Assembly (NCBI RefSeq): GCF_002257585.1
Contig: NZ_CP022743.1
Span: 1,550,001 to 1,614,000, forward strand
Length of the DNA stretch: 64,000 nt
Reading direction: 5' to 3'
Origin: Mucilaginibacter xinganensis
Lineage (GTDB): Bacteria; Bacteroidota; Bacteroidia; Sphingobacteriales; Sphingobacteriaceae
Of the stretch, positions 1-64,000 are shown piece after piece. Made by a program: the position numbers and the translations under genes. Within the stretch, counting starts at the first letter, position 1; each line of letters opens with the position of its first letter. Below the pieces are notes generated by a model. That model was not told the DNA's origin and searched no databases. It was given only the letters and a program-made list of their open reading frames with translations.

Positions 1-1245
1 GCGGCAAGTGGATTGTTAGAAAAACACGTTATGGAAAGCTACAGCAGTGAAACAGGTTCAGCGGTAGATTTTAAGGCCGTTATTCAACTAAAATCCCACC
101 TTTTTGACTTGGCTTACCAAAATTTTTTGGATCGCGCGGAAGAGGTGCAGCGTTTTGTAGACTTTAAAAATAAGGAAGCCAGCTGGCTGGATGATTTTGC
201 CTTGTATGATGTGCTAAAGGAAAGCCATGAAAACAAACCCTGGCACCAATGGCCTGCAACATTAAGGGACCGGGATAAAAAAACCATTAAACAGTGGCAA
301 CAACAGGAAAACAAAGCAATTGATAAAATAAAATGGCTGCAGTTTGTTTTTGCACAGCAATGGGCCGGTTTAAGAGATTACAGCAAGCTGAAGGGAATTA
401 CCCTTTTTGGGGATATGCCCTTTTATGTGGGTTACGGTGCAGTGGATGTGTGGGCAAATCCGCATATTTTTAATGCCGACGGGATAGCAGGCGTACCGCC
501 TGATTATTTTTCTGTTGAGGGGCAGCTTTGGGGAATGCCTGTTTACAGGTGGGGCGAGTTAAAGAAAACAGGTTATGAATGGTGGTTAAAACGAATAAAA
601 AAGAACCTGGAATATTTTGATTTGATCAGGTTGGATCATTTTCGGGCCTTTGATGAATATTGGGAGGTGCCTGCCGGTGAAGAAACTGCTGTGAACGGCG
701 AGTGGAAAAAGGTACCTGGTATTGATTTTTTTAATGCTGTTAAAAAAGAGCTTGGCTGTCTTCCATTTGTGGCAGAAGACCTGGGCGATATCACCAAAAG
801 CGTTTATGAGCTTAGGGACCATTTCGATTTACCCGGTATGCGTGTAGTACAGTTTGCGTTTGATGAGAATCTCCCCTATTCAAGCCATATTCCGCATAAT
901 TACACCATAAACTGTTTCGCTTATACCGGAACGCATGACAATAATACAGTAACCGGTTGGTATGAACATGATATCACTGATAAAGAAAGGAAACGGATTG
1001 ATAAATACCTTGACACTAAAAGTAATTCCGAAACGATAGCTGCACAACTGATAAAGCTAATTTACGCGTCGGTAGCCAGGACGGTGATTGTTCCGGTGCA
1101 GGATGTACTGGGCCTTGGCGCAGGCTCCCGGATAAACACGCCATCGTTGACGGAAGGAAACTGGACCTGGCGGCTTAAACAGGGCGCGCTTACTAAAAGC
1201 ATAGAAAAAAAGCTAAGAAAAATAGCGCTTTATTATAATCGTTAA
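1..1245 (+). CDS. malQ: 4-alpha-glucanotransferase (amylomaltase, GH77), 5' end outside window
   Basis: The frame is open from base 1, so about 414 C-terminal residues are visible and the true start lies upstream; the TTG at base 13 is internal. The enzyme transfers alpha-1,4-glucan segments between maltooligosaccharides in the cytoplasm. Visible GH77 signatures, in order, are GDMPFYVGYGAVDVWANP, the nucleophile segment RLDHFRAFDEYWEVP, the acid/base segment FVAEDLG and the stabiliser segment GTHDNNT. All three catalytic carboxylates are therefore present. The C-terminus contains the late motif VPVQDVLGLGAGSRINTP, so the 3' end is complete. Family identity is secure; whether the missing N-terminus carries starch-binding modules, as in some Bacteroidota MalQ proteins, cannot be seen. 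Confidence 0.95.
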   Translation, partial: AASGLLEKHVMESYSSETGSAVDFKAVIQLKSHLFDLAYQNFLDRAEEVQRFVDFKNKEASWLDDFALYDVLKESHENKPWHQWPATLRDRDKKTIKQWQQQENKAIDKIKWLQFVFAQQWAGLRDYSKLKGITLFGDMPFYVGYGAVDVWANPHIFNADGIAGVPPDYFSVEGQLWGMPVYRWGELKKTGYEWWLKRIKKNLEYFDLIRLDHFRAFDEYWEVPAGEETAVNGEWKKVPGIDFFNAVKKELGCLPFVAEDLGDITKSVYELRDHFDLPGMRVVQFAFDENLPYSSHIPHNYTINCFAYTGTHDNNTVTGWYEHDITDKERKRIDKYLDTKSNSETIAAQLIKLIYASVARTVIVPVQDVLGLGAGSRINTPSLTEGNWTWRLKQGALTKSIEKKLRKIALYYNR

Positions 1246-1294
1246 ACAAATGCCCGCGCAGCCCGTTATGCTGATAAATAACGGCATAATTTCT

Positions 1295-1645
1295 ATGAAA
1301 AACATAATTGTGATTAGTACCGACTCAAACCTTGCAGAAACCTTAACCGGCGCATTACCTTATAATTTTACCTGCGCCGAAGCCTTCGAACACCCTGATC
1401 AGCTTTTCGCACAATTGAACAGGCTAAACCCCGATTTGGTTATCATTGATTTTATGCTTGATGACCTTAATGGTGGCGGAACGGTACATCAAATAAAAAG
1501 TGATAGCAGGTGGCGTAGTTTGCCGGTTATTATTTTGTCGGAGTTTTCAGCGGAGCAAATGTCCAATAAATTCGGCAGTGATGCTATGATAAAAAAGCCT
1601 TTTAATTTTACCGAACTGGATACCCTCATTAAGCAGCTGCTTTAA
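1295..1645 (+). CDS. Stand-alone response-regulator receiver domain protein
   Basis: A CheY-like single receiver domain of 116 residues with no output domain. The phosphoacceptor Asp lies in VIIDFML and the conserved Lys in MIKKPF; the acidic pocket at the N-terminus is reduced to STDSN, with one Asp. I chose the ATG at 1295 because the protein then begins directly with beta-strand 1 (MKNIIVIS). An in-frame ATG at 1250 would add 15 residues with no domain match. The gene follows malQ by about 50 bases and may share its transcript. The cognate kinase is not in the window, so the pathway is unknown. Confidence 0.8.
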   Translation: MKNIIVISTDSNLAETLTGALPYNFTCAEAFEHPDQLFAQLNRLNPDLVIIDFMLDDLNGGGTVHQIKSDSRWRSLPVIILSEFSAEQMSNKFGSDAMIKKPFNFTELDTLIKQLL

Positions 1646-1808
1646 ACTGCCCAATTGTTATAATTAAATCCAAATCCTGTTTTTAAGTTTGAAAACCAGT
1701 CGTTTAAATGTGATCTTTATCATATTTTGAAATGACTTTGGGTCTCAGTGGCTGTCCTTAATTGGGTAATTTAGTATAAGTTTTTCATAGCTAAAAAATC
1801 AGTTAATT

Positions 1809-4319
1809 ATGCCTCAAGAAAATTTTGGGATCAGCGGTTTAACAGACCGGCAAGTAACAGACGCCCGTAATCAATATGGCAGCAATAGCCTCAGCTACAA
1901 AAAAGAAAACGGATTTTTTGATGCTGTAAAAAGCCTGGCAAAAGAACCCATGGTTGTGCTGCTGCTGGCTGCTTCGGCCATTTATTTTATCAGCGGAAAA
2001 AGCGGCGATGGTATTTTTCTCGCTTCGGCAATTGTACTGGTGGCTGGGATCTCTTTATACCAGGATTCAAGGAGCAGGAATGCGCTCGAAAAATTAAAAA
2101 CCTTAACGCAGCCCAAATGTAAGGTGGTCCGCAACGGCGGGATAGTAGAAATAAGCAGTGACGACCTTGTTATAGGTGATAGCCTGGTGGTAGAAGAGGG
2201 GATCTCGATTGCTGCCGATGGTATGATTGTGCATTCCAATGATTTTTCGGCAAACGAGTCTATTCTTACAGGCGAATCATTGCCGGTTTACAAGGACGAA
2301 CAACAGGAAAATGATGGACGCAATATTTATCGGGGCACAACCGTGGCAAGCGGACTTGCAATAGCTACCGTTACCGCAATTGGCAACGAAACTAAACTGG
2401 GCAAAATTGGTAAAAGCCTGGAGGAAATAGACGAAGAGAAGACGCCACTGGAACTTCAGATAGGAAGTTTTGTAAAATACATGGTTTTTGTGGGTGCCAT
2501 TGTTTTTGTTATAGTTTGGGTTATTAATTATTTCCATTCCGGCAACGTGCTGGATAGTCTGTTAAAGGCATTAACCCTGGCGATGAGTATTTTACCAGAA
2601 GAGATTCCGGTGGCTTTTACTACTTTTATGGCACTTGGTGCATGGCGGTTAATGCAAATGGGCATTGTGGTAAAACAGATGAAAACCGTTGAAACGCTGG
2701 GCGGTGCTACAGTGATCTGTACAGATAAAACCGGGACGATTACCGAAAATAAAATGAGCCTGGCAAAATTGTATGTGCTTTCGTCACAAAAAATTGCTGG
2801 CGCTGATGATGTATTAACAGACGAAGAAAAAGACCTGATAAGAACAGCCATGTGGGCCAGCGAACCTATTCCGTTTGACCCGATGGAGATAGCTCTTCAC
2901 AATGCCTACACACAGCAAACCGCTGATGACGAAAGGCCTCAATACAAAATGATCCATGAATACCCTATAGGGGGGAAGCCCCCTATGATGACGCATCTTT
3001 TTGAGAACAGCAAGGGGCAGCGCATTATTGCTGCGAAAGGAGCCCCCGAAGCCCTGATGGCGTTGTGCAATCTTAGCTTAACGGAAAAAGAAGAGGTGGA
3101 GACGGCAATAAAAACATTGGCAACCGATGGCTATCGCTTGTTAGGTGTTGGCGAAACAGATTTTACGGGCAATAACTTCCCGGCTAAACAACAGGAATTT
3201 AAATTTAAGTTTAAGGGCATTGTTGCCTTTTACGACCCGCCGAAGAAAAATATTCAGCAGGTATTACAGGATTTTTATAAAGCAGGTATAGCTGTAAAAA
3301 TCATCACCGGCGATAATGCTGCCACTACAATGGCCATTGCAAGGCAAATTGGTTTTGCTGGTTACGATAAAAGCCTGACCGGAGATGAATTGATGGCGTT
3401 AAAAGACGCCGACCTGGAGAAAAAGGTAGCAGCCACAAATGTATTCACCCGGATGTTCCCCGAGGCAAAACTGAAAATCATTAATGCCTTAAAAGCAAAC
3501 CACCAGATTGTTGCTATGACAGGTGACGGGGTTAACGACGGGCCCGCCTTAAAAGCTGCCCATATAGGGATAGCCATGGGTAAAAAAGGCAGCGAGGTAG
3601 CCCGGCAGGCAGGCTCATTGATCCTGCTGGAGGATGATCTCTCGAAAATGGTGGATGCCATTGCAATGGGCAGGCGCATTTACACCAATTTAAAGAAGGC
3701 TATCCAATACATCATTTCTATTCATATCCCCATCGTGTTAACAGTGTTTATTCCGCTGGCGCTCGGGTGGATTTACCCAAATATATTTTCGCCGGTGCAT
3801 ATCATTTTTTTAGAACTGATAATGGGGCCAACTTGCTCTATTATTTATGAGAATGAACCGATGGAAAAAAACACGATGCTGCAAAAGCCAAGGCCGTTTA
3901 CCACCACTTTTTTTAACCGAAGGGAACTTACTACAAGTATTATACAGGGATTGGTAATTACTGCAAGCACTTTGTTTATTTATCAGTACGCCGTTTACCG
4001 GGGCTTTGATGAGGCCAATACACGTACAATGGTTTTCACTGTCTTAATAGCCGGTAATATATTTCTTACACTGGTCAACCGGTCGTTTTACTATCCGGTA
4101 TTAACAACCCTGCATTACAAGAACAATTTGGTTGTAATAATGATTGCTATTACAGTTGCGCTGCTGGGTTTGTTATTATATGTGCCGCTATTGTCAAAAT
4201 TCTTTGGGTTTGTGGCATTAAAACCGGTTGAACTGCTAACCTGCACTGCTGTCGGATTTTCGTCCGTAATTTGGTACGAGCTGGTAAAATACATCAAACG
4301 AAAAAAAGCCGCGAAGTGA
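1809..4319 (+). CDS. P-type cation-transporting ATPase (P2-like)
   Basis: An 836-residue inner-membrane ion pump. The N-terminal segment resembles the cation ATPase N-domain. The actuator motif TGES is at residues 154-157, the M4 segment reads LPEEIPVAF, the phosphorylated Asp is D306 in DKTGT, and the hinge motif GDGVND is at 572-577. Four hydrophobic segments follow near the C-terminus. The PEEIPV motif in M4 resembles Ca2+/Mn2+-type P2 pumps more than the CPx heavy-metal pumps, and no N-terminal CxxC metal domain is present. The transported ion cannot be settled from sequence alone, because M6 (LELIMGPTCSIIYENEP) differs from the classical SERCA motif. A universal stress protein follows 136 bases downstream, which suggests a stress context. 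Confidence 0.9.
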   Translation: MPQENFGISGLTDRQVTDARNQYGSNSLSYKKENGFFDAVKSLAKEPMVVLLLAASAIYFISGKSGDGIFLASAIVLVAGISLYQDSRSRNALEKLKTLTQPKCKVVRNGGIVEISSDDLVIGDSLVVEEGISIAADGMIVHSNDFSANESILTGESLPVYKDEQQENDGRNIYRGTTVASGLAIATVTAIGNETKLGKIGKSLEEIDEEKTPLELQIGSFVKYMVFVGAIVFVIVWVINYFHSGNVLDSLLKALTLAMSILPEEIPVAFTTFMALGAWRLMQMGIVVKQMKTVETLGGATVICTDKTGTITENKMSLAKLYVLSSQKIAGADDVLTDEEKDLIRTAMWASEPIPFDPMEIALHNAYTQQTADDERPQYKMIHEYPIGGKPPMMTHLFENSKGQRIIAAKGAPEALMALCNLSLTEKEEVETAIKTLATDGYRLLGVGETDFTGNNFPAKQQEFKFKFKGIVAFYDPPKKNIQQVLQDFYKAGIAVKIITGDNAATTMAIARQIGFAGYDKSLTGDELMALKDADLEKKVAATNVFTRMFPEAKLKIINALKANHQIVAMTGDGVNDGPALKAAHIGIAMGKKGSEVARQAGSLILLEDDLSKMVDAIAMGRRIYTNLKKAIQYIISIHIPIVLTVFIPLALGWIYPNIFSPVHIIFLELIMGPTCSIIYENEPMEKNTMLQKPRPFTTTFFNRRELTTSIIQGLVITASTLFIYQYAVYRGFDEANTRTMVFTVLIAGNIFLTLVNRSFYYPVLTTLHYKNNLVVIMIAITVALLGLLLYVPLLSKFFGFVALKPVELLTCTAVGFSSVIWYELVKYIKRKKAAK

Positions 4320-4455
4320 GTGGGGCAGATCTGGTTTCCTTAAAGATTTACGTGAAAAATTTAAAAGCGCCTGACATCAATTGAATAACTGATTAAGATC
4401 ATTTGAATTGGATAGGATAACTTTAATATTTGTTAGGCATTTTAAATAGATAAAT

Positions 4456-5313
4456 ATGAAAAACATACTGATCCTTACCGATTTTTCTGAAAATGCGGCG
4501 GGTGCTGCAACGTTTGGTGCCTACCTTGGGAGTAAACTACATGCCAATATTGTAATATTCAACTCTTATCTAAAATTTTCGGAAGCGCTTTCGTACGCTG
4601 GCGGGTCGTGGGTAGCCGATGATGTATTACGCTGGCGGGAAGAAAGCAAACTCCATGTAAATCAATTAGCCGAAAGCCTTGAACAGCTGGTAGCCCTGCA
4701 TGCCGCTGCAACAGAAAAACCAATGATCCATTGTCATTCGGCAGAGGGAAACCTTGGGGATAACCTTGTGGACATTATCAAGGAAAAAAATATAGACCTG
4801 ATTGTAATGGGCGCCAGAACCGGCACCGCAATTGAACATGTTTTCTGGGGCAGCGATACGGCCACGGTTATTCAGCATTCAACCCGCCCGGTTTTGGTGG
4901 TACCTGCAAAAACCGATATTCAAAACATTACTAAAGTTGTATTTGCTACAGATTTTGAAGATGCTGACAAAAAAGCTTTACAGTATCTTGAGGGCCTGGG
5001 TGAAATTTTTCACTTTAAACTTGAGATTATCCACATAACACCTCCCGGCGATGATAATAAAGACGAAAAAAAATCAACTTTTACACATTGGCTTTCGCAG
5101 TTAGAATATCCCTACATTACTTACAAAGAAATTAGCGGAACGGATGTAGTTGAAAAACTAAACAGCCTGTGCACTACCACCAATTCTGAACTATTGGCCA
5201 TGGTACATCATCAGCATTCCTTTTTTGTAAGGCTGCTTCATGAAAGCACCACCAAACGGGCACTTCTAAATCAAAAAATCCCCATAATGGTCTTCCCTTC
5301 ATCATTGGAGTAA
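4456..5313 (+). CDS. Universal stress protein, tandem UspA domains
   Basis: A 285-residue cytoplasmic protein with two UspA-like folds, roughly residues 1-152 and 155-284. The first domain starts with the typical strand MKNILILTDFSENA and carries the ATP-binding signature MGARTGTAIEHVFWGSDT followed by RPVLVVP. The second domain starts KVVFATDFEDADKKAL, has no clear GxxG(9)G(S/T) motif and is probably non-nucleotide-binding. The gene follows the P-type ATPase in the same direction. An AT-rich stretch with TTTAATATTTGTT lies about 40 bases upstream of the ATG and could hold its own promoter. The family call is secure; the biological role is not specific. Confidence 0.88.
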   Translation: MKNILILTDFSENAAGAATFGAYLGSKLHANIVIFNSYLKFSEALSYAGGSWVADDVLRWREESKLHVNQLAESLEQLVALHAAATEKPMIHCHSAEGNLGDNLVDIIKEKNIDLIVMGARTGTAIEHVFWGSDTATVIQHSTRPVLVVPAKTDIQNITKVVFATDFEDADKKALQYLEGLGEIFHFKLEIIHITPPGDDNKDEKKSTFTHWLSQLEYPYITYKEISGTDVVEKLNSLCTTTNSELLAMVHHQHSFFVRLLHESTTKRALLNQKIPIMVFPSSLE

Positions 5314-5584
5314 TAAGTCATCTTAAGCGGCTTTGCAGTTCAGGTAGTTATAATGTTAAGCTTATAAAAAAATTTGCCGTGGTGCATTACCTACACGTAT
5401 GCTTAGCTGTACACAAGTTTGTAATGTTCCTATTACCTTGTCGTAAATGCCCGAAAACCGAGGAAAATTCATCAAATTAGCCTCATATTTAATTAAAAAC
5501 CGTATTATTAAAAAGTAATAATGCCAGTTGAAAATAGTTTCATTTTTGTGATTTATATTTTCTTTTTAAGCCCAATAATTAATT

Positions 5585-7213
5585 ATGAGATTTCTTTTAT
5601 CATTTATATTCATCGTGCTTTTCGGTAGTTCTGTTTTTGCATCTTCAAAAACTGACAGTTTGCTTACGGTATTGAAAAGCGAGCTGAATAAGAAAAAAGT
5701 ATATGACGACCAAAAGGAAGCGCGGATAGAAAAGCTCAGAAACTCATTGTTAAACACCCCACAAACAGATTATAAGAGGCTTTATACAGTATGCAGCGGC
5801 CTTTATGAGGAATATAAGGTTTACCAGTTTGATTCGGCCTACGTGTACACTAATAAATTGCTTGATCTCAGCCATCGCCTTAAAGACCAGTCGAAAGAGT
5901 ACGACAGTAAAATAAAGCTTGGTTTTATTTTATGCTCTGCGGGCATGTTTAAGCAAACATTTGACTGTTTAAATAAAATTAATGCAGCTGCATTGGATAA
6001 TAATTCAAAAACTGAATATTATTCATTAAAAGCAAGGGCTTATTCAGACCTTGCTGACTACGATAACGATAGCTACTATACCCCCTTTGAAAATGCTGAA
6101 TCACTTAAATATTTAGATTCAGCAATCATGCTTTGTAAGCCGGACTCGTTTGATCAGCTCATGCAGCTCGGCAGCAAGCAGTTAAGAACGGGCGATACAA
6201 AAAATCCTTCGAAATATCTTAACCGGCTATTTTATAGCTTCAGGCTTACTTACCATCAACGTGCCAGGGTTGCTACCAGCATTAGCTTTTTCTACAATGT
6301 GAACACGCAAAGCGACCAACGGATACAATTTTTAGCTATTGGGGCTATTAATGATATCCGCTCATCAACCAAAGAAACCCTGGCCGCTTTTAAGTTGGGT
6401 GAACTGCTTTATAAAAACGGCAACATGGTTGATGCTTACACCTTTATACAGCAGGCGATGGATGATGCTGAATACTATGGGGCACGGCTGCGTAAAATTA
6501 AAATCGGATCTGTTTTACCTACTGTTGCTGCGCAAAAGCTGATTTTGATGGAAAAGGAAAAGAATAAGGTATTGGTGTATTTGCTGTCAATTACTGCGGT
6601 TTCCGCGTTGGTGCTGCTGGTATTTTTTATCATCTTCATCCAGTTGAAGCGGTTAAAAGCAAAGGAGAAGATCATCGAAGAAAAAAATGTACAGCTGGAA
6701 CTGATTAACGAAAAGCTTGGCGAGGATGCGCGGATAAAAGAAGAATACATCGGCTATTTTTTCAACGTAATATCCGGATATGTTTTAAAGCTTGAAAAAT
6801 TGAAGCGAAGCATAGACAGGAAGCTTGTTACCAAAAAGTACGACGATATTCAGTTGGTTATTGATGAGATCAATATAAAGAAGGAACGTGAAACGCTGTT
6901 TTATACGTTCGACCATACTTTCCTCAAAATATTCCCAAATTTTATTACCACATTTAATTCATTGTTTAAAAAGGAAGACCAGATCTGGCCAAAAGATAAC
7001 GAGGTTTTAAATACCGATCTCAGGATATTTGCATTGAACCGTATGGGCATTAGCGATAATGAAACCATAGCTAGTATTTTAGAATATTCTGTTAAAACAA
7101 TCTATGTTTATAAAATGAGGATCAAGGCAAAATCAATTTATCCTTCTGATCAGTTTGAGCAGCGGCTAATGGCTTCCAAGGCTTTTGATGCTGCGCCACC
7201 CATGCCCCACTAA
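5585..7213 (+). CDS. DUF6377-type membrane-bound transcriptional regulator
   Basis: A 542-residue protein with a signal peptide (residues 1-20, ending VFASS) and a periplasmic alpha-helical TPR-like region (about 25-315). One membrane segment follows at about 329-351 (LLSITAVSALVLLVFFIIFI), then a coiled coil rich in Lys and Glu. The cytoplasmic C-terminal region ends in a LuxR-like helix-turn-helix (DLRIFALNRMGISDNETIAS followed by LEYSVKTIYVYKMRIKAKS). This layout fits the Bacteroidota DUF6377 family, whose members often sit next to susC/susD genes. Its position directly upstream of a SusC/SusD pair suggests that it senses a periplasmic signal and controls that locus. That role is inferred from layout and position. 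Confidence 0.8.
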   Translation: MRFLLSFIFIVLFGSSVFASSKTDSLLTVLKSELNKKKVYDDQKEARIEKLRNSLLNTPQTDYKRLYTVCSGLYEEYKVYQFDSAYVYTNKLLDLSHRLKDQSKEYDSKIKLGFILCSAGMFKQTFDCLNKINAAALDNNSKTEYYSLKARAYSDLADYDNDSYYTPFENAESLKYLDSAIMLCKPDSFDQLMQLGSKQLRTGDTKNPSKYLNRLFYSFRLTYHQRARVATSISFFYNVNTQSDQRIQFLAIGAINDIRSSTKETLAAFKLGELLYKNGNMVDAYTFIQQAMDDAEYYGARLRKIKIGSVLPTVAAQKLILMEKEKNKVLVYLLSITAVSALVLLVFFIIFIQLKRLKAKEKIIEEKNVQLELINEKLGEDARIKEEYIGYFFNVISGYVLKLEKLKRSIDRKLVTKKYDDIQLVIDEINIKKERETLFYTFDHTFLKIFPNFITTFNSLFKKEDQIWPKDNEVLNTDLRIFALNRMGISDNETIASILEYSVKTIYVYKMRIKAKSIYPSDQFEQRLMASKAFDAAPPMPH

Positions 7214-7789
7214 GCTTAAATGGCTACTAAGGGGCATTACAAAATGTTGATTTTTATAGCTAAAGGTTAAAAAACGTTTAAATTTATTTGTGTTATTTCG
7301 TTGTTTTTTATTTTTAAAATATTAATAATCAATTTGTTACAAAAAAATAAATTTAAATTATTTTAAATTTTAAGTAAAAAAATTGGTTTTGCACTTTTCA
7401 ACCTATTACTTTGTTACATAGTCGTTAAAATAGCTAGCATCCATTGGGCGTTGGTGTTACCAGTTTTAAGACAATAAACCAATTATATATATTTTTCGGG
7501 CGAACAGTTTTTTTTAAATGTTGCGATCAGCGTGAAGTGCAGATGTTAATTTTTTTAGCATGATGTGTTGTTGATGGCTCAATTATAATGCATAAAAAAT
7601 TCTGTAGCGGACGATAACGACAACATCCTTAACCTATGATAAAAACTTACATACCGTTGATAGCCCCGCCTTAAATATTTACTTGTTTGTTAATCCGATT
7701 ATAACAAACGAAAATAAAATCTTACGCTATTATTTATTTAATTAATAGTTATATTTAACCAACCAATAATCTATTCAAACCTAACATTT
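7214..7789. other. Long AT-rich leader upstream of susC
   Basis: A 576-base stretch with no credible gene on either strand and a much higher A+T content than its neighbours. A 7-bp inverted repeat (ATGCCCC at 7202-7208, GGGGCAT at 7231-7237) overlaps the stop codon of the upstream gene and could act as a weak terminator. A possible promoter lies near 7383-7413, which would leave a 5' UTR of more than 350 bases before susC. Confidence 0.5.
7383..7413 (+). promoter_or_regulatory. Candidate Bacteroidota promoter for susC/susD
   Basis: TTG at 7383-7385 and TTACTTTG at 7406-7413 are separated by 20 bases. This approximates the Bacteroidota -33 (TTG) and -7 (TAnnTTTG) elements, with one mismatch in the -7 box. 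The assignment is weak because the region is AT-rich and such matches occur by chance. Confidence 0.3.
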
Positions 7790-10732
7790 ATGAAGCTGAA
7801 AAATTTACTTAAATTAAGCTGTTTGGTGCTGTTATGTTTTGTTGTTTTGCCGGCCATGGCTCAAAACAAAACTGTAACAGGTAAAGTAACCGACGCTAAA
7901 GATGGTTCGCCTTTGCCGGGCGTTACTGTTTCGTTAAAAGGCACAACCACCGGCACCAATACTGACGCTGCCGGGGCATTCAGTCTTTCTGTTCCCGCAT
8001 CAGCTACTACGTTAGAGGCTGCTTTCCTGGGTTATACCAAACAGGAGGTTACCATAACAGGTTCGCCATTAAATATTAAACTGGTATCTTCCTCTACTTC
8101 GCTTAACGAGGTTGTGGTAGTCGGCGTAGGTTACGGAAGCCAGCGGAAAAAAGACGTTACCGGTGCTGTTGAAAGCATTAGCTCAAAAGATTTTAACCAG
8201 GGCATTGTTATTAACCCTTTGAGCCAGATCCAGGGCAAGGTTGCCGGTTTGAATATTACCCAGCAGGGCGGCAATCCAAACAGCCAGGATGCCGGTATCT
8301 CTATCCGCGGGCAAACTTCAATTACCGGTAATCAATCACCACTTTTTGTAATTGACGGTGTAGCCACATCAGGTAATTCACAGTTTCAAAACCTGTCGCC
8401 CGATGATATTGAATCGTATGATGTGCTGAAAGACGCGTCTGCAACATCAATTTACGGTTCACGCGGTGCAAACGGTGTAATCATTGTAACGACAAAAAAA
8501 GGACGTACAGGCCGCACCACGGTTGACTACAGTGGTTACGTAGGCATTTCAAACCAAGCCAAATATTACGACCTGCTTAACGCTGCTGATTATTCAAAAG
8601 CTATTGAAGCTATCCCCGGTGTAACGCCTTCTACTTATGAAAAAGGCGGCAATGTTGACTGGCAGCGCGCAATAAGCCGCTCGGCTGTCACCCATAGCAA
8701 TAATATCGCTATTTCGGGAGGTTCAAATGGTTTCAATTATCGCGGTTCTGTCAATTATCAGCTACAGGAAGGTACCATCATTAACAACCAGAAAAAACAG
8801 CTGGGCCTGCGTTTTAACGCGGAACAGAAAGCACTGGATGATAAACTGGATATTACCCTGAATTTTTCAAATACAACCGTATATCGTGATCAGCTTACTG
8901 ATGGTGGTGTAATTGCAAATTACATTTTTAATGCGCCGCCTACTTACCCTATTTACAACCCCGATGGATCATATAATACTTTTGTGGATTTTAACCTGGC
9001 TAACCCGCTGGAGCACTTGCTTGAAACATACAGCAGGGAGACCAGCTACCAAACTTTAGCTAACACTACCGTAAATTATAATTTGCTGCCAAGTTTAAAA
9101 GTTGGGGTTACAGGTATTTTAATTCATGATAATACACTGACCCACTATTTCCAGCCTTCTTTCCCGGGTGAGGGAAATATCAACAATGCTGCTCAAAATA
9201 GTTATAATAATAACACTTACGAGGCAAATGCACATATTGATTTCAATAAGTCGTTTGGGAAGCATAACATTTCGGCTACTGCTGTTTACGAGTATAATGA
9301 TTTTTATACTGAGTCTTTTTCAGCGTCCGGGCAAAATTATACCACACCTGAATTGTTGGATAATAACCTGGGTAGTGGTGACCAGTCAAAAAACGTAATT
9401 AATTCAAGCAAGGATGATTATAAGATCATTTCATTCCTGGCCAGGGTAAATTACAATTATGACAACCGGTTTTATGTTACCGCGTCTATTCGTCGTGACG
9501 GTTCAGACAAGTTCGGCGCTAACCATCAATGGGGTACATTCCCTGCGGTTGACTTAGCTTACCGTTTAAAAAGAGACTTGTTACAAAATGTTGATTGGGT
9601 AGACGATCTTAAGTTACGCTTAGGCTACGGCGTGGTAGGTAACTCAAGCGCATTGAATGTTTACCAGAATGTTACCCTTTACGGAACAGGCACAAGGTAT
9701 TTTGATGGTTCCGCAGCATCTAACCAATACCCTGTAAGTTATACTTACCTCCAAAATGCCAATCCTGATTTGCAATGGGAAGAGCGTCAGGGTAAGAATA
9801 TCGGTTTAGACTTCTCCTTGTTTAACAACAGATTGTCAGGTGATATCAACTACTATAATGATAAAACTTCCAAAATGATTTATCAGTATGGTGTACCTAC
9901 ACCTCCGTTCTTTGTTAATACCATATATGCTAACATTGGCGCATTAACCAACAAAGGTTTAGAAGTAGCACTTACCGGCCAAATATTAAGAGGAAGTGGG
10001 TTAACCTGGACTGCAAACGGCCAGATAACTTTCAACAAGACAAAAGTTGTAAATCTTTCAGGTACTTACCAGGGATTTCCGGTAGCATCTGACCAAATCG
10101 TTACGGGCTCTGCATCCGGCCGCGGGTTAAGTTCGTCGCCAATAACCTACCTGAAACCAGGTCAGCCTGCCGATGTTTTTTACCTTACCCATTACACCGG
10201 TGTTGATGCCAATGGAAACGAATTATTTGACGGAAAAACATTGGATCAAAATCCTAATCCGAACAAATATTACATTGATCCGAACCCTAAATTCAACTAC
10301 GGGATCAGTAATAGCTTTGGCTACAAAAACTGGAACCTTAGTTTCTTCTTAAGAGGGGTGTATGGCCAAAAAATATTTAACAATACCTTGCTTGACTACG
10401 AAACCATTACCCGCCTGCCAAGTAACAATGTTACAAAGGCAGCGCTTACCAATGGCATAAAAGATGGTCTGCATGTTTCAGATTTGTGGCTTGAAAATGC
10501 TTCGTACCTGCGTTTAGACAATGCCTCATTGGGTTATACCTTTAAAAACATCAAAGGAATATCAAATATGAGGATTTACGTAGCCGGTAATAACTTATTC
10601 GTTATCACTAAATACAAAGGCCTTGATCCTGAATTTGCACCGAATTCACATTATACAGACGGTAATGGTTCCTTGCAGTCATACCCTAAATCAAGAGGAT
10701 TCGTGTTAGGAGCTAATGTGTCATTTAAATAA
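7790..10732 (+). CDS. SusC/RagA-family TonB-linked outer membrane transporter
   Basis: A 980-residue outer-membrane beta-barrel that imports oligosaccharides together with its SusD partner. A signal peptide covers residues 1-24 (LPAMAQ). Next come a carboxypeptidase-regulatory-like domain (TVTGKVTDAKDGSPLPGV), the TonB box/plug region with LFVIDGV and the SusC hallmark SIYGSRGANGVIIVTT, then the barrel, ending in the terminal strand FVLGANVSFK with aromatic C-terminal Phe. There is no N-terminal STN domain, so it does not look like a transducer for an anti-sigma/ECF pair. A DUF6377 regulator is upstream and susD starts 24 bases downstream. The substrate is inferred only from the locus (GH65 gene): probably alpha-glucosides. 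Confidence 0.95.
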   Translation: MKLKNLLKLSCLVLLCFVVLPAMAQNKTVTGKVTDAKDGSPLPGVTVSLKGTTTGTNTDAAGAFSLSVPASATTLEAAFLGYTKQEVTITGSPLNIKLVSSSTSLNEVVVVGVGYGSQRKKDVTGAVESISSKDFNQGIVINPLSQIQGKVAGLNITQQGGNPNSQDAGISIRGQTSITGNQSPLFVIDGVATSGNSQFQNLSPDDIESYDVLKDASATSIYGSRGANGVIIVTTKKGRTGRTTVDYSGYVGISNQAKYYDLLNAADYSKAIEAIPGVTPSTYEKGGNVDWQRAISRSAVTHSNNIAISGGSNGFNYRGSVNYQLQEGTIINNQKKQLGLRFNAEQKALDDKLDITLNFSNTTVYRDQLTDGGVIANYIFNAPPTYPIYNPDGSYNTFVDFNLANPLEHLLETYSRETSYQTLANTTVNYNLLPSLKVGVTGILIHDNTLTHYFQPSFPGEGNINNAAQNSYNNNTYEANAHIDFNKSFGKHNISATAVYEYNDFYTESFSASGQNYTTPELLDNNLGSGDQSKNVINSSKDDYKIISFLARVNYNYDNRFYVTASIRRDGSDKFGANHQWGTFPAVDLAYRLKRDLLQNVDWVDDLKLRLGYGVVGNSSALNVYQNVTLYGTGTRYFDGSAASNQYPVSYTYLQNANPDLQWEERQGKNIGLDFSLFNNRLSGDINYYNDKTSKMIYQYGVPTPPFFVNTIYANIGALTNKGLEVALTGQILRGSGLTWTANGQITFNKTKVVNLSGTYQGFPVASDQIVTGSASGRGLSSSPITYLKPGQPADVFYLTHYTGVDANGNELFDGKTLDQNPNPNKYYIDPNPKFNYGISNSFGYKNWNLSFFLRGVYGQKIFNNTLLDYETITRLPSNNVTKAALTNGIKDGLHVSDLWLENASYLRLDNASLGYTFKNIKGISNMRIYVAGNNLFVITKYKGLDPEFAPNSHYTDGNGSLQSYPKSRGFVLGANVSFK

Positions 10733-10756
10733 TAAGAGATTTTAATTATCATAAAG

Positions 10757-12301
10757 ATGAAAAGAAAATTATCAAATATAATCCCGGTATTACTTGCGGC
10801 AGGAATGATCTTGCCGGGTTGTACCAAACTGGATAGCAAGGTTTATAACCAGGTATTACCAAGCAATTTCTTTAAAACGCCACAACAAACCAATGCATTT
10901 TTGGCACAGGCTTATACGCCGATGACTGCTATTCCTACAGGAAACGTTTTTCAGAACAACGAGGTATCGTCTGACGAGATGGTAGTACCTACAAGGGGAA
11001 ATGACTGGTATGACGGTGGCAAATGGCAATCGATATGGACACACACATTCCTGTACGACATTGATAACATAAATGGTGCCTGGGGTGATTTGAGTAACGG
11101 TATAGGAAAGTGTAACCTTGTGTTAAGCACTTTGGCAACGTTGCCAGCCTCAAATAAGCCAGCGAACTCTGACCAGGTTATTGCAGAGATAAAGGTGTTG
11201 CGCGCATACTACTATTTTGAGTTTATGGACATGTTTGGTAATGTTCCTTTGGTAACAGACTTCAACACTGATCCAACCAAGATCACACAATCTGCCCGCA
11301 AGGATCTATACGCTTTTTTGGAAACAGAACTTACAACCAATGTACCCTTACTTGCTGATAAATCTGCCGCTACTTACGGGCACATGACCAAAGCAGGCGG
11401 GTACATGCTCTTAGCAAAGTTATACCTTAACGCACAGGTTTACACAGGTACGGCACAATGGCAAAAGGCAGCTGACGCAGCAGACCAGGTGATCAAGTCA
11501 GGACAATATACACTGATGAGTGATTTTTTTGCAAATTTCGCGGTATTGAATGAAACTTCGACAGAAAATATCTTCGTTGTGCCTTACGATAATACTTACA
11601 TAGCTGGAAATAGTATTGAGTTGTTTACTTTAAATTACAACAATATCTACACTTACAACCTTACCAATACACCCTACAACGGTTTTTGCTCGCCAACAGC
11701 ATTTTTCCGCACTTTTACAGATGCCGATTCCAGGAAAAAGATGTGGGCTATTGGTCAGCAATTAAGCTCGGCCGGCGCACCATTGGTTGACGTTGCCACG
11801 CACCTGAATGTAGTGTTAAGCCCTTATGTTAAGGAACTAAGTAATCCTGCCGATACGTTTAAATTTGCAGGTGCCAGAAGTATTAAATATGCACCACAAC
11901 CGGGTACTAACGGCAATACCAGCAATGATGGTGTTATATTCCGTTTGGCAGATGCTTACTTAATGAAGGCGGAAGCTGAAATAAGAGCTGGTGCTCCGGG
12001 TGATGCACTGTCATTAGTGAACGCGATCAGAGCCCGTGCAGGCGTACCTGCATGGACCTCTGCCGACCTTACGCTTCCAAATTTACTTGCCGAACGCGGC
12101 AGGGAAATGGCCTGGGAAGGCTGGCGCCGGAATGACCTGATCAGATTTGAAACTGCGGATGGGATCCCTTATTTCACCGCTGCAAGGCTTCCGGGAAAAC
12201 CACAGGATGCGGATAAGCACACGTTTATTTTCCCTATCCCGCAACAACAGTTGATCACTAACCCGAAATTGGTTCAAAATACCGGATATACAGGTAAATA
12301 A
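10757..12301 (+). CDS. SusD/RagB-family surface glycan-binding lipoprotein
   Basis: A 514-residue lipoprotein that acts as the lid of the adjacent SusC. The signal peptide ends in the lipobox LPGC (Cys near residue 22), followed by TKLDSKVY. The helical SusD fold is recognisable from AEIKVLRAYYYFEFMDMFG, the TPR-like segment MTKAGGYMLLAKLYLNAQVY and the typical C-terminal block LAERGREMAWEGWRRNDLIR followed by FIFPIPQQQLITNPKLVQNTGY. Translational linkage to susC is close (24 bases). The gene is followed by a strong terminator, so the downstream enzymes may depend on read-through or a separate promoter. Confidence 0.95.
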   Translation: MKRKLSNIIPVLLAAGMILPGCTKLDSKVYNQVLPSNFFKTPQQTNAFLAQAYTPMTAIPTGNVFQNNEVSSDEMVVPTRGNDWYDGGKWQSIWTHTFLYDIDNINGAWGDLSNGIGKCNLVLSTLATLPASNKPANSDQVIAEIKVLRAYYYFEFMDMFGNVPLVTDFNTDPTKITQSARKDLYAFLETELTTNVPLLADKSAATYGHMTKAGGYMLLAKLYLNAQVYTGTAQWQKAADAADQVIKSGQYTLMSDFFANFAVLNETSTENIFVVPYDNTYIAGNSIELFTLNYNNIYTYNLTNTPYNGFCSPTAFFRTFTDADSRKKMWAIGQQLSSAGAPLVDVATHLNVVLSPYVKELSNPADTFKFAGARSIKYAPQPGTNGNTSNDGVIFRLADAYLMKAEAEIRAGAPGDALSLVNAIRARAGVPAWTSADLTLPNLLAERGREMAWEGWRRNDLIRFETADGIPYFTAARLPGKPQDADKHTFIFPIPQQQLITNPKLVQNTGYTGK

Positions 12302-12319
12302 ACCGCATTTGTAATAATT

Positions 12320-12374
12320 TAAACGTGCTGCAAAAAGTTTTAAACTTAAATTGCAGCACGTTTATTTTTAAATA
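12320..12374 (+). terminator. Intrinsic terminator after susD
   Basis: A perfect 14-bp stem pairs 12320-12333 (TAAACGTGCTGCAA) with 12351-12364 (TTGCAGCACGTTTA), followed by a T-rich tract (TTTTTA). Confidence 0.85.
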
Positions 12375-12389
12375 GCAGCGAAACTAATA

Positions 12390-13325
12390 ATGATGCGGTG
12401 GGCCATTTTTTTAATATTGTTTTTTTTAGTACTAATGGCCTTTGCGCCGGTAACAAAACATTCGGTACTTGTAATAAATGCTAATTTTTCAAACGTCTAT
12501 CAAAGCTTAAATAACCCCCAGAACTGGGTAAAATGGCAACCTGATTTAAAGGACCATGCCGGGAATACCGCTTTTAAAAATGAAAGCGCAAATGCGCAGT
12601 TTGAAATAACCGGGAAAGGAATAAAATTTAAAGTAAAGAAAAACGGCTTGACGGATTTTGATATCCTCAAAACAAGGTCCGGGTCCGGCAATAGTGAATA
12701 TAATTACATACTGATTGCAGATTCTTCGACGCTAAAGACCGATGTTTTCGTAATGCAAAAAACCAATCTGTTGGGCTATCTCAAATCATTCCTGGTTGGT
12801 GATTCATACAAAGGTACACCTGTAAATGATTTGAAGGTATATATGGAAGACCCACGGTTGTACTATGGTTACGAGATAACAGAACAAATTGCGCACGAAA
12901 AAATATTGATTATTAAACGGAGAACCATTTTAAAGGACCTCGTTTATAAAAATAACCAGGCGTTCTTAAAATCACTTGATTCAATTGCAAAAAAAAACGG
13001 CGCAGTGGTTACCGATGCTATGCAGCTGCAATATATTTCTGCCGTTGGTGACTCTGTTACAATGATAATGGGACTGCCGGTGAATAAGAAAATTTCAACA
13101 AAGGGCGACGCGGAAAATATGGGTATGCCAGGCGGTAAAGTGCTGGTGGGCCATTTTAAAGGTAAGTACAGCGATAGGAAAAAACTATACCGCGCCATGC
13201 AATTATACCTGGCAGATCATTTTATGCATACCCAAACTTTGCCGCTTGAAAAATTCACCCATAACAAGTTACCCGTAAATGATGATGACAAAGTTGACAT
13301 GCAACTGGTGGTTCCATATCTATAA
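12390..13325 (+). CDS. Membrane-anchored SRPBCC plus GyrI-like (AraC effector-binding) protein
   Basis: A 311-residue protein with an N-terminal hydrophobic anchor (WAIFLILFFLVLMAFAP). An SRPBCC-type ligand-binding half follows (about 25-150, with SNVYQSLNNPQNWVKWQPDL). The C-terminal half (about 155-311) resembles the GyrI/AraC-effector-binding fold, with KVLVGHFKGKYSDRKKLYRA and a terminal VDMQLVVPYL. No DNA-binding domain is present, so it is a small-molecule-binding or hydrolase-like protein and not a regulator. It starts about 90 bases after susD, beyond the terminator, and is 11 bases upstream of the FG-GAP lipoprotein gene, so the two are probably co-transcribed. Its ligand is unknown. 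Confidence 0.65.
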   Translation: MMRWAIFLILFFLVLMAFAPVTKHSVLVINANFSNVYQSLNNPQNWVKWQPDLKDHAGNTAFKNESANAQFEITGKGIKFKVKKNGLTDFDILKTRSGSGNSEYNYILIADSSTLKTDVFVMQKTNLLGYLKSFLVGDSYKGTPVNDLKVYMEDPRLYYGYEITEQIAHEKILIIKRRTILKDLVYKNNQAFLKSLDSIAKKNGAVVTDAMQLQYISAVGDSVTMIMGLPVNKKISTKGDAENMGMPGGKVLVGHFKGKYSDRKKLYRAMQLYLADHFMHTQTLPLEKFTHNKLPVNDDDKVDMQLVVPYL

Positions 13326-13336
13326 ATTCATATAAA

Positions 13337-16300
13337 TTGATGTTTAGGCATTTGAGTAAGTTATTTATCAAGCTTTGCATGCTATTGGCAGTGTTTTCAT
13401 CATGCAAAAAAAATAAACCGATCCCTCCACCTTTATTTCAGTCGCTGCCTTCGTCTCAAACCAATATCCATTTTGTAAACCGGATCAGCGATAATGATAA
13501 GCCCGGCATTTTAGATTACCTCTATTATTACAATGGCGGTGGTGTTGCCATTGGTGACATTAATAATGACGGATTGCCCGATATTTTCTTTACAGCCAAT
13601 CAGAAGGGGGGTAATAGACTGTACCTCAATAAAGGAAATTACCAGTTTGAAGACATTACCCGGAAAGCGGGCGTTGCCGGCACTGCCGACTGGAGCACGG
13701 GGGTAACTATGGCCGACGTTAATAATGATGGCTATCTGGATATTTATGTATGCGCTGTTGCAGGTAAGCTTGGGCTTAAAGGGCACAATATGTTGTACAT
13801 TAACAACCATGACGGCACTTTTACGGAAAGTGCTGCTGCGTATGGACTGGATTTTTCAGGATTCTCTACCCAGGCGGCATTTTTTGATTACAATCACGAC
13901 GGTTTGCTGGATTGTTTCCTGCTCAACCAGTCGGACCACTCCGTATCCATGTATGGCGATACTTCATTGCGGCATACAGTTAATAAACAGGCTGGAAACA
14001 AACTTTTTTTAAACCAAAAAGGCAAATTTGTTGATGTTACTACCCAATCAGGCATCTACAGCAGTGCATTGGGTTACGGGCTTGGGCTTGCCATAGGCGA
14101 TGTTAATAATGACGGCTGGGACGATATTTATGTAGGGAACGATTTTCATGAAAACGATTATTACTACATCAATAACCACAACGGCACTTTTACAGAATCG
14201 GGTGCAAAGCATTTTAACCATTACAGCCGGTTTAGTATGGGGAATGACCTGGCCGACTTTAATAACGACGGACAGCTTGACCTGGTAACGGTTGACATGC
14301 TGCCGGCGGATGAAAAGACGCTGAAAAGCTATGGCGCCGACGAATCATACGATCAATACCGCTATAAAATTGTAAAAAACGGATTCCAGAACCAATACTC
14401 GCGCAACAGCCTGCAAAAAAATACCGGGAACGGCGAGGCGTTTAGCGAGCTGGGGTTAATGAGCGGCATTGCCGCAACAGACTGGAGCTGGAGCCCCTTG
14501 CTGGCTGACTTTGATAACGACGGGATAAAGGACCTTTTTATTGCCAACGGCATTAAACGCCGCGCGCTGGATATGGATTACGTGAGCTTTGTTTCAAACG
14601 ACCAGATCCAGGGTTTATTAAACAGCAACAATGGAGCGGACAGCGCCGTGCTGGATAAGATGCCGACCGGCAGTGTGCATAGCTATATTTACAAAGGCAC
14701 AAAAGCCGAAAAATTTGAAGACAAAAGCGCCGAATGGGGATTTGTTGAGCCCGGCCTTGCAAACGGTGCCGCCTATGCCGACCTCAACAACGATGGGAAG
14801 CTTGACCTTGTAGTTAACAATGTTAACCATGAAGCGGGCATCTATAAAAACACAGGAAAAAACAGTAATTACATCACTTTTAGTTTTACAGGGAAACAGG
14901 ACAACCATTTTGGCATTGGCGCTAAAGCATACGTATTTTGTGGCGGGCAAATGCAATATGAACAACTGATGCTTACCCGCGGCTTTCAATCATCAGTTGA
15001 TGCGCGGCTGCATTTTGGTTTGGGTACGCGTAAAAAAATAGATAGTATTTTGGTTGTTTGGCCCAACCAAACTTACCAGGTTTTAAAGGATGTGAAAATT
15101 AACCAGGCTTTAAAACTTGAGCAGGCTAACGCCGGGGGCAAGTTTTCATACCAGGTATTTTTTCCGCCGGTAAAACCGGCATTTAAGGAAATCACTAAAG
15201 ATGTACGGGTTAACTGGCAGCATAGGGAAGACTACTTTGTCGACTTTAACCAGCAGCCGCTGATCCCGCACATGCTTTCGGCTGAAGGGCCACGGATAGC
15301 AGTTGCCGATGTGGATCACGACGGGCTGGATGATTTTTATGTTTGCGGGGCAAAAGGTCAGCCCGGCGCATTATTTATTCAAACAAAAACTGGGGGATTT
15401 AAAGCATCCTTGCAGCCGGCTTTTGTTGCTGATAGTTTAAGCGAAGACGTTGATGCCGTATTTGCAGATGTGAATAATGATGGAGCGCCTGACCTGTACG
15501 TAGTAAGCGGCGGTAACGAAGGTGCAAATGGCGCACCAGAACTGGCAGACAGGTTGTACATGAACGATGGAACGGGGCATTTTACCCGTTCGGCAAACAT
15601 CCCGGACCTTCGGTTTAATAAAGCGGCTGTAGCGGTTGCCGATATAAACCATGACGGTTATCCTGATTTTTTTGTTGCAGGAGCGCCTGAAGCCGGGAAG
15701 TTTGGTGCAATCCCTGAATCGTATTTGCTGATGAACGACGGCAAAGGCTATTATAAACAGACCACTATTCCCGACAACCTGAAACATGCAGGGATGATCC
15801 GGTCGGCCATGTTTGCTGACCTGGATAATGACGGCTGGCCCGATCTGGTGGTTGCCGGCGAATGGATGCCGGTGAAGATATTTATGAATAAAAAAGGCAA
15901 ACTGGAACAAAGCCATCAGCCCGAAATGGATAAATTAAGCGGGTGGTGGCAAAAAGTTGTTATTGCCGATGTGGACGGCGATGGCCGGATGGATATTCTG
16001 GCGGGTAATTACGGCACTAACTCCAAACTAAAACCGAACGCTGAAAATCCGGTGAAGCTTTTTCTTTCTGACCTGGACAAGAATGGAACGGTGGATCCTT
16101 TGCTTACTTACAGCATAGCCGGGCAGGACTATACCTTTTTAGGAAAGGGTGAGATTGAAAGACAAGTACCGCTTATTAAAAAGAAATTTCTTTATTACCA
16201 TGATTACGCCGGCAAAACCGTGAAGGAGATTTTTGGCGACTCTCTAAACACAGACAAGTTTTTGAAAGCAACATCATTTAAATCAGGTGTGTTTTTCAAT

Positions 16301-16639
16301 AAGGGGAATGGAGTGTTTCAGTTTAAAGCATTTCCGGCAAGTGCACAGTGTGCGCCGCTGTTTGCTTTTGGTATATTTAGTACTCCGGATTTAACCGGGA
16401 TACTTGCTGGGGGCAACTTTAGCGGCGTATTGCCTTATGAAGGTAATTACGATGCGGATTACGGCGATATTTTAACCGTTGACAAGCAGCAGGTACTCAG
16501 GAGCATCTCTTCGGTATCGGGCGGTTTCTTACTGCGAGGCGAAGTGCGGGACATCAAAACCATAAAAACTGCAGCTGGCAAAATTTATGCGGTAGCCATT
16601 AATAACAAAGGAATAAGGTTTTTTAAACAGAACAATTAA
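13337..16639 (+). CDS. VCBS/FG-GAP repeat lipoprotein with ASPIC/UnbV domain
   Basis: A 1100-residue surface or periplasmic lipoprotein (signal peptide ending VFSSC, then KKNKP). It contains many FG-GAP/VCBS beta-propeller blades marked by calcium-binding-like motifs such as GDINNDGLPDIF, ADVNNDGYLDIY, GDVNNDGWDDIY, ADLDNDGWPDLV and ADVDGDGRMDIL. An ASPIC/UnbV-like module lies near residues 530-590 (YEQLMLTRGFQSS, then HFGLG), and a second propeller follows. Proteins of this type accompany SusC/SusD pairs and haloperoxidase-like proteins in Bacteroidota; a binding or scaffolding role is assumed. It is 6 bases upstream of the GH65 gene, so the two are one transcription unit. Confidence 0.85.
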   Translation: MMFRHLSKLFIKLCMLLAVFSSCKKNKPIPPPLFQSLPSSQTNIHFVNRISDNDKPGILDYLYYYNGGGVAIGDINNDGLPDIFFTANQKGGNRLYLNKGNYQFEDITRKAGVAGTADWSTGVTMADVNNDGYLDIYVCAVAGKLGLKGHNMLYINNHDGTFTESAAAYGLDFSGFSTQAAFFDYNHDGLLDCFLLNQSDHSVSMYGDTSLRHTVNKQAGNKLFLNQKGKFVDVTTQSGIYSSALGYGLGLAIGDVNNDGWDDIYVGNDFHENDYYYINNHNGTFTESGAKHFNHYSRFSMGNDLADFNNDGQLDLVTVDMLPADEKTLKSYGADESYDQYRYKIVKNGFQNQYSRNSLQKNTGNGEAFSELGLMSGIAATDWSWSPLLADFDNDGIKDLFIANGIKRRALDMDYVSFVSNDQIQGLLNSNNGADSAVLDKMPTGSVHSYIYKGTKAEKFEDKSAEWGFVEPGLANGAAYADLNNDGKLDLVVNNVNHEAGIYKNTGKNSNYITFSFTGKQDNHFGIGAKAYVFCGGQMQYEQLMLTRGFQSSVDARLHFGLGTRKKIDSILVVWPNQTYQVLKDVKINQALKLEQANAGGKFSYQVFFPPVKPAFKEITKDVRVNWQHREDYFVDFNQQPLIPHMLSAEGPRIAVADVDHDGLDDFYVCGAKGQPGALFIQTKTGGFKASLQPAFVADSLSEDVDAVFADVNNDGAPDLYVVSGGNEGANGAPELADRLYMNDGTGHFTRSANIPDLRFNKAAVAVADINHDGYPDFFVAGAPEAGKFGAIPESYLLMNDGKGYYKQTTIPDNLKHAGMIRSAMFADLDNDGWPDLVVAGEWMPVKIFMNKKGKLEQSHQPEMDKLSGWWQKVVIADVDGDGRMDILAGNYGTNSKLKPNAENPVKLFLSDLDKNGTVDPLLTYSIAGQDYTFLGKGEIERQVPLIKKKFLYYHDYAGKTVKEIFGDSLNTDKFLKATSFKSGVFFNKGNGVFQFKAFPASAQCAPLFAFGIFSTPDLTGILAGGNFSGVLPYEGNYDADYGDILTVDKQQVLRSISSVSGGFLLRGEVRDIKTIKTAAGKIYAVAINNKGIRFFKQNN

Positions 16640-16645
16640 TTAACG

Positions 16646-18679
16646 ATGAAAAGGATAATGATAGTTTTATTGGCGGGGTGCCTATTGTTTACCCGGCAAT
16701 TGGCAGCGCAGGATAAATGGATTATTAAGGCTGATAAAATTGACCCGGCTAATTATTACGGCATTACAGTAGCCAACGGGATGATAGGTATTGTGTCTTC
16801 GCCCGAGCCTTTTAAGGTAAAAAATGTGGTGCTGGCAGGCGCTTATGATCTGTATGGAAGGGGTAGGGTAAGCAATTTTTTAAATAGCTTTAACCTGCTT
16901 AATATGTACCTGGAAATTAACGGTAAGCGCATTGATGCAAAAAACATTAGTAACTTTAAACAGGAGCTTGATATGCAGCATGCCGCTTTTACCACCACGT
17001 TTGATTACGGCGATGAAGCTTCGATAAAATACACCTATTACTCGCTGCGACAGCTTCCGTTTACCGTGCTGATGGATGTTGCTGTCATCGCCAAAAAACA
17101 AATCACCATTACGGCTGCAAGCGTGATGGAAGCGCCTGACGCGCTGAAAGATGTTCAGAATTACTATAACGAAATTGACAGGCCGCATGTAACCATAAGC
17201 CTGCTTACCTCAACCGCTAAAAGCCCTACCGGTAAATTGCAGTTATGCGCCTCGAATACCTTTTTGTTTAATGAAATGCATGGGCAGGAGCCGAGGGTGA
17301 TCCACGAGATGTGGGACAACAATATGCACCTGATGAAATTCAGCAAAAGCATAGCCGCGGGGCAATCCTATACTTATGCGTTGGCGGGCTCGTCTATTAC
17401 ATCGGCCCATAATGCCGACCCGTTAAACGAAGCCGAGCGCCTTACCATGTTTGCCAAGCTGGAAGGGGTTGCACGCTTGAAACAATACCATAACAACGCA
17501 TGGGACGAACTCTGGAAAAGTGACATAAAAATTGAGGGCGATGAACAGGCACAGCAGGATGTGCACAGCATGTTGTATCACCTGTATTCGTTTTCGCGTG
17601 CGGGAACAAGCTACTCACCTTCGCCTATGGGGCTTTCGGGCTTAGGTTATAACGGGCACGTGTTTTGGGACGCCGACCTTTGGATGTTTCCGGCATTACT
17701 GGTGTTACACCCGGAAATAGCACACTCGCTGGTTGAATACCGCTTTGAAAGGTTAACCGAGGCAAAACGAAATGCCTTTGCCCACGGCTACAAAGGGGCG
17801 ATGTTCCCATGGGAAAGTGCTGATACCGGGGTAGAAGAGACGCCGGTTTGGGCTTTGAGCGGTCCGTTTGAGCACCATATTACCGCCGACGTAGCCCTCG
17901 CTGCATGGAACTATTACTGTGTAACGCAAGACAAAGACTGGCTTAAAGAAAAAGGCTGGCCTATCCTTTCGGCCACGGCTGATTTTTGGGCAAGCAGGGT
18001 TGAGCGCAACGGCTCGGGCCATTACGATATAAAGGATGTGGTTGCTGCTGACGAATGGGCCGAAAACGTAGATAACAATGCCTTTACCAATGCTGCTGCA
18101 AGCGCTAATTTGCGAGCCGCAACGGCAGCTGCTAAGTTGCTGGGTGTTAAAGCTGATCCTGATTGGGAAAATGTGGCACAGAATATTCCTGTGCTTAAAT
18201 TTCCGGATGGGGTAACGCGGGAGTTTGCCACCTATAACGGAGAAGGGATAAAGCAAGCTGATGTAAACCTGTTGGCCTATCCCTTAAAAACAATAGCGGA
18301 TCCCGCCCAGGTGAAAAAAGACCTTGAATATTATGAAACACGCATCCCCAACGAGGGTACACCGGCTATGACACAGGCTGTGATTGCCTTGTTGTATGCG
18401 CGGTTGGGCAATGGCGATAAAGCATATCATTTTTTTAAAGACGCTTATGAACCAAATCTTAATCCGCCGTTTAGGGTAATTGCCGAAACAAAGGGCGGTA
18501 CCAATCCTTATTTTGCAACAGGCGCCGGAGGGATCATCCAGGCTATGTTAATGGGTTTTGGCGGACTGGATATTACGCCGAACGGTATTGTTCAAATAAA
18601 AAGCAAGCTGCCCGGCAACTGGAAATCTGTTACGATAACCGGCGTTGGGCCCGGGAAAAAGACTTATGTTGTTAAGTAG
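16646..18679 (+). CDS. Glycoside hydrolase family 65 protein, probably an alpha-glucosidase
   Basis: A 677-residue secreted or periplasmic enzyme with a signal peptide ending QLAAQ. The (alpha/alpha)6 barrel shows GH65 motifs: GHVFWDADLWMFPALLVLHP, GYKGAMFPWESADTG, EHHITADVALAAWNYY, and the general-acid segment ADEWAENVDNNAFTNA with E470. The residues around the acid resemble the hydrolase branch (mammalian PGGHG and bacterial kojibiose hydrolases) more than maltose or trehalose phosphorylases, which suggests hydrolysis, not phosphorolysis. GH65 kojibiose hydrolases are known from Bacteroidota, including, to my knowledge, Flavobacterium and Mucilaginibacter, so alpha-1,2-glucosides are a reasonable substrate guess. 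It lies in the SusC/SusD locus next to other exported proteins. Confidence 0.85.
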   Translation: MKRIMIVLLAGCLLFTRQLAAQDKWIIKADKIDPANYYGITVANGMIGIVSSPEPFKVKNVVLAGAYDLYGRGRVSNFLNSFNLLNMYLEINGKRIDAKNISNFKQELDMQHAAFTTTFDYGDEASIKYTYYSLRQLPFTVLMDVAVIAKKQITITAASVMEAPDALKDVQNYYNEIDRPHVTISLLTSTAKSPTGKLQLCASNTFLFNEMHGQEPRVIHEMWDNNMHLMKFSKSIAAGQSYTYALAGSSITSAHNADPLNEAERLTMFAKLEGVARLKQYHNNAWDELWKSDIKIEGDEQAQQDVHSMLYHLYSFSRAGTSYSPSPMGLSGLGYNGHVFWDADLWMFPALLVLHPEIAHSLVEYRFERLTEAKRNAFAHGYKGAMFPWESADTGVEETPVWALSGPFEHHITADVALAAWNYYCVTQDKDWLKEKGWPILSATADFWASRVERNGSGHYDIKDVVAADEWAENVDNNAFTNAAASANLRAATAAAKLLGVKADPDWENVAQNIPVLKFPDGVTREFATYNGEGIKQADVNLLAYPLKTIADPAQVKKDLEYYETRIPNEGTPAMTQAVIALLYARLGNGDKAYHFFKDAYEPNLNPPFRVIAETKGGTNPYFATGAGGIIQAMLMGFGGLDITPNGIVQIKSKLPGNWKSVTITGVGPGKKTYVVK

Positions 18680-18693
18680 GATAAAAGGTAATG

Positions 18694-18742
18694 AGCTATA
18701 AGGAGCAATCTGATCGTTGCGCCTTGATAGTTGGTTTTTAGC
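18694..18742 (+). terminator. Hairpin between the GH65 and haloperoxidase-like genes
   Basis: CTATAAGGAGCAA (18696-18708) pairs with TTGCGCCTTGATAG (18717-18730) with one mismatch and one bulge, and TTTTTA follows. An outer GAGCT/AGCTC pair is also possible. It could be an intrinsic terminator or an attenuating hairpin inside the operon. Confidence 0.4.
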
Positions 18743-18763
18743 TCTTAAATTATATAAATTATT

Positions 18764-20086
18764 ATGAAGCATCTTTTTGTTTTCGGGATCGCCCTGCTCA
18801 TCTTGTCCTGTAAAAAACCTGATTACCAAAAAGTAATGAGCGACCCTGCGTTGTTCAGCAATACCGTGCACGAACTGAACCGGGTGGTAATGGGAAATAA
18901 CTTTTCGCCGGTGGTGGCCTCAAGAAATTACGCTTATGCAACTGTTGCGGCTTATGAGGTGATAGCAGCCGGTGATCCGGCGCACTACCGATCGCTATCG
19001 GGCCAGCTAAACGGATTAACAGCAGTGGCAAAGCCGGGAAAGGATGCAAAAATTGATTTTCATTATGCCAGCATCCTTGCGTTTTGCAAAGTAGGTGAAG
19101 CGGTTACTTTTCCTGCCGGCAGCATGAAACAGTATGTGGACGATTTGCGGGCCAAAGCAGCCGGTGCCGGCATGCCCGGCGACGTTTTACAGGGGTCGGA
19201 AAAATTTGCCGAAGACATGTTTAAATCCATCATGAAATGGAGCAAAACTGATAATTACTTAAAAACACGCAGTGCATCAAAATATGCCCTGACCGACCAG
19301 GAAGGCCGCTGGGTACCCACCCCGCCAATGTATGCTGAAGCTGTTGAACCACACTGGAGCGAGATCAGGACCATGGTAATGAAGGACGGGAAACAATATA
19401 GCGTAGTACCCCCGCCTGTTTTTAATGTGAAGGATAAGAACAGTAAGTACTACCAGGAGGTAATAGCCATAAAAAATAAGGGAGACAACTTAACGGCCGA
19501 GGAAGCCCATATTGCTGATTTTTGGGACGATAACCCCGGTAAACTGAACATTAACGGGCACTTGATGTTCATTAAAAAGAAATTTTCGCCGGCTGGGCAC
19601 TGGATGAGCATAGCAGGGATTGCGGCAAAAAAAACAAATGCTGATTTTAATACTACAGTTTGCGCTTATGCAAAAACCGGGATTGCCTTGTTTGACGCTT
19701 TTATTGAGTGTTGGGCCGCTAAGTATGTTTACAATACGGCACGACCCGAAACCATAATTGATAAATATTTTGATGCCGCCTGGCGGCCGCATTTGCAAAC
19801 CCCGCCGTTTCCGGAATATACTTGCGGGCATTGCACTATATCTGCATCGGCAGCAAAAGCGCTCACCAGTGTTTTTGGTGAAAATGTTGCCTATACAGAT
19901 ACTACAGAGCTTGAATTCGGGATTAAAAGCAGAAACTTTAAGTCATTTAACCAGGCTGCGGCAGAAACTGCGATGTCCCGTTTTTACGGCGGTATCCATT
20001 TTCATAACTCCTGTATCGTATCAAGCGGGTACGGACAAAAAGTGGGAGATGCGGTGGTTGAGAAATTAGTAATGAAAAGGCCCTAA
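18764..20086 (+). CDS. Vanadium-dependent haloperoxidase/PAP2-family lipoprotein
   Basis: A 440-residue lipoprotein (signal peptide ending LILSC, then KKPDY) with the complete acid phosphatase/vanadium haloperoxidase signature. KYVYNTARP (K320 to P328) is an exact Kx6RP motif, CGH at 354-356 replaces the usual SGH, and SRFYGGIH at 405-412 matches SRx5H. The catalytic pocket for phosphate or vanadate is therefore intact, apart from the Ser-to-Cys change. Known members either oxidise halides with peroxide or hydrolyse phosphoesters, and sequence alone does not decide between these. Its position after an FG-GAP/ASPIC lipoprotein in a SusC/SusD locus recurs in Bacteroidota. It probably acts in the periplasm or on the cell surface. 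Confidence 0.85.
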   Translation: MKHLFVFGIALLILSCKKPDYQKVMSDPALFSNTVHELNRVVMGNNFSPVVASRNYAYATVAAYEVIAAGDPAHYRSLSGQLNGLTAVAKPGKDAKIDFHYASILAFCKVGEAVTFPAGSMKQYVDDLRAKAAGAGMPGDVLQGSEKFAEDMFKSIMKWSKTDNYLKTRSASKYALTDQEGRWVPTPPMYAEAVEPHWSEIRTMVMKDGKQYSVVPPPVFNVKDKNSKYYQEVIAIKNKGDNLTAEEAHIADFWDDNPGKLNINGHLMFIKKKFSPAGHWMSIAGIAAKKTNADFNTTVCAYAKTGIALFDAFIECWAAKYVYNTARPETIIDKYFDAAWRPHLQTPPFPEYTCGHCTISASAAKALTSVFGENVAYTDTTELEFGIKSRNFKSFNQAAAETAMSRFYGGIHFHNSCIVSSGYGQKVGDAVVEKLVMKRP

Positions 20087-20337
20087 TGCTTAAATTATAG
20101 TTAAATTTTTTAGCGTGTGTAATTTCGTAATTTGTTGATAAATAGAAACTTGATATTTTTATTTGTTATTTTTTGTGAAATTTTTACTATATAAATAGGT
20201 TTTAAATTAACTGGTACTTTAATTTGTCTACCAATCTAAATTATGTATGTGCGCAACTTAATTGGCAGTTGGCGTGCGTGCCGAAACCAATTAATACAAC
20301 CGTTTATAAAACTATAAATTATAACCAAATCCACGCG

Positions 20338-21096
20338 ATGAACAGACTATTATTGACTTTGTTATTAGCCGGCAGCTTTATAATGGCCAAAGCACAAAAA
20401 CCTGAAGATACCGAAATATACGAACCCGTACCCAAAGTGGTTACACCGGGAAAAACACTTAGCGATGCCCCGTCAGACGCTATCGTATTGTTTAACGGCG
20501 AGAATCTTGATAAATGGGTAATAACCAATAATCGGGATAAAGCGGCCGACTGGATAGTTAAAGACAATATCCTCACCGTGAATAAAACCTCGGGAAATAT
20601 TGAAACTAAACAGTCTTTCACAAACTATCAGCTTCATATTGAATGGCGCATCCCTTCAACTATAACCGGCGAAGGCCAGGCCCGTGGCAATAGCGGTGTC
20701 TTTTTAGCTTCGATAGGTAAAGGCGATGCCGGGTATGAACTGCAGGTGCTTGACTCGTACAAAAACAAAACCTATGTTAATGGCATGGCAGGCAGTATTT
20801 ACAAGCAATTTGTACCACTGGCAAATGCGGCGAGGCCACCTGGCGAATGGCAGTGTTATGATGTGGTATGGACGGCGCCTATCTTTAAAGAAGATGGCAG
20901 CGTAAAAACTCCTGCAAAAGCAACCGTATTTTTTAACGGTGTACTGGTTGAAAACAACGTGGAATTGTTGGGACCAACCCGCTACATAGGTAAACCTGTT
21001 TATGAAAAGCACGGCCCCGCACCGTTAAAGTTACAGGCACACGGCGATAAAAGTGAACCTATCAGTTACCGCAACATTTGGATAAGAGAATTATAA
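20338..21096 (+). CDS. DUF1080 (3-keto-disaccharide hydrolase-like) exported protein
   Basis: A 252-residue protein with a concanavalin/laminarinase-like jelly-roll fold. The frame is open from 20224, but the ATG at 20338 gives a clean signal peptide (LLTLLLAGSFIMAKAQ), so I prefer that start. Family markers are IVLFNGENLDKW, a central RGNSGVFLA, YELQVLDSY, GSIYKQFVPLANA, PPGEWQCYDVVW and the ending SEPISYRNIWIREL. DUF1080 proteins bind carbohydrates, and some are reported to cleave 3-keto-glycosides made by an oxidoreductase. No such oxidoreductase is visible in the window. A terminator follows, marking the 3' end of the locus. Confidence 0.85.
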   Translation: MNRLLLTLLLAGSFIMAKAQKPEDTEIYEPVPKVVTPGKTLSDAPSDAIVLFNGENLDKWVITNNRDKAADWIVKDNILTVNKTSGNIETKQSFTNYQLHIEWRIPSTITGEGQARGNSGVFLASIGKGDAGYELQVLDSYKNKTYVNGMAGSIYKQFVPLANAARPPGEWQCYDVVWTAPIFKEDGSVKTPAKATVFFNGVLVENNVELLGPTRYIGKPVYEKHGPAPLKLQAHGDKSEPISYRNIWIREL

Positions 21097-21127
21097 TTGA
21101 TTTGAGTATATACAGTTGGTTGATTTT

Positions 21128-21158
21128 AAGGTAGCTGAGGAGTCGGCTACCTTTTTGT
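21128..21158 (+). terminator. Intrinsic terminator after the DUF1080 gene
   Basis: AAGGTAGC (21128-21135) pairs with GCTACCTT (21146-21153), followed by TTTGTTTTT. Confidence 0.85.
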
Positions 21159-21304
21159 TTTTGGGTGCGTTTTTAAGTTGTTACCATAAGGGAAGTTGGA
21201 GTTGGTAAAGGCATTTTTATTAAATTTCGTTTTTGATTAATTTTTAATAAATTGCGCTTAGCCTGAATTACTACGCCAACAAAGCACTTTACCTGTTACC
21301 AGAA

Positions 21305-22063
21305 ATGTTAGTTAATATTGATGTTATTATACTGAGCTATGGTAAAACAACGGCTTTGCAAAGTATTACCCGAAACGGTATTGAAACTTTATTGGCTTCA
21401 GAAGAACCTGAAAAAATAAAGTTGAATGTTATTGTTGTTGAATCTGATCAATCACTTTCGCCTTACCAATACCCGGGCGCCATAACAATTTATCCGAATA
21501 CCGTTTTCGGTTATCACAAGTTCATGAACATCGGCTTAAAAGCATGCGCCAGTACTTATGTGTGTCTTTGTAATAACGATTTAGTTTTCCATAAACACTG
21601 GGCCACCAATATTTTAATGGAGATGGATAAAGATCCTGCGCTGTTAAGCGCGTCGCCTTACGACGACAGGTTTCATCAAGATGAAGGTTTTTCCAAATTT
21701 CAGCCGCCCCTTGAGGGTTATATGGGAGTGCTCAGCGGCTGGTGTATTTTTACAAAAAGAGCAATTTTTGATGTGATAGGTCCTCTGGATGAAAACCTGA
21801 CTTTTTGGTACTGCGATGCAGACTATTGCCGGTCGCTGATAAAGCATGGTATCAAAAATTGCCTCGTTTCGTCTTCATTTGTAACCCACCTGGGCAGTGT
21901 ATCAACCAAAACGCTTGATAAAAAAGAGAGCAACAAACTAACTAAACTGCCTGAGTTTTACTACAGGTACAAATGGCAGCATCAGTCGTACATCAAATAT
22001 AAACTGCAGGTAATAAAGTATAAGTTACAGATAGCCTTTGGGCTTAACGGCCAATCCGGTTGA
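21305..22063 (+). CDS. Family 2 glycosyltransferase at the head of the peptide-export cluster
   Basis: A 252-residue cytoplasmic GT-A enzyme with no membrane segment. It starts with IDVIILSYGKTTALQSI, has the metal/nucleotide-binding segment CNNDLVFH (N90 N91 D92, in place of the usual DxD) and the acceptor-side block GWCIFTKRAIFDVIGPLDE followed by WYCDADYCRSL. The NND form resembles the rhamnosyl-type GT2 subgroup. It lies 160 bases upstream of a C39-peptidase exporter, in the same direction. In glycocin clusters a GT2 enzyme modifies Cys or Ser of the precursor, so this gene is the first candidate for a peptide-modifying transferase; a cell-wall or capsule role is the alternative. Confidence 0.8.
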   Translation: MLVNIDVIILSYGKTTALQSITRNGIETLLASEEPEKIKLNVIVVESDQSLSPYQYPGAITIYPNTVFGYHKFMNIGLKACASTYVCLCNNDLVFHKHWATNILMEMDKDPALLSASPYDDRFHQDEGFSKFQPPLEGYMGVLSGWCIFTKRAIFDVIGPLDENLTFWYCDADYCRSLIKHGIKNCLVSSSFVTHLGSVSTKTLDKKESNKLTKLPEFYYRYKWQHQSYIKYKLQVIKYKLQIAFGLNGQSG

Positions 22064-22222
22064 AGGGCGGTTTTTACAAAAATTAACTTTAATGCAATTA
22101 TTGTTTACTGATTAAATGCTTTTCTTTACTATATTGGGAATCAAATAAACCTGTATCATCAATAGCAATAACACTGAGTGATTGCTGAAAGCCAAATAGT
22201 AATTTAATAAACCGTTGCTAAT

Positions 22223-24403
22223 TTGAAAACATTCCCCATTTATAAACAGCAGGATGCGATGGACTGTGGTCCAACCTGCCTGAAAATGATCACCAAATAT
22301 TTTGGCCGCACCTTTAGTATTCAAAAATTGAGGGCTCTTTGCCAAATCACGCACGGCGGGGTTACATTTTTGGACATGAGCGAAGCAGCAGAAAAATTGG
22401 GATTGCATTCTGTTGGGGTTAAAGTAGATGTGGCGCAGTTAAAGGAGCTGGAGTTACCCTGTATTTTGCATTGGCGCCAAAACCACTTTGTAATACTTTA
22501 TAAAATAAAGAAGGGGATTTTTTATATAGCCGACCCGGCAGCCGGCCCAATGAGACTTACCGAAACTGAGTTTACAACCAACTGGATAGCATCGGCTGAA
22601 TATAATGACGGAGTTGCTTTGTTTATCAATTCTACCCCCCGCTTTTATGAGCAGGAAGATGAAAAGACGGGAGAGTTAAGCTGGGCATTCATTGTGAGGT
22701 ATCTTTTCCAATACAGGCAGCTATTGATGCAAATGGTTTTGGCGCTGGCCATGGGTACCGTGCTACAGTTGATCGCCCCGTTTTTAACCCAATCTATAGT
22801 AGACCTGGGGATCTACAGCCATAACCTGAGCTTTATCCAACTGATCTTAATTGCACAGGTGATGATATTTATAGGTAGCACCAGTATGGATTTTATTAAA
22901 TCATGGATCCTGCTGCACATAAGTACCCGCGTAAATATCTCTATCCTTACCGATTTGCTGATAAAACTTATGAAGCTGCCCATGAGCTTTTTTGATACCA
23001 AAACGCCGGGCGACATTATGCAGCGGATCACTGATGAAAAAAGGATTGAATCGTTTTTAACTGGTTCCACCTTAAGTATTGTATTCTCGGTATTCAATTT
23101 TGTGGTTTTCGCGGTGGTTATCGCTATTTATAATTCGGTAATATTTTTTGTTTTTGCAGTGTCCACCATATTGTATGTTACCTGGATACTTATCTTTTTA
23201 AAGAAAAGGCGCGAGCTTGATTATAAACAGTTTTCAAACAACTCAAAAAATCAGGATAACATAATAGAACTTGTTTTTGGGATGCAGGAGATCAAACTGA
23301 ATAACTCCGAGATCAGGAAACGCTGGTCGTGGGAACATATTCAGGCGCGGCTTTTTCGCTTCAATATTAAGTCGCTGGCATTAAACCAGTACCAGCAGGC
23401 GGGTGCCGCCTTTATTAACCAGGGTAAAAACATTTTTATAACCTATTTAAGCGCCAAAGCAGTTATAGACGGTAATTTAACCCTGGGTGCCATGGTGGCT
23501 ATTCAATACATAATAGGGCAGCTTAACGGCCCGGTGGAACAGTTTCTGAATTTTGTTAAAAGTTACCAGGATGCCAGGATAAGTGTTGAACGTTTAAATG
23601 AGATCCACAGGTTAGATGACGAGGAGCCTGAAGGGAAGACCTATATCAACCGTATGCCGGACAATAAGAGCATTGCCTTGCACAACGTAACTTTCAGGTA
23701 TCCGGGGGCGGGTAATGAGCCGGTGTTAAATAGCATTAATCTTTATATCCCGGCAGGTAAAACTACTGCGATAGTGGGAATGAGCGGCAGCGGAAAAACC
23801 ACTATCTTAAAATTACTGCTGCGGTTTTACCTTCCAGAAGCAGGTGATATAAGGGTTGGAACAGAGCGTTTAAATGATATAAGGCATCGCCTGTGGCGCG
23901 ATCAGTGCAGTATTGTAATGCAGGATGGCTACTTGTTTACCGACACAATAGCAAATAATATTGCTATAAGCGATGAAGAACCCGATCCGGAGAAATTAAA
24001 TAATGCCATAAGGATAGCCAACATCCAGGATGTGATTGAATCATTGCCCTATGGATTAAATTCTAGGATAGGCGCCGGCGGCGGCGGATTAAGCCAGGGG
24101 CAAAAACAACGAATACTGATTGCGCGGGCCGTGTATAAGAATCCGGCGTATATTTTTTTTGATGAAGCCACTAATGCGCTGGATGCCAATAACGAGAAAG
24201 TGATTGTTGAGAACCTGGGCGAATTTTTAAAAGGAAAGACAGTTGTGATTGTAGCGCACAGGTTAAGCACTGTGAAAAATGCAGACAATATTGTAGTGCT
24301 GCATAAGGGTAGTATTATAGAGCAGGGCACACACCAGGAGTTAACCCTGAAAAAAGGCGAGTATTATAATTTGATTAAGAATCAACTGGAATTTGGACTA
24401 TAG
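22223..24403 (+). CDS. Peptidase C39-domain ABC transporter (double-glycine peptide exporter)
   Basis: A 726-residue inner-membrane exporter that removes double-glycine leaders while secreting the peptide. The N-terminal C39 peptidase has the full triad: C15 in DCGPTCL, H88 in NHFVILY and D104 in DPAAG. The transmembrane domain spans about 160-440. The ATPase domain has Walker A (GMSGSGKTT, K525), signature LSQGQKQ, Walker B (YIFFDEATNALD) and H-loop (VIVAHRLSTV). The reading frame begins at a TTG, since no ATG precedes the C39 motif in a suitable place. The HlyD gene starts two bases after the stop. Three double-glycine precursors downstream are its obvious substrates. Confidence 0.95.
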   Translation: MKTFPIYKQQDAMDCGPTCLKMITKYFGRTFSIQKLRALCQITHGGVTFLDMSEAAEKLGLHSVGVKVDVAQLKELELPCILHWRQNHFVILYKIKKGIFYIADPAAGPMRLTETEFTTNWIASAEYNDGVALFINSTPRFYEQEDEKTGELSWAFIVRYLFQYRQLLMQMVLALAMGTVLQLIAPFLTQSIVDLGIYSHNLSFIQLILIAQVMIFIGSTSMDFIKSWILLHISTRVNISILTDLLIKLMKLPMSFFDTKTPGDIMQRITDEKRIESFLTGSTLSIVFSVFNFVVFAVVIAIYNSVIFFVFAVSTILYVTWILIFLKKRRELDYKQFSNNSKNQDNIIELVFGMQEIKLNNSEIRKRWSWEHIQARLFRFNIKSLALNQYQQAGAAFINQGKNIFITYLSAKAVIDGNLTLGAMVAIQYIIGQLNGPVEQFLNFVKSYQDARISVERLNEIHRLDDEEPEGKTYINRMPDNKSIALHNVTFRYPGAGNEPVLNSINLYIPAGKTTAIVGMSGSGKTTILKLLLRFYLPEAGDIRVGTERLNDIRHRLWRDQCSIVMQDGYLFTDTIANNIAISDEEPDPEKLNNAIRIANIQDVIESLPYGLNSRIGAGGGGLSQGQKQRILIARAVYKNPAYIFFDEATNALDANNEKVIVENLGEFLKGKTVVIVAHRLSTVKNADNIVVLHKGSIIEQGTHQELTLKKGEYYNLIKNQLEFGL

Positions 24404-24405
24404 CC

Positions 24406-25374
24406 ATGGACGAAAATAATCAGCAGCTGCACAGCGACGAAACACAGGAAATTATTACCAAACCGCCCTCATGGATAATTAAATGGGGGATAACGCTGTT
24501 TGTTATTTGTCTTTTTATACTGGGAGCGCTTTCGTTTATGATCCATTATCCCGACCTGGTAAAAACGCGGATGGTAATTTACGCATCGGGGTCTTCCAGG
24601 CCAATAACAGCTAATGCCGATGGGCGGTTAATAAGGTTGCTTGTAAAAAACAGTCAGGCTGTAACTAAGGGCGAGCCGCTTGCCTTTGTTGAATCGCCTC
24701 AAAGCCACGATGATGTTTTGCAGCTTTCTGATGAATTAAAAATGCTTAAAACCAATATTACTGCAGATCTGGCAGGTCCTACAGAAAAACAGTTGGGGGA
24801 TATGAAGCGAATCAAGGAACATTTTCGGGTTATTTTCAGGCATGAACCACCATTAACCGAGCCGGGAAACACAGCAATGTGCAGTAATTGCAGGGCACCG
24901 TTCATTAACCAGCTAAATACCATAATAACTTACGTAGATAAGTGGAAAAACCAATTTATAGTTAGCGCTTCAAGTGCCGGGAAACTATCAGTCATTGGGT
25001 TAATAACTGAAGGGCAGCCAGTAAAAGCTGGACAGCCTTTATTTTATGTAAGTGATGGTCGATCCGGGTTTTATGGGGAGATGGCTATTTCGCAGTATGA
25101 TATTGGTAAGGTAAAGAAGGGGCAAAAGGTATTGATAAAACTATTAAGCTACCGTTTTGAGGACTTTGGAGTGATAACAGGTACCATTGATACTATTGGA
25201 GCATTGCCATTTAATGACAGCGTTTACGTGTCAAAAGTGATATTTAAAAACCCTGTTAATAGAAATATTATTTTAAAAAGCGGCTTATCAGCAGAATCAG
25301 ATATTATTACCAAAGATGTTTCATTAATTAATAGATTAATTAATAGCTTAAAGAAAGCTGTTCAGGCTCAATGA
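24406..25374 (+). CDS. HlyD-family membrane fusion protein, short form with a CxxC
   Basis: A 322-residue periplasmic adaptor linking the exporter to an outer-membrane channel. One N-terminal membrane segment (about residues 26-47) is followed by a biotinyl-lipoyl-like half (SRPITANADGRLIRLLVKNS), a short helical insert, the second lipoyl half (FIVSASSAGKLSVIGLITEG) and the beta-barrel segment (KGQKVLIKLLSYRFEDFG). HlyD proteins of such systems are usually around 400 residues or more, so the coiled-coil hairpin is reduced here. The insert contains MCSNC (C159, C162), a CxxC pair unusual for this family, in a cluster that otherwise handles disulfides. It is translationally coupled to the exporter gene. 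No outer-membrane TolC-like gene is in the window. Confidence 0.85.
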   Translation: MDENNQQLHSDETQEIITKPPSWIIKWGITLFVICLFILGALSFMIHYPDLVKTRMVIYASGSSRPITANADGRLIRLLVKNSQAVTKGEPLAFVESPQSHDDVLQLSDELKMLKTNITADLAGPTEKQLGDMKRIKEHFRVIFRHEPPLTEPGNTAMCSNCRAPFINQLNTIITYVDKWKNQFIVSASSAGKLSVIGLITEGQPVKAGQPLFYVSDGRSGFYGEMAISQYDIGKVKKGQKVLIKLLSYRFEDFGVITGTIDTIGALPFNDSVYVSKVIFKNPVNRNIILKSGLSAESDIITKDVSLINRLINSLKKAVQAQ

Positions 25375-25484
25375 TTTCCTTTCGATAGCTTTCTTCAGGC
25401 GAAAAAATTTCTTTCAGGAATTGCTTGGTTTATCAAATTAAATATTATAATTTTAAATAACCAATTACTAAACCTGATCATCTT

Positions 25485-27053
25485 ATGGAAAAAAATGTTG
25501 TCGAAACTATTCGCAGCCTTATCGCAATTTTAAACATTCCGGTTACAAAAACAAGTATTATTAACGAGGTAAATGAAAACCCTAATAATGAAAATTTATT
25601 TGGGATAAGTGAGGTATTATCCAAATGGAACATTACAAACGCCGCATATCATTTAAGTCCTGCCGAACTGGATAACGATTTTTGCCCCTTTATAGCCTAT
25701 ATCAGTAAAGGTATTAAGGAGTATGAGTTTGTGGTAGTTAAAACCATTGATGATAAAGAGGTAACCATTTGTAATGAAAATTATAAAAACAAAGTAATTG
25801 AACGAGGTGAGTTTAATAAGCTGTACAACAATACGGCGCTGGTTGTTGAACCCGAGGAAAATGCGGGTGAGATTAATTACAAAGCCAACCGGCAAAAAGA
25901 AATAGCAGAAAGTTTAAAGGTGCCGCTTTTTATATTAGGTGCCGTTTTGTTGCTCTCGGGCTTTTTTATCCAAAACCGCGCTTTTAGCTGGTATAATTGT
26001 TTATTGCTTTTATTAAAAAGTGGAGGACTTACCACAGCTGTTTTGCTGCTGGTACAAAGTATTCAGTCAGATAACCCTTATGTAAAAACACTTTGCTTTA
26101 AGGGCAAACATGCCGATTGCGACGAGATTCTTACCTCAAGGGCCGCAAAGCTGGTGTCGTGGTTATCATGGTCAGAGATTGGGGGGTTTTATTTTGGCGG
26201 TACATTTTTACTGCTGCTGTTCTCATACACAACACCCGGCGTACCCGAAACACTTGCCGTTTTAAGCGCAGCCTGTTTGCCCTATATTGTTTATTCGTTA
26301 AGCTACCAGGCGTTTATTGCAAAAAAGTGGTGTGTACTTTGTACCACGGTACAAGCCGTGCTTTTAGCAGAGTTTTTTGCAAATCTTTCAAACTTTTCAA
26401 ATCCTTTAAACCACCTTACTACAGTGGGGTTTTACCGGATAACCATCAGTATGCTAATGCCGGTGTTGGCCTGGATAGTTGTGAAGCCGCTGTTTAAACG
26501 ATCGGGAGAGTTAAATGCAGCCAGGAAAACGCTGGCTAAGTTTAAACATAACGATGAATTATTTAAAAAGGTTTTATCGGAGCAACCTTCCTATAACCAG
26601 CCAAACCAGGACTTTTCAATTGTTCTGGGAAATCCCGCTTCGAAAAACATCGTAACTATAGTATCCAATCCCTACTGCGGGCCTTGTTCAACAGCGCATA
26701 AAGCGCTTGATGAATGGCTTGCAGTTTCTGACGATCTGCAGGTAAGGGTTGTGTTGACCAATACCCCCCAAAGCAGCGAAGCTGCGCGGCACCTTGTGGC
26801 TTTGAACAATACCGGCGATGCCGAACTTGTTAAGCAGGCATTACACGACTGGTATAAGCAAAGTAAAAAAGACTATCCGTCATGGGCAAAAAAATATCCC
26901 GCCGATTTAGATTCGGTAGCCTGCGATAACGTATTGAGGAAGCAAAACGAGTGGTGCGAATCTGTCGATGTACGGTTTACACCACTGGTGATTTTAAATG
27001 GGCACCAATTGCCTGAGAGTTATGTTATAGAAGATCTGAAGTACCTGATCTGA
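25485..27053 (+). CDS. VKOR-thioredoxin fusion with degenerate C39-like N-terminal domain
   Basis: A 522-residue inner-membrane thiol oxidase predicted to put disulfides into exported peptides. Residues 1-125 look like a C39-peptidase fold that has lost catalysis: there is no Cys near the start, and the His position reads EYEFVVVK. Residues 145-345 form the VKOR four-helix core with the loop cysteines C204 and C212 (LCFKGKHADC) and the quinone-side WCVLC motif (C283, C286). Residues 375-522 form a thioredoxin/DsbA-like domain with CGPC at 398-401. The dead C39-like part may bind double-glycine leaders, as the C39-like domain of HlyB binds its substrate. The gene lies between the exporter pair and three eight-cysteine precursors, which fits its role well. 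Confidence 0.88.
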   Translation: MEKNVVETIRSLIAILNIPVTKTSIINEVNENPNNENLFGISEVLSKWNITNAAYHLSPAELDNDFCPFIAYISKGIKEYEFVVVKTIDDKEVTICNENYKNKVIERGEFNKLYNNTALVVEPEENAGEINYKANRQKEIAESLKVPLFILGAVLLLSGFFIQNRAFSWYNCLLLLLKSGGLTTAVLLLVQSIQSDNPYVKTLCFKGKHADCDEILTSRAAKLVSWLSWSEIGGFYFGGTFLLLLFSYTTPGVPETLAVLSAACLPYIVYSLSYQAFIAKKWCVLCTTVQAVLLAEFFANLSNFSNPLNHLTTVGFYRITISMLMPVLAWIVVKPLFKRSGELNAARKTLAKFKHNDELFKKVLSEQPSYNQPNQDFSIVLGNPASKNIVTIVSNPYCGPCSTAHKALDEWLAVSDDLQVRVVLTNTPQSSEAARHLVALNNTGDAELVKQALHDWYKQSKKDYPSWAKKYPADLDSVACDNVLRKQNEWCESVDVRFTPLVILNGHQLPESYVIEDLKYLI

Positions 27054-27110
27054 TTCCTCAGTTTCGATGTTAACCCCCTATTATAAGTTTTACTGATTTT
27101 AACCGATCAA

Positions 27111-27232
27111 TATATTTTTCTGGCTGATTGTATTCCGTATTACGCAGGATAAATGCAAGCCTGGCCTTAAAAAAATTAAAACCAATATAGAATTAATAAA
27201 TTATGGGAGAAGTTAAGTTAAGATCCGGGTAG
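27111..27232 (+). pseudogene. Possible decayed fourth precursor gene with its upstream block
   Basis: CAGGAT at 27145-27150 is followed by AAATGCAAGCC and AAAACCAATAT and then an ATG at 27203. The CAGGAT-to-ATG distance is 58 bases, against 57, 59 and 60 in the three intact units. The nine-codon frame MGEVKLRSG ends at TAG (27230-27232) and weakly resembles the start of the intact leaders (MKKVSLKLG). The similarity upstream of the ATG is better than in the coding part. I read it as a remnant; chance resemblance in AT-rich DNA is possible. Confidence 0.35.
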
Positions 27233-27365
27233 CCCGGTATGACAGCAGCTGGCAAGCCCTTTTTGCCGGTGGGATTTTGCTGAGATAATTCCTAAACTTT
27301 AACGCTATAATTAAAAATTAAAAATAGTTAATGGTATTTGAACGGGCTTAAAATAGCCTGTATGG

Positions 27366-27463
27366 TATTGTTTTGGCCAATAATTAAGTTGCCTGCCTTA
27401 GTAAAACAGGATAAGGAAAGCCGACCCTGAAAACAGAGGCAACACAATAACAAATTTTCAATT
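27366..27463 (+). promoter_or_regulatory. Conserved upstream block, copy 1
   Basis: This is the first of three near-identical blocks that end at the precursor start codons. Shared landmarks are TATTGTTTTGGCCAA with the TTGGCCAA palindrome, then AATTAAGTTGCCTG, AAAACAGGATAAGG and GAAAACAGAGGC. Conservation outside the coding region points to a promoter/operator or a structured 5' UTR. Confidence 0.7.
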
Positions 27464-27706
27464 ATGAAGAAAGTAGGCTTAAAATTAGGCAGCGTAAAGG
27501 AAATGCTGACTAAGGAAGAGATGAAAAAAATCTCTGGAGGTTATAACGTATGCTGCTGCGTTGGCGGCACTTACGGTTACCTTGAGTGTAACCACAGCTG
27601 GTCTGGCGGGTCCACCAATTGCTCTTCTTACTGCGCTGGCTATGGGGCAAGTGGTGCGCAATGGGATTCAAGCAGCTTATGTAACTACTGGAATAAACCT
27701 TGCTGA
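27464..27706 (+). CDS. Double-glycine leader, eight-cysteine peptide precursor 1
   Basis: An 80-residue precursor. The leader of 26 residues contains LTKEEMKKISGG, the typical Bacteroidota double-glycine signal, with cleavage expected after G26 by the C39 exporter. The 54-residue core starts YNVCCCVGG and has eight cysteines with spacing CCC-x9-C-x10-C-x3-C-x15-C-x6-C, enough for four disulfides. Ser, Gly, Tyr and Trp are abundant; HSWS and WDSSSLC are shared with the two paralogues. No lanthipeptide, radical-SAM or cyclodehydratase gene is nearby, so disulfides (VKOR fusion) and perhaps glycosylation (GT2 and neighbours) are the expected modifications. Activity, for example as a bacteriocin, is inferred only from context. 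Confidence 0.88.
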   Translation: MKKVGLKLGSVKEMLTKEEMKKISGGYNVCCCVGGTYGYLECNHSWSGGSTNCSSYCAGYGASGAQWDSSSLCNYWNKPC

Positions 27707-27713
27707 TTTAAAA

Positions 27714-27737
27714 AAGGGGAGTTGAAAATCTCCCCTT
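27714..27737 (+). terminator. Hairpin after precursor 1
   Basis: AAGGGGAG (27714-27721) pairs with CTCCCCTT (27730-27737). The following T-tract is poor, so termination may be partial. Confidence 0.55.
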
Positions 27738-27778
27738 CAGCTATTGCACTCACCTATTGAAATTATTTGCGCGAAAAA

Positions 27779-27878
27779 TATTGTTTTGGCCAACAATTAA
27801 GTTGCCTGCCTTGGTAAAACAGGATAGGGAAATGCCCAACCCGAAAACAGAGGTAACACCAATATTAAATTTATAATT
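27779..27878 (+). promoter_or_regulatory. Conserved upstream block, copy 2
   Basis: This has the same landmarks as copy 1: TATTGTTTTGGCCAACAAT, AAGTTGCCTGCCTTGG, AAAACAGGATAGGG and GAAAACAGAGG. Here ATTGTT and AACAAT flank the GGCC centre and give an inverted repeat with a two-base bulge. Confidence 0.7.
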
Positions 27879-28142
27879 ATGAAAAAAGTGAGTTTAAAAT
27901 TAGGCAGCGTAAAGGAAATGCTGACTAAAGAAGAAATGAAAAAAATTGCAGGTGGTTATGCTATGTGTTGCTGTATAGGCGGCGTGTATGGTAACCTTGA
28001 CTGCACCCATAGCTGGTCGCGGTCACTTGATTCAACAGGCAGTTGTTACCACACATGTACAGATCCAAATTCTCAAAATCCGGGTACTGGTGGTGCTTTG
28101 TGGGATTCGAGCAGCTTGTGCAACCATTGGGGGCATTGCTAA
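27879..28142 (+). CDS. Double-glycine leader, eight-cysteine peptide precursor 2
   Basis: An 87-residue precursor with a 26-residue leader nearly identical to its neighbours (ending LTKEEMKKIAGG) and a 61-residue core starting YAMCCCIGG. It keeps all eight cysteines, but the loops are longer: CCC-x9-C-x13-C-x3-C-x20-C-x5-C. It is the most divergent of the three; the segment between Cys4 and Cys7 is different while GNLDCTHSWS and WDSSSLCNHW are kept. This pattern, fixed cysteines with variable loops, suggests diversification of a disulfide scaffold. It has its own upstream block and terminator, so its expression can be independent of the others. Confidence 0.88.
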   Translation: MKKVSLKLGSVKEMLTKEEMKKIAGGYAMCCCIGGVYGNLDCTHSWSRSLDSTGSCYHTCTDPNSQNPGTGGALWDSSSLCNHWGHC

Positions 28143-28150
28143 TAAAAAGG

Positions 28151-28173
28151 AGTCCTTCACAAAGGGCTTTTTT
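28151..28173 (+). terminator. Intrinsic terminator after precursor 2
   Basis: AGTCCTT (28151-28157) pairs with AAGGGCT (28162-28168, one G-U pair), followed by TTTTT. Confidence 0.7.
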
Positions 28174-28188
28174 CGGTACTGTTTAAAA

Positions 28189-28290
28189 TATTGTTTGGCC
28201 AACAATTAAGTTGCCTGTCTTAACATAAAACAGGATAAGGAAAGCCGACCCCGAAAATAGAGGCACAACCAATAAATAAATTTTTAAACT
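28189..28290 (+). promoter_or_regulatory. Conserved upstream block, copy 3
   Basis: The block has TATTGTTTGGCCAACAAT, AAGTTGCCTGTCTTAA, AAAACAGGATAAGG, AAAGCCGACCCCGAAAA and AGAGGC. The ATTGTT/AACAAT arms around GGCC differ from copy 2 by one deleted T. CCTGT and ACAGG could form a second small stem. Confidence 0.7.
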
Positions 28291-28539
28291 ATGAAAAAAG
28301 TAAGTTTAAAATTAGGCAGCGTAAAAGAAATGCTGACTAAAGAAGAAATGAAAAAAATTGCCGGTGGTTACAATGTATGTTGCTGCGTTGGCGGTACGTA
28401 TGGTAACCTTGATTGTACCCACAGCTGGTCTGGGGGCATTGGGCAAACCAACTGCTCTTCTTATTGCGCAGGGTATGGTGCAACTGGTGCACAATGGGAT
28501 TCAAGCAGTTTGTGTAACCACTGGGGACAGTGCAGCTAA
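28291..28539 (+). CDS. Double-glycine leader, eight-cysteine peptide precursor 3
   Basis: An 82-residue precursor with a 26-residue leader ending KKIAGG and a 56-residue core starting YNVCCCVGG. The cysteine pattern is CCC-x9-C-x12-C-x3-C-x15-C-x5-C, followed by a terminal Ser. It is closest to precursor 1 over the segment SSYCAGYGATGAQWDSSSLC and closest to precursor 2 over GNLDCTHSWS and CNHWG, as expected for recent tandem duplication with exchange. The strong hairpin right after the stop separates it from the convergent glycosyltransferase-like gene. Confidence 0.88.
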   Translation: MKKVSLKLGSVKEMLTKEEMKKIAGGYNVCCCVGGTYGNLDCTHSWSGGIGQTNCSSYCAGYGATGAQWDSSSLCNHWGQCS

Positions 28540-28573
28540 AATAACGAGGAGCCTTCGGGCTCCTTGTTATTTT
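28538..28573. terminator. Bidirectional terminator between precursor 3 and the minus-strand gene
   Basis: AAAATAACGAGGAGCC (28538-28553) pairs over 16 positions, one of them G-U, with GGCTCCTTGTTATTTT (28558-28573), with a TTCG tetraloop. A/T tracts on both sides suit both strands. The stem overlaps the stop codon of the minus-strand gene. Confidence 0.9.
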
Positions 28574-29460
28574 AATAAGTTTTGTGTTTCCAGCAGCCCG
28601 TCTGCGGATGCAGGATCGTTTTTTAAGAAGTAATTCCTTTCGATAAAAAAAATGTCGGGTATTACATCCCATTGGGGTTTAATAAGGTCGGGCTGTTTTT
28701 TGAACTTAATAAGGTGGTATAATATTGCTTCGGCTTTGTTGGCATAATAAAGGCTGCCGGTGTTCCATTCCATTTGGCCACAAAGGCCTTCAATAACCAT
28801 AAAGTTGAAATGTGCCTTTATCTTTCCTTCGGCTGCAAGCTTTTTTACAATATGCGTCATACTCTCAATGGGGGTTTTAATGTCAAAAATAGATAGTCCC
28901 TCCATTAGCGGGATCCAGGCAAAATTACATTCATCAAAACAATAATGATCGGCGCTGGTAAAAACCTTGCGGTGATCTTTACTTAATTTAAAAAGTTCGT
29001 TAACGAACGGGATGTTTTTGAAAAGTGAAAAAAAGCCGGTTATATATTCCTCTCTTACACATATCACCTCATAGCTATCCAGGATTTTATTTGTGATAAA
29101 TCCCCTTATGTCGCCAAAAATCACATCCAGGTCACCATGTCCCCAAAAATCATAATTCATTAAAAAATCATCAAATATGACCCCGTAGGCGGGCTTCAAA
29201 TCGCATAATTTGTATGGGTTGGCAACATTTACAGGCATTGCCAGTTTTTGGGATGCAAGTGTTTCAAACTCGCTGATGTTCATGGACACATGATACACAT
29301 TTTCGGGGAGCGGGTGTGATATTTCGAGATCTCCAATGACATAAAAATGAACACCGGGGTTGTAGGCACATGATTTTAAAAAAAGTTTAAAATACCAGGG
29401 AGCCTGCCCGAAATAGCAGGTGATCAATGCAATTTTATACTTGTTCACAGGTTCAGGCAT
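28567..29460 (-). CDS. DUF6625-like putative glycosyltransferase
   Basis: About 297 residues from the ATG at 29460; an in-frame ATG at 29508 would add 16 residues. The start at 29460 puts the first beta-strand (YKIALITCYFGQAPWYFKLF) near the N-terminus, as usual in this family. The GT-A-like core shows FDDFLMNYDFWGHGDLDVIFG with a DLD (D110, D112) that can bind metal and nucleotide sugar. I assign it to DUF6625 from memory of that family's pattern. It is convergent with the precursor genes and divergent from the DUF6734-like gene. A role in decorating the exported peptides or a surface polymer is possible but unproven. Confidence 0.65.
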   Translation of the reverse strand: MPEPVNKYKIALITCYFGQAPWYFKLFLKSCAYNPGVHFYVIGDLEISHPLPENVYHVSMNISEFETLASQKLAMPVNVANPYKLCDLKPAYGVIFDDFLMNYDFWGHGDLDVIFGDIRGFITNKILDSYEVICVREEYITGFFSLFKNIPFVNELFKLSKDHRKVFTSADHYCFDECNFAWIPLMEGLSIFDIKTPIESMTHIVKKLAAEGKIKAHFNFMVIEGLCGQMEWNTGSLYYANKAEAILYHLIKFKKQPDLIKPQWDVIPDIFFIERNYFLKNDPASADGLLETQNLLK

Positions 29461-29623
29461 TTTGGAAATTTTATGCGGGAGATTGTTTAGTAAATTAACC
29501 CGGCGCAATTTATGCCGGATATTAAATTTTCTCCTTTTTAACAGAACCTAAATATAGAAAGAATTATTTATTGTATATTTATTTAAATAAACCTTTGAGC
29601 AATAATAAACCATTTATCGTTAA

Positions 29624-30934
29624 ATGGACAGTACCATAAAAATTATCCAAACATTATACCTGCCTGGTAATGGCGCAGATCCGTTGAAGAATAGCTTAGG
29701 GTTTCTTTCGCCCGAGTTTAACTGGATGGGTTGGGCGTTAAGCTGTCTACAATTAAAACAATACTACCCGCAGGTTGAGTTATACACCAATAGTGCCGGG
29801 TATGATGTGTTGATAAACCGGCTTAAACTTCCTTATGACGCAGTGCACCTGGTATTAAACGATCTTGATTTCCCTGCCCACCTGTGGGCTTATCCAAAGT
29901 TGTACACATACAGTCTGCAAAACGGGCCGTTTTTACATGTGGACGGCGATGCCTTTTTTTGGGAAAAGTTGGATGATACCACCTTACAGCGCCCGCTTAT
30001 TGCACAGAATATGGAGACTAACGATTCCTACTATCAATCAATTTTAAAGCACCTTTTAAATTTAGGACTGGTTTTTCCCGCGGCTATCACCGATAGCTTA
30101 AATAATGGTAAAAAACTTGCCGCATACAATGCCGGGATAATTGGCGGTAATGACATTGATTTTTTTAAAAAATACGCAGAAGAGGCCTTTGGTTTTGTAA
30201 CTGCCAACTATGAAAAGTTGCAGCTGTTAAAGATCCCGGAGATCAATATGATTTATGAGCAGGTACTGTTTCATTGCCTTGCTGAACAGAACAAAATAGC
30301 GGTAACATGTTATTTGCCGGATGAAGTAACTGATATGACATATCCCGGCTTTGCCGATTTTATGAATGTTGCAGGTGATATAAAGTACATCCACCTGATG
30401 GGTGAATTTAAAAGAAATGTCGATTGCTGTTTTATGCTGGCCAGTCGCTTAAGGCATGATTATCCGGGTTATTATTACCGCGTTATTGATGAATGTAAAA
30501 AAGCCGGGTTCACTTTGTATTTAACATGTTATAATAATGAAATAAATGGAAATTCTGCGGCGTGGTTACGTTTATATGAGCATGAAAAAAAACAGTATGC
30601 AAATGTTGAGTACTTGTTTAGGAACAACAGGTTGCAGTATGCAAAATTTAAAAGAAATAAGTTTTTAAAGATAGCTAACAGTGATAGCGGTATTGTTAGT
30701 TACCATGTGCCGTTAAGCTACAGAATGGAATTTAAGCAGGTTGAGGCAGATCAGTTGGATGGAATTTTAATTGACCTTATGCGTATCGGAAGAACATTTG
30801 CAGAATTGCTGAATTTTATAACCGAATGTTTTGATGAAGGCGATACTACACAAGGCCGGGCGGATATTAGTAAATTGCTTAGCCTTAAACTACGCGCAGG
30901 GTTGTATGGTAATTTGTATGAGGTTTGTTTATAA
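29624..30934 (+). CDS. DUF6734-like putative glycosyltransferase
   Basis: A 436-residue protein without signal peptide or membrane segments. The N-terminal half looks like a GT-A fold: IIQTLYLPGNG at the start, YTNSAGYDVLINRLKLPYD, and HVDGDAFFW with D107 and D109 as a DxD-like pair. It also has NAGIIGGNDIDFFKKYAEEA, as in other glycosyltransferases of the sialic/hexosyl type. The C-terminal 180 residues are helical and unassigned. I assign it to DUF6734 from memory. It starts 163 bases from the DUF6625-like gene in the opposite direction, so the pair may share a regulatory region. It is the last gene that plausibly belongs to the peptide cluster. Confidence 0.6.
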   Translation: MDSTIKIIQTLYLPGNGADPLKNSLGFLSPEFNWMGWALSCLQLKQYYPQVELYTNSAGYDVLINRLKLPYDAVHLVLNDLDFPAHLWAYPKLYTYSLQNGPFLHVDGDAFFWEKLDDTTLQRPLIAQNMETNDSYYQSILKHLLNLGLVFPAAITDSLNNGKKLAAYNAGIIGGNDIDFFKKYAEEAFGFVTANYEKLQLLKIPEINMIYEQVLFHCLAEQNKIAVTCYLPDEVTDMTYPGFADFMNVAGDIKYIHLMGEFKRNVDCCFMLASRLRHDYPGYYYRVIDECKKAGFTLYLTCYNNEINGNSAAWLRLYEHEKKQYANVEYLFRNNRLQYAKFKRNKFLKIANSDSGIVSYHVPLSYRMEFKQVEADQLDGILIDLMRIGRTFAELLNFITECFDEGDTTQGRADISKLLSLKLRAGLYGNLYEVCL

Positions 30935-31069
30935 TAAAACCAATTACAACAACCGGTCAATCTGAATTAATAGCTGGGTGTAAATAATTTTGTAATTTTA
31001 ATTAATTTTATTTCGCTTAACAAAATACTGGAACGGTAATTGTATAATTCATAGCAAAACTATAAAACT

Positions 31070-31528
31070 ATGGAAACTACAACAGAAATGACAACCGAAA
31101 TTTTGAACGACCTGATAGCCATTAATAATGACCGTATAACCGGTTACGAGAGAGCTGCCGGCGAATTAAAAGAAGAAGATGCCGACCTGAGAGCGCTTTT
31201 TACTGACATGGTAGCCGAGAGCCATCAATGTAAGATGGAACTGGCAAACGAGGTTGCTGCAAACGGGGGCGATATTGAACAAGGCACCACTACCAGCGGA
31301 AAGATTTACCGCGCCTGGATGGATGTAAAAGCAGTTTTTACCGGGCACGACCGTAAAACTGTACTTGAGAATTGTGAAGCTGGTGAAGATGCGGCTCAAA
31401 AAGCCTACACCACAGCTTTACGCGAAGAAGAATTACCTGCTTACATCCGCACGATGATCAGCAAGCAAAAGGAAGATTTAAAAGTATCGCATGATAAAAT
31501 TAAAAACCTGCGCGACTTTCAGAGTTAA
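31070..31528 (+). CDS. PA2169/DUF2383-type four-helix-bundle protein
   Basis: A 152-residue acidic, wholly helical protein. It resembles the ferritin-like PA2169 family: ILNDLIAINNDRITGYERAA, ALFTDMVAESHQCKMELANE, GKIYRAWMDVKAVFTGHDRK and ILENCEAGEDAAQKAY-like spacing (here VLENCEAGEDAAQKAYTTAL). Members are often stress-induced; their biochemical role is not established, and no clear di-iron ligand set can be assigned from sequence alone. It stands alone between the peptide cluster and the phosphohexomutase gene and ends at a strong terminator. Confidence 0.85.
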   Translation: METTTEMTTEILNDLIAINNDRITGYERAAGELKEEDADLRALFTDMVAESHQCKMELANEVAANGGDIEQGTTTSGKIYRAWMDVKAVFTGHDRKTVLENCEAGEDAAQKAYTTALREEELPAYIRTMISKQKEDLKVSHDKIKNLRDFQS

Positions 31529-31551
31529 ATCCTTTTCCGGGATTATATTAC

Positions 31552-31584
31552 AGCGGGCGGCATAATGGCTGCCCGCTTTTTTTT
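31552..31584 (+). terminator. Intrinsic terminator after the PA2169-type gene
   Basis: AGCGGGC (31552-31558) pairs with GCCCGCT (31571-31577), followed by seven or more Ts. Confidence 0.9.
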
Positions 31585-31724
31585 ATGGGTTTTTAGCTTC
31601 AGGCAGTAAATTGCATGATATAATTAATTCAACTTTGGGTAAACAAATAGCTGTTTAAAATACTTTTTTATTATCATATTTGAAGTACAACAACCAACGA
31701 TTAACCGAGATTATAAATATTGAT

Positions 31725-33461
31725 ATGCAAGAGTTAGACCCAGTTATTTTACAGAAGGCCAACGCATGGCTTCAGGGAAGTTATGACGCTGATGTTAAGC
31801 AACAAATTCAGACTTTATTGGATAATAAAGCATACACAGAATTAACCGATTCGTTTTACCGCGACCTGGAATTTGGTACAGGTGGGTTGCGCGGAACGAT
31901 GGGCCCCGGTAGCAACCGTATCAACAAATATACCATAGGGGCGGCAACGCAGGGTTTGGCCAATCACCTTAAAAAGAGTTATCCCGGCGAAAAAATTAAA
32001 GTTGCCATAGCGCACGACAGCCGTAACAATGCTGATCTTTTTTCGCGCATTACTGCGGAAGTGTTTTCAGCTAATGATATTTACGTATACTTTTTTAAGG
32101 CGCTTCGCCCTACGCCTGAACTCTCATACGCGGTACGGGTATTGGGTTGCAAAAGTGGCGTAATGCTCACCGCATCACATAACCCTAAAGAATATAATGG
32201 TTACAAGGCCTATGGCGCGGATGGAGGGCAATTTGTATCGCCAGAGGATAAGGCTGTAATGGATGAGGTTGCCGCAATCAGCAGCGTGGACGAGATAAAG
32301 TTTAACCGCGTTGATGCCAATATCGAGGAGATAGGCGAGGAGATTGATGAGCAATACTTGGCTGCAATAACCAAACTTTCGGTTTCGCCGGAGGCTATTA
32401 AGCGGCAGAAGGATCTTAAAATTGTTTATTCGCCTATTCACGGAACAGGGATAACTTTAGTGCCGCAGGCCTTGAAGCTTTTTGGTTTTGAGAATGTGAT
32501 TTTGGTTGATGAGCAAACTACCCCGGACGGTAATTTTCCTACCGTGGTTTATCCAAACCCGGAAGAAAAAGAAGCACTGACCCTTGCCCTTAAAAAGGCA
32601 CAGGAAACTGATGCAGACCTGGTGCTGGCTACTGACCCCGATGCCGACCGCGTAGGTATTGCGGTTAAGAATACCGAAAATGAATTTATATTGCTGAATG
32701 GCAATCAAACAGGGGCCATGCTGATCAACTACCTGCTTACCGCATGGGAAGAAAAAGGCAAGCTTACGGGTAAAGAGTACATTGTTAAAACCATTGTTAC
32801 CACTAACCTGATTGAGCAAATAGCAAAAGCTAAAAACGTTACGTTTTATAATACTTTAACAGGTTTTAAATACATTGGCGAGCTGATGACCAAATTTGAA
32901 GGGAAACAGACCTTTATTGGCGGCGGCGAAGAAAGCTATGGCTATTTAATTGGCGAACTGGTGCGTGATAAAGACGCGGTGGTGAGCAGCGCGTTTATTG
33001 CAGAAATGACAGCCTATTACAAAGATAAAGGCAGCAGCTTATTTGAGGCGTTGATTGATACTTACATAAAATATGGTTTCTACAAAGAGAAATTGATCTC
33101 GCTTACCAAAAAAGGTAAAACAGGTGCCGAGGAGATTAAGGAGATGATGGAGAAATTTCGCACCAATCCGCCGGTTACGCTGGGCGGCTCAAAAGTTACA
33201 ACACTTAAAGACTACGAAAAAGGCATTGAAACTGATCTGCTTACCAATACTACAAAAAAACTGGAGTTGCCAACAAGCGATGTATTGCAGTTTATTACTG
33301 AAGATGGCAGTATTATCTCAGCCAGGCCATCAGGCACGGAGCCTAAAATTAAGTTCTATTGCAGCGTAAACGGTAAGCTCGCCGGTAAAGAGGCTTACCA
33401 CGAAACGGATAAGCAATTGGATGAAAAAATCAGCGCTATAATGAAGGACTTGGGCGTATAA
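31725..33461 (+). CDS. Phosphoglucomutase/phosphomannomutase (alpha-D-phosphohexomutase)
   Basis: A 578-residue cytoplasmic enzyme that interconverts hexose 1- and 6-phosphates. The active-site serine is S151 in TASHNPKEYNGYK, the metal loop is DPDADRVG, the sugar-binding loop is GGGEESYGYL and the phosphate-binding loop is ARPSGTEPKIKFY. Length fits the long PGM2-like group. The frame is open from a TTG at 31680, but the ATG at 31725 starts a protein of normal N-terminus (MQELDPVILQKANAWLQG), so I chose it. It could feed glucose released by the alpha-glucan genes into central metabolism, although it is not linked to them as an operon. Confidence 0.93.
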   Translation: MQELDPVILQKANAWLQGSYDADVKQQIQTLLDNKAYTELTDSFYRDLEFGTGGLRGTMGPGSNRINKYTIGAATQGLANHLKKSYPGEKIKVAIAHDSRNNADLFSRITAEVFSANDIYVYFFKALRPTPELSYAVRVLGCKSGVMLTASHNPKEYNGYKAYGADGGQFVSPEDKAVMDEVAAISSVDEIKFNRVDANIEEIGEEIDEQYLAAITKLSVSPEAIKRQKDLKIVYSPIHGTGITLVPQALKLFGFENVILVDEQTTPDGNFPTVVYPNPEEKEALTLALKKAQETDADLVLATDPDADRVGIAVKNTENEFILLNGNQTGAMLINYLLTAWEEKGKLTGKEYIVKTIVTTNLIEQIAKAKNVTFYNTLTGFKYIGELMTKFEGKQTFIGGGEESYGYLIGELVRDKDAVVSSAFIAEMTAYYKDKGSSLFEALIDTYIKYGFYKEKLISLTKKGKTGAEEIKEMMEKFRTNPPVTLGGSKVTTLKDYEKGIETDLLTNTTKKLELPTSDVLQFITEDGSIISARPSGTEPKIKFYCSVNGKLAGKEAYHETDKQLDEKISAIMKDLGV

Positions 33462-33477
33462 CCCCACCCCGAATCTT

Positions 33478-33519
33478 AAAAACGCGATCTCGATTTTATT
33501 TCGGCATCGCGTTTTTTTT
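33478..33519 (+). terminator. Intrinsic terminator after the phosphohexomutase gene
   Basis: AACGCGAT (33481-33488) pairs with ATCGCGTT (33506-33513), extended by flanking A/T pairs, and a long T-tract follows. Confidence 0.9.
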
Positions 33520-33534
33520 ATTTGGGCTATTCCT

Positions 33535-33543
33535 CATCTTTGC
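33535..33543 (+). promoter_or_regulatory. -7-like box directly before the helicase start
   Basis: CATCTTTGC matches TAnnTTTGY at all fixed positions but the first and ends two bases before the ATG at 33546. A terminator lies just upstream, so a new promoter is needed here; the spacing implies a leaderless or nearly leaderless mRNA. Confidence 0.45.
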
Positions 33544-33545
33544 AG

Positions 33546-35447
33546 ATGTCCTATTTTAAAAAACTGCTTGATCTTTTAAAAATTGAGCGGGATGAAGATC
33601 GCAACTCCTATTTAAAGCTTACTGAAACATCATCTGTTGCCGACAGGCGGGCCAACGGCATTACCTGGTATCCAATCGCTATACGTGGAACGGAGCCCAG
33701 CCGCGGGGATTATTTAAGTGTTGAAGTGGAGCGTACCACGCACCAGGATGTTGTTCACCAGTTTAGATTTGGCGTACCCGCAGTATTGTTCTCGAACCAT
33801 GATCCTAAAAAGGACAGGCTGGAAGGTACCATTTCCTATCAGGGCGGAAATCGTCTTAAAATAACTTTGTTTACTGACGAGTTGCCTGAATGGGCGCATG
33901 CCGGTAAATTGGGTGTAGAACTGCTTTTTGATAACAATAGTTATGATGAGATGCAGAATGCCCTTAAACAGGCTACGTTATTAAGAGAAAAGCCTGAAGG
34001 ACGACTGATTAACATTTTGACAGGCGATAACCCGCCACTATTTACCGATGATAAAGAATATCCGGGTTTAACCGGATTAAATGACTCGCAACAATCGGCA
34101 GTGCGAAAAATTTTGTGTGCACAGGATTTGGCGGTGGTTCACGGCCCGCCGGGAACGGGAAAAACCACTACGCTGGTGCAGGCAATCAAAGCGCTGATAG
34201 CTCAAAATAAAGAACAAATATTAGTTGTAGCGCCAAGTAATACTGCCGTTGACCTGTTGAGTGAGAAGCTAAGCAACGAAGGGTTAAATGTATTGCGTAT
34301 AGGCAACCCGGCGAGGGTATCGGCCAAACTAACGTCGCTTACTTTAGACAGCAAAATGGCGGAACATAGCTATGTAAAGGATGTTAAAAAACTAAAGAAG
34401 CAAGCGTCGGAATATAAAAATATGGCGCATAAATATAAGCGCAGCTTTGGCAAAGCAGAACGCGACCAGCGAAAAGCTTTGTTTGACGAGGCGCACAAAA
34501 TAATGCGCGAAGTTGACAAAATTGAACAGTTTATTATTGACGATCTTGTTGCAAAAGCGCAGGTTGTAACTGCTACCCTGGTTGGCTCGAATCATTACAC
34601 AGTTCGCAATGTGAAGTTTGGCACAGTAGTGATTGATGAAGCCGGGCAGGCGCTTGAACCCGCCATCTGGATACCGATCCTGAAAGCGCAAAAAGTTGTT
34701 ATGGCCGGTGATCACTTCCAGTTGGCACCTACCATAAAATCAAACGAAGCTGCCAGGGAGGGGTTAAGTACTACCCTGCTTGAAAAATCTGTGGGCCTGC
34801 ACCCCGAAGCGGTTACCTTACTGGATGTGCAATACCGGATGAACAAAACCATTATGGGTTTTTCGTCAAAGGAATTTTATGGTAACCGTTTAAAAGCGCA
34901 TCAATCGGTTGCAAATCAATTGTTGTTCCCGGCCGATTTGCCCTTAACCTTTGTTGATACGGCTGGTTGCGGTTTTGATGAAAAGCAGGAAGGTACCAGC
35001 TCAACTAATCCAGAAGAGGCGGTGTTTTTAGTTAAACATTTAACGCAGTTACTTGCTGTTGAGCTAGGATCTTTTTTTGCTATAAGCCCTACGATAGCTG
35101 TTATATCGCCCTATAAAGAACAGATCCGGATGTTAAAAGAGTTGGTCGCAAACTCAGAAGAATTACAGTATTACGGTGACAATATCACTGTTAATACGAT
35201 AGATAGTTTTCAGGGACAGGAACGGGATGTGGTTTACATTAGTATGGTGCGCAGCAATACCAGCGGTGATATTGGCTTTCTTGCAGACATTCGCCGGATG
35301 AACGTTGCGATGACGCGTGCTAAGAAAAAGCTGGTGGTAATTGGTGATAGTTCAACGCTGGGGAATTTTCCTTTCTACAAAGACTTTATTGCTTATGCCG
35401 AAGCTGCAGGAGGTTACAAAAGTGCATGGGAGTATATGAATTTATAA
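33546..35447 (+). CDS. IGHMBP2/SMUBP2-like superfamily 1 helicase
   Basis: A 633-residue AAA_11/AAA_12-type DNA/RNA helicase of the UPF1-like SF1B group. The N-terminal beta-barrel precedes motif I GPPGTGKTT (G200-T208), motif Ia VVAPSNTAVD, motif II DEAGQ (364-368), motif III MAGDHFQLAPT, QYRMN, motif V NTIDSFQGQERDVV and motif VI MNVAMTRAKKK. A helical insertion rich in Lys (YVKDVKKLKKQASEYKNMAH) lies between motifs Ia and II, as in IGHMBP2 relatives. The ATG at 33546 is preferred to the TTG at 33522 because the latter lies in the terminator/promoter region. Biological role in bacteria of this clade is not defined. Confidence 0.9.
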   Translation: MSYFKKLLDLLKIERDEDRNSYLKLTETSSVADRRANGITWYPIAIRGTEPSRGDYLSVEVERTTHQDVVHQFRFGVPAVLFSNHDPKKDRLEGTISYQGGNRLKITLFTDELPEWAHAGKLGVELLFDNNSYDEMQNALKQATLLREKPEGRLINILTGDNPPLFTDDKEYPGLTGLNDSQQSAVRKILCAQDLAVVHGPPGTGKTTTLVQAIKALIAQNKEQILVVAPSNTAVDLLSEKLSNEGLNVLRIGNPARVSAKLTSLTLDSKMAEHSYVKDVKKLKKQASEYKNMAHKYKRSFGKAERDQRKALFDEAHKIMREVDKIEQFIIDDLVAKAQVVTATLVGSNHYTVRNVKFGTVVIDEAGQALEPAIWIPILKAQKVVMAGDHFQLAPTIKSNEAAREGLSTTLLEKSVGLHPEAVTLLDVQYRMNKTIMGFSSKEFYGNRLKAHQSVANQLLFPADLPLTFVDTAGCGFDEKQEGTSSTNPEEAVFLVKHLTQLLAVELGSFFAISPTIAVISPYKEQIRMLKELVANSEELQYYGDNITVNTIDSFQGQERDVVYISMVRSNTSGDIGFLADIRRMNVAMTRAKKKLVVIGDSSTLGNFPFYKDFIAYAEAAGGYKSAWEYMNL

Positions 35448-35944
35448 TTTTATCCCTCAATAATTGTTGTTTAAAAGGCCGTAACTCAAAAGCAATTTTA
35501 AGGGCATGAAAACAGTCGTTAGTGATACCTGTTGGGCCCAAATAATAATTAAAATCCCCGATAAATAATGTGGCTACTTCCGCCCAATATTTTATAATAC
35601 CTGCAAATACCCACACATATAAGCAGTGATAATTACGGTCTTATAAAAAAGAAGCCGGAAAATACCTCGCGTATTTTCCGGCCACAATTAACTTATTAAC
35701 TGCCTTATTATTATCAATATTGGTTAGCTCGATAATTCAGGTAGTAGTGATCTTGAAACGGCAAAGAAACGCTTATGTTTCACAAAATCATTGTAAATAA
35801 TTCGTTACGGTTAATTAATAATCTGTAATGCAAAAGTTACAGAAATATATTTTAGTAAAACGAAAACTTGCCGTAGGTTTATCGCCTTATTTACGTTGTC
35901 AAAAAAACGTACATTTTTAACTATTTAACTTATCTGATTTATTC
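35448..35944. other. Intergenic region upstream of the second susC
   Basis: A 497-base gap with no convincing protein gene. It contains a strong hairpin with a minus-strand U-tract (35641-35682). Between that hairpin and the susC start lies about 260 bases that could be transcribed from the minus strand. A TTG (35868-35870) and TTATTTACG (35887-35895) are a weak candidate susC promoter. A GTG-started 19-codon minus-strand frame (MKHKRFFAVSRSLLPELSS if GTG is read as Met) can be drawn near 35730-35790, but I would not annotate it. Confidence 0.4.
35641..35682 (-). terminator. Minus-strand intrinsic terminator without an annotated gene
   Basis: GCCGGAAAATAC (35654-35665) pairs perfectly with GTATTTTCCGGC (35671-35682) around a five-base loop. 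The T-tract (TTCTTTTTT) occurs only when read on the minus strand; on the plus strand the hairpin is followed by CACAATTAAC. It may still act on the helicase transcript, but its shape fits the end of a minus-strand RNA. Confidence 0.65.
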
Positions 35945-38900
35945 ATGAAAAAAATTCTACTACTGAATTTGTGCTTACTCCTTATAGCTACTACCCAGCT
36001 ATTTGCGCAAACTCAAACCGTAACCGGGAAGGTTACGGCTAAGGAAGACGGCTTGCCACTACCCGGGGTGTCGGTAAGCATTAAAGGAACAACAAACGGT
36101 ACACAAACCGACGTAAACGGTAAATATTCGCTTGCGGTCCCTTCGGGTGCGCAACTAACTTTTAGCTTTTTAGGGTACTCGTCACAAACGTTACCCATAT
36201 CAGGCAATTCACTTAATGTTGTGCTGGTAGCTTCCAGCCAGCAGTTGGGTGAAGTTGTAGTTACCGGAGCATTAGGAATATCCCGCACCCGCAACCAGCA
36301 GAGTTACGCAGCGCAGCAGGTTAATGGTGAGGAAGTAAGCAAACAGCGTTCAACTAACTTTATAAGCGGCTTGTCAGGCAAAGTATCAGGCTTGGAGATT
36401 CGTCAAAACAATGCATTGGGCGGTTCAACAAATGTTGTACTTCGTGGTACCAAATCAATTTTTGGCAACAATCAGGCGCTTTTTGTTATTGATGGTGTAC
36501 CGGTTGACAACACTAATTCAAACGGAAGCAATCAGCAACAAGGTGGTGGTGGTTATGACTACGGCAGCCCTGCGTCAGATATTAACCCTGACGATATTGA
36601 AAACGTGACTGTTTTAAAAGGCGCAGGTGCAACAGCACTGTATGGGTCTCGTGGCAGCAACGGTGTTATCCTGATCACTACCAAGAAAGCAAAAAAAGGA
36701 CTGGGAGTTATTGTTAACTCTACTGTTAGCTTTGGTTCGATAGATAAATCGACTTTTGCACAATATCAAAAACAATACGGTGCCGGTTACGGCCCGGGAT
36801 TTTACACCGGTAACATTTTTGGGCAAACAGGGGTTAAAGTGGCACAAACAGATGCTGATGCATCTAATGGTTCGGCTTTTGACCCTAATTTAATGGTTTA
36901 CCAATGGAATGCGTTTGATCCAACGTCAGCAAACTATGGAAAAGCTACACCATGGGTTGCAGCAAAAAATGACCCAACCACATTTTTTGAAAAACCGGTA
37001 TCAACCAATAACAGTATCATGATCACTAATGGTGGCGAAAATGGTTCGTTTAAATTGGGTTATACCAACAGCGATGAAAACGGCGTATTGCCAAATAGTA
37101 ATTTAAAGAAAAACCTGGTTGACTTTGCTGCTACTTACAATATCACACCAAAGTTAACCGTAGGTGCAAGTATCAATTATTATAACACCAACGGTACAGG
37201 CAGAGGCGGAACCGGCTATGATGGTACTAACTCTGATAACCGTAACGTAGTATCGGGTTTCAGGCAATGGTGGGAAACCAATGTTGACGTTCAGGAACTG
37301 AAAGCCGCTTACGAGCGTACCAAATCAAATATTACCTGGAATATGGCCGACGCGAGGCATGGAAATACTGCCCCGGCTTATTGGAACAACCCATATTGGG
37401 TAACTGATCATAACTATGAAACTGATTCGCGCAACCGGTACTTAGGAAATGTGAATGCTGCTTACAAGGCTACATCATGGTTAACCTTTACCGGCAGGGT
37501 GTCATTAGACACTTATTCAGCATTGCAGGAAGAGCGTTATGATGTTGGTAGTATAGGACTACCTTATTATTCACGTACCAATCAAAACTACTCCGAAACA
37601 AATTTTGATTTGTTGGCTAATGTGGACAAAAATTTAGGGAACGACTTTAATTTGAAGGCGGTATTGGGTACTAACATCAGGAAAAATAATTTTAACAGCA
37701 TTTTTGCCAGCACCAACGGTGGTTTAATTATCCCTGGTTTGTATTCCCTTTCAAACACGCTGAATTCACCACTGTCGCCAACTGAGATTTACCAAAGAAG
37801 AGAAGTTGACGGTGTTTTTGGAGGTGCTACCCTTACCTGGAAAAATTTATTAACCATAGATGGAACCATAAGAAGAGATGAGTCATCAACTTTGCCATCA
37901 GCTAACAATAAATATTACTATCCGTCAGTATCTGCAGGCTTTATTTTCTCGGAACTGCTTAAACAATACACCTGGTTGTCATACGGAAAATTAAGGGCCA
38001 GCTACGCTCAGGTGGGTGCTGACGCGCCTATATACAGCGTTAACGATACCTACACCATCATTCCGCCTTTTGGTTCAAACCCGCAAACGGTTGCAAATGC
38101 TACCAAAAACAATAATAACTTAAAACCTGAGCAAACCAAAAGTAAGGAAATTGGTCTGGAGTTGTCGTTCTTCAACAACCGTTTAGGTTTTGACGGCAGT
38201 TACTACGTAACCAATACATTTAATGAAATTTTACCTGTAAACATATCAGGCGCTACCGGCTACACTGCTGAGTATTTAAACGCAGGTAATGTTCGTAACA
38301 AAGGCTTTGAACTTTCAGTAAATGGTACCCCGGTAAGAACAAAAGATTTTAACTGGAAAATTAATGTGAATTTTACCCGCAACCGCAACGAGGTTACTTC
38401 CCTGTTTAAAGATGCAACCGGTAACGAGGCACAAAATCTTCAGTTAGGAAGCTTCCAGAACGGAGAAACCTTAAACGCTCCGCTTCACGGATCGTTGGGC
38501 ACAATCAGGGGAACAGATTATACTTATTATAAAAACGGACAGCCAATTGTAGGCGCCGACGGACAATATGTGTTAACAGCTACTGCTAACCACGATATTG
38601 GAAATACCAATCCTGATTGGACGGGGGGTATCAATAACAACTTTACTTACAAAGGTTTCAACCTGAGCTTCCTGATCGACATCCGTAAAGGCGGTTCAGT
38701 ATTCTCAAATGACCTTGCTTATGGCTTAGCCGACGGTATTTATCCGTTAACCGCATATACCAATGATTTAGGTAACCCTGTTCGCAGCCCGCTTACAACA
38801 GGTTCAAACAGCGGTGGTTTTATTCGCCCGGGCGTTACAGCCGACGGACAACCTAATACCGTTCGTGTACCTGGCGGCCCTTACGGATCATTTGGTGACG

Positions 38901-39184
38901 GTGCCGGTTTGTTACCGTTAAAAGCATTTGTGTACGACGCCAGCTTTATAAAACTGCGTGAAGCAATTTTGGGCTATACGTTACCCGGAAGTGCATTAGG
39001 AAAACTTGGCCCTGTAAAAGAAGTTACTTTCCAGCTTATTGGGCGTAACTTATGGATCATCCACAAAAACCTTCCTTATGCCGACCCTGAAGAAGGTTTA
39101 TCAGCAGGTAACCTGCAGGGGATCCAGGAAGGTGCTTACCCAACTGTACGTACCATTTCATTTAACTTAAAACTACGTTTCTAA
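35945..39184 (+). CDS. SusC/RagA-family TonB-linked outer membrane protein (second pair)
   Basis: A 1079-residue outer-membrane transporter. The signal peptide ends LFAQ; the carboxypeptidase-regulatory-like domain reads TVTGKVTAKEDGLPLPGVSV. The plug has ALFVIDGVPVDN and the hallmark LYGSRGSNGVILITT, preceded by a Gly/Gln-rich insert (SNQQQGGGGYDYG). The barrel ends TISFNLKLRF with aromatic C-terminal Phe. No STN domain is present. It is 100 residues longer than the SusC of the first locus and belongs to a different subgroup, as does its SusD. susD starts 13 bases downstream. No carbohydrate enzyme is attached, so the substrate is unknown and may be a peptide, glycan or other large nutrient. 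Confidence 0.95.
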   Translation: MKKILLLNLCLLLIATTQLFAQTQTVTGKVTAKEDGLPLPGVSVSIKGTTNGTQTDVNGKYSLAVPSGAQLTFSFLGYSSQTLPISGNSLNVVLVASSQQLGEVVVTGALGISRTRNQQSYAAQQVNGEEVSKQRSTNFISGLSGKVSGLEIRQNNALGGSTNVVLRGTKSIFGNNQALFVIDGVPVDNTNSNGSNQQQGGGGYDYGSPASDINPDDIENVTVLKGAGATALYGSRGSNGVILITTKKAKKGLGVIVNSTVSFGSIDKSTFAQYQKQYGAGYGPGFYTGNIFGQTGVKVAQTDADASNGSAFDPNLMVYQWNAFDPTSANYGKATPWVAAKNDPTTFFEKPVSTNNSIMITNGGENGSFKLGYTNSDENGVLPNSNLKKNLVDFAATYNITPKLTVGASINYYNTNGTGRGGTGYDGTNSDNRNVVSGFRQWWETNVDVQELKAAYERTKSNITWNMADARHGNTAPAYWNNPYWVTDHNYETDSRNRYLGNVNAAYKATSWLTFTGRVSLDTYSALQEERYDVGSIGLPYYSRTNQNYSETNFDLLANVDKNLGNDFNLKAVLGTNIRKNNFNSIFASTNGGLIIPGLYSLSNTLNSPLSPTEIYQRREVDGVFGGATLTWKNLLTIDGTIRRDESSTLPSANNKYYYPSVSAGFIFSELLKQYTWLSYGKLRASYAQVGADAPIYSVNDTYTIIPPFGSNPQTVANATKNNNNLKPEQTKSKEIGLELSFFNNRLGFDGSYYVTNTFNEILPVNISGATGYTAEYLNAGNVRNKGFELSVNGTPVRTKDFNWKINVNFTRNRNEVTSLFKDATGNEAQNLQLGSFQNGETLNAPLHGSLGTIRGTDYTYYKNGQPIVGADGQYVLTATANHDIGNTNPDWTGGINNNFTYKGFNLSFLIDIRKGGSVFSNDLAYGLADGIYPLTAYTNDLGNPVRSPLTTGSNSGGFIRPGVTADGQPNTVRVPGGPYGSFGDGAGLLPLKAFVYDASFIKLREAILGYTLPGSALGKLGPVKEVTFQLIGRNLWIIHKNLPYADPEEGLSAGNLQGIQEGAYPTVRTISFNLKLRF

Positions 39185-39197
39185 TCAATATATAGAT

Positions 39198-40670
39198 ATG
39201 AAAAAAAGAATATTAATTTTTGCATCCCTGCTAACCCTGGCGGCTTGCAAAAAGGATCTGACAAGTTTAAATGTCGATCCGAAAAACCCTTCCTCAGTGC
39301 CGTCATACTCGTTATTTACCGAGGCTGAAAGGTTATTGACCAACACTGTAACTTCGCCAAGCGTGAACCTGAACATATTCCGTTTAATTGAACAGCAGTG
39401 GACAGAAACGCAGTACTTAAATGAAACCCAATACCAGATAAGCTACCGTAAGCAACCTGACGGGATCTGGACCGCATTTTATACCAATACTTTGCAAAAC
39501 TTCGAGAAGTCGAAACAGGCGATGAAAGTTGATGTAAAAGATGCAGGAACTTTAAAAAACGAAACGGCTATTGCCGATATCCTGCAGGTTTATAGTTATT
39601 ACTACCTGGTTACTACCTTTGGAAACATTCCATATACACAGGCTTTGGACATAACTAAACCTTTCCCTAAGTATGATGATGCAAAAACTGTTTATTCTGC
39701 TCTTTTAACGCGTCTTGATGCAGATATTGCAGCTTTGGACCCGGGAGCCGGCAGTATAGGCGGCGCTGATATCATTTATGGCGGCGATGTTACCAAATGG
39801 AAATTATTTGCAAATACATTTAAGCTGAAAATGGGGATAACCATTGCCGATTCAGACCCCGCAACTGCAAAAACAACAGTTGAAGCAGCCGTAGCTGCCG
39901 GTGTTTTTAAATCGAATGATGATAATGCTTCGTTTCAGTACGTAGCAAGCCCTCCAAACACCAACCCTATCTGGGTTAACCTGGTGCAAAGCGGCAGGCA
40001 TGATTTTGTTGGCACAAGCCAGTTCATTGATCTGCTGAATCCTAACAAAGCTACACAGGACCCAAGATTGCCGTACTTTTTCGCAAAAAGCGCTTCAAAC
40101 AGTATTTATGAAGGTGCTGACAATGGTACAGGCGACGGTTCACTTGCGTTTTCAGATTATTCATTGCCGGGAGGCCCCTTGTTAACGCCGAATGCTACAG
40201 GGACATTAACCAATCCTGACTTCCCTGCTTTATTGCTGGATTATTCTGAAACAGAATTTAACCTTGCAGAGGCAGTAGCAAGAGGCTTTGCTGTTGGTGG
40301 CACTGTTGAATCACATTACGTTGCTGCAATTAGCGCTTCGGTATCTTATTGGACGGGTGCCAACCCAACACCGGCTTATTTAGCGCAGGCGAATGTAGCC
40401 TACGCAACTGCTCCGGGTACTACCCCGCTTGAAAAAATTGCCGGCCAGGAATACATTGCCCTATACAACAGGGGTTGGGATGCATGGATTGTAAACAGGA
40501 AACTGGATTATCCAAAGCTGGTTCCGCCGCCAAATGCATTCAGTGATTTCCCGGTACGTTTTACCTATCCTATAAGCGAGCAAAACATTAACAAGCCAAA
40601 TTATGATGCAGCTTCATCTGCAATAGGTGGCGACCTGGTGACCACGAAGCTATTTTTTGACATTCACTAG
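39198..40670 (+). CDS. SusD-like_2-family outer membrane lipoprotein (second pair)
   Basis: A 490-residue lipoprotein whose signal peptide ends LTLAAC, followed by KKDLTSLNVDPKNPSS. That N-terminal DPKNP motif, the segment EQQWTETQYLNETQYQ and the blocks LKMGITIADSDPA and LLDYSETEFNLAEAVARG are typical of the SusD-like_2 group. The C-terminus reads EKIAGQEYIALYNRGWDAWI and PISEQNINKPNYDAA. It pairs with the SusC encoded directly upstream. A terminator follows at 40692, making a clean two-gene operon. Confidence 0.92.
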   Translation: MKKRILIFASLLTLAACKKDLTSLNVDPKNPSSVPSYSLFTEAERLLTNTVTSPSVNLNIFRLIEQQWTETQYLNETQYQISYRKQPDGIWTAFYTNTLQNFEKSKQAMKVDVKDAGTLKNETAIADILQVYSYYYLVTTFGNIPYTQALDITKPFPKYDDAKTVYSALLTRLDADIAALDPGAGSIGGADIIYGGDVTKWKLFANTFKLKMGITIADSDPATAKTTVEAAVAAGVFKSNDDNASFQYVASPPNTNPIWVNLVQSGRHDFVGTSQFIDLLNPNKATQDPRLPYFFAKSASNSIYEGADNGTGDGSLAFSDYSLPGGPLLTPNATGTLTNPDFPALLLDYSETEFNLAEAVARGFAVGGTVESHYVAAISASVSYWTGANPTPAYLAQANVAYATAPGTTPLEKIAGQEYIALYNRGWDAWIVNRKLDYPKLVPPPNAFSDFPVRFTYPISEQNINKPNYDAASSAIGGDLVTTKLFFDIH

Positions 40671-40691
40671 TTATTATCAGCTATCAATTAC

Positions 40692-40722
40692 AACCCCGGC
40701 CGTAAAAATGCCGGGGTTTTTT
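40692..40722 (+). terminator. Intrinsic terminator after the second susD
   Basis: AACCCCGGC (40692-40700) pairs with GCCGGGGTT (40710-40718), followed by a T-tract. Confidence 0.92.
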
Positions 40723-40952
40723 GTTATATAATTATTTGTATTATTTCTGCTAAAAACTTGTATGATGACCTTTTAAGGTTGATTATTTGCATAAAATGAA
40801 ATATGTGATAAACTATTATTTAACTAATGCTTTGAAATTAAAATAGTTATATATAAATTTATTCATCCCTAAGTGAGCCAGATTGCAATCAAGTTAGCCT
40901 TGATTTGCTGTGACTATCCCTACCGATTGTTAACATATTTAACTAAAATCAG

Positions 40953-43900
40953 ATGGACATTGTTACTGACCTTACTGCAGAGGCTGCTTCCTACCTCACC
41001 GTTATCCAGGATATTTGTAAAGCCAATATACCCGGCGAGTCAAGGGAAAGTTCAAAAAACTACCCGCTTTGGGATGCGTTTAGAGAAAGTAACACACCCG
41101 GTCATTGTCACGAAATTCATAGAAGAAGAATAGCTGAAATTGTTTGGTCCAGCGCCGGACTGGAAGTTGGTGATGACTTGATTCATTGTTTCCTGCTAAC
41201 AGCATCTGATCTGCTAAATTGGTTGAAGCGTTTATCTCAGGTTGATCCGGGGGCTTCTGCCAGCGATGAAGCTGAAAAACTCGCCACCGGCAATTTGTAT
41301 TCCAGCCCCTTTTTTTGGCGCCAATTAATCAGGGATATTTTGTATACCTATCCCGCCGAGCGTAAACAATTGGTTGTTATTTTACAATATATGCCTGTGC
41401 AAATTATTCTCGCACTGGCTTCAAAAAGAACCGGAACTTATAAGCAGCGGCTTTACCAGGTTTACAATCCCAGGCTTGAATCACTGTTGAGCAGGCGTGA
41501 TCATAAGGTGTTAAATCAATTCTGGCAGAGTAAGGACGGTGATGGTGCATTTGCTGAACGGGCATTTTTTTTATTAACCGATGATACTGCGCTGGTACAG
41601 AGCTTAAATAAAAAGGAGGTGCCTTTACCCTTTGAAAGCCTTTTTTACCAGGAACTGCTGGAAGTCAGTCAATCAAGAGGAAGGCGTTTTGATGACATGG
41701 AACCGGCGGCATCTTTTCACTTCCCGCCGCCGGAAAGTATTAATTCAAAAGACCCTGTTCGGATAGCGGAACAATTGCATTTGGCCGGGCTCGCATTCTC
41801 GGGCGGAGGCATCAGGTCGGCCACCTTTAACCTGGGGGTACTGCAAAAGCTGGCGGAGTTAGGCGTGCTGGCACGGTTTGATTACCTTTCCACGGTATCG
41901 GGCGGCGGGTACATTGGCACATGGTTCAGTTCATGGATCAAACGTTCGGGATCATTATCCAAAGTTGTAGAAAGATTGGATACCAAAAGTTCGCCAGATC
42001 CGTTGGCTGACGAGGTACGGCCGATCAAGTGGCTGCGGATGTTCAGCAATTTTTTATCGCCCAACGCCAGCATCATGTCAACCGATGCCTGGACAATGGG
42101 TATTACATGGCTAAGGAATACGCTTATAAATCAAACTGTACTGCTGCTTATCCTGCTCACTGCGCTATCTGCCATCGGCGCTTTGTTTAGTGGCTGGGAT
42201 TATATCAGCAACCTTTCGGTAAAAATGACAACGGGTAAAGTTCTGGCGTGGAGCGCGGTAATCCTTTTGCCTGGTTCCTTTCTTGCTGGCAGCGGGATGA
42301 GGTCATACAATAATAACCATCCGCCGCAGCGCAGGTTTGTGTTAGGGCGCAGCGCCTGGCTTGCCCATTTGCTTATTGTATGGGCAACTGCTGCCGCTTT
42401 TTTACTTACCATTTGGTTTTCAACAGTAACGCTTGCTTCGCATACCTATATCATGAAGCTACAGATGCTGGCGCCGGGTGTGATATTTGCTTTTTTGGGG
42501 ATGATAATGATAGCTGCTATGGGAAGATACCATAGGTTTGAGGAAGAGAAGTTTGGAGAGAAGCCGCTCTACCGGGTAAGGCTTGCGTCGGCTATCCTGC
42601 TTACTTCTGTAATTGCATCGGCTTGCGGGCTGGCGCTGCTTGCTGCGGCCTGGCACTTAATAGAATACATTTCACTTAGTACCTTTAAGAATTCTTATTT
42701 TCAATCTAAATTGATCCTCATTATTGGAGTGCCATTTATTTTGGAGGCAATCAGCATCAGTGTTGTTGTTCGCATGGCTTTAATGGGCAACTTTTTTCCG
42801 GATGAACGCAGGGAGTGGTGGGGAAGAATGGGGGCATTGGTGCATCGTTTTATGATTATCTGGATGCTGGTTACTTTTTCGTCGTTATTGCTGCCTGATC
42901 TTTTTAAAAAAATTCCCTATACCTATGTTGAAAAGCTGCCTGCCGTTTTTGGCGGATGGATGGCCATTATTGCCTATGCTGTAAAGCTGGCTTTTCAATC
43001 AAAAACAGCCGGTGATAAGGCTGTTGGTGGCGTACAACAGGCGCAGGAAATATTTGTGCGTTTTGCGCCTTATTTATTTATGCTCGGGTTTTTGCTTATC
43101 GGCGCCTATATGATTGATTTTTTGCGTTCAGCGGTGCAGGGGTACTTTCCGCAGCAAAACAGGATCTGGTGCTGCGCCACGTTAACTTTAGCGCTGGCCG
43201 TTTTAACCTTTTTACTGAGTTGGCGTGTTGGGGTAAATGAATTCTCTCTACATGATTTTTACAGGAACAGGCTGGTACGGGCATATCTTGGTGCAACGCG
43301 CCGGCGTACCGACCGAATGAACACTGCCAACAGCTTTACCGGCTTTGATAAGGATGATGATTTTCCGCTTTCACTACTAACTACTAAGGAGCAGTATTAC
43401 GGACCTTATCCTATTATTAACACGGCGCTGAATGCCACCACCGTTTCGGAGCTTGACCGGCAGGACCGTAAAGCTGAGTCATTTGTTTTTTCGCCGCTTT
43501 ACTGCGGGTTTGATTTTAGCCCTACGCGTTCTGCAGCTTATAGCCGAAACCAGGTTTATGAATATGGTTACCGGCCCACGCTACAATATTCGCGGGACGC
43601 CGGGCCACTGATAGGCACCACTATGGCCATATCCGGCGCCGCGGTAAGCCCTAATATGGGTTACCACTCTTCGCCGGCTACCGCTTTTTTGCTGACGGTA
43701 TTTAACGTAAGGCTGGGTCGCTGGATAGGCAACCCCAGGCTGGATTGCTGGAAGCGTTCTGACCCGGTAGCGGGTTTAGGCTACCTGATAAAAGATCTGA
43801 TCGGTAATTCGGATATTAACACCAATTACGTTTGTCTTTCAGACGGGGGGCATTTTGATAACATGGGCCTTTACGAACTGGTGAGGCGCAAGTGTAATTA

Positions 43901-44294
43901 TATTTTACTGGGTGATGCTGAAGAGGATGAAAAATCTACCTGCGAAGGGCTTGCCAATGCTATAAGGCGCTGCCGGATAGATTTTGGCGCCGAAATTGAA
44001 CTGGATGTTTCAAGGATAACCAATAAGGATAAAGATACAAGATACAGCAAATCGCACGTTGTGCAGGGAACCATTAAATACCCCGGCAAAAAACAGGCAA
44101 CCGGCACTATAATTTATATCAAAACCTCGCTTACAGGGAATGAGTCAGTAGATATCAGGGAGTATTTCATAAATAACCCTGAATTTCCACAGCAATCAAC
44201 AGGCGACCAGTTTTTTGACGAGGCGCAGTTTGAAAGCTACCGGAAGCTGGGCTACCACTCCATTCAAAATATTAAACAGTTGAGGTTGCCTTAG
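40953..44294 (+). CDS. Large patatin-like phospholipase interrupted by membrane segments
   Basis: An 1113-residue protein. The patatin nucleophile half starts at about residue 275 with the oxyanion loop SGGGIR (283-288) and the nucleophile S316 in TVSGGGYIG. The catalytic aspartate comes only at D964 in LSDGGHFDNMGLYELVRRK. The roughly 640 residues between them contain about eight hydrophobic helices (between about 395 and 755), so the catalytic Ser and Asp are brought together across a membrane-embedded insert. Residues 1-270 are helical and unassigned. The expected activity is lipid acyl hydrolysis at the membrane. It is a single-gene unit followed by a bidirectional terminator. No partner is evident; the family is known from other bacteria, but its role is not. 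Confidence 0.85.
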   Translation: MDIVTDLTAEAASYLTVIQDICKANIPGESRESSKNYPLWDAFRESNTPGHCHEIHRRRIAEIVWSSAGLEVGDDLIHCFLLTASDLLNWLKRLSQVDPGASASDEAEKLATGNLYSSPFFWRQLIRDILYTYPAERKQLVVILQYMPVQIILALASKRTGTYKQRLYQVYNPRLESLLSRRDHKVLNQFWQSKDGDGAFAERAFFLLTDDTALVQSLNKKEVPLPFESLFYQELLEVSQSRGRRFDDMEPAASFHFPPPESINSKDPVRIAEQLHLAGLAFSGGGIRSATFNLGVLQKLAELGVLARFDYLSTVSGGGYIGTWFSSWIKRSGSLSKVVERLDTKSSPDPLADEVRPIKWLRMFSNFLSPNASIMSTDAWTMGITWLRNTLINQTVLLLILLTALSAIGALFSGWDYISNLSVKMTTGKVLAWSAVILLPGSFLAGSGMRSYNNNHPPQRRFVLGRSAWLAHLLIVWATAAAFLLTIWFSTVTLASHTYIMKLQMLAPGVIFAFLGMIMIAAMGRYHRFEEEKFGEKPLYRVRLASAILLTSVIASACGLALLAAAWHLIEYISLSTFKNSYFQSKLILIIGVPFILEAISISVVVRMALMGNFFPDERREWWGRMGALVHRFMIIWMLVTFSSLLLPDLFKKIPYTYVEKLPAVFGGWMAIIAYAVKLAFQSKTAGDKAVGGVQQAQEIFVRFAPYLFMLGFLLIGAYMIDFLRSAVQGYFPQQNRIWCCATLTLALAVLTFLLSWRVGVNEFSLHDFYRNRLVRAYLGATRRRTDRMNTANSFTGFDKDDDFPLSLLTTKEQYYGPYPIINTALNATTVSELDRQDRKAESFVFSPLYCGFDFSPTRSAAYSRNQVYEYGYRPTLQYSRDAGPLIGTTMAISGAAVSPNMGYHSSPATAFLLTVFNVRLGRWIGNPRLDCWKRSDPVAGLGYLIKDLIGNSDINTNYVCLSDGGHFDNMGLYELVRRKCNYILLGDAEEDEKSTCEGLANAIRRCRIDFGAEIELDVSRITNKDKDTRYSKSHVVQGTIKYPGKKQATGTIIYIKTSLTGNESVDIREYFINNPEFPQQSTGDQFFDEAQFESYRKLGYHSIQNIKQLRLP

Positions 44295-44380
44295 CGATAT
44301 TACCCGTGAAACCCTGTTTTACGCCAATCTTGCAATGTTATCCTTCCCGAACTCCTTGAGTTTATACTGATTTTCTAAAT

Positions 44381-44417
44381 TAAAAAGCCTGCCCTCAGGA
44401 AGGGAACAGGCTTTTTA
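44381..44417. terminator. Bidirectional terminator between the patatin and DPP-IV genes
   Basis: TAAAAAGCCTG (44381-44391) pairs with CAGGCTTTTTA (44407-44417), with an inner CCCT/AGGG pair. A/T tracts on both sides serve both convergent genes. Confidence 0.88.
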
Positions 44418-44439
44418 AATGGGTCAATTTTATCTGATG

Positions 44440-46779
44440 TTATCTTCCGCCACCATTCCTTGGGTCGGTTTTAGCTTTAAGCACGTATTCGTGCGGAGGC
44501 TCAACACCAAGCAGGTTTTTTACAAAATAATCCCAGCGGCGACGCATCATGTATGGCGAATACGGGCCATAGCCATGCGGGCTGTTAGGAAATACCACCA
44601 GGTCATAATCTTTATTGGCTTTTTCCAATGCTTCAATAACCAGCAGGGTATTGTACGGCGGAACGTTATCATCAAGTAAACCATGCGCAAGCATCAGTTT
44701 ACCTTTAAGATTTTTAGCCAGGTTTTGATTAGCCTGTGCGGCATAATCTGCATTGGCAACTAAACCGTTGTAGCGCTCGCCCCAGTCGTCCTCATAGTTC
44801 AGATTCTCATGGTTTCCTGACTCAGAAATTCCAACTTTAAAGAAATCAGGATAGCGGAACATAGCCCCGGCTGTAGCAAAACCACCGCCTGAATGGCCCC
44901 AGATACCCACCCGTGCAGTATCTAAATAACCGTATTTGGCGGCAAGCTGGCGGATGCCGGTGATTTGGTCGGGCAGGGTGTTTTCAGCCATGTTGCCGTA
45001 GCTCATATCATGGAAGCTTTTTGAACGCAGCGGATTGCTGGTGCCTTCAATTTCTACCACAATAAAGCCCAGTTCAGCAAGTGCCTGGCCGTCGCCCCTT
45101 GAGGCAACAAACGACCAACTGCCAACACTTCCCCCCTGGGGGCCGGGGTAGATATAATCAATCACCGGGTACTTTTTATTAGGATCGAGCCTGGTTGGTG
45201 TAATCATTAAGCCGTAGATGTCGGTTTTGCCGTCATGCGCCTTCACAGAGAATGGAATAACGGGTTTCCAGCCGGTAGACTGCAATCTTGAGATATCTGT
45301 TTTTTCCAGTGTGCTGATCATCTTACCGTTAAGGTCGCGCAGCACGGTAACTGCGGGAACATCCGGTTTTGAATAGCTGTCGATAAAGTAAGCGCCTGAA
45401 GGTGATAAGGTAACCTGGTGATTACCTGCTTCAGGCGTAAGGTTTGCAAAGTGTTTGCCGTCAAAACCTATTTTGCAAAGCTGGCTAAAATAAGGATTTT
45501 CGGCTTGGCGGCCATCTGCAATAAAATAAAGCATCCGGTTTTTTTCGTCAACCTTTAGCAGACGGGTAACTACAAAGTCGCCCTTAGTTATTTGGTTTTT
45601 TAGCTTGCCAGTATTGGTATCGTACAGATAAAGATGGCCCCAGTTATCGCGTTCCGAGTACCAGATGATCTCGTTGGTTTTGTCAAGATATTTCCAGTTG
45701 ATAGCGCCCTGGCCCGATTCAAACTGCGTAGGGACAGTTTCTTCAAAAACTTCGCGTACCGCACCCGTTGTTGCATCAGCTATGCGCACTTTTTCGTTTT
45801 TGTGATCGCGTGAAGTTGACACGAACGCAACTTTTGAATTGTCGGAGCTGAAGTAAACATCATCCAAAGTTCCGCTGCTGGAGATATCGTCGCTCAGGGT
45901 AGCGCGGTGCGGGTCTGGAGCAACTTTGGTAACTACAACTTTGGCGTTATCAACATCAATAATTACACGTTGGATCATAGCTACATCTTTGTCGCCGGGC
46001 AACGGATATTTCCATGCTTTAAGATTAGGTTTGCCTACATTGGTGGTAACCAGGTACATGTCGCTTACATTGCGCTGGTCCTGTTTAAAGGTGGCAATTT
46101 TTTTGGAATCTGACGACCAGATCAGGATAGCGTTGTCGCTATGTTTCCAGCCGGCGTTATCGGTTGCATAGCCATAGTCTTTTACACCATCTGTAGTGAG
46201 CTGAGTTTCTTTTTTAGTGTCCACATCGCGTACCCAAAGGTTCCAATCCTTTATAAAGGCTTCTCTTTTTCCATCGGGCGAAACGTTATAAATGCTGCCC
46301 CTGCCGCGTCGTCCGGCACGGTTCCGGCCTGAATTTGCCGCTGCTGAATTATCTTCGGCAACTTTGTAGCTGGCAAGGTCGGCGGCCCACTGCTTGCCGG
46401 CTGCCTCGAAAACTATTGATTTGCCATCACCCGAAAAGGTGAAGCTGGTAAATGGCAGCATTGCTGCCGAATATTGTTTGCCGGTAGCGGTTGATAGTCC
46501 TGCCGCCAGTTTTTGCTGGTCAAACGCCGCCACGCGGCTATGTTTTGCAGGATCGACCAGGATAAATTCGCTGCCTTGCGCCGTGAGGCTGCGGTACCAG
46601 AAACGATCGCCGTCCAGCCATTCGGGGCGTACGTTGTTGTTGTCAATAAGCGGTTCGGTGCCATAGCTTAAAAAGCTTTCTGCGCGTTCATAATCTTTGG
46701 CAGTTAAGGGAGTGCCCTGCTGGGCATGTGCGGAAAATACGAATGCACAGGGTATCACCGCGAGTAAAAATTTATTCAT
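44440..46779 (-). CDS. S9-family prolyl dipeptidyl peptidase (DPP-IV-like)
   Basis: A 779-residue exported serine peptidase with a signal peptide (FLLAVIPCAFVFSAHAQ). The N-terminal eight-bladed propeller (about 40-500) is followed by the alpha/beta-hydrolase domain with S630 in GHSGGG, an Asp at 703 or 704 in LLDDNVPP and H735 in NSPHGYG. These make a complete triad. The expected activity is removal of Xaa-Pro dipeptides from peptides in the periplasm. A low-complexity basic loop (GRNRAGRRGRGS) sits in the propeller near residue 150. It is transcribed alone from the minus strand, and 267 bases separate it from the rhamnosidase gene upstream. Confidence 0.92.
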   Translation of the reverse strand: MNKFLLAVIPCAFVFSAHAQQGTPLTAKDYERAESFLSYGTEPLIDNNNVRPEWLDGDRFWYRSLTAQGSEFILVDPAKHSRVAAFDQQKLAAGLSTATGKQYSAAMLPFTSFTFSGDGKSIVFEAAGKQWAADLASYKVAEDNSAAANSGRNRAGRRGRGSIYNVSPDGKREAFIKDWNLWVRDVDTKKETQLTTDGVKDYGYATDNAGWKHSDNAILIWSSDSKKIATFKQDQRNVSDMYLVTTNVGKPNLKAWKYPLPGDKDVAMIQRVIIDVDNAKVVVTKVAPDPHRATLSDDISSSGTLDDVYFSSDNSKVAFVSTSRDHKNEKVRIADATTGAVREVFEETVPTQFESGQGAINWKYLDKTNEIIWYSERDNWGHLYLYDTNTGKLKNQITKGDFVVTRLLKVDEKNRMLYFIADGRQAENPYFSQLCKIGFDGKHFANLTPEAGNHQVTLSPSGAYFIDSYSKPDVPAVTVLRDLNGKMISTLEKTDISRLQSTGWKPVIPFSVKAHDGKTDIYGLMITPTRLDPNKKYPVIDYIYPGPQGGSVGSWSFVASRGDGQALAELGFIVVEIEGTSNPLRSKSFHDMSYGNMAENTLPDQITGIRQLAAKYGYLDTARVGIWGHSGGGFATAGAMFRYPDFFKVGISESGNHENLNYEDDWGERYNGLVANADYAAQANQNLAKNLKGKLMLAHGLLDDNVPPYNTLLVIEALEKANKDYDLVVFPNSPHGYGPYSPYMMRRRWDYFVKNLLGVEPPHEYVLKAKTDPRNGGGR

Positions 46780-47046
46780 TGCTATAAGTCAGTTACGTTA
46801 CAGGAAACCAAGCTACAGCAAATTAACAGCTTTCACAAATTTGTGTGTATGTGTAATGTTATTGTGGCAAAGAAAGTGCTTGAAAATGGGACGTTTTTGG
46901 CAATTGGGTGTTTGGTTTAGCGGTTAAATTATTTGTTTTTATTGGCAAGAGCGAAGAATTTTGTATAAAGAACAGAGAAGCCGTACAAACGGAGCAGCAC
47001 CCCATAAATTTCACAAGATTCTTCGCTGCCAATAACGAAGAACGTT

Positions 47047-49731
47047 TTACTTCACCAAATAAACGTAACTTCCTGATGCGACTTTTAACCCGCTTGTGGT
47101 AACTATCTGTCTCGAACCCTGGAAAACCTTTTTACCGGATGGGAAAGAAAGTGTAGCCGTAGAATTAGCAGGAACAGTTACGGCAAATTCAACAGTATTG
47201 CCTTTTCTTTTCCATGAAGATTTAATAGTGCCGTAAGGGCCGGTATGTTCTGATTCAAAATGGTCCAGTTTTTCAATAAAATTTGGCGTTAACAGTATAT
47301 TTTTGAAGCCGGGCGATTGCTGATCAACGTTAATGCCGCCAATACCCTTATAATACCATGCGCCTATTTCGCCAAACATAATGTGGTTTAATGACAGGGC
47401 GTCGTCTGCCTGGATGTTCCAGTTTTCATACAGTGTGGTAGCGCCGTTAACAATCCACCAGCCCCATGAAGGAAAGGTTTCCTGCGATGCAATTGAATAA
47501 GCAACATCCGCGTAGCCGTTATCACTTAATGCGCTTAATATGGCTTTGGCTCCCAAAATGCCTGCATCCAAATGGTTGTTATCCTGTTTAACCCGTTCGG
47601 CAAGCCTGGTAGCTACCTTATGCTTTAAACTATCCGGAACTATGCCCCAATATAGCGGAACACTCAATTCTGTTTGATAGCCTTTATCATATATGCCGGT
47701 TGCAGTGTTTAGGTATTTGGCGTTAATGGCGTTTTTGATCTTTAGGGCCAGTGCTTCGTAGGTTTTCTGATCATCGGCTTTGCCAAATAACTTTGCTGCT
47801 TTTGCTAATATATTAACATCGGTAAAGTAATAGGCAGATGAAGTGAATTCAACAGGCGACACTGCTTTAACCGGCACCCAGTCGCCCAGGCCCCAGGTGG
47901 TAAGGCCGGAAGGATAAAGGTCGTTGATGTGGTTTACGTAACGTTTTATTGCTTCGTAATTATCACCAAGTGTTTTGCTGTCACCATAAAACATATAAAG
48001 GTTCCATGGAATGATGGCAACGGTGCTGGTCCAGTCTGGCCCGTTACCCCATTCGTAGCCCCAACCGTTTGAGGGGATAATTGACGGCAAAACACCGTTG
48101 GGCTGCTGCTCGTCGCGGTGATCAGCCATCCATTTTTCGTAAATCGTTATCCCATCAAAGTTGAACAAACCGGTTTCACTGGCAATATGGGCGTCGCCGG
48201 TCCAGCCGTTCTTTTCGCGCTGCGGGCAGTCGGTAGGGTAACCAAAAAAGTTAGACAGATAGGAGTTGTTGGTGGCCTGCCAAATCTTGTTCAGCGTATT
48301 ACTGGACGAATTTATGCTGCCAACAGGCTCCACATCGCTGTGCATAAAATAACCGTTTAAGTTTTCTTTTTTAAGTTCAATAGGCTTGTCGCTGCTTACC
48401 TCAACATATTGAAACCCTTTGTAATTAAAACGGGGCATAAATGTTTCTTCGCCTTTGCCGCTTAAAATAAATATGTCCGTTTGAAAAGGATCCTTATCAT
48501 CTGTAGGGCGGTAGTGAATATCGATGTTTGATTGGTCTGCGTAGCCATTTTTGCCCAGCTTTTCAGCATGTTTAAGACGGATAGCGGTACCTGCTTCGCC
48601 TTTTACGGTAATGCTGCTCACACCGGAGATATTCCGGCCCAAATCAAACAGGTAAGTCTTAGCATCCAGTTTCTTAATGCTTTCTGCCGGGATTTTTTCA
48701 ATAGCGCGGATGGGCTGCATGGTTTGGGCAACAATATTAAGAGAAGGTGCCTGGCGGTTGATGACACCTTTCCAGGTGGTATCAATAAAGCCAGGTCTGT
48801 TCCATCCCGGTTGTTCCAGGCGGGCATCGTAATGCTCGGCGGTGTAAATGCTGTTAAAAACGATAGGGCTTAAAGCTGTTTTCCATTTTTTGCCGGAGGA
48901 TATAGTTTCTGTTGTGCCATCTTCGTAGGTTACCCGTACATCCAGGCAAAAGGCAGGCCTGTTACGCCACGGCGACTTATCAAAAAACCAAACTGCTGTG
49001 CTCTGGTGGTTGTACCAGCCGTTCCCTAACAATACACCGATTGCATTTTCACCACTTTGAAGTTGTGAGGTAACATCATAAGTAACGTATAGTGTGCGCC
49101 TGTCAAACCGGGTGTACATCGGGTCCAGCCGGTGATTGCCAATCTTTTCGCCGTTGATATAAAGTTCATATAAACCGGCAACGGCAATGTATGCACGCGC
49201 CGATTTGATTTTTTTTGTAAGATCAAAAGAGTGGCGGAAATAGGGTGCCGGTTTGGCGTTCATATCATTGTTATCACTGATCCAGGTGCCCTTCCATTTG
49301 CTTTTATCCATTAGCCCGGTTTCAAAGCTGGCTATGGCCGATGTGTTACTTTTTCCATCTTTGTCCCAAACCGAAACCCGCCAATAATATTTGGTGTAGG
49401 GCTGCAAGGCTTTACCATTGTAATTTAGCCGCGTTACAGCTGACGCCACTTTTAAGGTTTGCCATGTATTAGCAATGCCTTTGTTCAATTCAACGGAATC
49501 TGTACCTACAGAAAGCTGGTAAGCGGTTTGTTTTGCACCCTGGCGCGCATCATCCATCACCCACATTAAACGGGGGTGGGGCGAATCCATGCCCATCGGG
49601 TTAGCCAAATATTCACACTTTAGGCCTGTAATTCTTGCTCCTGCGCTGGCAAAGGCAGTATTCAGGATAAATAAGATACAAACCAGGATTCTGTTGAAAG
49701 GCGAGTGTTTTGGCAGTAAAGTGGTCATCAA
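47047..49731 (-). CDS. Alpha-L-rhamnosidase, GH78
   Basis: An 894-residue exported enzyme with a signal peptide (ILVCILFILNTAFASA). The N-terminal beta-sandwich domains include MGMDSPHPRLMWVMDD, YQLSVGTD and LYINGEKIGNHRLDPMYT. The (alpha/alpha)6 catalytic domain carries DCPQREKNGWTGD with the likely general acid E506 and conserved D501 and D513. The likely base is E769 in TTLYENW. Both catalytic residues of the family are thus present. It releases terminal alpha-L-rhamnose, for example from pectin side chains or plant glycosides. No SusC/SusD pair is adjacent, but a GH51 arabinofuranosidase lies 9 kb away, which hints at plant cell-wall material. Confidence 0.93.
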   Translation of the reverse strand: MMTTLLPKHSPFNRILVCILFILNTAFASAGARITGLKCEYLANPMGMDSPHPRLMWVMDDARQGAKQTAYQLSVGTDSVELNKGIANTWQTLKVASAVTRLNYNGKALQPYTKYYWRVSVWDKDGKSNTSAIASFETGLMDKSKWKGTWISDNNDMNAKPAPYFRHSFDLTKKIKSARAYIAVAGLYELYINGEKIGNHRLDPMYTRFDRRTLYVTYDVTSQLQSGENAIGVLLGNGWYNHQSTAVWFFDKSPWRNRPAFCLDVRVTYEDGTTETISSGKKWKTALSPIVFNSIYTAEHYDARLEQPGWNRPGFIDTTWKGVINRQAPSLNIVAQTMQPIRAIEKIPAESIKKLDAKTYLFDLGRNISGVSSITVKGEAGTAIRLKHAEKLGKNGYADQSNIDIHYRPTDDKDPFQTDIFILSGKGEETFMPRFNYKGFQYVEVSSDKPIELKKENLNGYFMHSDVEPVGSINSSSNTLNKIWQATNNSYLSNFFGYPTDCPQREKNGWTGDAHIASETGLFNFDGITIYEKWMADHRDEQQPNGVLPSIIPSNGWGYEWGNGPDWTSTVAIIPWNLYMFYGDSKTLGDNYEAIKRYVNHINDLYPSGLTTWGLGDWVPVKAVSPVEFTSSAYYFTDVNILAKAAKLFGKADDQKTYEALALKIKNAINAKYLNTATGIYDKGYQTELSVPLYWGIVPDSLKHKVATRLAERVKQDNNHLDAGILGAKAILSALSDNGYADVAYSIASQETFPSWGWWIVNGATTLYENWNIQADDALSLNHIMFGEIGAWYYKGIGGINVDQQSPGFKNILLTPNFIEKLDHFESEHTGPYGTIKSSWKRKGNTVEFAVTVPANSTATLSFPSGKKVFQGSRQIVTTSGLKVASGSYVYLVK

Positions 49732-49919
49732 TAGCTGTTAGTAAAAATAGTATTAAATCAATAAGGTATATAAGAGGACAGAAGTTGTCTTTATCGTTCA
49801 AAAATATGGAATTAATATAGATGACCATCCTGTACCGTCTGCAAAATAAAGATTTCCGCCCTCCAGATTTATGAAGTTTCAAAAACTTCGTAAATCTTAT
49901 AGCACATAAATTTATTGTT

Positions 49920-49933
49920 GCTACCTTAGTAGC
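49920..49933 (+). promoter_or_regulatory. Small inverted repeat and -7-like box before dnaX
   Basis: GCTAC (49920-49924) and GTAGC (49929-49933) flank CTTA one base before the GTG start. The same bases contain TACCTTAG, close to TAnnTTTG. It could be a -7 element of a leaderless transcript or a start-site hairpin; the two readings cannot be separated here. Confidence 0.35.
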
Positions 49934-49934
49934 T

Positions 49935-51740
49935 GTGGATAATTTTATTGTTTCGGCACGCAAATATCGCCCGGTTACTTTTGAAAGCGTTGTTGGTCAG
50001 CAACATATCACCAATACGTTAAAAAACGCCATTAAAAATAATCAGCTGGCACAGGCATTTTTGTTCTGCGGTCCGCGTGGCGTGGGCAAAACTACCTGCG
50101 CGCGTATCCTTGCAAAAACGATAAACTGCGAAAATTTACAGCCAAACGGCGAGGCCTGCGGTGTTTGTGCATCCTGCCAGTCGTTTCAAAACGGAAACTC
50201 TTTTAATGTCCATGAGCTCGATGCCGCATCCAACAACTCGGTTGATGATATCCGCAGCCTGATTGAACAGGTTCGCATCCCGCCGCAAGCGGTGCGTTAC
50301 AAGATCTATATTATTGATGAGGTGCACATGCTGTCGCAGGCAGCTTTTAACGCTTTTTTAAAAACGCTGGAAGAGCCGCCTCACTACGCCATTTTTATCC
50401 TTGCCACTACCGAAAAACACAAGATCCTGCCCACGATACTTTCGCGCTGCCAGATCTTTGATTTTAACCGCATTCGTGTGGAGGATATGGCCGCCCACCT
50501 GGCATCCATTGCAATAAAAGAAAACATCAGCTACGAGCCCGACGGCCTTCACATCATCGCCCAAAAGGCTGATGGTGGTTTAAGGGATGCGCTTTCGATG
50601 TTTGACCAGATTGTTAGCTTTTCGGGCGGAAACGTAACCTACCGCTCGGTAATTGATAACCTGAATATTCTTGATTACGATTATTACTTTAATATAACCG
50701 ACAGGCTGCTGAACGAGGACAACGCCCAAACATTGTTATTGTTTGATGAGATTTTGTCGCGCGGATTTGACGGTGCACATTTTATATCGGGTTTGTCTGA
50801 ACACTTCAGGAACCTGCTGGTAAGCAAAGACTCTGCTACCGTGAAACTGCTGGAGGTTAGTGATGGCATCAGGAATAAATACCTGCAGCAATCGCAGGCA
50901 TCGACAGTGTCATTCCTGCTATCAGCCATGAATATTGCCAACCAGTGCGATATAGGGTATAAGCTGAGCAAAAACCAGCGACTGCAGGTTGAACTGGCGC
51001 TGCTAAAAATGTGTAACCTGCCCTCCGTTTTTAATTTGGCGGTTACCCCGCTAAGTGCAATGCCCGCAGCAGAGGGGCAATTAAAAAAAAAACCTGATTC
51101 CGCAGCAATAGCGCCCCAAAATGAACAAAAGCCGGCTGTAATACCCCAGGCTGCGGGCAATCCGCAACCTGCACAGCTACGTGAGGAGCCGGTTGCGCCG
51201 ACTGCGGCAAAGCAAATTCCGGCGAATGAACCACCCGCCGAAAAGCCGAAAATCTTTATTCCAAATTTACAATCATCAGCCAGTTCGGTTAAAATACCAT
51301 CGTTAAAAGACGTGGGAAAAACCATGGAAACTATGGCGGAAGAGGACGACCCCTATATAAAAGGTGACGCCAAAAACGACTATACTACCGATCAGCTTTT
51401 TAAATGCTGGAGCGATTATGCGGCCCGGATGAAATCGGAAGGAAAAAAGAATTTGCTTACTATTTTCGCGTCAAACCCGCCAAAGCCAACCGGCCCGGAT
51501 ACATACGAAGTGCTGGTGGAAAATAAGGTGCAGGAAAACCTGTTCAGGGATGAACGGCCAAACCTGCTGAATTATTTACGCACCACTTTAAAAAACTTTA
51601 ACATTGAAGTTAACGTGCGGATTGATGAAGTCGCGGTAGTAAAGCGCCCTTACACAGCATCTGAGAAATTTCAGTATATGGCCGCAAAAAACCCCGCGCT
51701 TGCCGACCTGAAAGCTAAGTTTAACCTTGATTTTGATTAA
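49935..51740 (+). CDS. dnaX: DNA polymerase III subunit gamma/tau
   Basis: A 601-residue clamp-loader ATPase beginning with a GTG. The AAA+ domain (1-220) has Walker A GPRGVGKTT (46-54), a zinc-binding set around CENLQPNGEACGVCASC, Walker B YIIDEVHML and the SRC motif ILSRCQIF. The clamp-loader collar follows to about residue 365. A Pro/Ala/Glu-rich linker (about 375-445) leads to a tau-like C-terminal domain (DQLFKCWSDYAARMKSEGKK through the end). I see no clear slippery frameshift signal of the E. coli type, apart from an A-run near 51085 (GGGGCAATTAAAAAAAAAACC) in the linker, where a shortened gamma product could in principle arise. Confidence 0.95.
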   Translation: MDNFIVSARKYRPVTFESVVGQQHITNTLKNAIKNNQLAQAFLFCGPRGVGKTTCARILAKTINCENLQPNGEACGVCASCQSFQNGNSFNVHELDAASNNSVDDIRSLIEQVRIPPQAVRYKIYIIDEVHMLSQAAFNAFLKTLEEPPHYAIFILATTEKHKILPTILSRCQIFDFNRIRVEDMAAHLASIAIKENISYEPDGLHIIAQKADGGLRDALSMFDQIVSFSGGNVTYRSVIDNLNILDYDYYFNITDRLLNEDNAQTLLLFDEILSRGFDGAHFISGLSEHFRNLLVSKDSATVKLLEVSDGIRNKYLQQSQASTVSFLLSAMNIANQCDIGYKLSKNQRLQVELALLKMCNLPSVFNLAVTPLSAMPAAEGQLKKKPDSAAIAPQNEQKPAVIPQAAGNPQPAQLREEPVAPTAAKQIPANEPPAEKPKIFIPNLQSSASSVKIPSLKDVGKTMETMAEEDDPYIKGDAKNDYTTDQLFKCWSDYAARMKSEGKKNLLTIFASNPPKPTGPDTYEVLVENKVQENLFRDERPNLLNYLRTTLKNFNIEVNVRIDEVAVVKRPYTASEKFQYMAAKNPALADLKAKFNLDFD

Positions 51741-51807
51741 AAACCCCATTTTTTTAAAACGAGGTTATTTGTACATTGCGGTTAACTAATGCGTAATAAC
51801 TGTTTAA

Positions 51808-52845
51808 ATGGACTTTTTAAAATCAATATGGGCTGAAATTACCGGCTTTTTTGGCTTTGGTAATTTAATTGACATTATAAAAGCAGGCGATTATAAGGAG
51901 CTGCTTACCTATCATGGCATTACCTCGGTGTTAGGGCCGCTGATCCCTTTTATATTAGTTGTTGAAATTATAAGGGCTGCATTTTACAAACGTTTTAAGG
52001 TTATTGATTATAAAATTTCGTTTTTTACCTACGTGTTAAACGCATTCGTCGGCAGGGTAATTTCCTTTGCCATGGTGGGGTTATGTATCGGCTTTTTTGC
52101 TAAATACGCTATTTTAAAACTTACTTTCACCTGGTATTGGTTTATTTATGCCTATATCATTTGGGAGTTTTCGCATTTTATTTATCACTTTTTGGCGCAC
52201 AAAGTACGGATCTTGTGGTGCCTGCATTCCACACATCATGCGCCGTCCAATATGAATTTATCGGTGACGTATGCACACTTCTTTTTAGAGGGGCCTTATG
52301 CGGATGTGATCCGTACGACCATTTGTATTTTATTGGGCGTTAACCCCGCTATGCTTTTTGTAATTATGTTTATTGACGGTACCTGGGGCGCTTTCATTCA
52401 TATAGGCGAAAATATTGCTGAGGATGCCAGGTTTGGGTTTTTAAACAAGATCGTGCTTACTCCTTCACATCATCGCGTTCATCATGCTAAAAACCCCTTA
52501 TATATGGATACCAATTTTTGTAACCTGCTGAATATTTGGGATAAGGTATTTGGTACCTATGTAGAAGAGGACAGGGCAATACCTATAGCTTATGGCATAT
52601 CGCGGCCAATGAAGCCGAATAGTTTCCTGGATGCGTATTTTGGCGAGATAGTAGCGCTTGGTAAAGATGTAGCTAAAGCACCCGGCCTTAAAAATAAGAT
52701 CCTTTATATATTTATGCCACCCGGATGGAGCCATACCGGCGATCACAAAATGTCAAGCATAGTGCGTAAGCAATACTTTGAAGAGTTGGAGAAGGAAAAA
52801 AAGGACAGTCAATCAAAAGCCGGATCTCAATTTATTGAGGCATAG
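51808..52845 (+). CDS. Sterol desaturase/fatty acid hydroxylase family membrane protein
   Basis: A 345-residue inner-membrane di-iron oxygenase. Several hydrophobic helices surround three histidine boxes: HFIYHFLAH (H123, H127, H131), HSTHH (H140, H143, H144) and HHRVHH (H221, H222, H225, H226). This is the complete eight-histidine pattern of the superfamily. A charged C-terminal tail (EELEKEKKDSQSKAG) follows. The substrate is a lipid C-H bond, but sterol, fatty acid, sphingolipid and carotenoid hydroxylases cannot be told apart here; sphingolipid or ornithine-lipid hydroxylation would be plausible in this phylum. It follows dnaX by 67 bases but is functionally unrelated to it. Confidence 0.88.
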   Translation: MDFLKSIWAEITGFFGFGNLIDIIKAGDYKELLTYHGITSVLGPLIPFILVVEIIRAAFYKRFKVIDYKISFFTYVLNAFVGRVISFAMVGLCIGFFAKYAILKLTFTWYWFIYAYIIWEFSHFIYHFLAHKVRILWCLHSTHHAPSNMNLSVTYAHFFLEGPYADVIRTTICILLGVNPAMLFVIMFIDGTWGAFIHIGENIAEDARFGFLNKIVLTPSHHRVHHAKNPLYMDTNFCNLLNIWDKVFGTYVEEDRAIPIAYGISRPMKPNSFLDAYFGEIVALGKDVAKAPGLKNKILYIFMPPGWSHTGDHKMSSIVRKQYFEELEKEKKDSQSKAGSQFIEA

Positions 52846-52874
52846 CGTTCATGCAAATTCGGCCATGAACTTCA

Positions 52875-54197
52875 CTATACTACCTGGTTCAATATCAAAA
52901 CGCCCACCAGTCCGATAAAGGAAACCATTGTTTCCATAACCGTCCATGAGCGGAGGGTGTCTTTAATGGATAAATTAAAATATTCTTTAAAGAGCCAGAA
53001 CCCGCCATCGTTTAAATGAGAAAAAGCGAGGCTCCCGGCGCCTATGGCCAGCACCATGAGGTTGGGGTTTATAGTAGGATCATGCAAAACCAGCGTTGAG
53101 ATAATGCCCGCCGCCGTTAATCCGGCAACCGTTGCCGAACCCAGGCTAATGCGGATGATAGCTGCAATTAACCACCCTAAAACAAGCGGCTGCAGGTGGA
53201 AGCTTTGCAAAATATTTGCGATATCCTTGTTGGCTCCACTATCAGTAAGCACAGCTTTGAAGGCACCTGAGCCTGCAACAATAAGCAGGATCATAGAAAC
53301 ATCTTTTACAGCATGCGTATAAATGCTTCCCAGGAACTTCATGTCTTTTCCCTGCTTTAATCCTAAAGTAAAGGTGGCCATAATCAGCGATATCAGCATT
53401 ACTATAGGTGTTTCGCCGATGAAGGCTATCAGCTTATGCAGCGTAGTTTCGCTGTGGTCGGTGTTTAAATATAAGGTAGTTGACATGATGAGTACAACCG
53501 GTAACAAAGCGGTAAAAAAGCTGGTAAAAGCACTGGGCAGCTGGTTAGCAGGAATCTCGTCGGCCATAAAAGTTTTCAATGGGTTCGACGGGATGTTTTT
53601 TAGGGTACGTGCAAACACCGGTCCTGCCAATATAATTGCCGGGATGGCCAGGATCAGGCCGTATTTTAACGTTTTGCCCATATCGGCATGGAATGTTAAA
53701 ACAAGTGCGGAAGGGGAGGGGTGTGGCGGTAAAAAGCCATGGGTTACTGATAATGCTGCCAGCATAGGCAAGCCTATATAAACAGCGTGTAGCTTGTACT
53801 TATAAACCACCGAAAATATCAGCGGTACCATTAATACAAAGCCGGTTTCATAAAACAATGGGATCCCGATGATAAATCCGGCAAGTACCAGCGCCCATTG
53901 AATATATTTTACACCGAAGGCATTAACCAGTACTTCGGCAATTTTTTGAGCGGCACCACTGGTGGCCACAAGCTTACCTATCATAGCGCCCAGGCAAATA
54001 ATTATGGATATGGCGCCAAGCGTATCACCGAGGCCGTGTTGCACCGATTTTGTTACTTTTTCGAGCGGAATGCCCAATAATAGCCCTGCTGTTATTGATA
54101 CCAGCAGGAATGCGACAAAGGGGTTTACTTTGGCCCAGCTCACCAATAAAATAAGCAGGATAATGCTAAAAAAGATGGTTAATAATGTCATTATCAA
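52875..54197 (-). CDS. GntP-family gluconate/organic-acid:H+ symporter
   Basis: A 440-residue inner-membrane permease with about 12 hydrophobic helices. Family motifs include VTHGFLPPHPSPSALVLTFHADMG, EIPANQLPSAF near the cytoplasmic loop, and AIGAGSLAFSHLNDGGFWLF in the C-terminal half, all typical of GntP/IdnT. The likely substrates are gluconate or related sugar acids. No gluconokinase or dehydratase gene is adjacent, so the specificity is open. It is a single minus-strand gene convergent with the sterol-desaturase-family gene. Confidence 0.9.
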   Translation of the reverse strand: MIMTLLTIFFSIILLILLVSWAKVNPFVAFLLVSITAGLLLGIPLEKVTKSVQHGLGDTLGAISIIICLGAMIGKLVATSGAAQKIAEVLVNAFGVKYIQWALVLAGFIIGIPLFYETGFVLMVPLIFSVVYKYKLHAVYIGLPMLAALSVTHGFLPPHPSPSALVLTFHADMGKTLKYGLILAIPAIILAGPVFARTLKNIPSNPLKTFMADEIPANQLPSAFTSFFTALLPVVLIMSTTLYLNTDHSETTLHKLIAFIGETPIVMLISLIMATFTLGLKQGKDMKFLGSIYTHAVKDVSMILLIVAGSGAFKAVLTDSGANKDIANILQSFHLQPLVLGWLIAAIIRISLGSATVAGLTAAGIISTLVLHDPTINPNLMVLAIGAGSLAFSHLNDGGFWLFKEYFNLSIKDTLRSWTVMETMVSFIGLVGVLILNQVV

Positions 54198-54341
54198 TGA
54201 TCGGTTTATATGTTGTCGGGTAATAAACGGCCAGGTATGTTTACCGGTGCGTACCCTGTAAAGGTCTAAAATAGTAACATTATTCGGAATTGAAATCCCG
54301 GGAATAAAAATCTTTGTACTTTAGTGGAAATTAAAATCACC

Positions 54342-54740
54342 ATGAAAGTAATACCTTACTTAAACTTTCCGGGCAATACTGAAGAGGTATTAAACCATTA
54401 CCAGAAAGTATTTAATGGCACCATCAGCGATTTAAACCGCTTTGGCGAGAGCTTGCCGGCAGAGGCTAATTACAGTGATAAAATTATGCATGCCCGCCTG
54501 TCTTTTGATGACAATATGTTAATGTTCTCCGATGGGATGCCGGGCCAACCGGTTGACCATGGCAATGGCATTTACCTGAGTATTGGCCTTACCGATGAAG
54601 TGCAGGCCCGGTCGGTTTTTGATCAGCTTGCCGAAGGCGGCAATGTTACAATGCCGATGGAAAAGCAATTTTGGGGTGCCTCATTCGGCCAGGTTACAGA
54701 CCGTTATGGGGTAAGCTGGATGATAAATTGCGAACTGTAG
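54342..54740 (+). CDS. VOC-family (PhnB/glyoxalase-like) protein
   Basis: A 132-residue protein of the PhnB-like vicinal oxygen chelate group. It begins MKVIPYLNFPGNTEEVLNHY and contains KIMHARLSFDDNMLMFSDG and QFWGASFGQVTDRYGVSWMI, which are the standard family landmarks. The frame extends six codons upstream to a GTG at 54324, but the ATG at 54342 gives the usual N-terminus. TACTTTAG at 54317-54324 may be a -7 element. Its small-molecule substrate is unknown. The gene is not in an operon. Confidence 0.88.
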   Translation: MKVIPYLNFPGNTEEVLNHYQKVFNGTISDLNRFGESLPAEANYSDKIMHARLSFDDNMLMFSDGMPGQPVDHGNGIYLSIGLTDEVQARSVFDQLAEGGNVTMPMEKQFWGASFGQVTDRYGVSWMINCEL

Positions 54741-54741
54741 T

Positions 54742-54773
54742 TTAGTTCATAGTGTATGATTCATGGATCATAG
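54742..54773. repeat. Imperfect palindromic intergenic element
   Basis: TAGTTCATAGTGTATGATTC, continuing to ATGGATCATAGG, forms an imperfect palindrome directly after the VOC gene. It resembles in style the TATGGTCCATAG element at 56086-56146. Confidence 0.35.
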
Positions 54774-54852
54774 GGGTCTCAATTCCCGCTAAAAATACCG
54801 GTTATAAAAACATTCCCCGAAATATCATGGGCGACCATGAACTCAATTTGCT

Positions 54853-56079
54853 ATGACGCGAAAAAGATATATTTTATTGGTGCTTATTTTAGGTGCACTT
54901 ACGGCGATAGGCCCTTTTTCAATTGACATGTACCTGCCGGGATTTCCGGCTATTGCAAAGTCGCTGCATACCACCACCGCGCGGGTATCACTTTCACTGT
55001 CCGGTTTCTTTATAGGAATTTCTGCAGGGCAATTGCTTTACGGGCCTTTGCTGGATAGGTTTGGGCGAAAAAATCCGTTGTATGTTGGATTAATTCTTTA
55101 CATAGCGGCATCGGTAGGCTGTTTTTTTGTAAACACCATAGAGCAGCTAATTGTGTTACGGTTTATACAGGCGGTAGGGAGCTGTGCGGCGGGTGTAGCT
55201 TCAATGGCCATGGTACGCGATATTTTCCCGGTAAAAGACAACGCAAAGGTATTTGCATTGCTGATATTGATATTGGGGGTATCACCCATGATAGCGCCAA
55301 CCGTTGGCGGTTATGTAACCGCGGCTTTTGAGTGGCAATATATATTTGTAATACTGGCGGGCATTGCAGTAATCGTATTGATGGCGGTGATATTTCTCCT
55401 GCCCGAAAGCCACCAGCCCGATCCCTCACATTCGTTAAAGCCAAGGCCCATTATCAATAGCTTTTGGACAGTGATAAAACACCCGCAATTTTATACTTAT
55501 GCAATTTGCGGGGCAATAGGCTTCTCAGGATTGTTCGCCTACCTCGCTGCATCCCCATTTGTTTTTATGGATGTTTACGGGGTTAGCAGCAAGGTTTATG
55601 GTTGGATCTTTGCGCTGCTTTCCGTGGGATTTATCGGCTCCAGCCAAGTAAACGGAATGCTTACCCGCAGCTATAAAAGCGAGCAGATTGTGAACGTAAC
55701 CCTGCCCGCAATGGTATTGTTAACTTTAGTATTTATTGCCGGCTCGGCCCTCAATGTATTTGGTATTTACGGAACCATTCTAATGATATTTTTGATACTA
55801 TGCTGTGTAGGTATCACTTACCCCAATACCTCGGCGCTTTCGCTTGCACCATTCTCTAAAAATGCAGGTACGGCCGCAGCATTAATGGGCGCTTTACAAA
55901 TGGCATTTGGTACCCTGGTATCAATAGTGGTTAGTATGTTTAAAAGCCGCAGCACCATCCCGATGGCGGGTTTAATGGCAACTGCGGCATTGCTGGCCTT
56001 ATTGATATTAATAATAGGCAGAAGAAATATAGTTCAACCGGTTGAAGCTACGGATCAGGTTGGAGTGGGTGCACATTGA
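54853..56079 (+). CDS. Bcr/CflA-family multidrug efflux MFS transporter
   Basis: A 408-residue inner-membrane drug:H+ antiporter with 12 hydrophobic helices. The N-terminal signature GPFSIDMYLPGFPAIAKSLH is diagnostic for the Bcr/CflA branch, followed by GQLLYGPLLDRFGRKNPLYV (MFS motif A) and RFIQAVGSCAAGVASMAMVR (motif C-like). The late segment ITYPNTSALSLAPF is also typical. It probably exports small toxic molecules such as sulfonamides, bicyclomycin or phenicols, but substrate range cannot be read from sequence. The gene ends just before a palindromic element and is convergent with clpP. Confidence 0.92.
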   Translation: MTRKRYILLVLILGALTAIGPFSIDMYLPGFPAIAKSLHTTTARVSLSLSGFFIGISAGQLLYGPLLDRFGRKNPLYVGLILYIAASVGCFFVNTIEQLIVLRFIQAVGSCAAGVASMAMVRDIFPVKDNAKVFALLILILGVSPMIAPTVGGYVTAAFEWQYIFVILAGIAVIVLMAVIFLLPESHQPDPSHSLKPRPIINSFWTVIKHPQFYTYAICGAIGFSGLFAYLAASPFVFMDVYGVSSKVYGWIFALLSVGFIGSSQVNGMLTRSYKSEQIVNVTLPAMVLLTLVFIAGSALNVFGIYGTILMIFLILCCVGITYPNTSALSLAPFSKNAGTAAALMGALQMAFGTLVSIVVSMFKSRSTIPMAGLMATAALLALLILIIGRRNIVQPVEATDQVGVGAH

Positions 56080-56085
56080 GTTTTT

Positions 56086-56146
56086 TAGTCTATGGTCCAT
56101 AGATGTAAGCTGGGGTGTATGTAATTAACCTATGGTCCATGGACTA
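56086..56146. repeat. Paired palindromic element (TATGGTCCATAG type)
   Basis: TAGTCTATGGTCCATAG (56086-56102) and CTATGGTCCATGGACTA (56130-56146) are inverted copies matching at 15 of 17 positions. Each arm is itself a near-palindrome. The right arm ends on the stop codon of clpP. Confidence 0.6.
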
Positions 56147-56842
56147 TTGACTAATTACCCCCCCCAACACCTCATCAATAATTCCAAACTCTTTGGCTTC
56201 ACCACCGTCCATCCAAAAATCGCGGTCTGATACTTGATGGATCTTTTCGTAATCCTGGCCGCTGTGTTTGGCCAGGATGGTATAGAGTTCCTTTTTAACT
56301 TTTAATACTTCGCGGGCGGTTATTTCAATATCCGATGCCTGGCCCTGCACCCCGCCCAGTGGCTGGTGGAGCATTACCCTTGAATGGGTTAAGGCCGCCC
56401 GCTTACCCGCGGCACCCGCACATAAAAGTACCGATGCCATTGAGGCTGCCAGCCCGGTACAAATAGTGGCTACATCCGGACTAATGAGCTGCATGGTATC
56501 ATAAACTCCGTAACCTGCATAAACTGATCCGCCGGGGGAATTGATATACATCTGGATATCTTTTTTAGGATCGGTGGATTGCAGAAAGAGTAACTGCGCC
56601 TGGATGATATTCGCAACGTTGTCGTCAACGGCGCTGCCCAGGAAGACGATCCTGTCCATCATCAGGCGCGAAAAAACATCCATTTGCGCAACGCGCAGTT
56701 CGCGCTCTTCTGTAATGTAAGGGGTGAGCGACATTACCGTGCCGCTTTTTTCAACGGCAGAAATGTAATTGTCGAGTGGCTGAGTTTTGACATAGCAATG
56801 CCCCGCCGCAAATTTGCGGAATTCATTTTTATCGATATTCAT
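56144..56842 (-). CDS. clpP: ATP-dependent Clp protease proteolytic subunit, divergent paralogue
   Basis: A 232-residue ClpP-type serine protease. The catalytic set is present: Ser in GLAASMASVLL, His in MLHQPLGGVQGQASDIEI and Asp in SDRDFWMDGGEAKEFG. The N-terminal MNIDKNEFRKF is the usual start of Bacteroidota ClpP, but the following 20 residues and the block CAGAAGKRAALTHSR differ from the housekeeping form I would expect. It starts 11 bases after the stop of a 90-residue protein gene, which overlaps a sigma-factor gene. There is no clpX or tig next to it. I infer a second, stress-linked ClpP expressed from the sigma-factor operon. Confidence 0.88.
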   Translation of the reverse strand: MNIDKNEFRKFAAGHCYVKTQPLDNYISAVEKSGTVMSLTPYITEERELRVAQMDVFSRLMMDRIVFLGSAVDDNVANIIQAQLLFLQSTDPKKDIQMYINSPGGSVYAGYGVYDTMQLISPDVATICTGLAASMASVLLCAGAAGKRAALTHSRVMLHQPLGGVQGQASDIEITAREVLKVKKELYTILAKHSGQDYEKIHQVSDRDFWMDGGEAKEFGIIDEVLGGVISQ

Positions 56843-56853
56843 AAATTATTGGG

Positions 56854-57126
56854 TTATCTTTTTTTAAAGATCTGTCTTATTGTTTCCCTGAAACCTTTAT
56901 GGCGTACCTCGCTGAACAGGCTTTGGTGCGCTGCTTCGATCTCCTGTTTAAGCTGTTTGCGGCCGTATAGCTTAATCATATCATAGGCAGATTGTTGCCA
57001 TTGCAGCTTATCACGCAGCTCATCATCTAAAATCAGCGTTGCCTCATATAGCAATGAATCACCCGGTGCTGAAAGCTTTAGCAGGTGTGCCTCTATCTGT
57101 TCGGTTTCAGTTAAGGAAGTCCTCAT
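56854..57126 (-). CDS. 90-residue protein between sigma factor and ClpP genes
   Basis: I do not recognise a family. The protein is helical and charged (ETEQIEAHLLKLSAPGDSLL, DELRDKLQWQQSAYDMIKLY, ending FKKR) and has no membrane segment or signal peptide. Its start overlaps the end of the sigma-factor gene by 20 bases, so translation is coupled. Position suggests a regulator or partner of the sigma factor, but it has no transmembrane anchor like a classical FecR- or RseA-type anti-sigma factor. ClpP follows 11 bases after its stop. Confidence 0.7.
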   Translation of the reverse strand: MRTSLTETEQIEAHLLKLSAPGDSLLYEATLILDDELRDKLQWQQSAYDMIKLYGRKQLKQEIEAAHQSLFSEVRHKGFRETIRQIFKKR

Positions 57127-57688
57127 AGGTCAATGATCTTTCTTTAATGGTTTCTCTTACTTTTTCCAGGCACTTATACTTTTGAACCGTTGCTGAACGC
57201 ACCCCTGAAAACCCGAACAATTTAGCTGCATCGGCAAGGGGCAGCTGATCGTAATAAAAGGAGCGGAGCAGCTGCATGCATTTTTTACCGGTGGTTTCTA
57301 AAAAGTGCATCAACTTTGATTCAGACAGCGCTTCTGCTTTTATATCAAGGGTAACCTCAATCCCATCAAGCGGAACATGAACGTTATTTTCCCTGAATTT
57401 CCGAAGCCATAAATATTTGCTTATGCCCAGCAGGTAAGCGCTATCATTAGTGTTAATCGCCAGTGCAGCAGCCAATTCCTTTTCGTAATAAATAACCAAA
57501 GCATCCTGGAAAACGTCCTTCGCTTCATCAAATGAGCCGCCCATTTTGCTGATATACCTGGCAACCGACGGAAACGCGCTTTTATATAGTGCAATAAAAA
57601 GCTGTTCCCTTTGTTTCGCTGTGCTGATTAAAACGTCCATCTCCGGCATAGTTTTATTGTTTAATGGTAAGTGCATTTTTTTAACCAA
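57107..57688 (-). CDS. ECF-type RNA polymerase sigma factor
   Basis: A protein of up to 193 residues with sigma-70 region 2 (LYKSAFPSVARYISKMGGSF and DEAKDVFQDALVIYYEKE) and region 4 (CMQLLRSFYYDQLPLADAAK and FGFSGVRSATVQKYKCLEKV). Two in-frame Met codons within the first 17 residues could also be the start. It lacks an adjacent FecR-like anti-sigma gene. It heads a minus-strand operon with the 90-residue protein and clpP. Confidence 0.85.
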   Translation of the reverse strand: MVKKMHLPLNNKTMPEMDVLISTAKQREQLFIALYKSAFPSVARYISKMGGSFDEAKDVFQDALVIYYEKELAAALAINTNDSAYLLGISKYLWLRKFRENNVHVPLDGIEVTLDIKAEALSESKLMHFLETTGKKCMQLLRSFYYDQLPLADAAKLFGFSGVRSATVQKYKCLEKVRETIKERSLTYEDFLN

Positions 57689-57769
57689 CTATCACTATTT
57701 ATTAAAAAAATTTTCTGTTGGTGGTAGAACACAATAAGATGGAAGCACTGCCAACTTTTTCATTGCCAA

Positions 57770-58165
57770 CTACTCTTTTATTGCTGTCACCACCGCATTG
57801 CTCCCCGATTTTGTTTCAAATACGAGTTCTTTTTCACTTGCTTTAGTTATATAAAACGGAAAGCTTCGTGTTGTCCCGTCCGGCAATTCTTCATTGATCA
57901 TTATTTTGTCGCCCCCGGCAATGAACTTTCCGTGCGACAATGGCTTTCCTCCCCACATAATTACATAGGTGTTGTCTTTTAAAAATTCAATGGATGCACC
58001 TTGTTTTTTAAGCTCATTTGCAGGTATATCCGGCGAATCGCCTTTTGGGTGTTCAATGTTGGTGTAATTCCATTTACCATACAGCCAACCGGAATTTAAC
58101 GAAGGCTTGCAGCCTATTAACAAGCAGGTAAATAATGCAATGGCGACAAATTTTATTTTCATCAT
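57770..58165 (-). CDS. Small lipocalin-like lipoprotein
   Basis: A 131-residue lipoprotein with a clear lipobox (LLIGC, then KPSLNSGWLYGKW). The body is beta-rich with GKWNYTNIEH, SIEFLKDNTYVIMWGG and KELVFETKSG, a pattern seen in lipocalin-like DUF4923/DUF5004-style proteins of Bacteroidota. I cannot name the exact family. It lies between the sigma-factor operon and the divergently transcribed GH51 gene and has no evident partner. Confidence 0.7.
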   Translation of the reverse strand: MMKIKFVAIALFTCLLIGCKPSLNSGWLYGKWNYTNIEHPKGDSPDIPANELKKQGASIEFLKDNTYVIMWGGKPLSHGKFIAGGDKIMINEELPDGTTRSFPFYITKASEKELVFETKSGSNAVVTAIKE

Positions 58166-58238
58166 ATTTCATCTAATTTAAATAAAATTTCATTTATTTG
58201 TTTTAAGTGTTATTTTTACAATTATAAACCAATTCATC

Positions 58239-59780
58239 GTGAAGAAATTTCTTACTCTACTTTTTACCTGCTTTACGCTTGCAGCGTTTAGTCAGCAGGA
58301 AACAGCGAGCCTTGCCATCAGCAACGATTCAAAGCTCACTATCAGCAAATACATTTACGGCCAGTTTGCCGAACATTTGGGCCATGGTATTTATGGCGGA
58401 TTTTGGGTTGATAAATCGCTGCCGGTAGAAAAGCAGGACAGGATTCGTTTGGATGTTGTAAATGCGCTAAAAAAAATAAAGATCCCCAGCCTGCGCTGGC
58501 CCGGCGGTTGTTTTGCCGATGAATACCATTGGCGCGACGGTATTGGTCCGCGTGAGCAAAGACCAAAAATGGTAAATACCAACTGGGGTGGTACAACAGA
58601 GGATAACAGCTTCGGTACCCATGAGTTTCTTGAACTTTGCACCCTGTTGGGCACTGAGCCTTATTTTGCTGCAAACGTTGGCAGCGGTACGGTTGAGGAA
58701 ATGTCAAAATGGATAGAATATGTAAACTCAAACAGTACCAGCACCATAGCCGAATTGCGCAAGCAAAACGGGCATCCTGATCCTTACAAAGTTACTTTTT
58801 GGGGTATCGGCAACGAGAGCTGGGGCTGCGGCGGTAATATGACGCCTGAATTTTATTCGGATGAGTTTAAACGTTATGCTTCATTTGCAAAGAATTATCC
58901 GGGCGCACCGCTAAAAAAGATAGCCAGCGGACCGAACTCTGACGATTATAACTGGACAGAAGTGATCATGAAGAACATCCCTGAATGGGATATGTGGGGA
59001 ATCTCATTACACTATTATACTGTACCTACCGGCGACTGGGGGCATAAAGGTTCGGCCACTAAGTTTACCGAGGCCGAGTATTTTGAAACCATGGTGAAAT
59101 GTTTAAAAATGGAAGAGCTGGTAACTAAACATGCTGCCATTATGGACAAGTATGACCCAAAGAAACATGTTGCTTTAGTGGTTGACGAATGGGGCGTATG
59201 GACAGATGTGGAACCAGGCACCAACCCGGGCTTTTTATACCAGCAAAACAGCATGCGCGATGCATTAATTGCCGCAACTAACCTTAATATTTTCAATAAC
59301 CATTGCGACCGCGTTAGGGGAGCTGCTTTGGCGCAAACTATAAACGTGCTGCAATCATTAATCCTTACCGACAAGGAAAAAATGCTGCTCACGCCAACTT
59401 ACCACATATTTGATATGTACAAAGTGCACCAGGATGCAAAATACTTACCGATGCAATTAACTGCCCCTGACTATGTATCGGGTGATAGAAAGATTCCGGC
59501 GGTAAATGTTTCAGCATCGCAGGATGCAGCAGGTAAGGTGCATATCTCACTGGTAAACCTTGATCCTACAAAAAATATCAGTATCAGCACCGGCCTTAAG
59601 GATATTAAATGGAAAACCGTAACAGGGCAAATCCTTACATCAAAAAACATTACTGACATCAACACTTTTGATCAGCCAAACAAAATAAGCTTACAAAGTT
59701 TTAAAGGTGCTAAAAAAGATGGTGATAATTTAGTGGTTGTGTTGCCGGCTAAATCTGTTGTTACCCTGGAGCTTTTTTAA
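58239..59780 (+). CDS. Alpha-N-arabinofuranosidase, GH51
   Basis: A 513-residue exported enzyme starting with GTG and a signal peptide (LLFTCFTLAAFSQ). Early GH51 motifs are YGQFAEHLGHGIYGGFWV and LRWPGGCFADEYHWRDGIGP. The acid/base is E193 in GIGNESW and the nucleophile is E317 in VDEWG; NNHCDRVRGAALAQTINVLQ follows. The TIM barrel and C-terminal beta-sandwich are complete. It removes terminal L-arabinofuranose from arabinan or arabinoxylan fragments in the periplasm. It is a single-gene unit with its own terminator. Confidence 0.95.
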   Translation: MKKFLTLLFTCFTLAAFSQQETASLAISNDSKLTISKYIYGQFAEHLGHGIYGGFWVDKSLPVEKQDRIRLDVVNALKKIKIPSLRWPGGCFADEYHWRDGIGPREQRPKMVNTNWGGTTEDNSFGTHEFLELCTLLGTEPYFAANVGSGTVEEMSKWIEYVNSNSTSTIAELRKQNGHPDPYKVTFWGIGNESWGCGGNMTPEFYSDEFKRYASFAKNYPGAPLKKIASGPNSDDYNWTEVIMKNIPEWDMWGISLHYYTVPTGDWGHKGSATKFTEAEYFETMVKCLKMEELVTKHAAIMDKYDPKKHVALVVDEWGVWTDVEPGTNPGFLYQQNSMRDALIAATNLNIFNNHCDRVRGAALAQTINVLQSLILTDKEKMLLTPTYHIFDMYKVHQDAKYLPMQLTAPDYVSGDRKIPAVNVSASQDAAGKVHISLVNLDPTKNISISTGLKDIKWKTVTGQILTSKNITDINTFDQPNKISLQSFKGAKKDGDNLVVVLPAKSVVTLELF

Positions 59781-59813
59781 TTCGGGAAGCCGGGTTGTTT
59801 TTGGATTTATATC

Positions 59814-59850
59814 ACCGCAGGTTGCTTTAGGAGCGGCCTGCGGTTTTTTT
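59814..59850 (+). terminator. Intrinsic terminator after the GH51 gene
   Basis: ACCGCAGG (59814-59821) pairs with CCTGCGGT (59837-59844), followed by seven Ts. Confidence 0.9.
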
Positions 59851-59902
59851 ATAGCAGTTGTTGAACTTGCCTTAGGGTAACACCTATGCTGAAAAGTTAT
59901 TT

Positions 59903-59911
59903 TAATTTTGC
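59903..59911 (+). promoter_or_regulatory. -7 box directly before the acetyltransferase-like gene
   Basis: TAATTTTGC is an exact match to the Bacteroidota -7 element TAnnTTTGY and ends three bases before the ATG. If used, transcription would begin at or very near the start codon. Confidence 0.5.
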
Positions 59912-59914
59912 CGC

Positions 59915-60541
59915 ATGAAACAGCGGCTTGATATAGAAACCTGGGAGCGAAAGGAACACTTTAACTTTTTTAAAACATTTGATGAGCCTTTTTATGGGGT
60001 TTGCGTAAATGTTGATTGTACTCTAGCTTACCGGCTGGCCAAACAAAATAAGTGTTCATTTTATCTTTACACTTTGCATAAGGCGTTAGCTGCCGCGCAA
60101 ATGATAACGCCATTTAAGTTGCGGATAGAGAATAATGAGGTTTTTATTTATGACCGTATTCATGCAGCTTCAACCATAGCACGCAGCAACGGTACCTTTG
60201 GATTTGGCTATATAGATTACTGCCCGGAGTTTAATGAATTTATAACCCGGGCAAACAAAGAAGTGGAGCGGGTTCAAAACTCAAATACGCTGGATAAAGC
60301 TACTTGCTGGGACCTGATCCGTTTCTCGTCCCTCCCATGGATAGATTTTACCTCCCTTTCACATGCGCGGATGTTTTCGTTCGAAGATAGTGCCCCAAGT
60401 ATTTCGTTTGGAAAAATGACAGAAAAGGATGGGAAGCGATCAATGCCAATGTCCGTTCATGTACACCATGCATTGGTTGATGGTTTAAATATCGGACAAT
60501 ACATTGATAGTTTTCAGGAATTGATGGATGAGGGTAAGTAA
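59915..60541 (+). CDS. Chloramphenicol acetyltransferase-like (CatA-type) protein
   Basis: A 208-residue acyltransferase of the CAT trimeric fold. It begins with DIETWERKEHFNFFKTFDEP, has CSFYLYTLHKALAAAQ and PWIDFTSLSHA, and carries the catalytic HHALVDG motif (VHHALVDGLNIGQYIDSFQE). The residues needed for acetyl transfer are therefore present. It may not confer resistance: chromosomal Bacteroidota members are commonly annotated as CatA-like without a proven drug substrate. It stands alone with a -7-like box immediately upstream. Confidence 0.88.
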   Translation: MKQRLDIETWERKEHFNFFKTFDEPFYGVCVNVDCTLAYRLAKQNKCSFYLYTLHKALAAAQMITPFKLRIENNEVFIYDRIHAASTIARSNGTFGFGYIDYCPEFNEFITRANKEVERVQNSNTLDKATCWDLIRFSSLPWIDFTSLSHARMFSFEDSAPSISFGKMTEKDGKRSMPMSVHVHHALVDGLNIGQYIDSFQELMDEGK

Positions 60542-60578
60542 TGAATGATGTTAAACACAAAGCGTTTGTATAACATTA

Positions 60579-60737
60579 TTACAGAATATGTTTTCTTCTT
60601 TCCCGCATATTGGTTTCAGCCTGTTTTACCTCGTCTTTTTCGCTGATCGGAGAATCAGTTTTTAGTTCCTGGCTTTTTACAGGCGTGTTCATTTTTGCAC
60701 CTTCTTTCAATTTGGGTTCGTTTGCTGCCTTCTTCAT
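60579..60737 (-). CDS. Candidate 52-residue charged protein
   Basis: A short minus-strand frame from an ATG at 60737 to a TAA at 60579, found in the gap between two plus-strand genes. The peptide is very hydrophilic and lysine/glutamate-rich (starts MKKAANEPKLKEGAK, ends NMRERRKHIL), without Cys or Trp and probably disordered. I know of no family. Its start is set by position only, since a ribosome-binding site is not evident. The rest of the gap (60738-61021) holds nothing I can assign. Confidence 0.45.
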   Translation of the reverse strand: MKKAANEPKLKEGAKMNTPVKSQELKTDSPISEKDEVKQAETNMRERRKHIL

Positions 60738-61021
60738 GGTACGTATGTTTTAAATGTTAGTGATAAGAGTGGGACTATTGTTTCAACCGTTTTAAACAAG
60801 AATTGTTTACCTATAAGATTTAATTCTCACGTCAAACTTCAAAAAGAAAAAATCCGGCTTTAAAAAATTATTGAAATTTCTGTAACATTCAGAAAATGGC
60901 GTCATCTTAATAGTGCTTAACTGCTAAGGTGTAAAAAATTAATGCGTTAAGTTTTCGTAAAAGCCCGCACCTCCAGGGCCATGTTTTTTTTAATCATCTA
61001 AAAATTTTTCAATCTAAAAAA

Positions 61022-62932
61022 ATGAACCAACAATTAATTGTTTCGCTATGGTGGGTAGTGCCCGTTGTAGTCATCCTTGTTATGTACAAATTTGTTTTGA
61101 GTGTTTTCTTCGGGATGGTAATTGTGCCCGATGACCGTATTGGCCTGGTTGTTAAAAAATATGCCCTTTCGGGCAGCAAGCGCCTGCCCGATGGTCGTAT
61201 TATAGCCATAAACGGCGAGGCCGGTATGCAGGCCAGGGCGCTGGCACCGGGCTTGTACTGGCGCATGTGGCCATGGCAATACACCATTACCATGGAGAAC
61301 TTTACCATAATTGAACAGGGCAAACTAGGCCTGGTTAAAGCCAAAGACGGTGCGCCAATGGATATGGGCCGCGTGTTGGGCCGCCCGGTAGATTGCGATA
61401 AGTTCCAGGACGCTGTGGCGTTTTTGGATAATAAGGGACAAAAAGGCCCGCAGGCCGCGTTTTTAACACCCGGCAGCTATCGTATCAATACCTTTTTGTT
61501 CGAGATAGTGATGGTGCCAATTACCCAGATCCATGAAAATAAAGTGGGTATTGTTACCACACTGGATGGCGAACCATTAGATAAGGGCGAGATTGCCGGT
61601 GTATCTGTATCCGGCCATAAAAACTTCCAGGACCCTATGGCATTTATCAATGCGGGCGGTATGAAAGGTTTGCAGGAAGACGTGATACTTGCAGGTACCT
61701 ATTACCTTAACCCGTGGTTTGTAGTGGTTGAACAGGTAGATATGATCTACATCCCGATTGGTTATGTGGGTGTGGTAAACTCCTTCGTGGGTCCTGAGGG
61801 CAAAGATACCAGTGGCGACGCATTTAAACATGGTAATATTGTTAAACGCAATGAAAAAGGTGTGTGGGATCAACCGCTTGACCCAGGTAAGCACCCGGTA
61901 AATATTTATACCCATGCTGTTGAAGTAGTACCAACCACTAACATCGTGCTAAACTGGGCCGATAGCCGTACCGAAGCGCATGAACTGGACAAGAACCTAT
62001 GTACTATCACGGTGCGTTCGTCTGATGGTTTTACGTTTAACCTTGATGTGTCGCAGATCATTCATATTCCAAGAAACGAGGCGCCAAAAGTTATTGCGCG
62101 TTTCGGTAACATGAAGAACCTGGTATCGCAGGTATTGGAGCCCACTATTGCCAACTACTTCCGTAACTCGGCACAAAAGAGCGACGTGATAGAGTTTTTG
62201 GCCAACAGGATCCAAAGGCAGGATGATGCAAAAATGCACATCAGTAAGGTGTTGAATGACTATAACGTTGTGGGCGTTGATACGCTGATAGGTGACATTG
62301 TACCTCCACCAGCGCTAATGAAAACACTAACTGACCGTAAGCTGGCTGAACAGGAAAAAGTAACCTACGAGATTCAGCGCCATGCGCAAATTGAGCGTAA
62401 GGAATTTGAAAGCGCCAAAGCCGGTGCAGATATGCAGCCCGAGGTTGTAAAATCAACCCGCCAGGTGGAAATCAACACCCAGATGGCCGCTTCAAAAGTT
62501 GCCGCTTCACGCGGTGAGGCTGAAGCCAAAACCATTAATGCCAAAGCCGATGCCGAGGTAAGGATCACCATAGCCAAAGCCGATGCTGAAGCCAAAACGG
62601 TTAACGCCAAGGCTGATGCCAATGCTACCGAAGTAAACGGTATTGCCGAAGCCGCCAAAATTAAGGCGATAGGTTTATCAGAAGCTGAAGTGACCAAACA
62701 AAAAACCGAGGCCATGGGTACTGAGCAATACGCAATTGTACGTGTAGCCGAAGCTTTAGCGAGCCATGGTATTAAATTAGTACCTGATATACTGGTGAGC
62801 GGTAAAGATGGTGGTGGCAATGGAATGATTGATGCTTTAATTGGATCTGAAATGCTTAAAAAACTCCAGGTTGCCAATGAAGAGAAAGTGAGCGGTGGAA
62901 AGCCGTCAATAAAAGCGGAAGATGATAAATAG
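61022..62932 (+). CDS. Flotillin-like SPFH/Band 7 membrane protein
   Basis: A 636-residue membrane-scaffold protein. An N-terminal hydrophobic segment (VVPVVVILVMYKFVLSVFFGM) anchors it. The SPFH region spans about 25-430, with two similar segments around VPITQIHENKVGIVTTLDGE and IPIGYVGVVNSFVGPEG, which look like internal duplication. The C-terminal helical stalk contains imperfect AEAKTxNAKADA repeats (about 495-545), and the protein ends in a Gly-rich segment and LIGSEMLKKL. It probably forms oligomeric membrane cages. No NfeD-like partner is adjacent, although flotillin-type genes often have one. Confidence 0.88.
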   Translation: MNQQLIVSLWWVVPVVVILVMYKFVLSVFFGMVIVPDDRIGLVVKKYALSGSKRLPDGRIIAINGEAGMQARALAPGLYWRMWPWQYTITMENFTIIEQGKLGLVKAKDGAPMDMGRVLGRPVDCDKFQDAVAFLDNKGQKGPQAAFLTPGSYRINTFLFEIVMVPITQIHENKVGIVTTLDGEPLDKGEIAGVSVSGHKNFQDPMAFINAGGMKGLQEDVILAGTYYLNPWFVVVEQVDMIYIPIGYVGVVNSFVGPEGKDTSGDAFKHGNIVKRNEKGVWDQPLDPGKHPVNIYTHAVEVVPTTNIVLNWADSRTEAHELDKNLCTITVRSSDGFTFNLDVSQIIHIPRNEAPKVIARFGNMKNLVSQVLEPTIANYFRNSAQKSDVIEFLANRIQRQDDAKMHISKVLNDYNVVGVDTLIGDIVPPPALMKTLTDRKLAEQEKVTYEIQRHAQIERKEFESAKAGADMQPEVVKSTRQVEINTQMAASKVAASRGEAEAKTINAKADAEVRITIAKADAEAKTVNAKADANATEVNGIAEAAKIKAIGLSEAEVTKQKTEAMGTEQYAIVRVAEALASHGIKLVPDILVSGKDGGGNGMIDALIGSEMLKKLQVANEEKVSGGKPSIKAEDDK

Positions 62933-62951
62933 TTTTTACTGAATAATCATC

Positions 62952-62983
62952 GCCCTCCGGAGTTTAATCCGGAGGGCTTTTTT
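62952..62983 (+). terminator. Intrinsic terminator after the SPFH gene
   Basis: GCCCTCCGGA (62952-62961) pairs perfectly with TCCGGAGGGC (62968-62977), followed by TTTTTT. Confidence 0.92.
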
Positions 62984-63115
62984 GTTTTATACAAGCCGCC
63001 AAAAACTCTGCAACTGCATCACTAAACGCTAATGAACAACTCATTAATCTCTAACCCTAAATGTTAAATATTGTTATTGCCATAAAAGGAAAAGCCGTTT
63101 AAACTATATTTACGC

Positions 63116-63847
63116 ATGATTAGAAATTTACTTGTCATTTGCTTTTGTTTTTTCGCGATCGTAACGGCGAGCGGCCAGTCTGTTTTTAGCGGAAGGGTGC
63201 TGGAACATAAAACCAGGATTCCCCTGGTATCTGTCCGGATTCAAAACCTAAGTAACGGGTTAAAGACAATTTCACTAAAGGATGGCCAGTTTGCCATAGC
63301 CGCCAAAACAGGCGACCTTATCGTTTTTAATACATTTTCATATCAGCCCGATACCGTGCTGATAACCGATATGCACGCCAGGGAAATATTTATGGAGCCT
63401 AAAAGTACTATGCTGAACCAGGTTACCATTACTGACACCAGCGGCCGCGCAAAGGCAAACGCCAATGCAGTACAGCATTACGATCCGGATTTTCACGGGC
63501 AAACGGTTGTTTACCAGCGCGATGCTAAAGGTTATTACAAAGGGGGCATAGCCATTCGACTGCACTATTGGACAAAGGACGATCATAAAAAGTGCAAAGC
63601 TGCTCAAAGTGCGAAAGAGCGGGAAATAAGCGAACAAATCAGCAGCGTGTTCACCGCGATGAATATCGGTAATTATGTGCCTTTGAAAGGGGAGGACCTG
63701 GATAACTTTTTGCTGTTATATACGCCCGACGTAAAAGAATATACCGATAAGCGCTTTGAATTGGTGCCCTACCTAAACGCATGTTACGTAAACTGGCAAA
63801 CTCTTACCCCTGAGCAGCGTAAAGCCGGCGATATATTCGGGAAGTAG
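63116..63847 (+). CDS. Exported protein with carboxypeptidase-regulatory-like domain
   Basis: A 243-residue protein with a signal peptide (LLVICFCFFAIVTASGQ) and one CarboxypepD_reg-like beta-sandwich (about 22-105: VFSGRVLEHKTRIPLVSVRI, then GDLIVFNTFSYQPDTV). The remaining 135 residues have no assigned domain and are partly helical. Such proteins are common in Bacteroidota and are thought to sit in the periplasm or outer membrane; no function is known. TATATTTAC at 63105-63113, two bases before the ATG, resembles a -7 box. Confidence 0.8.
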   Translation: MIRNLLVICFCFFAIVTASGQSVFSGRVLEHKTRIPLVSVRIQNLSNGLKTISLKDGQFAIAAKTGDLIVFNTFSYQPDTVLITDMHAREIFMEPKSTMLNQVTITDTSGRAKANANAVQHYDPDFHGQTVVYQRDAKGYYKGGIAIRLHYWTKDDHKKCKAAQSAKEREISEQISSVFTAMNIGNYVPLKGEDLDNFLLLYTPDVKEYTDKRFELVPYLNACYVNWQTLTPEQRKAGDIFGK

Positions 63848-63866
63848 TGATTACAGATTAGTTAAC

Positions 63867-63914
63867 CAGAGACCAGAGATTAGTTTTTGTCTTTTAACTA
63901 ATCTCTAACCTCTG
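63867..63914. repeat. Inverted repeat (CAGAGATTAGTT type)
   Basis: AGAGATTAGTT (63875-63885) is perfectly inverted at 63896-63906. The longer arms, CAGAGACCAGAGATTAGTT on the left and the complement of the right, match at 16 of 19 positions. It lies between two convergent genes and could act as a terminator for both. Confidence 0.6.
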
Positions 63915-63923
63915 TTACCTGGG

Positions 63924-64000
63924 CTACTTCTTTTTCTTCAAACTATCCGCTTTTGCCTTAGCACGGTCTTTAAAAAATCCTTTCAGCAAAAAGTTATGTT
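63924..64000 (-). CDS. 3' end of a minus-strand gene running out of the window
   Basis: The minus-strand frame ending at TAG (63924-63926) is open to the window edge and encodes at least 24 residues, ending GFFKDRAKAKADSLKKKK. A lysine-rich tail after a FLLKGFFK segment resembles the C-terminus of Bacteroidota MlaD/MCE proteins, but 24 residues cannot prove it. Confidence 0.55.
   Translation of the reverse strand, partial: HNFLLKGFFKDRAKAKADSLKKKK

Follow-up and report, generated by a model that had tools for sequence, protein, structure and literature searches.

A candidate glycocin-like, non-homologous system for disulfide-rich exported peptides in Mucilaginibacter xinganensis (Bacteroidota)

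In glycocins, paired CX6C segments form two nested disulfides. According to PMC12457901, their gene set comprises a glycosyltransferase, a C39 exporter, thioredoxin-like proteins and a cysteine-rich precursor, and by the count given in PMC9576775 ten of them were known in 2022, all in Bacillota. RiPP clusters of Bacteroidales with C39-peptidase ABC exporters (PCATs) have been described with radical SAM and LanC proteins and, in some of them, accessory glycosyltransferases and a peptide S-glycosyltransferase domain (PMC10352776), and the terms 'VKOR' and 'disulfide' are absent from the main text of that paper. Bacteroidetocins are peptide toxins of Bacteroidetes for which a relationship to class IIa bacteriocins has been described (PMC6671954), and they are set by description only beside the present locus, whose product is likewise bacteriocin-like by prediction.

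Here, we present a computational analysis of a locus from the single-contig 5.3-Mb genome of Mucilaginibacter xinganensis, located in a window of 64,000 nucleotides (G000:C1:1550001-1614000), this window being the whole stretch of DNA analysed and the reference for all positions below (Table 1). The ORF listing and a Pfam scan recovered, in place, all the genes that a previous sequence-only reading had claimed for 21305-30934. A residue check found Q9, C15, H88 and D104 in the C39 domain of the exporter, including the three residues (C15/H88/D104) reported as intact in that reading, and its three double-glycine precursors were all confirmed with eight cysteines each after the GG site.

Table 1. 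Features of the locus, in window coordinates.
Feature	Coordinates	Strand	Description
GT2 glycosyltransferase	21305-22063	+	252 aa; PF00535 25.8 bits, cut-off 23.3; membership doubtful
C39-peptidase ABC exporter (PCAT)	22223-24403	+	726 aa; Peptidase_C39 PF03412, ABC_membrane PF00664, ABC_tran PF00005
HlyD-type membrane fusion adaptor	24406-25374	+	322 aa; HlyD_3 PF13437
C39-like + VKOR + Thioredoxin_4 fusion	25485-27053	+	522 aa; Pfam; thioredoxin motif CGPC
Repeated block 5' of precursor 1	27366-27419	+	repeat search; copies 27779-27832 and 28188-28241
Precursor peptide 1	27464-27706	+	80 aa; GG leader; 8-Cys core
Hairpin after precursor 1	27715-27736	+	fold, z -2.85
Precursor peptide 2	27879-28142	+	87 aa; GG leader; 8-Cys core
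Hairpin after precursor 2, weak	28146-28173	+	fold, z -1.72
Precursor peptide 3	28291-28539	+	82 aa; GG leader; 8-Cys core
Terminator, strong, probably bidirectional	28537-28574	.	between precursor 3 and DUF6625; 17-pair stem; z -8.5
DUF6625 protein, predicted GT-A glycosyltransferase	28567-29508	-	PF20330, 209 bits; invariant D126/D128
DUF6734 protein, predicted GT-A (GT8/GT6-like) glycosyltransferase	29624-30934	+	PF20508, 335 bits; C-terminal extension

Like the glycocin systems (sublancin, glycocin F and the thg/org systems; PMC12457901), the locus combines a C39 PCAT for leader removal, cysteine-rich cores, a thioredoxin-like partner and glycosyltransferases in the cluster, cleavage being predicted from the GG leaders and the intact C39 residues. 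Unlike them, its predicted tailoring enzymes are the GT-A, GT8/GT6-like DUF6734 and DUF6625 proteins and not a SunS-type GT2, its cores lack paired CX6C segments (precursor 1 has one CX6C, precursors 2 and 3 none), and a VKOR-thioredoxin fusion with invariant cysteines replaces the thioredoxin-like proteins as the disulfide-forming partner. Its host is a Bacteroidota, unlike those of the ten glycocins known in 2022 (Bacillota, PMC9576775). Since it encodes neither a GT2 peptide glycosyltransferase of the SunS/GccA type nor the paired CX6C of nested disulfides, the locus may work like a glycocin system without being one. The glycocin-like Bacteroidota counterpart proposed in the sequence-only reading thus stands in its exporter, disulfide and DUF6625/DUF6734 glycosyltransferase parts, and not in its GT2. 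PCAT export and accessory glycosyltransferases are shared with the Bacteroidales RiPP clusters (PMC10352776), whereas the radical SAM and LanC proteins of the latter were not detected by Pfam among the ten proteins scanned here (21305-31528). In PHROGs, the four proteins searched had no match.

Precursors 2 and 3 are respectively 70% and 87% identical to precursor 1, whose cysteines lie at positions 30, 31, 32, 42, 53, 57, 73 and 80. The copies are spaced in tandem by 409-415 bases, each gene with a repeated block upstream and a 3' hairpin. Third codon positions account for 52 to 67% of the base differences among them, and codon changes are mainly silent in the leaders, the cores being more variable (24 replacements vs 13 silent changes between cores 1 and 2, and 20 vs 16 between cores 2 and 3). 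This codon pattern, together with the repeated blocks and hairpins, therefore indicates real diversifying tandem genes rather than chance ORFs. The terminator at 28537-28574 seems common to precursor 3 and to the DUF6625 gene, which is convergent with the precursors and lies outside their operon. The leaders are similar to the GG-leader model TIGR04149 of Bacteroidota and scored 16.1, 16.1 and 20.2 bits against it, below its curated cut-off of 25; nor do the precursors belong to its radical SAM-modified RiPPs, no radical SAM partner being found among the ten proteins of 21305-31528. The eight-cysteine core family was without a close relative among 301 genomes of the family and 149 of the genus, the best match elsewhere (E 2.3e-10, vs 8e-48 or better for the three precursors themselves) covering mainly the leader, and precursor 1 gave one match only against the PDB (E 8.2).

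The claim of a VKOR-thioredoxin oxidase was upheld for these two domains and had to be qualified for the C39-like domain of the fusion, which is degenerate, with no cysteine and without the catalytic residues (histidine and aspartate judged by eye). Six VKOR/thioredoxin cysteines (C204, C212, C283, C286, C398 and C401) are invariant in an alignment of 13 fusions, in which the locus copy shares 26-41% identity with the other 12. The fusion was matched at E<=1e-10 in at least 100 of 301 family genomes, a lower bound with a maximum of four candidates scored per genome, some matches being partial; in a phylum-wide sample of 326 genomes, 39 had a match at E<=1e-20. Viral contigs yielded no relative of it. 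In addition to the locus itself, we read 120 stretches around fusion genes, some of which end early at contig ends and which do not cover five genomes whose fusion matches were all short (G070, G169, G257, G261 and G297), as well as a second, overlapping set of 80 VKOR loci. Of the 120 stretches, 91 contain an ABC match, 88 an HlyD match and 61 a TlpA-like thioredoxin, one representative of which carries DUF4369 and thioredoxin domains (Pfam). These stretches and the locus together contain 132 unique GG cores on the strand of the fusion. Among the 127 with at least three cysteines, the cysteine number is even in 124 and odd in 3, which strongly supports disulfide bonding in cores of this kind. 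Through this rule and the invariant cysteines of the 13 fusions, the disulfide-linked exported peptides anticipated in the sequence-only reading are a well-supported prediction.

Inhibitor-cystine-knot spacing (C-C-CC-C-C) was observed in 15 of 190 unique cores (200 shuffles: mean 0.74, maximum 4) with a pattern written after examples had been seen, these 190 cores having a GG or AG leader and at least three cysteines and originating from both VKOR locus sets. The cores of the locus start with CCC and do not fit this spacing. Nine precursors with an IMAG-type leader were compared with Pfam, where seven had conotoxin- or spider-toxin-type matches, all below cut-off, and two had no match. One core compared with the PDB gave four matches (E 0.11 to 2.8), all to animal toxins. 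These toxin-family matches may be driven by the cysteines alone. Our literature search found no paper on bacterial knottins.

The glycosyltransferase families recurring at VKOR loci were GT25-like, GT32-like, GT2/GT7C, GT4, GT61 and GT14-like, only representatives being scanned with Pfam, of which one GT25-like and one GT7C-like had no Pfam glycosyltransferase match. At least one of these genes occurs in 51/120 and 25/80 VKOR loci and none in 69/120 and 55/80, counts that are descriptive and partly circular, with families defined from the same loci and some stretches ending at contig ends. In view of this partial presence, the glycosyltransferases look like an optional module. The sequence-only reading had named the consistent lack of glycosyltransferases in related clusters as evidence against itself, which proved half true, such genes being present in the former loci and absent from the rest. 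It had also treated GT2, DUF6625 and DUF6734 as parts of one system that should co-occur with the fusion, and this was observed for DUF6625 (8/19) and DUF6734 (6/18) but not borne out for GT2: homologues of GT2, 41-59% identical, occupy 24 other places in 24/301 genomes (own genome included), none of them near a VKOR fusion match. Against NCBIfam, which presumably includes a SunS model, GT2 matched only TIGR01556 at E 0.08 and no peptide-glycosyltransferase model. Its candidacy as main tailoring enzyme was dropped on account of this distribution and, judging from its homologues, GT2 is an adjacent gene of uncertain relevance and not a conserved member.

DUF6625 and DUF6734 were found in 18/301 and 15/301 family genomes, respectively. 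A VKOR fusion stands no more than 10 kb from 8 of the 19 DUF6625 copies (7 genomes), where 0.06 were expected (~125x), and from 6 of the 18 DUF6734 copies (4 genomes), where 0.14 were expected (~44x); leaving out the locus, the counts become 7/18 and 5/17. Free of the circularity affecting the recurrent families, they treat tandem copies as independent and use VKOR positions taken for the genomes with either DUF. The 19 DUF6625 places, one of them a 31-position fragment, are those left of 20 matches after one below the cut-off was dropped; the 18 DUF6734 places, with a 36-position fragment among them, derive from 19 matches, two of which are parts of a single gene and count once. Furthermore, DUF6625 is linked to a leader type ending in IMAG/S (the slash marking the leader end), found in 10/10 DUF6625 loci vs 2/70 others in the 80-locus set, both exceptions being on contigs under 3.7 kb, and in 4/6 vs 0/114 in the 120-locus set; the p values (4e-11 and 1.8e-6) are indicative only, because the pattern was post hoc, the sets overlap and the loci are related. 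The present locus departs from this linkage, its own leaders ending in GG/Y and not IMAG/S. When 26 DUF6625 sequences were placed in a tree, its copy came out nearest to copies from VKOR contexts, without support. Eight DUF6625 loci without VKOR have no precursor and resemble polysaccharide clusters by eye, and for two copies (L191) that adjoin an ABC match, no precursor was detected.

Among 17 DUF6734 neighbourhoods, 12 contain a GG precursor or an exporter match at E 9e-193 or better, and five (L203, L205, L208, L209 and L210) neither a precursor nor a strong exporter match. For instance, DUF6734 lies near a strong match to the locus exporter in L206 and L207, and adjoins four-cysteine GG precursors without an exporter match in L200, L201, L202 and L204, the precursors of L200, L201 and L204 being similar and their stretches holding no VKOR, ABC or HlyD match. 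The nearest relatives of the locus DUF6734 (46 and 44% identity) are both in L180, where they accompany GG/Y precursors of eight and four cysteines, the leader end being the same as in the locus.

Against PDB chains, the DUF6625 profile had no match and the DUF6734 profile six (best E 0.011, an AUGMIN subunit), none to a glycosyltransferase, and profile-profile comparison of both with other GT families gave no probability above 5.1%. As the PDB profile searches returned no glycosyltransferase, a comparison of folds was needed. The AlphaFold model of DUF6734 (pLDDT 78.9 on average and above 90 for most of residues 1-300) matched glycosyltransferases in 50 of its best 50 Foldseek matches (best E 6.5e-7; TM-scores among the matches listed reaching 0.35 for the query and 0.59 for the target), and VIA-align gave Z 13.2 with glycogenin (218 aligned, 3.9 A), many matches being tied. 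For the DUF6625 model, of fair confidence (mean pLDDT 70.4), the best 50 Foldseek matches (best E 1.3e-5; TM-scores 0.2-0.4 on the query) comprised 48 glycosyltransferases or proteins containing a glycosyltransferase domain and two 8j2n chains (phosphotransferase). The best 50 VIA matches were all of the first two kinds, led by a bacterial blood-group-type transferase (Z 10.8, 172 aligned, 3.1 A; many matches tied); these labels were in part assigned by us. In DUF6734, H105, D107 and D109 are invariant, D107/D109 in 37 aligned sequences, and in DUF6625 the DxD aspartates are invariant in 11. As modelled, both proteins combine a GT-A fold with a DxD motif and resemble glycogenin/GT8 and GT6 glycosyltransferases in predicted fold, at about 6-16% identity, and DUF6734 has a C-terminal part beyond them. 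Co-location, the leader linkage (DUF6625) and this predicted fold uphold the two further glycosyltransferase-like genes of the sequence-only reading and support DUF6625 and DUF6734 as parts of exported-peptide systems. Our literature search found no paper on either family.

The C-terminal extension of DUF6734, which could be a precursor-recognition part, is reflected in the length of cellular copies (at least 407 aa in 15/16) vs viral-contig ORFs (under 380 aa in 87/88), relatives on viral contigs amounting to 76 loci. Its comparison with LANC-like and other partner families revealed no relationship. A PqqD-like recognition element there, suspected by eye, is at most tentative, with no Pfam support in ten pieces. 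On one contig of the viral collection (L294), two short DUF6734 genes adjoin a gene that is LanC-like by eye.

Several other readings of the locus have to be weighed. The peptides could be unglycosylated disulfide-rich bacteriocin-like products, with GT2, DUF6625 and DUF6734 as mere neighbours acting on cell-surface sugars, as would suit the 69/120 and 55/80 VKOR loci without recurrent glycosyltransferase genes, the eight DUF6625 copies in stretches that look polysaccharide-like by eye and the GT2 homologues away from VKOR genes; we nevertheless hold this unlikely, given that DUF6625 and DUF6734 occur near the fusion at ~125x and ~44x expectation, that DUF6625 follows one precursor type and that DUF6734 adjoins four-cysteine precursors without a VKOR/ABC/HlyD match in L200, L201 and L204. 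GT-A enzymes of the DUF6734/DUF6625 type commonly modify envelope glycans. Together with the lack of a recognisable immunity gene among the ten proteins scanned by Pfam (21305-31528), this would agree with glycosyltransferases serving self-protection, altering the surface receptor or envelope of the producer against its own peptide, but such a role is improbable in that it leaves unexplained both the link of DUF6625 to a leader type and DUF6734 standing with a precursor but no exporter (L200, L201 and L204).

A true glycocin, in which the GT2 at 21305 would modify the precursors as an S-glycosyltransferase of the SunS type, would match the published gene set (glycosyltransferase, C39 exporter, thioredoxin-like proteins and cysteine-rich precursor; PMC12457901), but appears very improbable with a GT2 of 252 aa that has no peptide-glycosyltransferase model match and is unlinked to VKOR clusters elsewhere, with precursors of different cysteine spacing and with eight cysteines that, if all paired, would leave none for S-glycosylation. 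We give equally little credit to peptides acting as signals or developmental factors and not as antibacterials: LytTR-type response regulators stand in 24/120 VKOR loci, and some of the 120 contain histidine kinase or TonB-receptor-like genes (labels by eye), but a regulator of this kind is absent between 21305 and 30934, and disulfide-locked, fast-varying cores would better fit an antagonistic role.

Our best reading is that of a glycocin-like, non-homologous Bacteroidota system, exporting a disulfide-rich peptide with optional tailoring by glycosyltransferases, and we regard it as probable that the locus is a RiPP-type system for secreted cysteine-rich peptides that are disulfide-locked, possibly glycosylated and bacteriocin-like. 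In this glycocin-like system, the three leader-bearing precursors would be made in the cytosol, where we infer that sugar is attached to the peptide core, added by DUF6734 and probably by DUF6625. The leader would then dock on the C39 domain of the exporter and be cut after GG during export. ABC-HlyD export uses an outer-membrane channel of the host, and the peptides would follow this path. The VKOR-thioredoxin fusion would make four disulfides in each core, and its degenerate C39-like domain may hold the leader. More tentatively, and short of what we would call probable, the loci may define a new Bacteroidota class of ribosomally made peptides, VKOR-oxidised and cystine-rich, some with inhibitor-cystine-knot spacing, and glycosylated by GT8/GT6-like enzymes, DUF6734 having its own C-terminal part for precursor recognition and DUF6625 being specific for the IMAG/S leader type.

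These results offer a functional lead for DUF6625 and DUF6734, which are predicted to be GT-A glycosyltransferases and are associated with exported peptides. If borne out, a second phylum would have come to glycocin-like chemistry through unrelated enzymes, and knottin-like peptides with an oxidase and an exporter of their own would be encoded in bacteria. Finally, with its marker fusion in at least 100/301 family genomes, the locus points to a large group of disulfide-rich peptides, possibly carrying sugars, that has been little explored.

At loci carrying a VKOR fusion (a degenerate C39-like, VKOR and thioredoxin protein), a GT7C-like protein was accompanied by a LANC-like protein in 11 of the 12 stretches having the former, the pair having Pfam support in L107 and none in L154. 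Two unknown families, related to each other by hhalign (probability 94.8%), repeatedly adjoined a GT2/GT7C gene close to VKOR fusions.

Features identified around related genes in G000, the genome of the window, and in other stretches (L)
Feature	Coordinates	Remark
GT7C-like and LANC-like pair	L107:12590-15231; L154:11121-13626	nine more stretches
Unknown families	L150:5955-6824; L106:11534-12364	mutually related
Second DUF6734 of G000	G000:C1:4714963-4715829 (L200)	adjoins a 4-Cys GG precursor
Further VKOR fusions of G000	G000:C1:1155286-1156833; G000:C1:5010478-5012106	
Precursors with inhibitor-cystine-knot-spaced cores	L252:7198-8335; L253:3668-4348; L272:2310-2783; L230:9690-10545; L103:8638-8889	

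DUF6734-like predicted glycosyltransferases were frequent in viral contigs (76 loci, L294-L369), and the two such proteins tested had no PHROG match. In one viral-collection contig (L294:1-4439), two short DUF6734 genes precede, by eye, a LanC-like protein of 615 aa. Within G000, no exporter match was found beside the second DUF6734 and its precursor, whose tail motif PAYCSAAGHGSF is shared with another 4-Cys precursor 170 kb away (G000:C1:4545101, L004). One of the further VKOR fusions comes with two 6-Cys GG precursors (L076).

Among 190 unique cores of exported precursors from VKOR loci (GG or AG leader, at least three Cys), 15 fit an inhibitor-cystine-knot spacing drawn up post hoc, against a maximum of 4 in shuffles; some of these precursors carry a Gly-rich spacer behind an IMAG|S leader.
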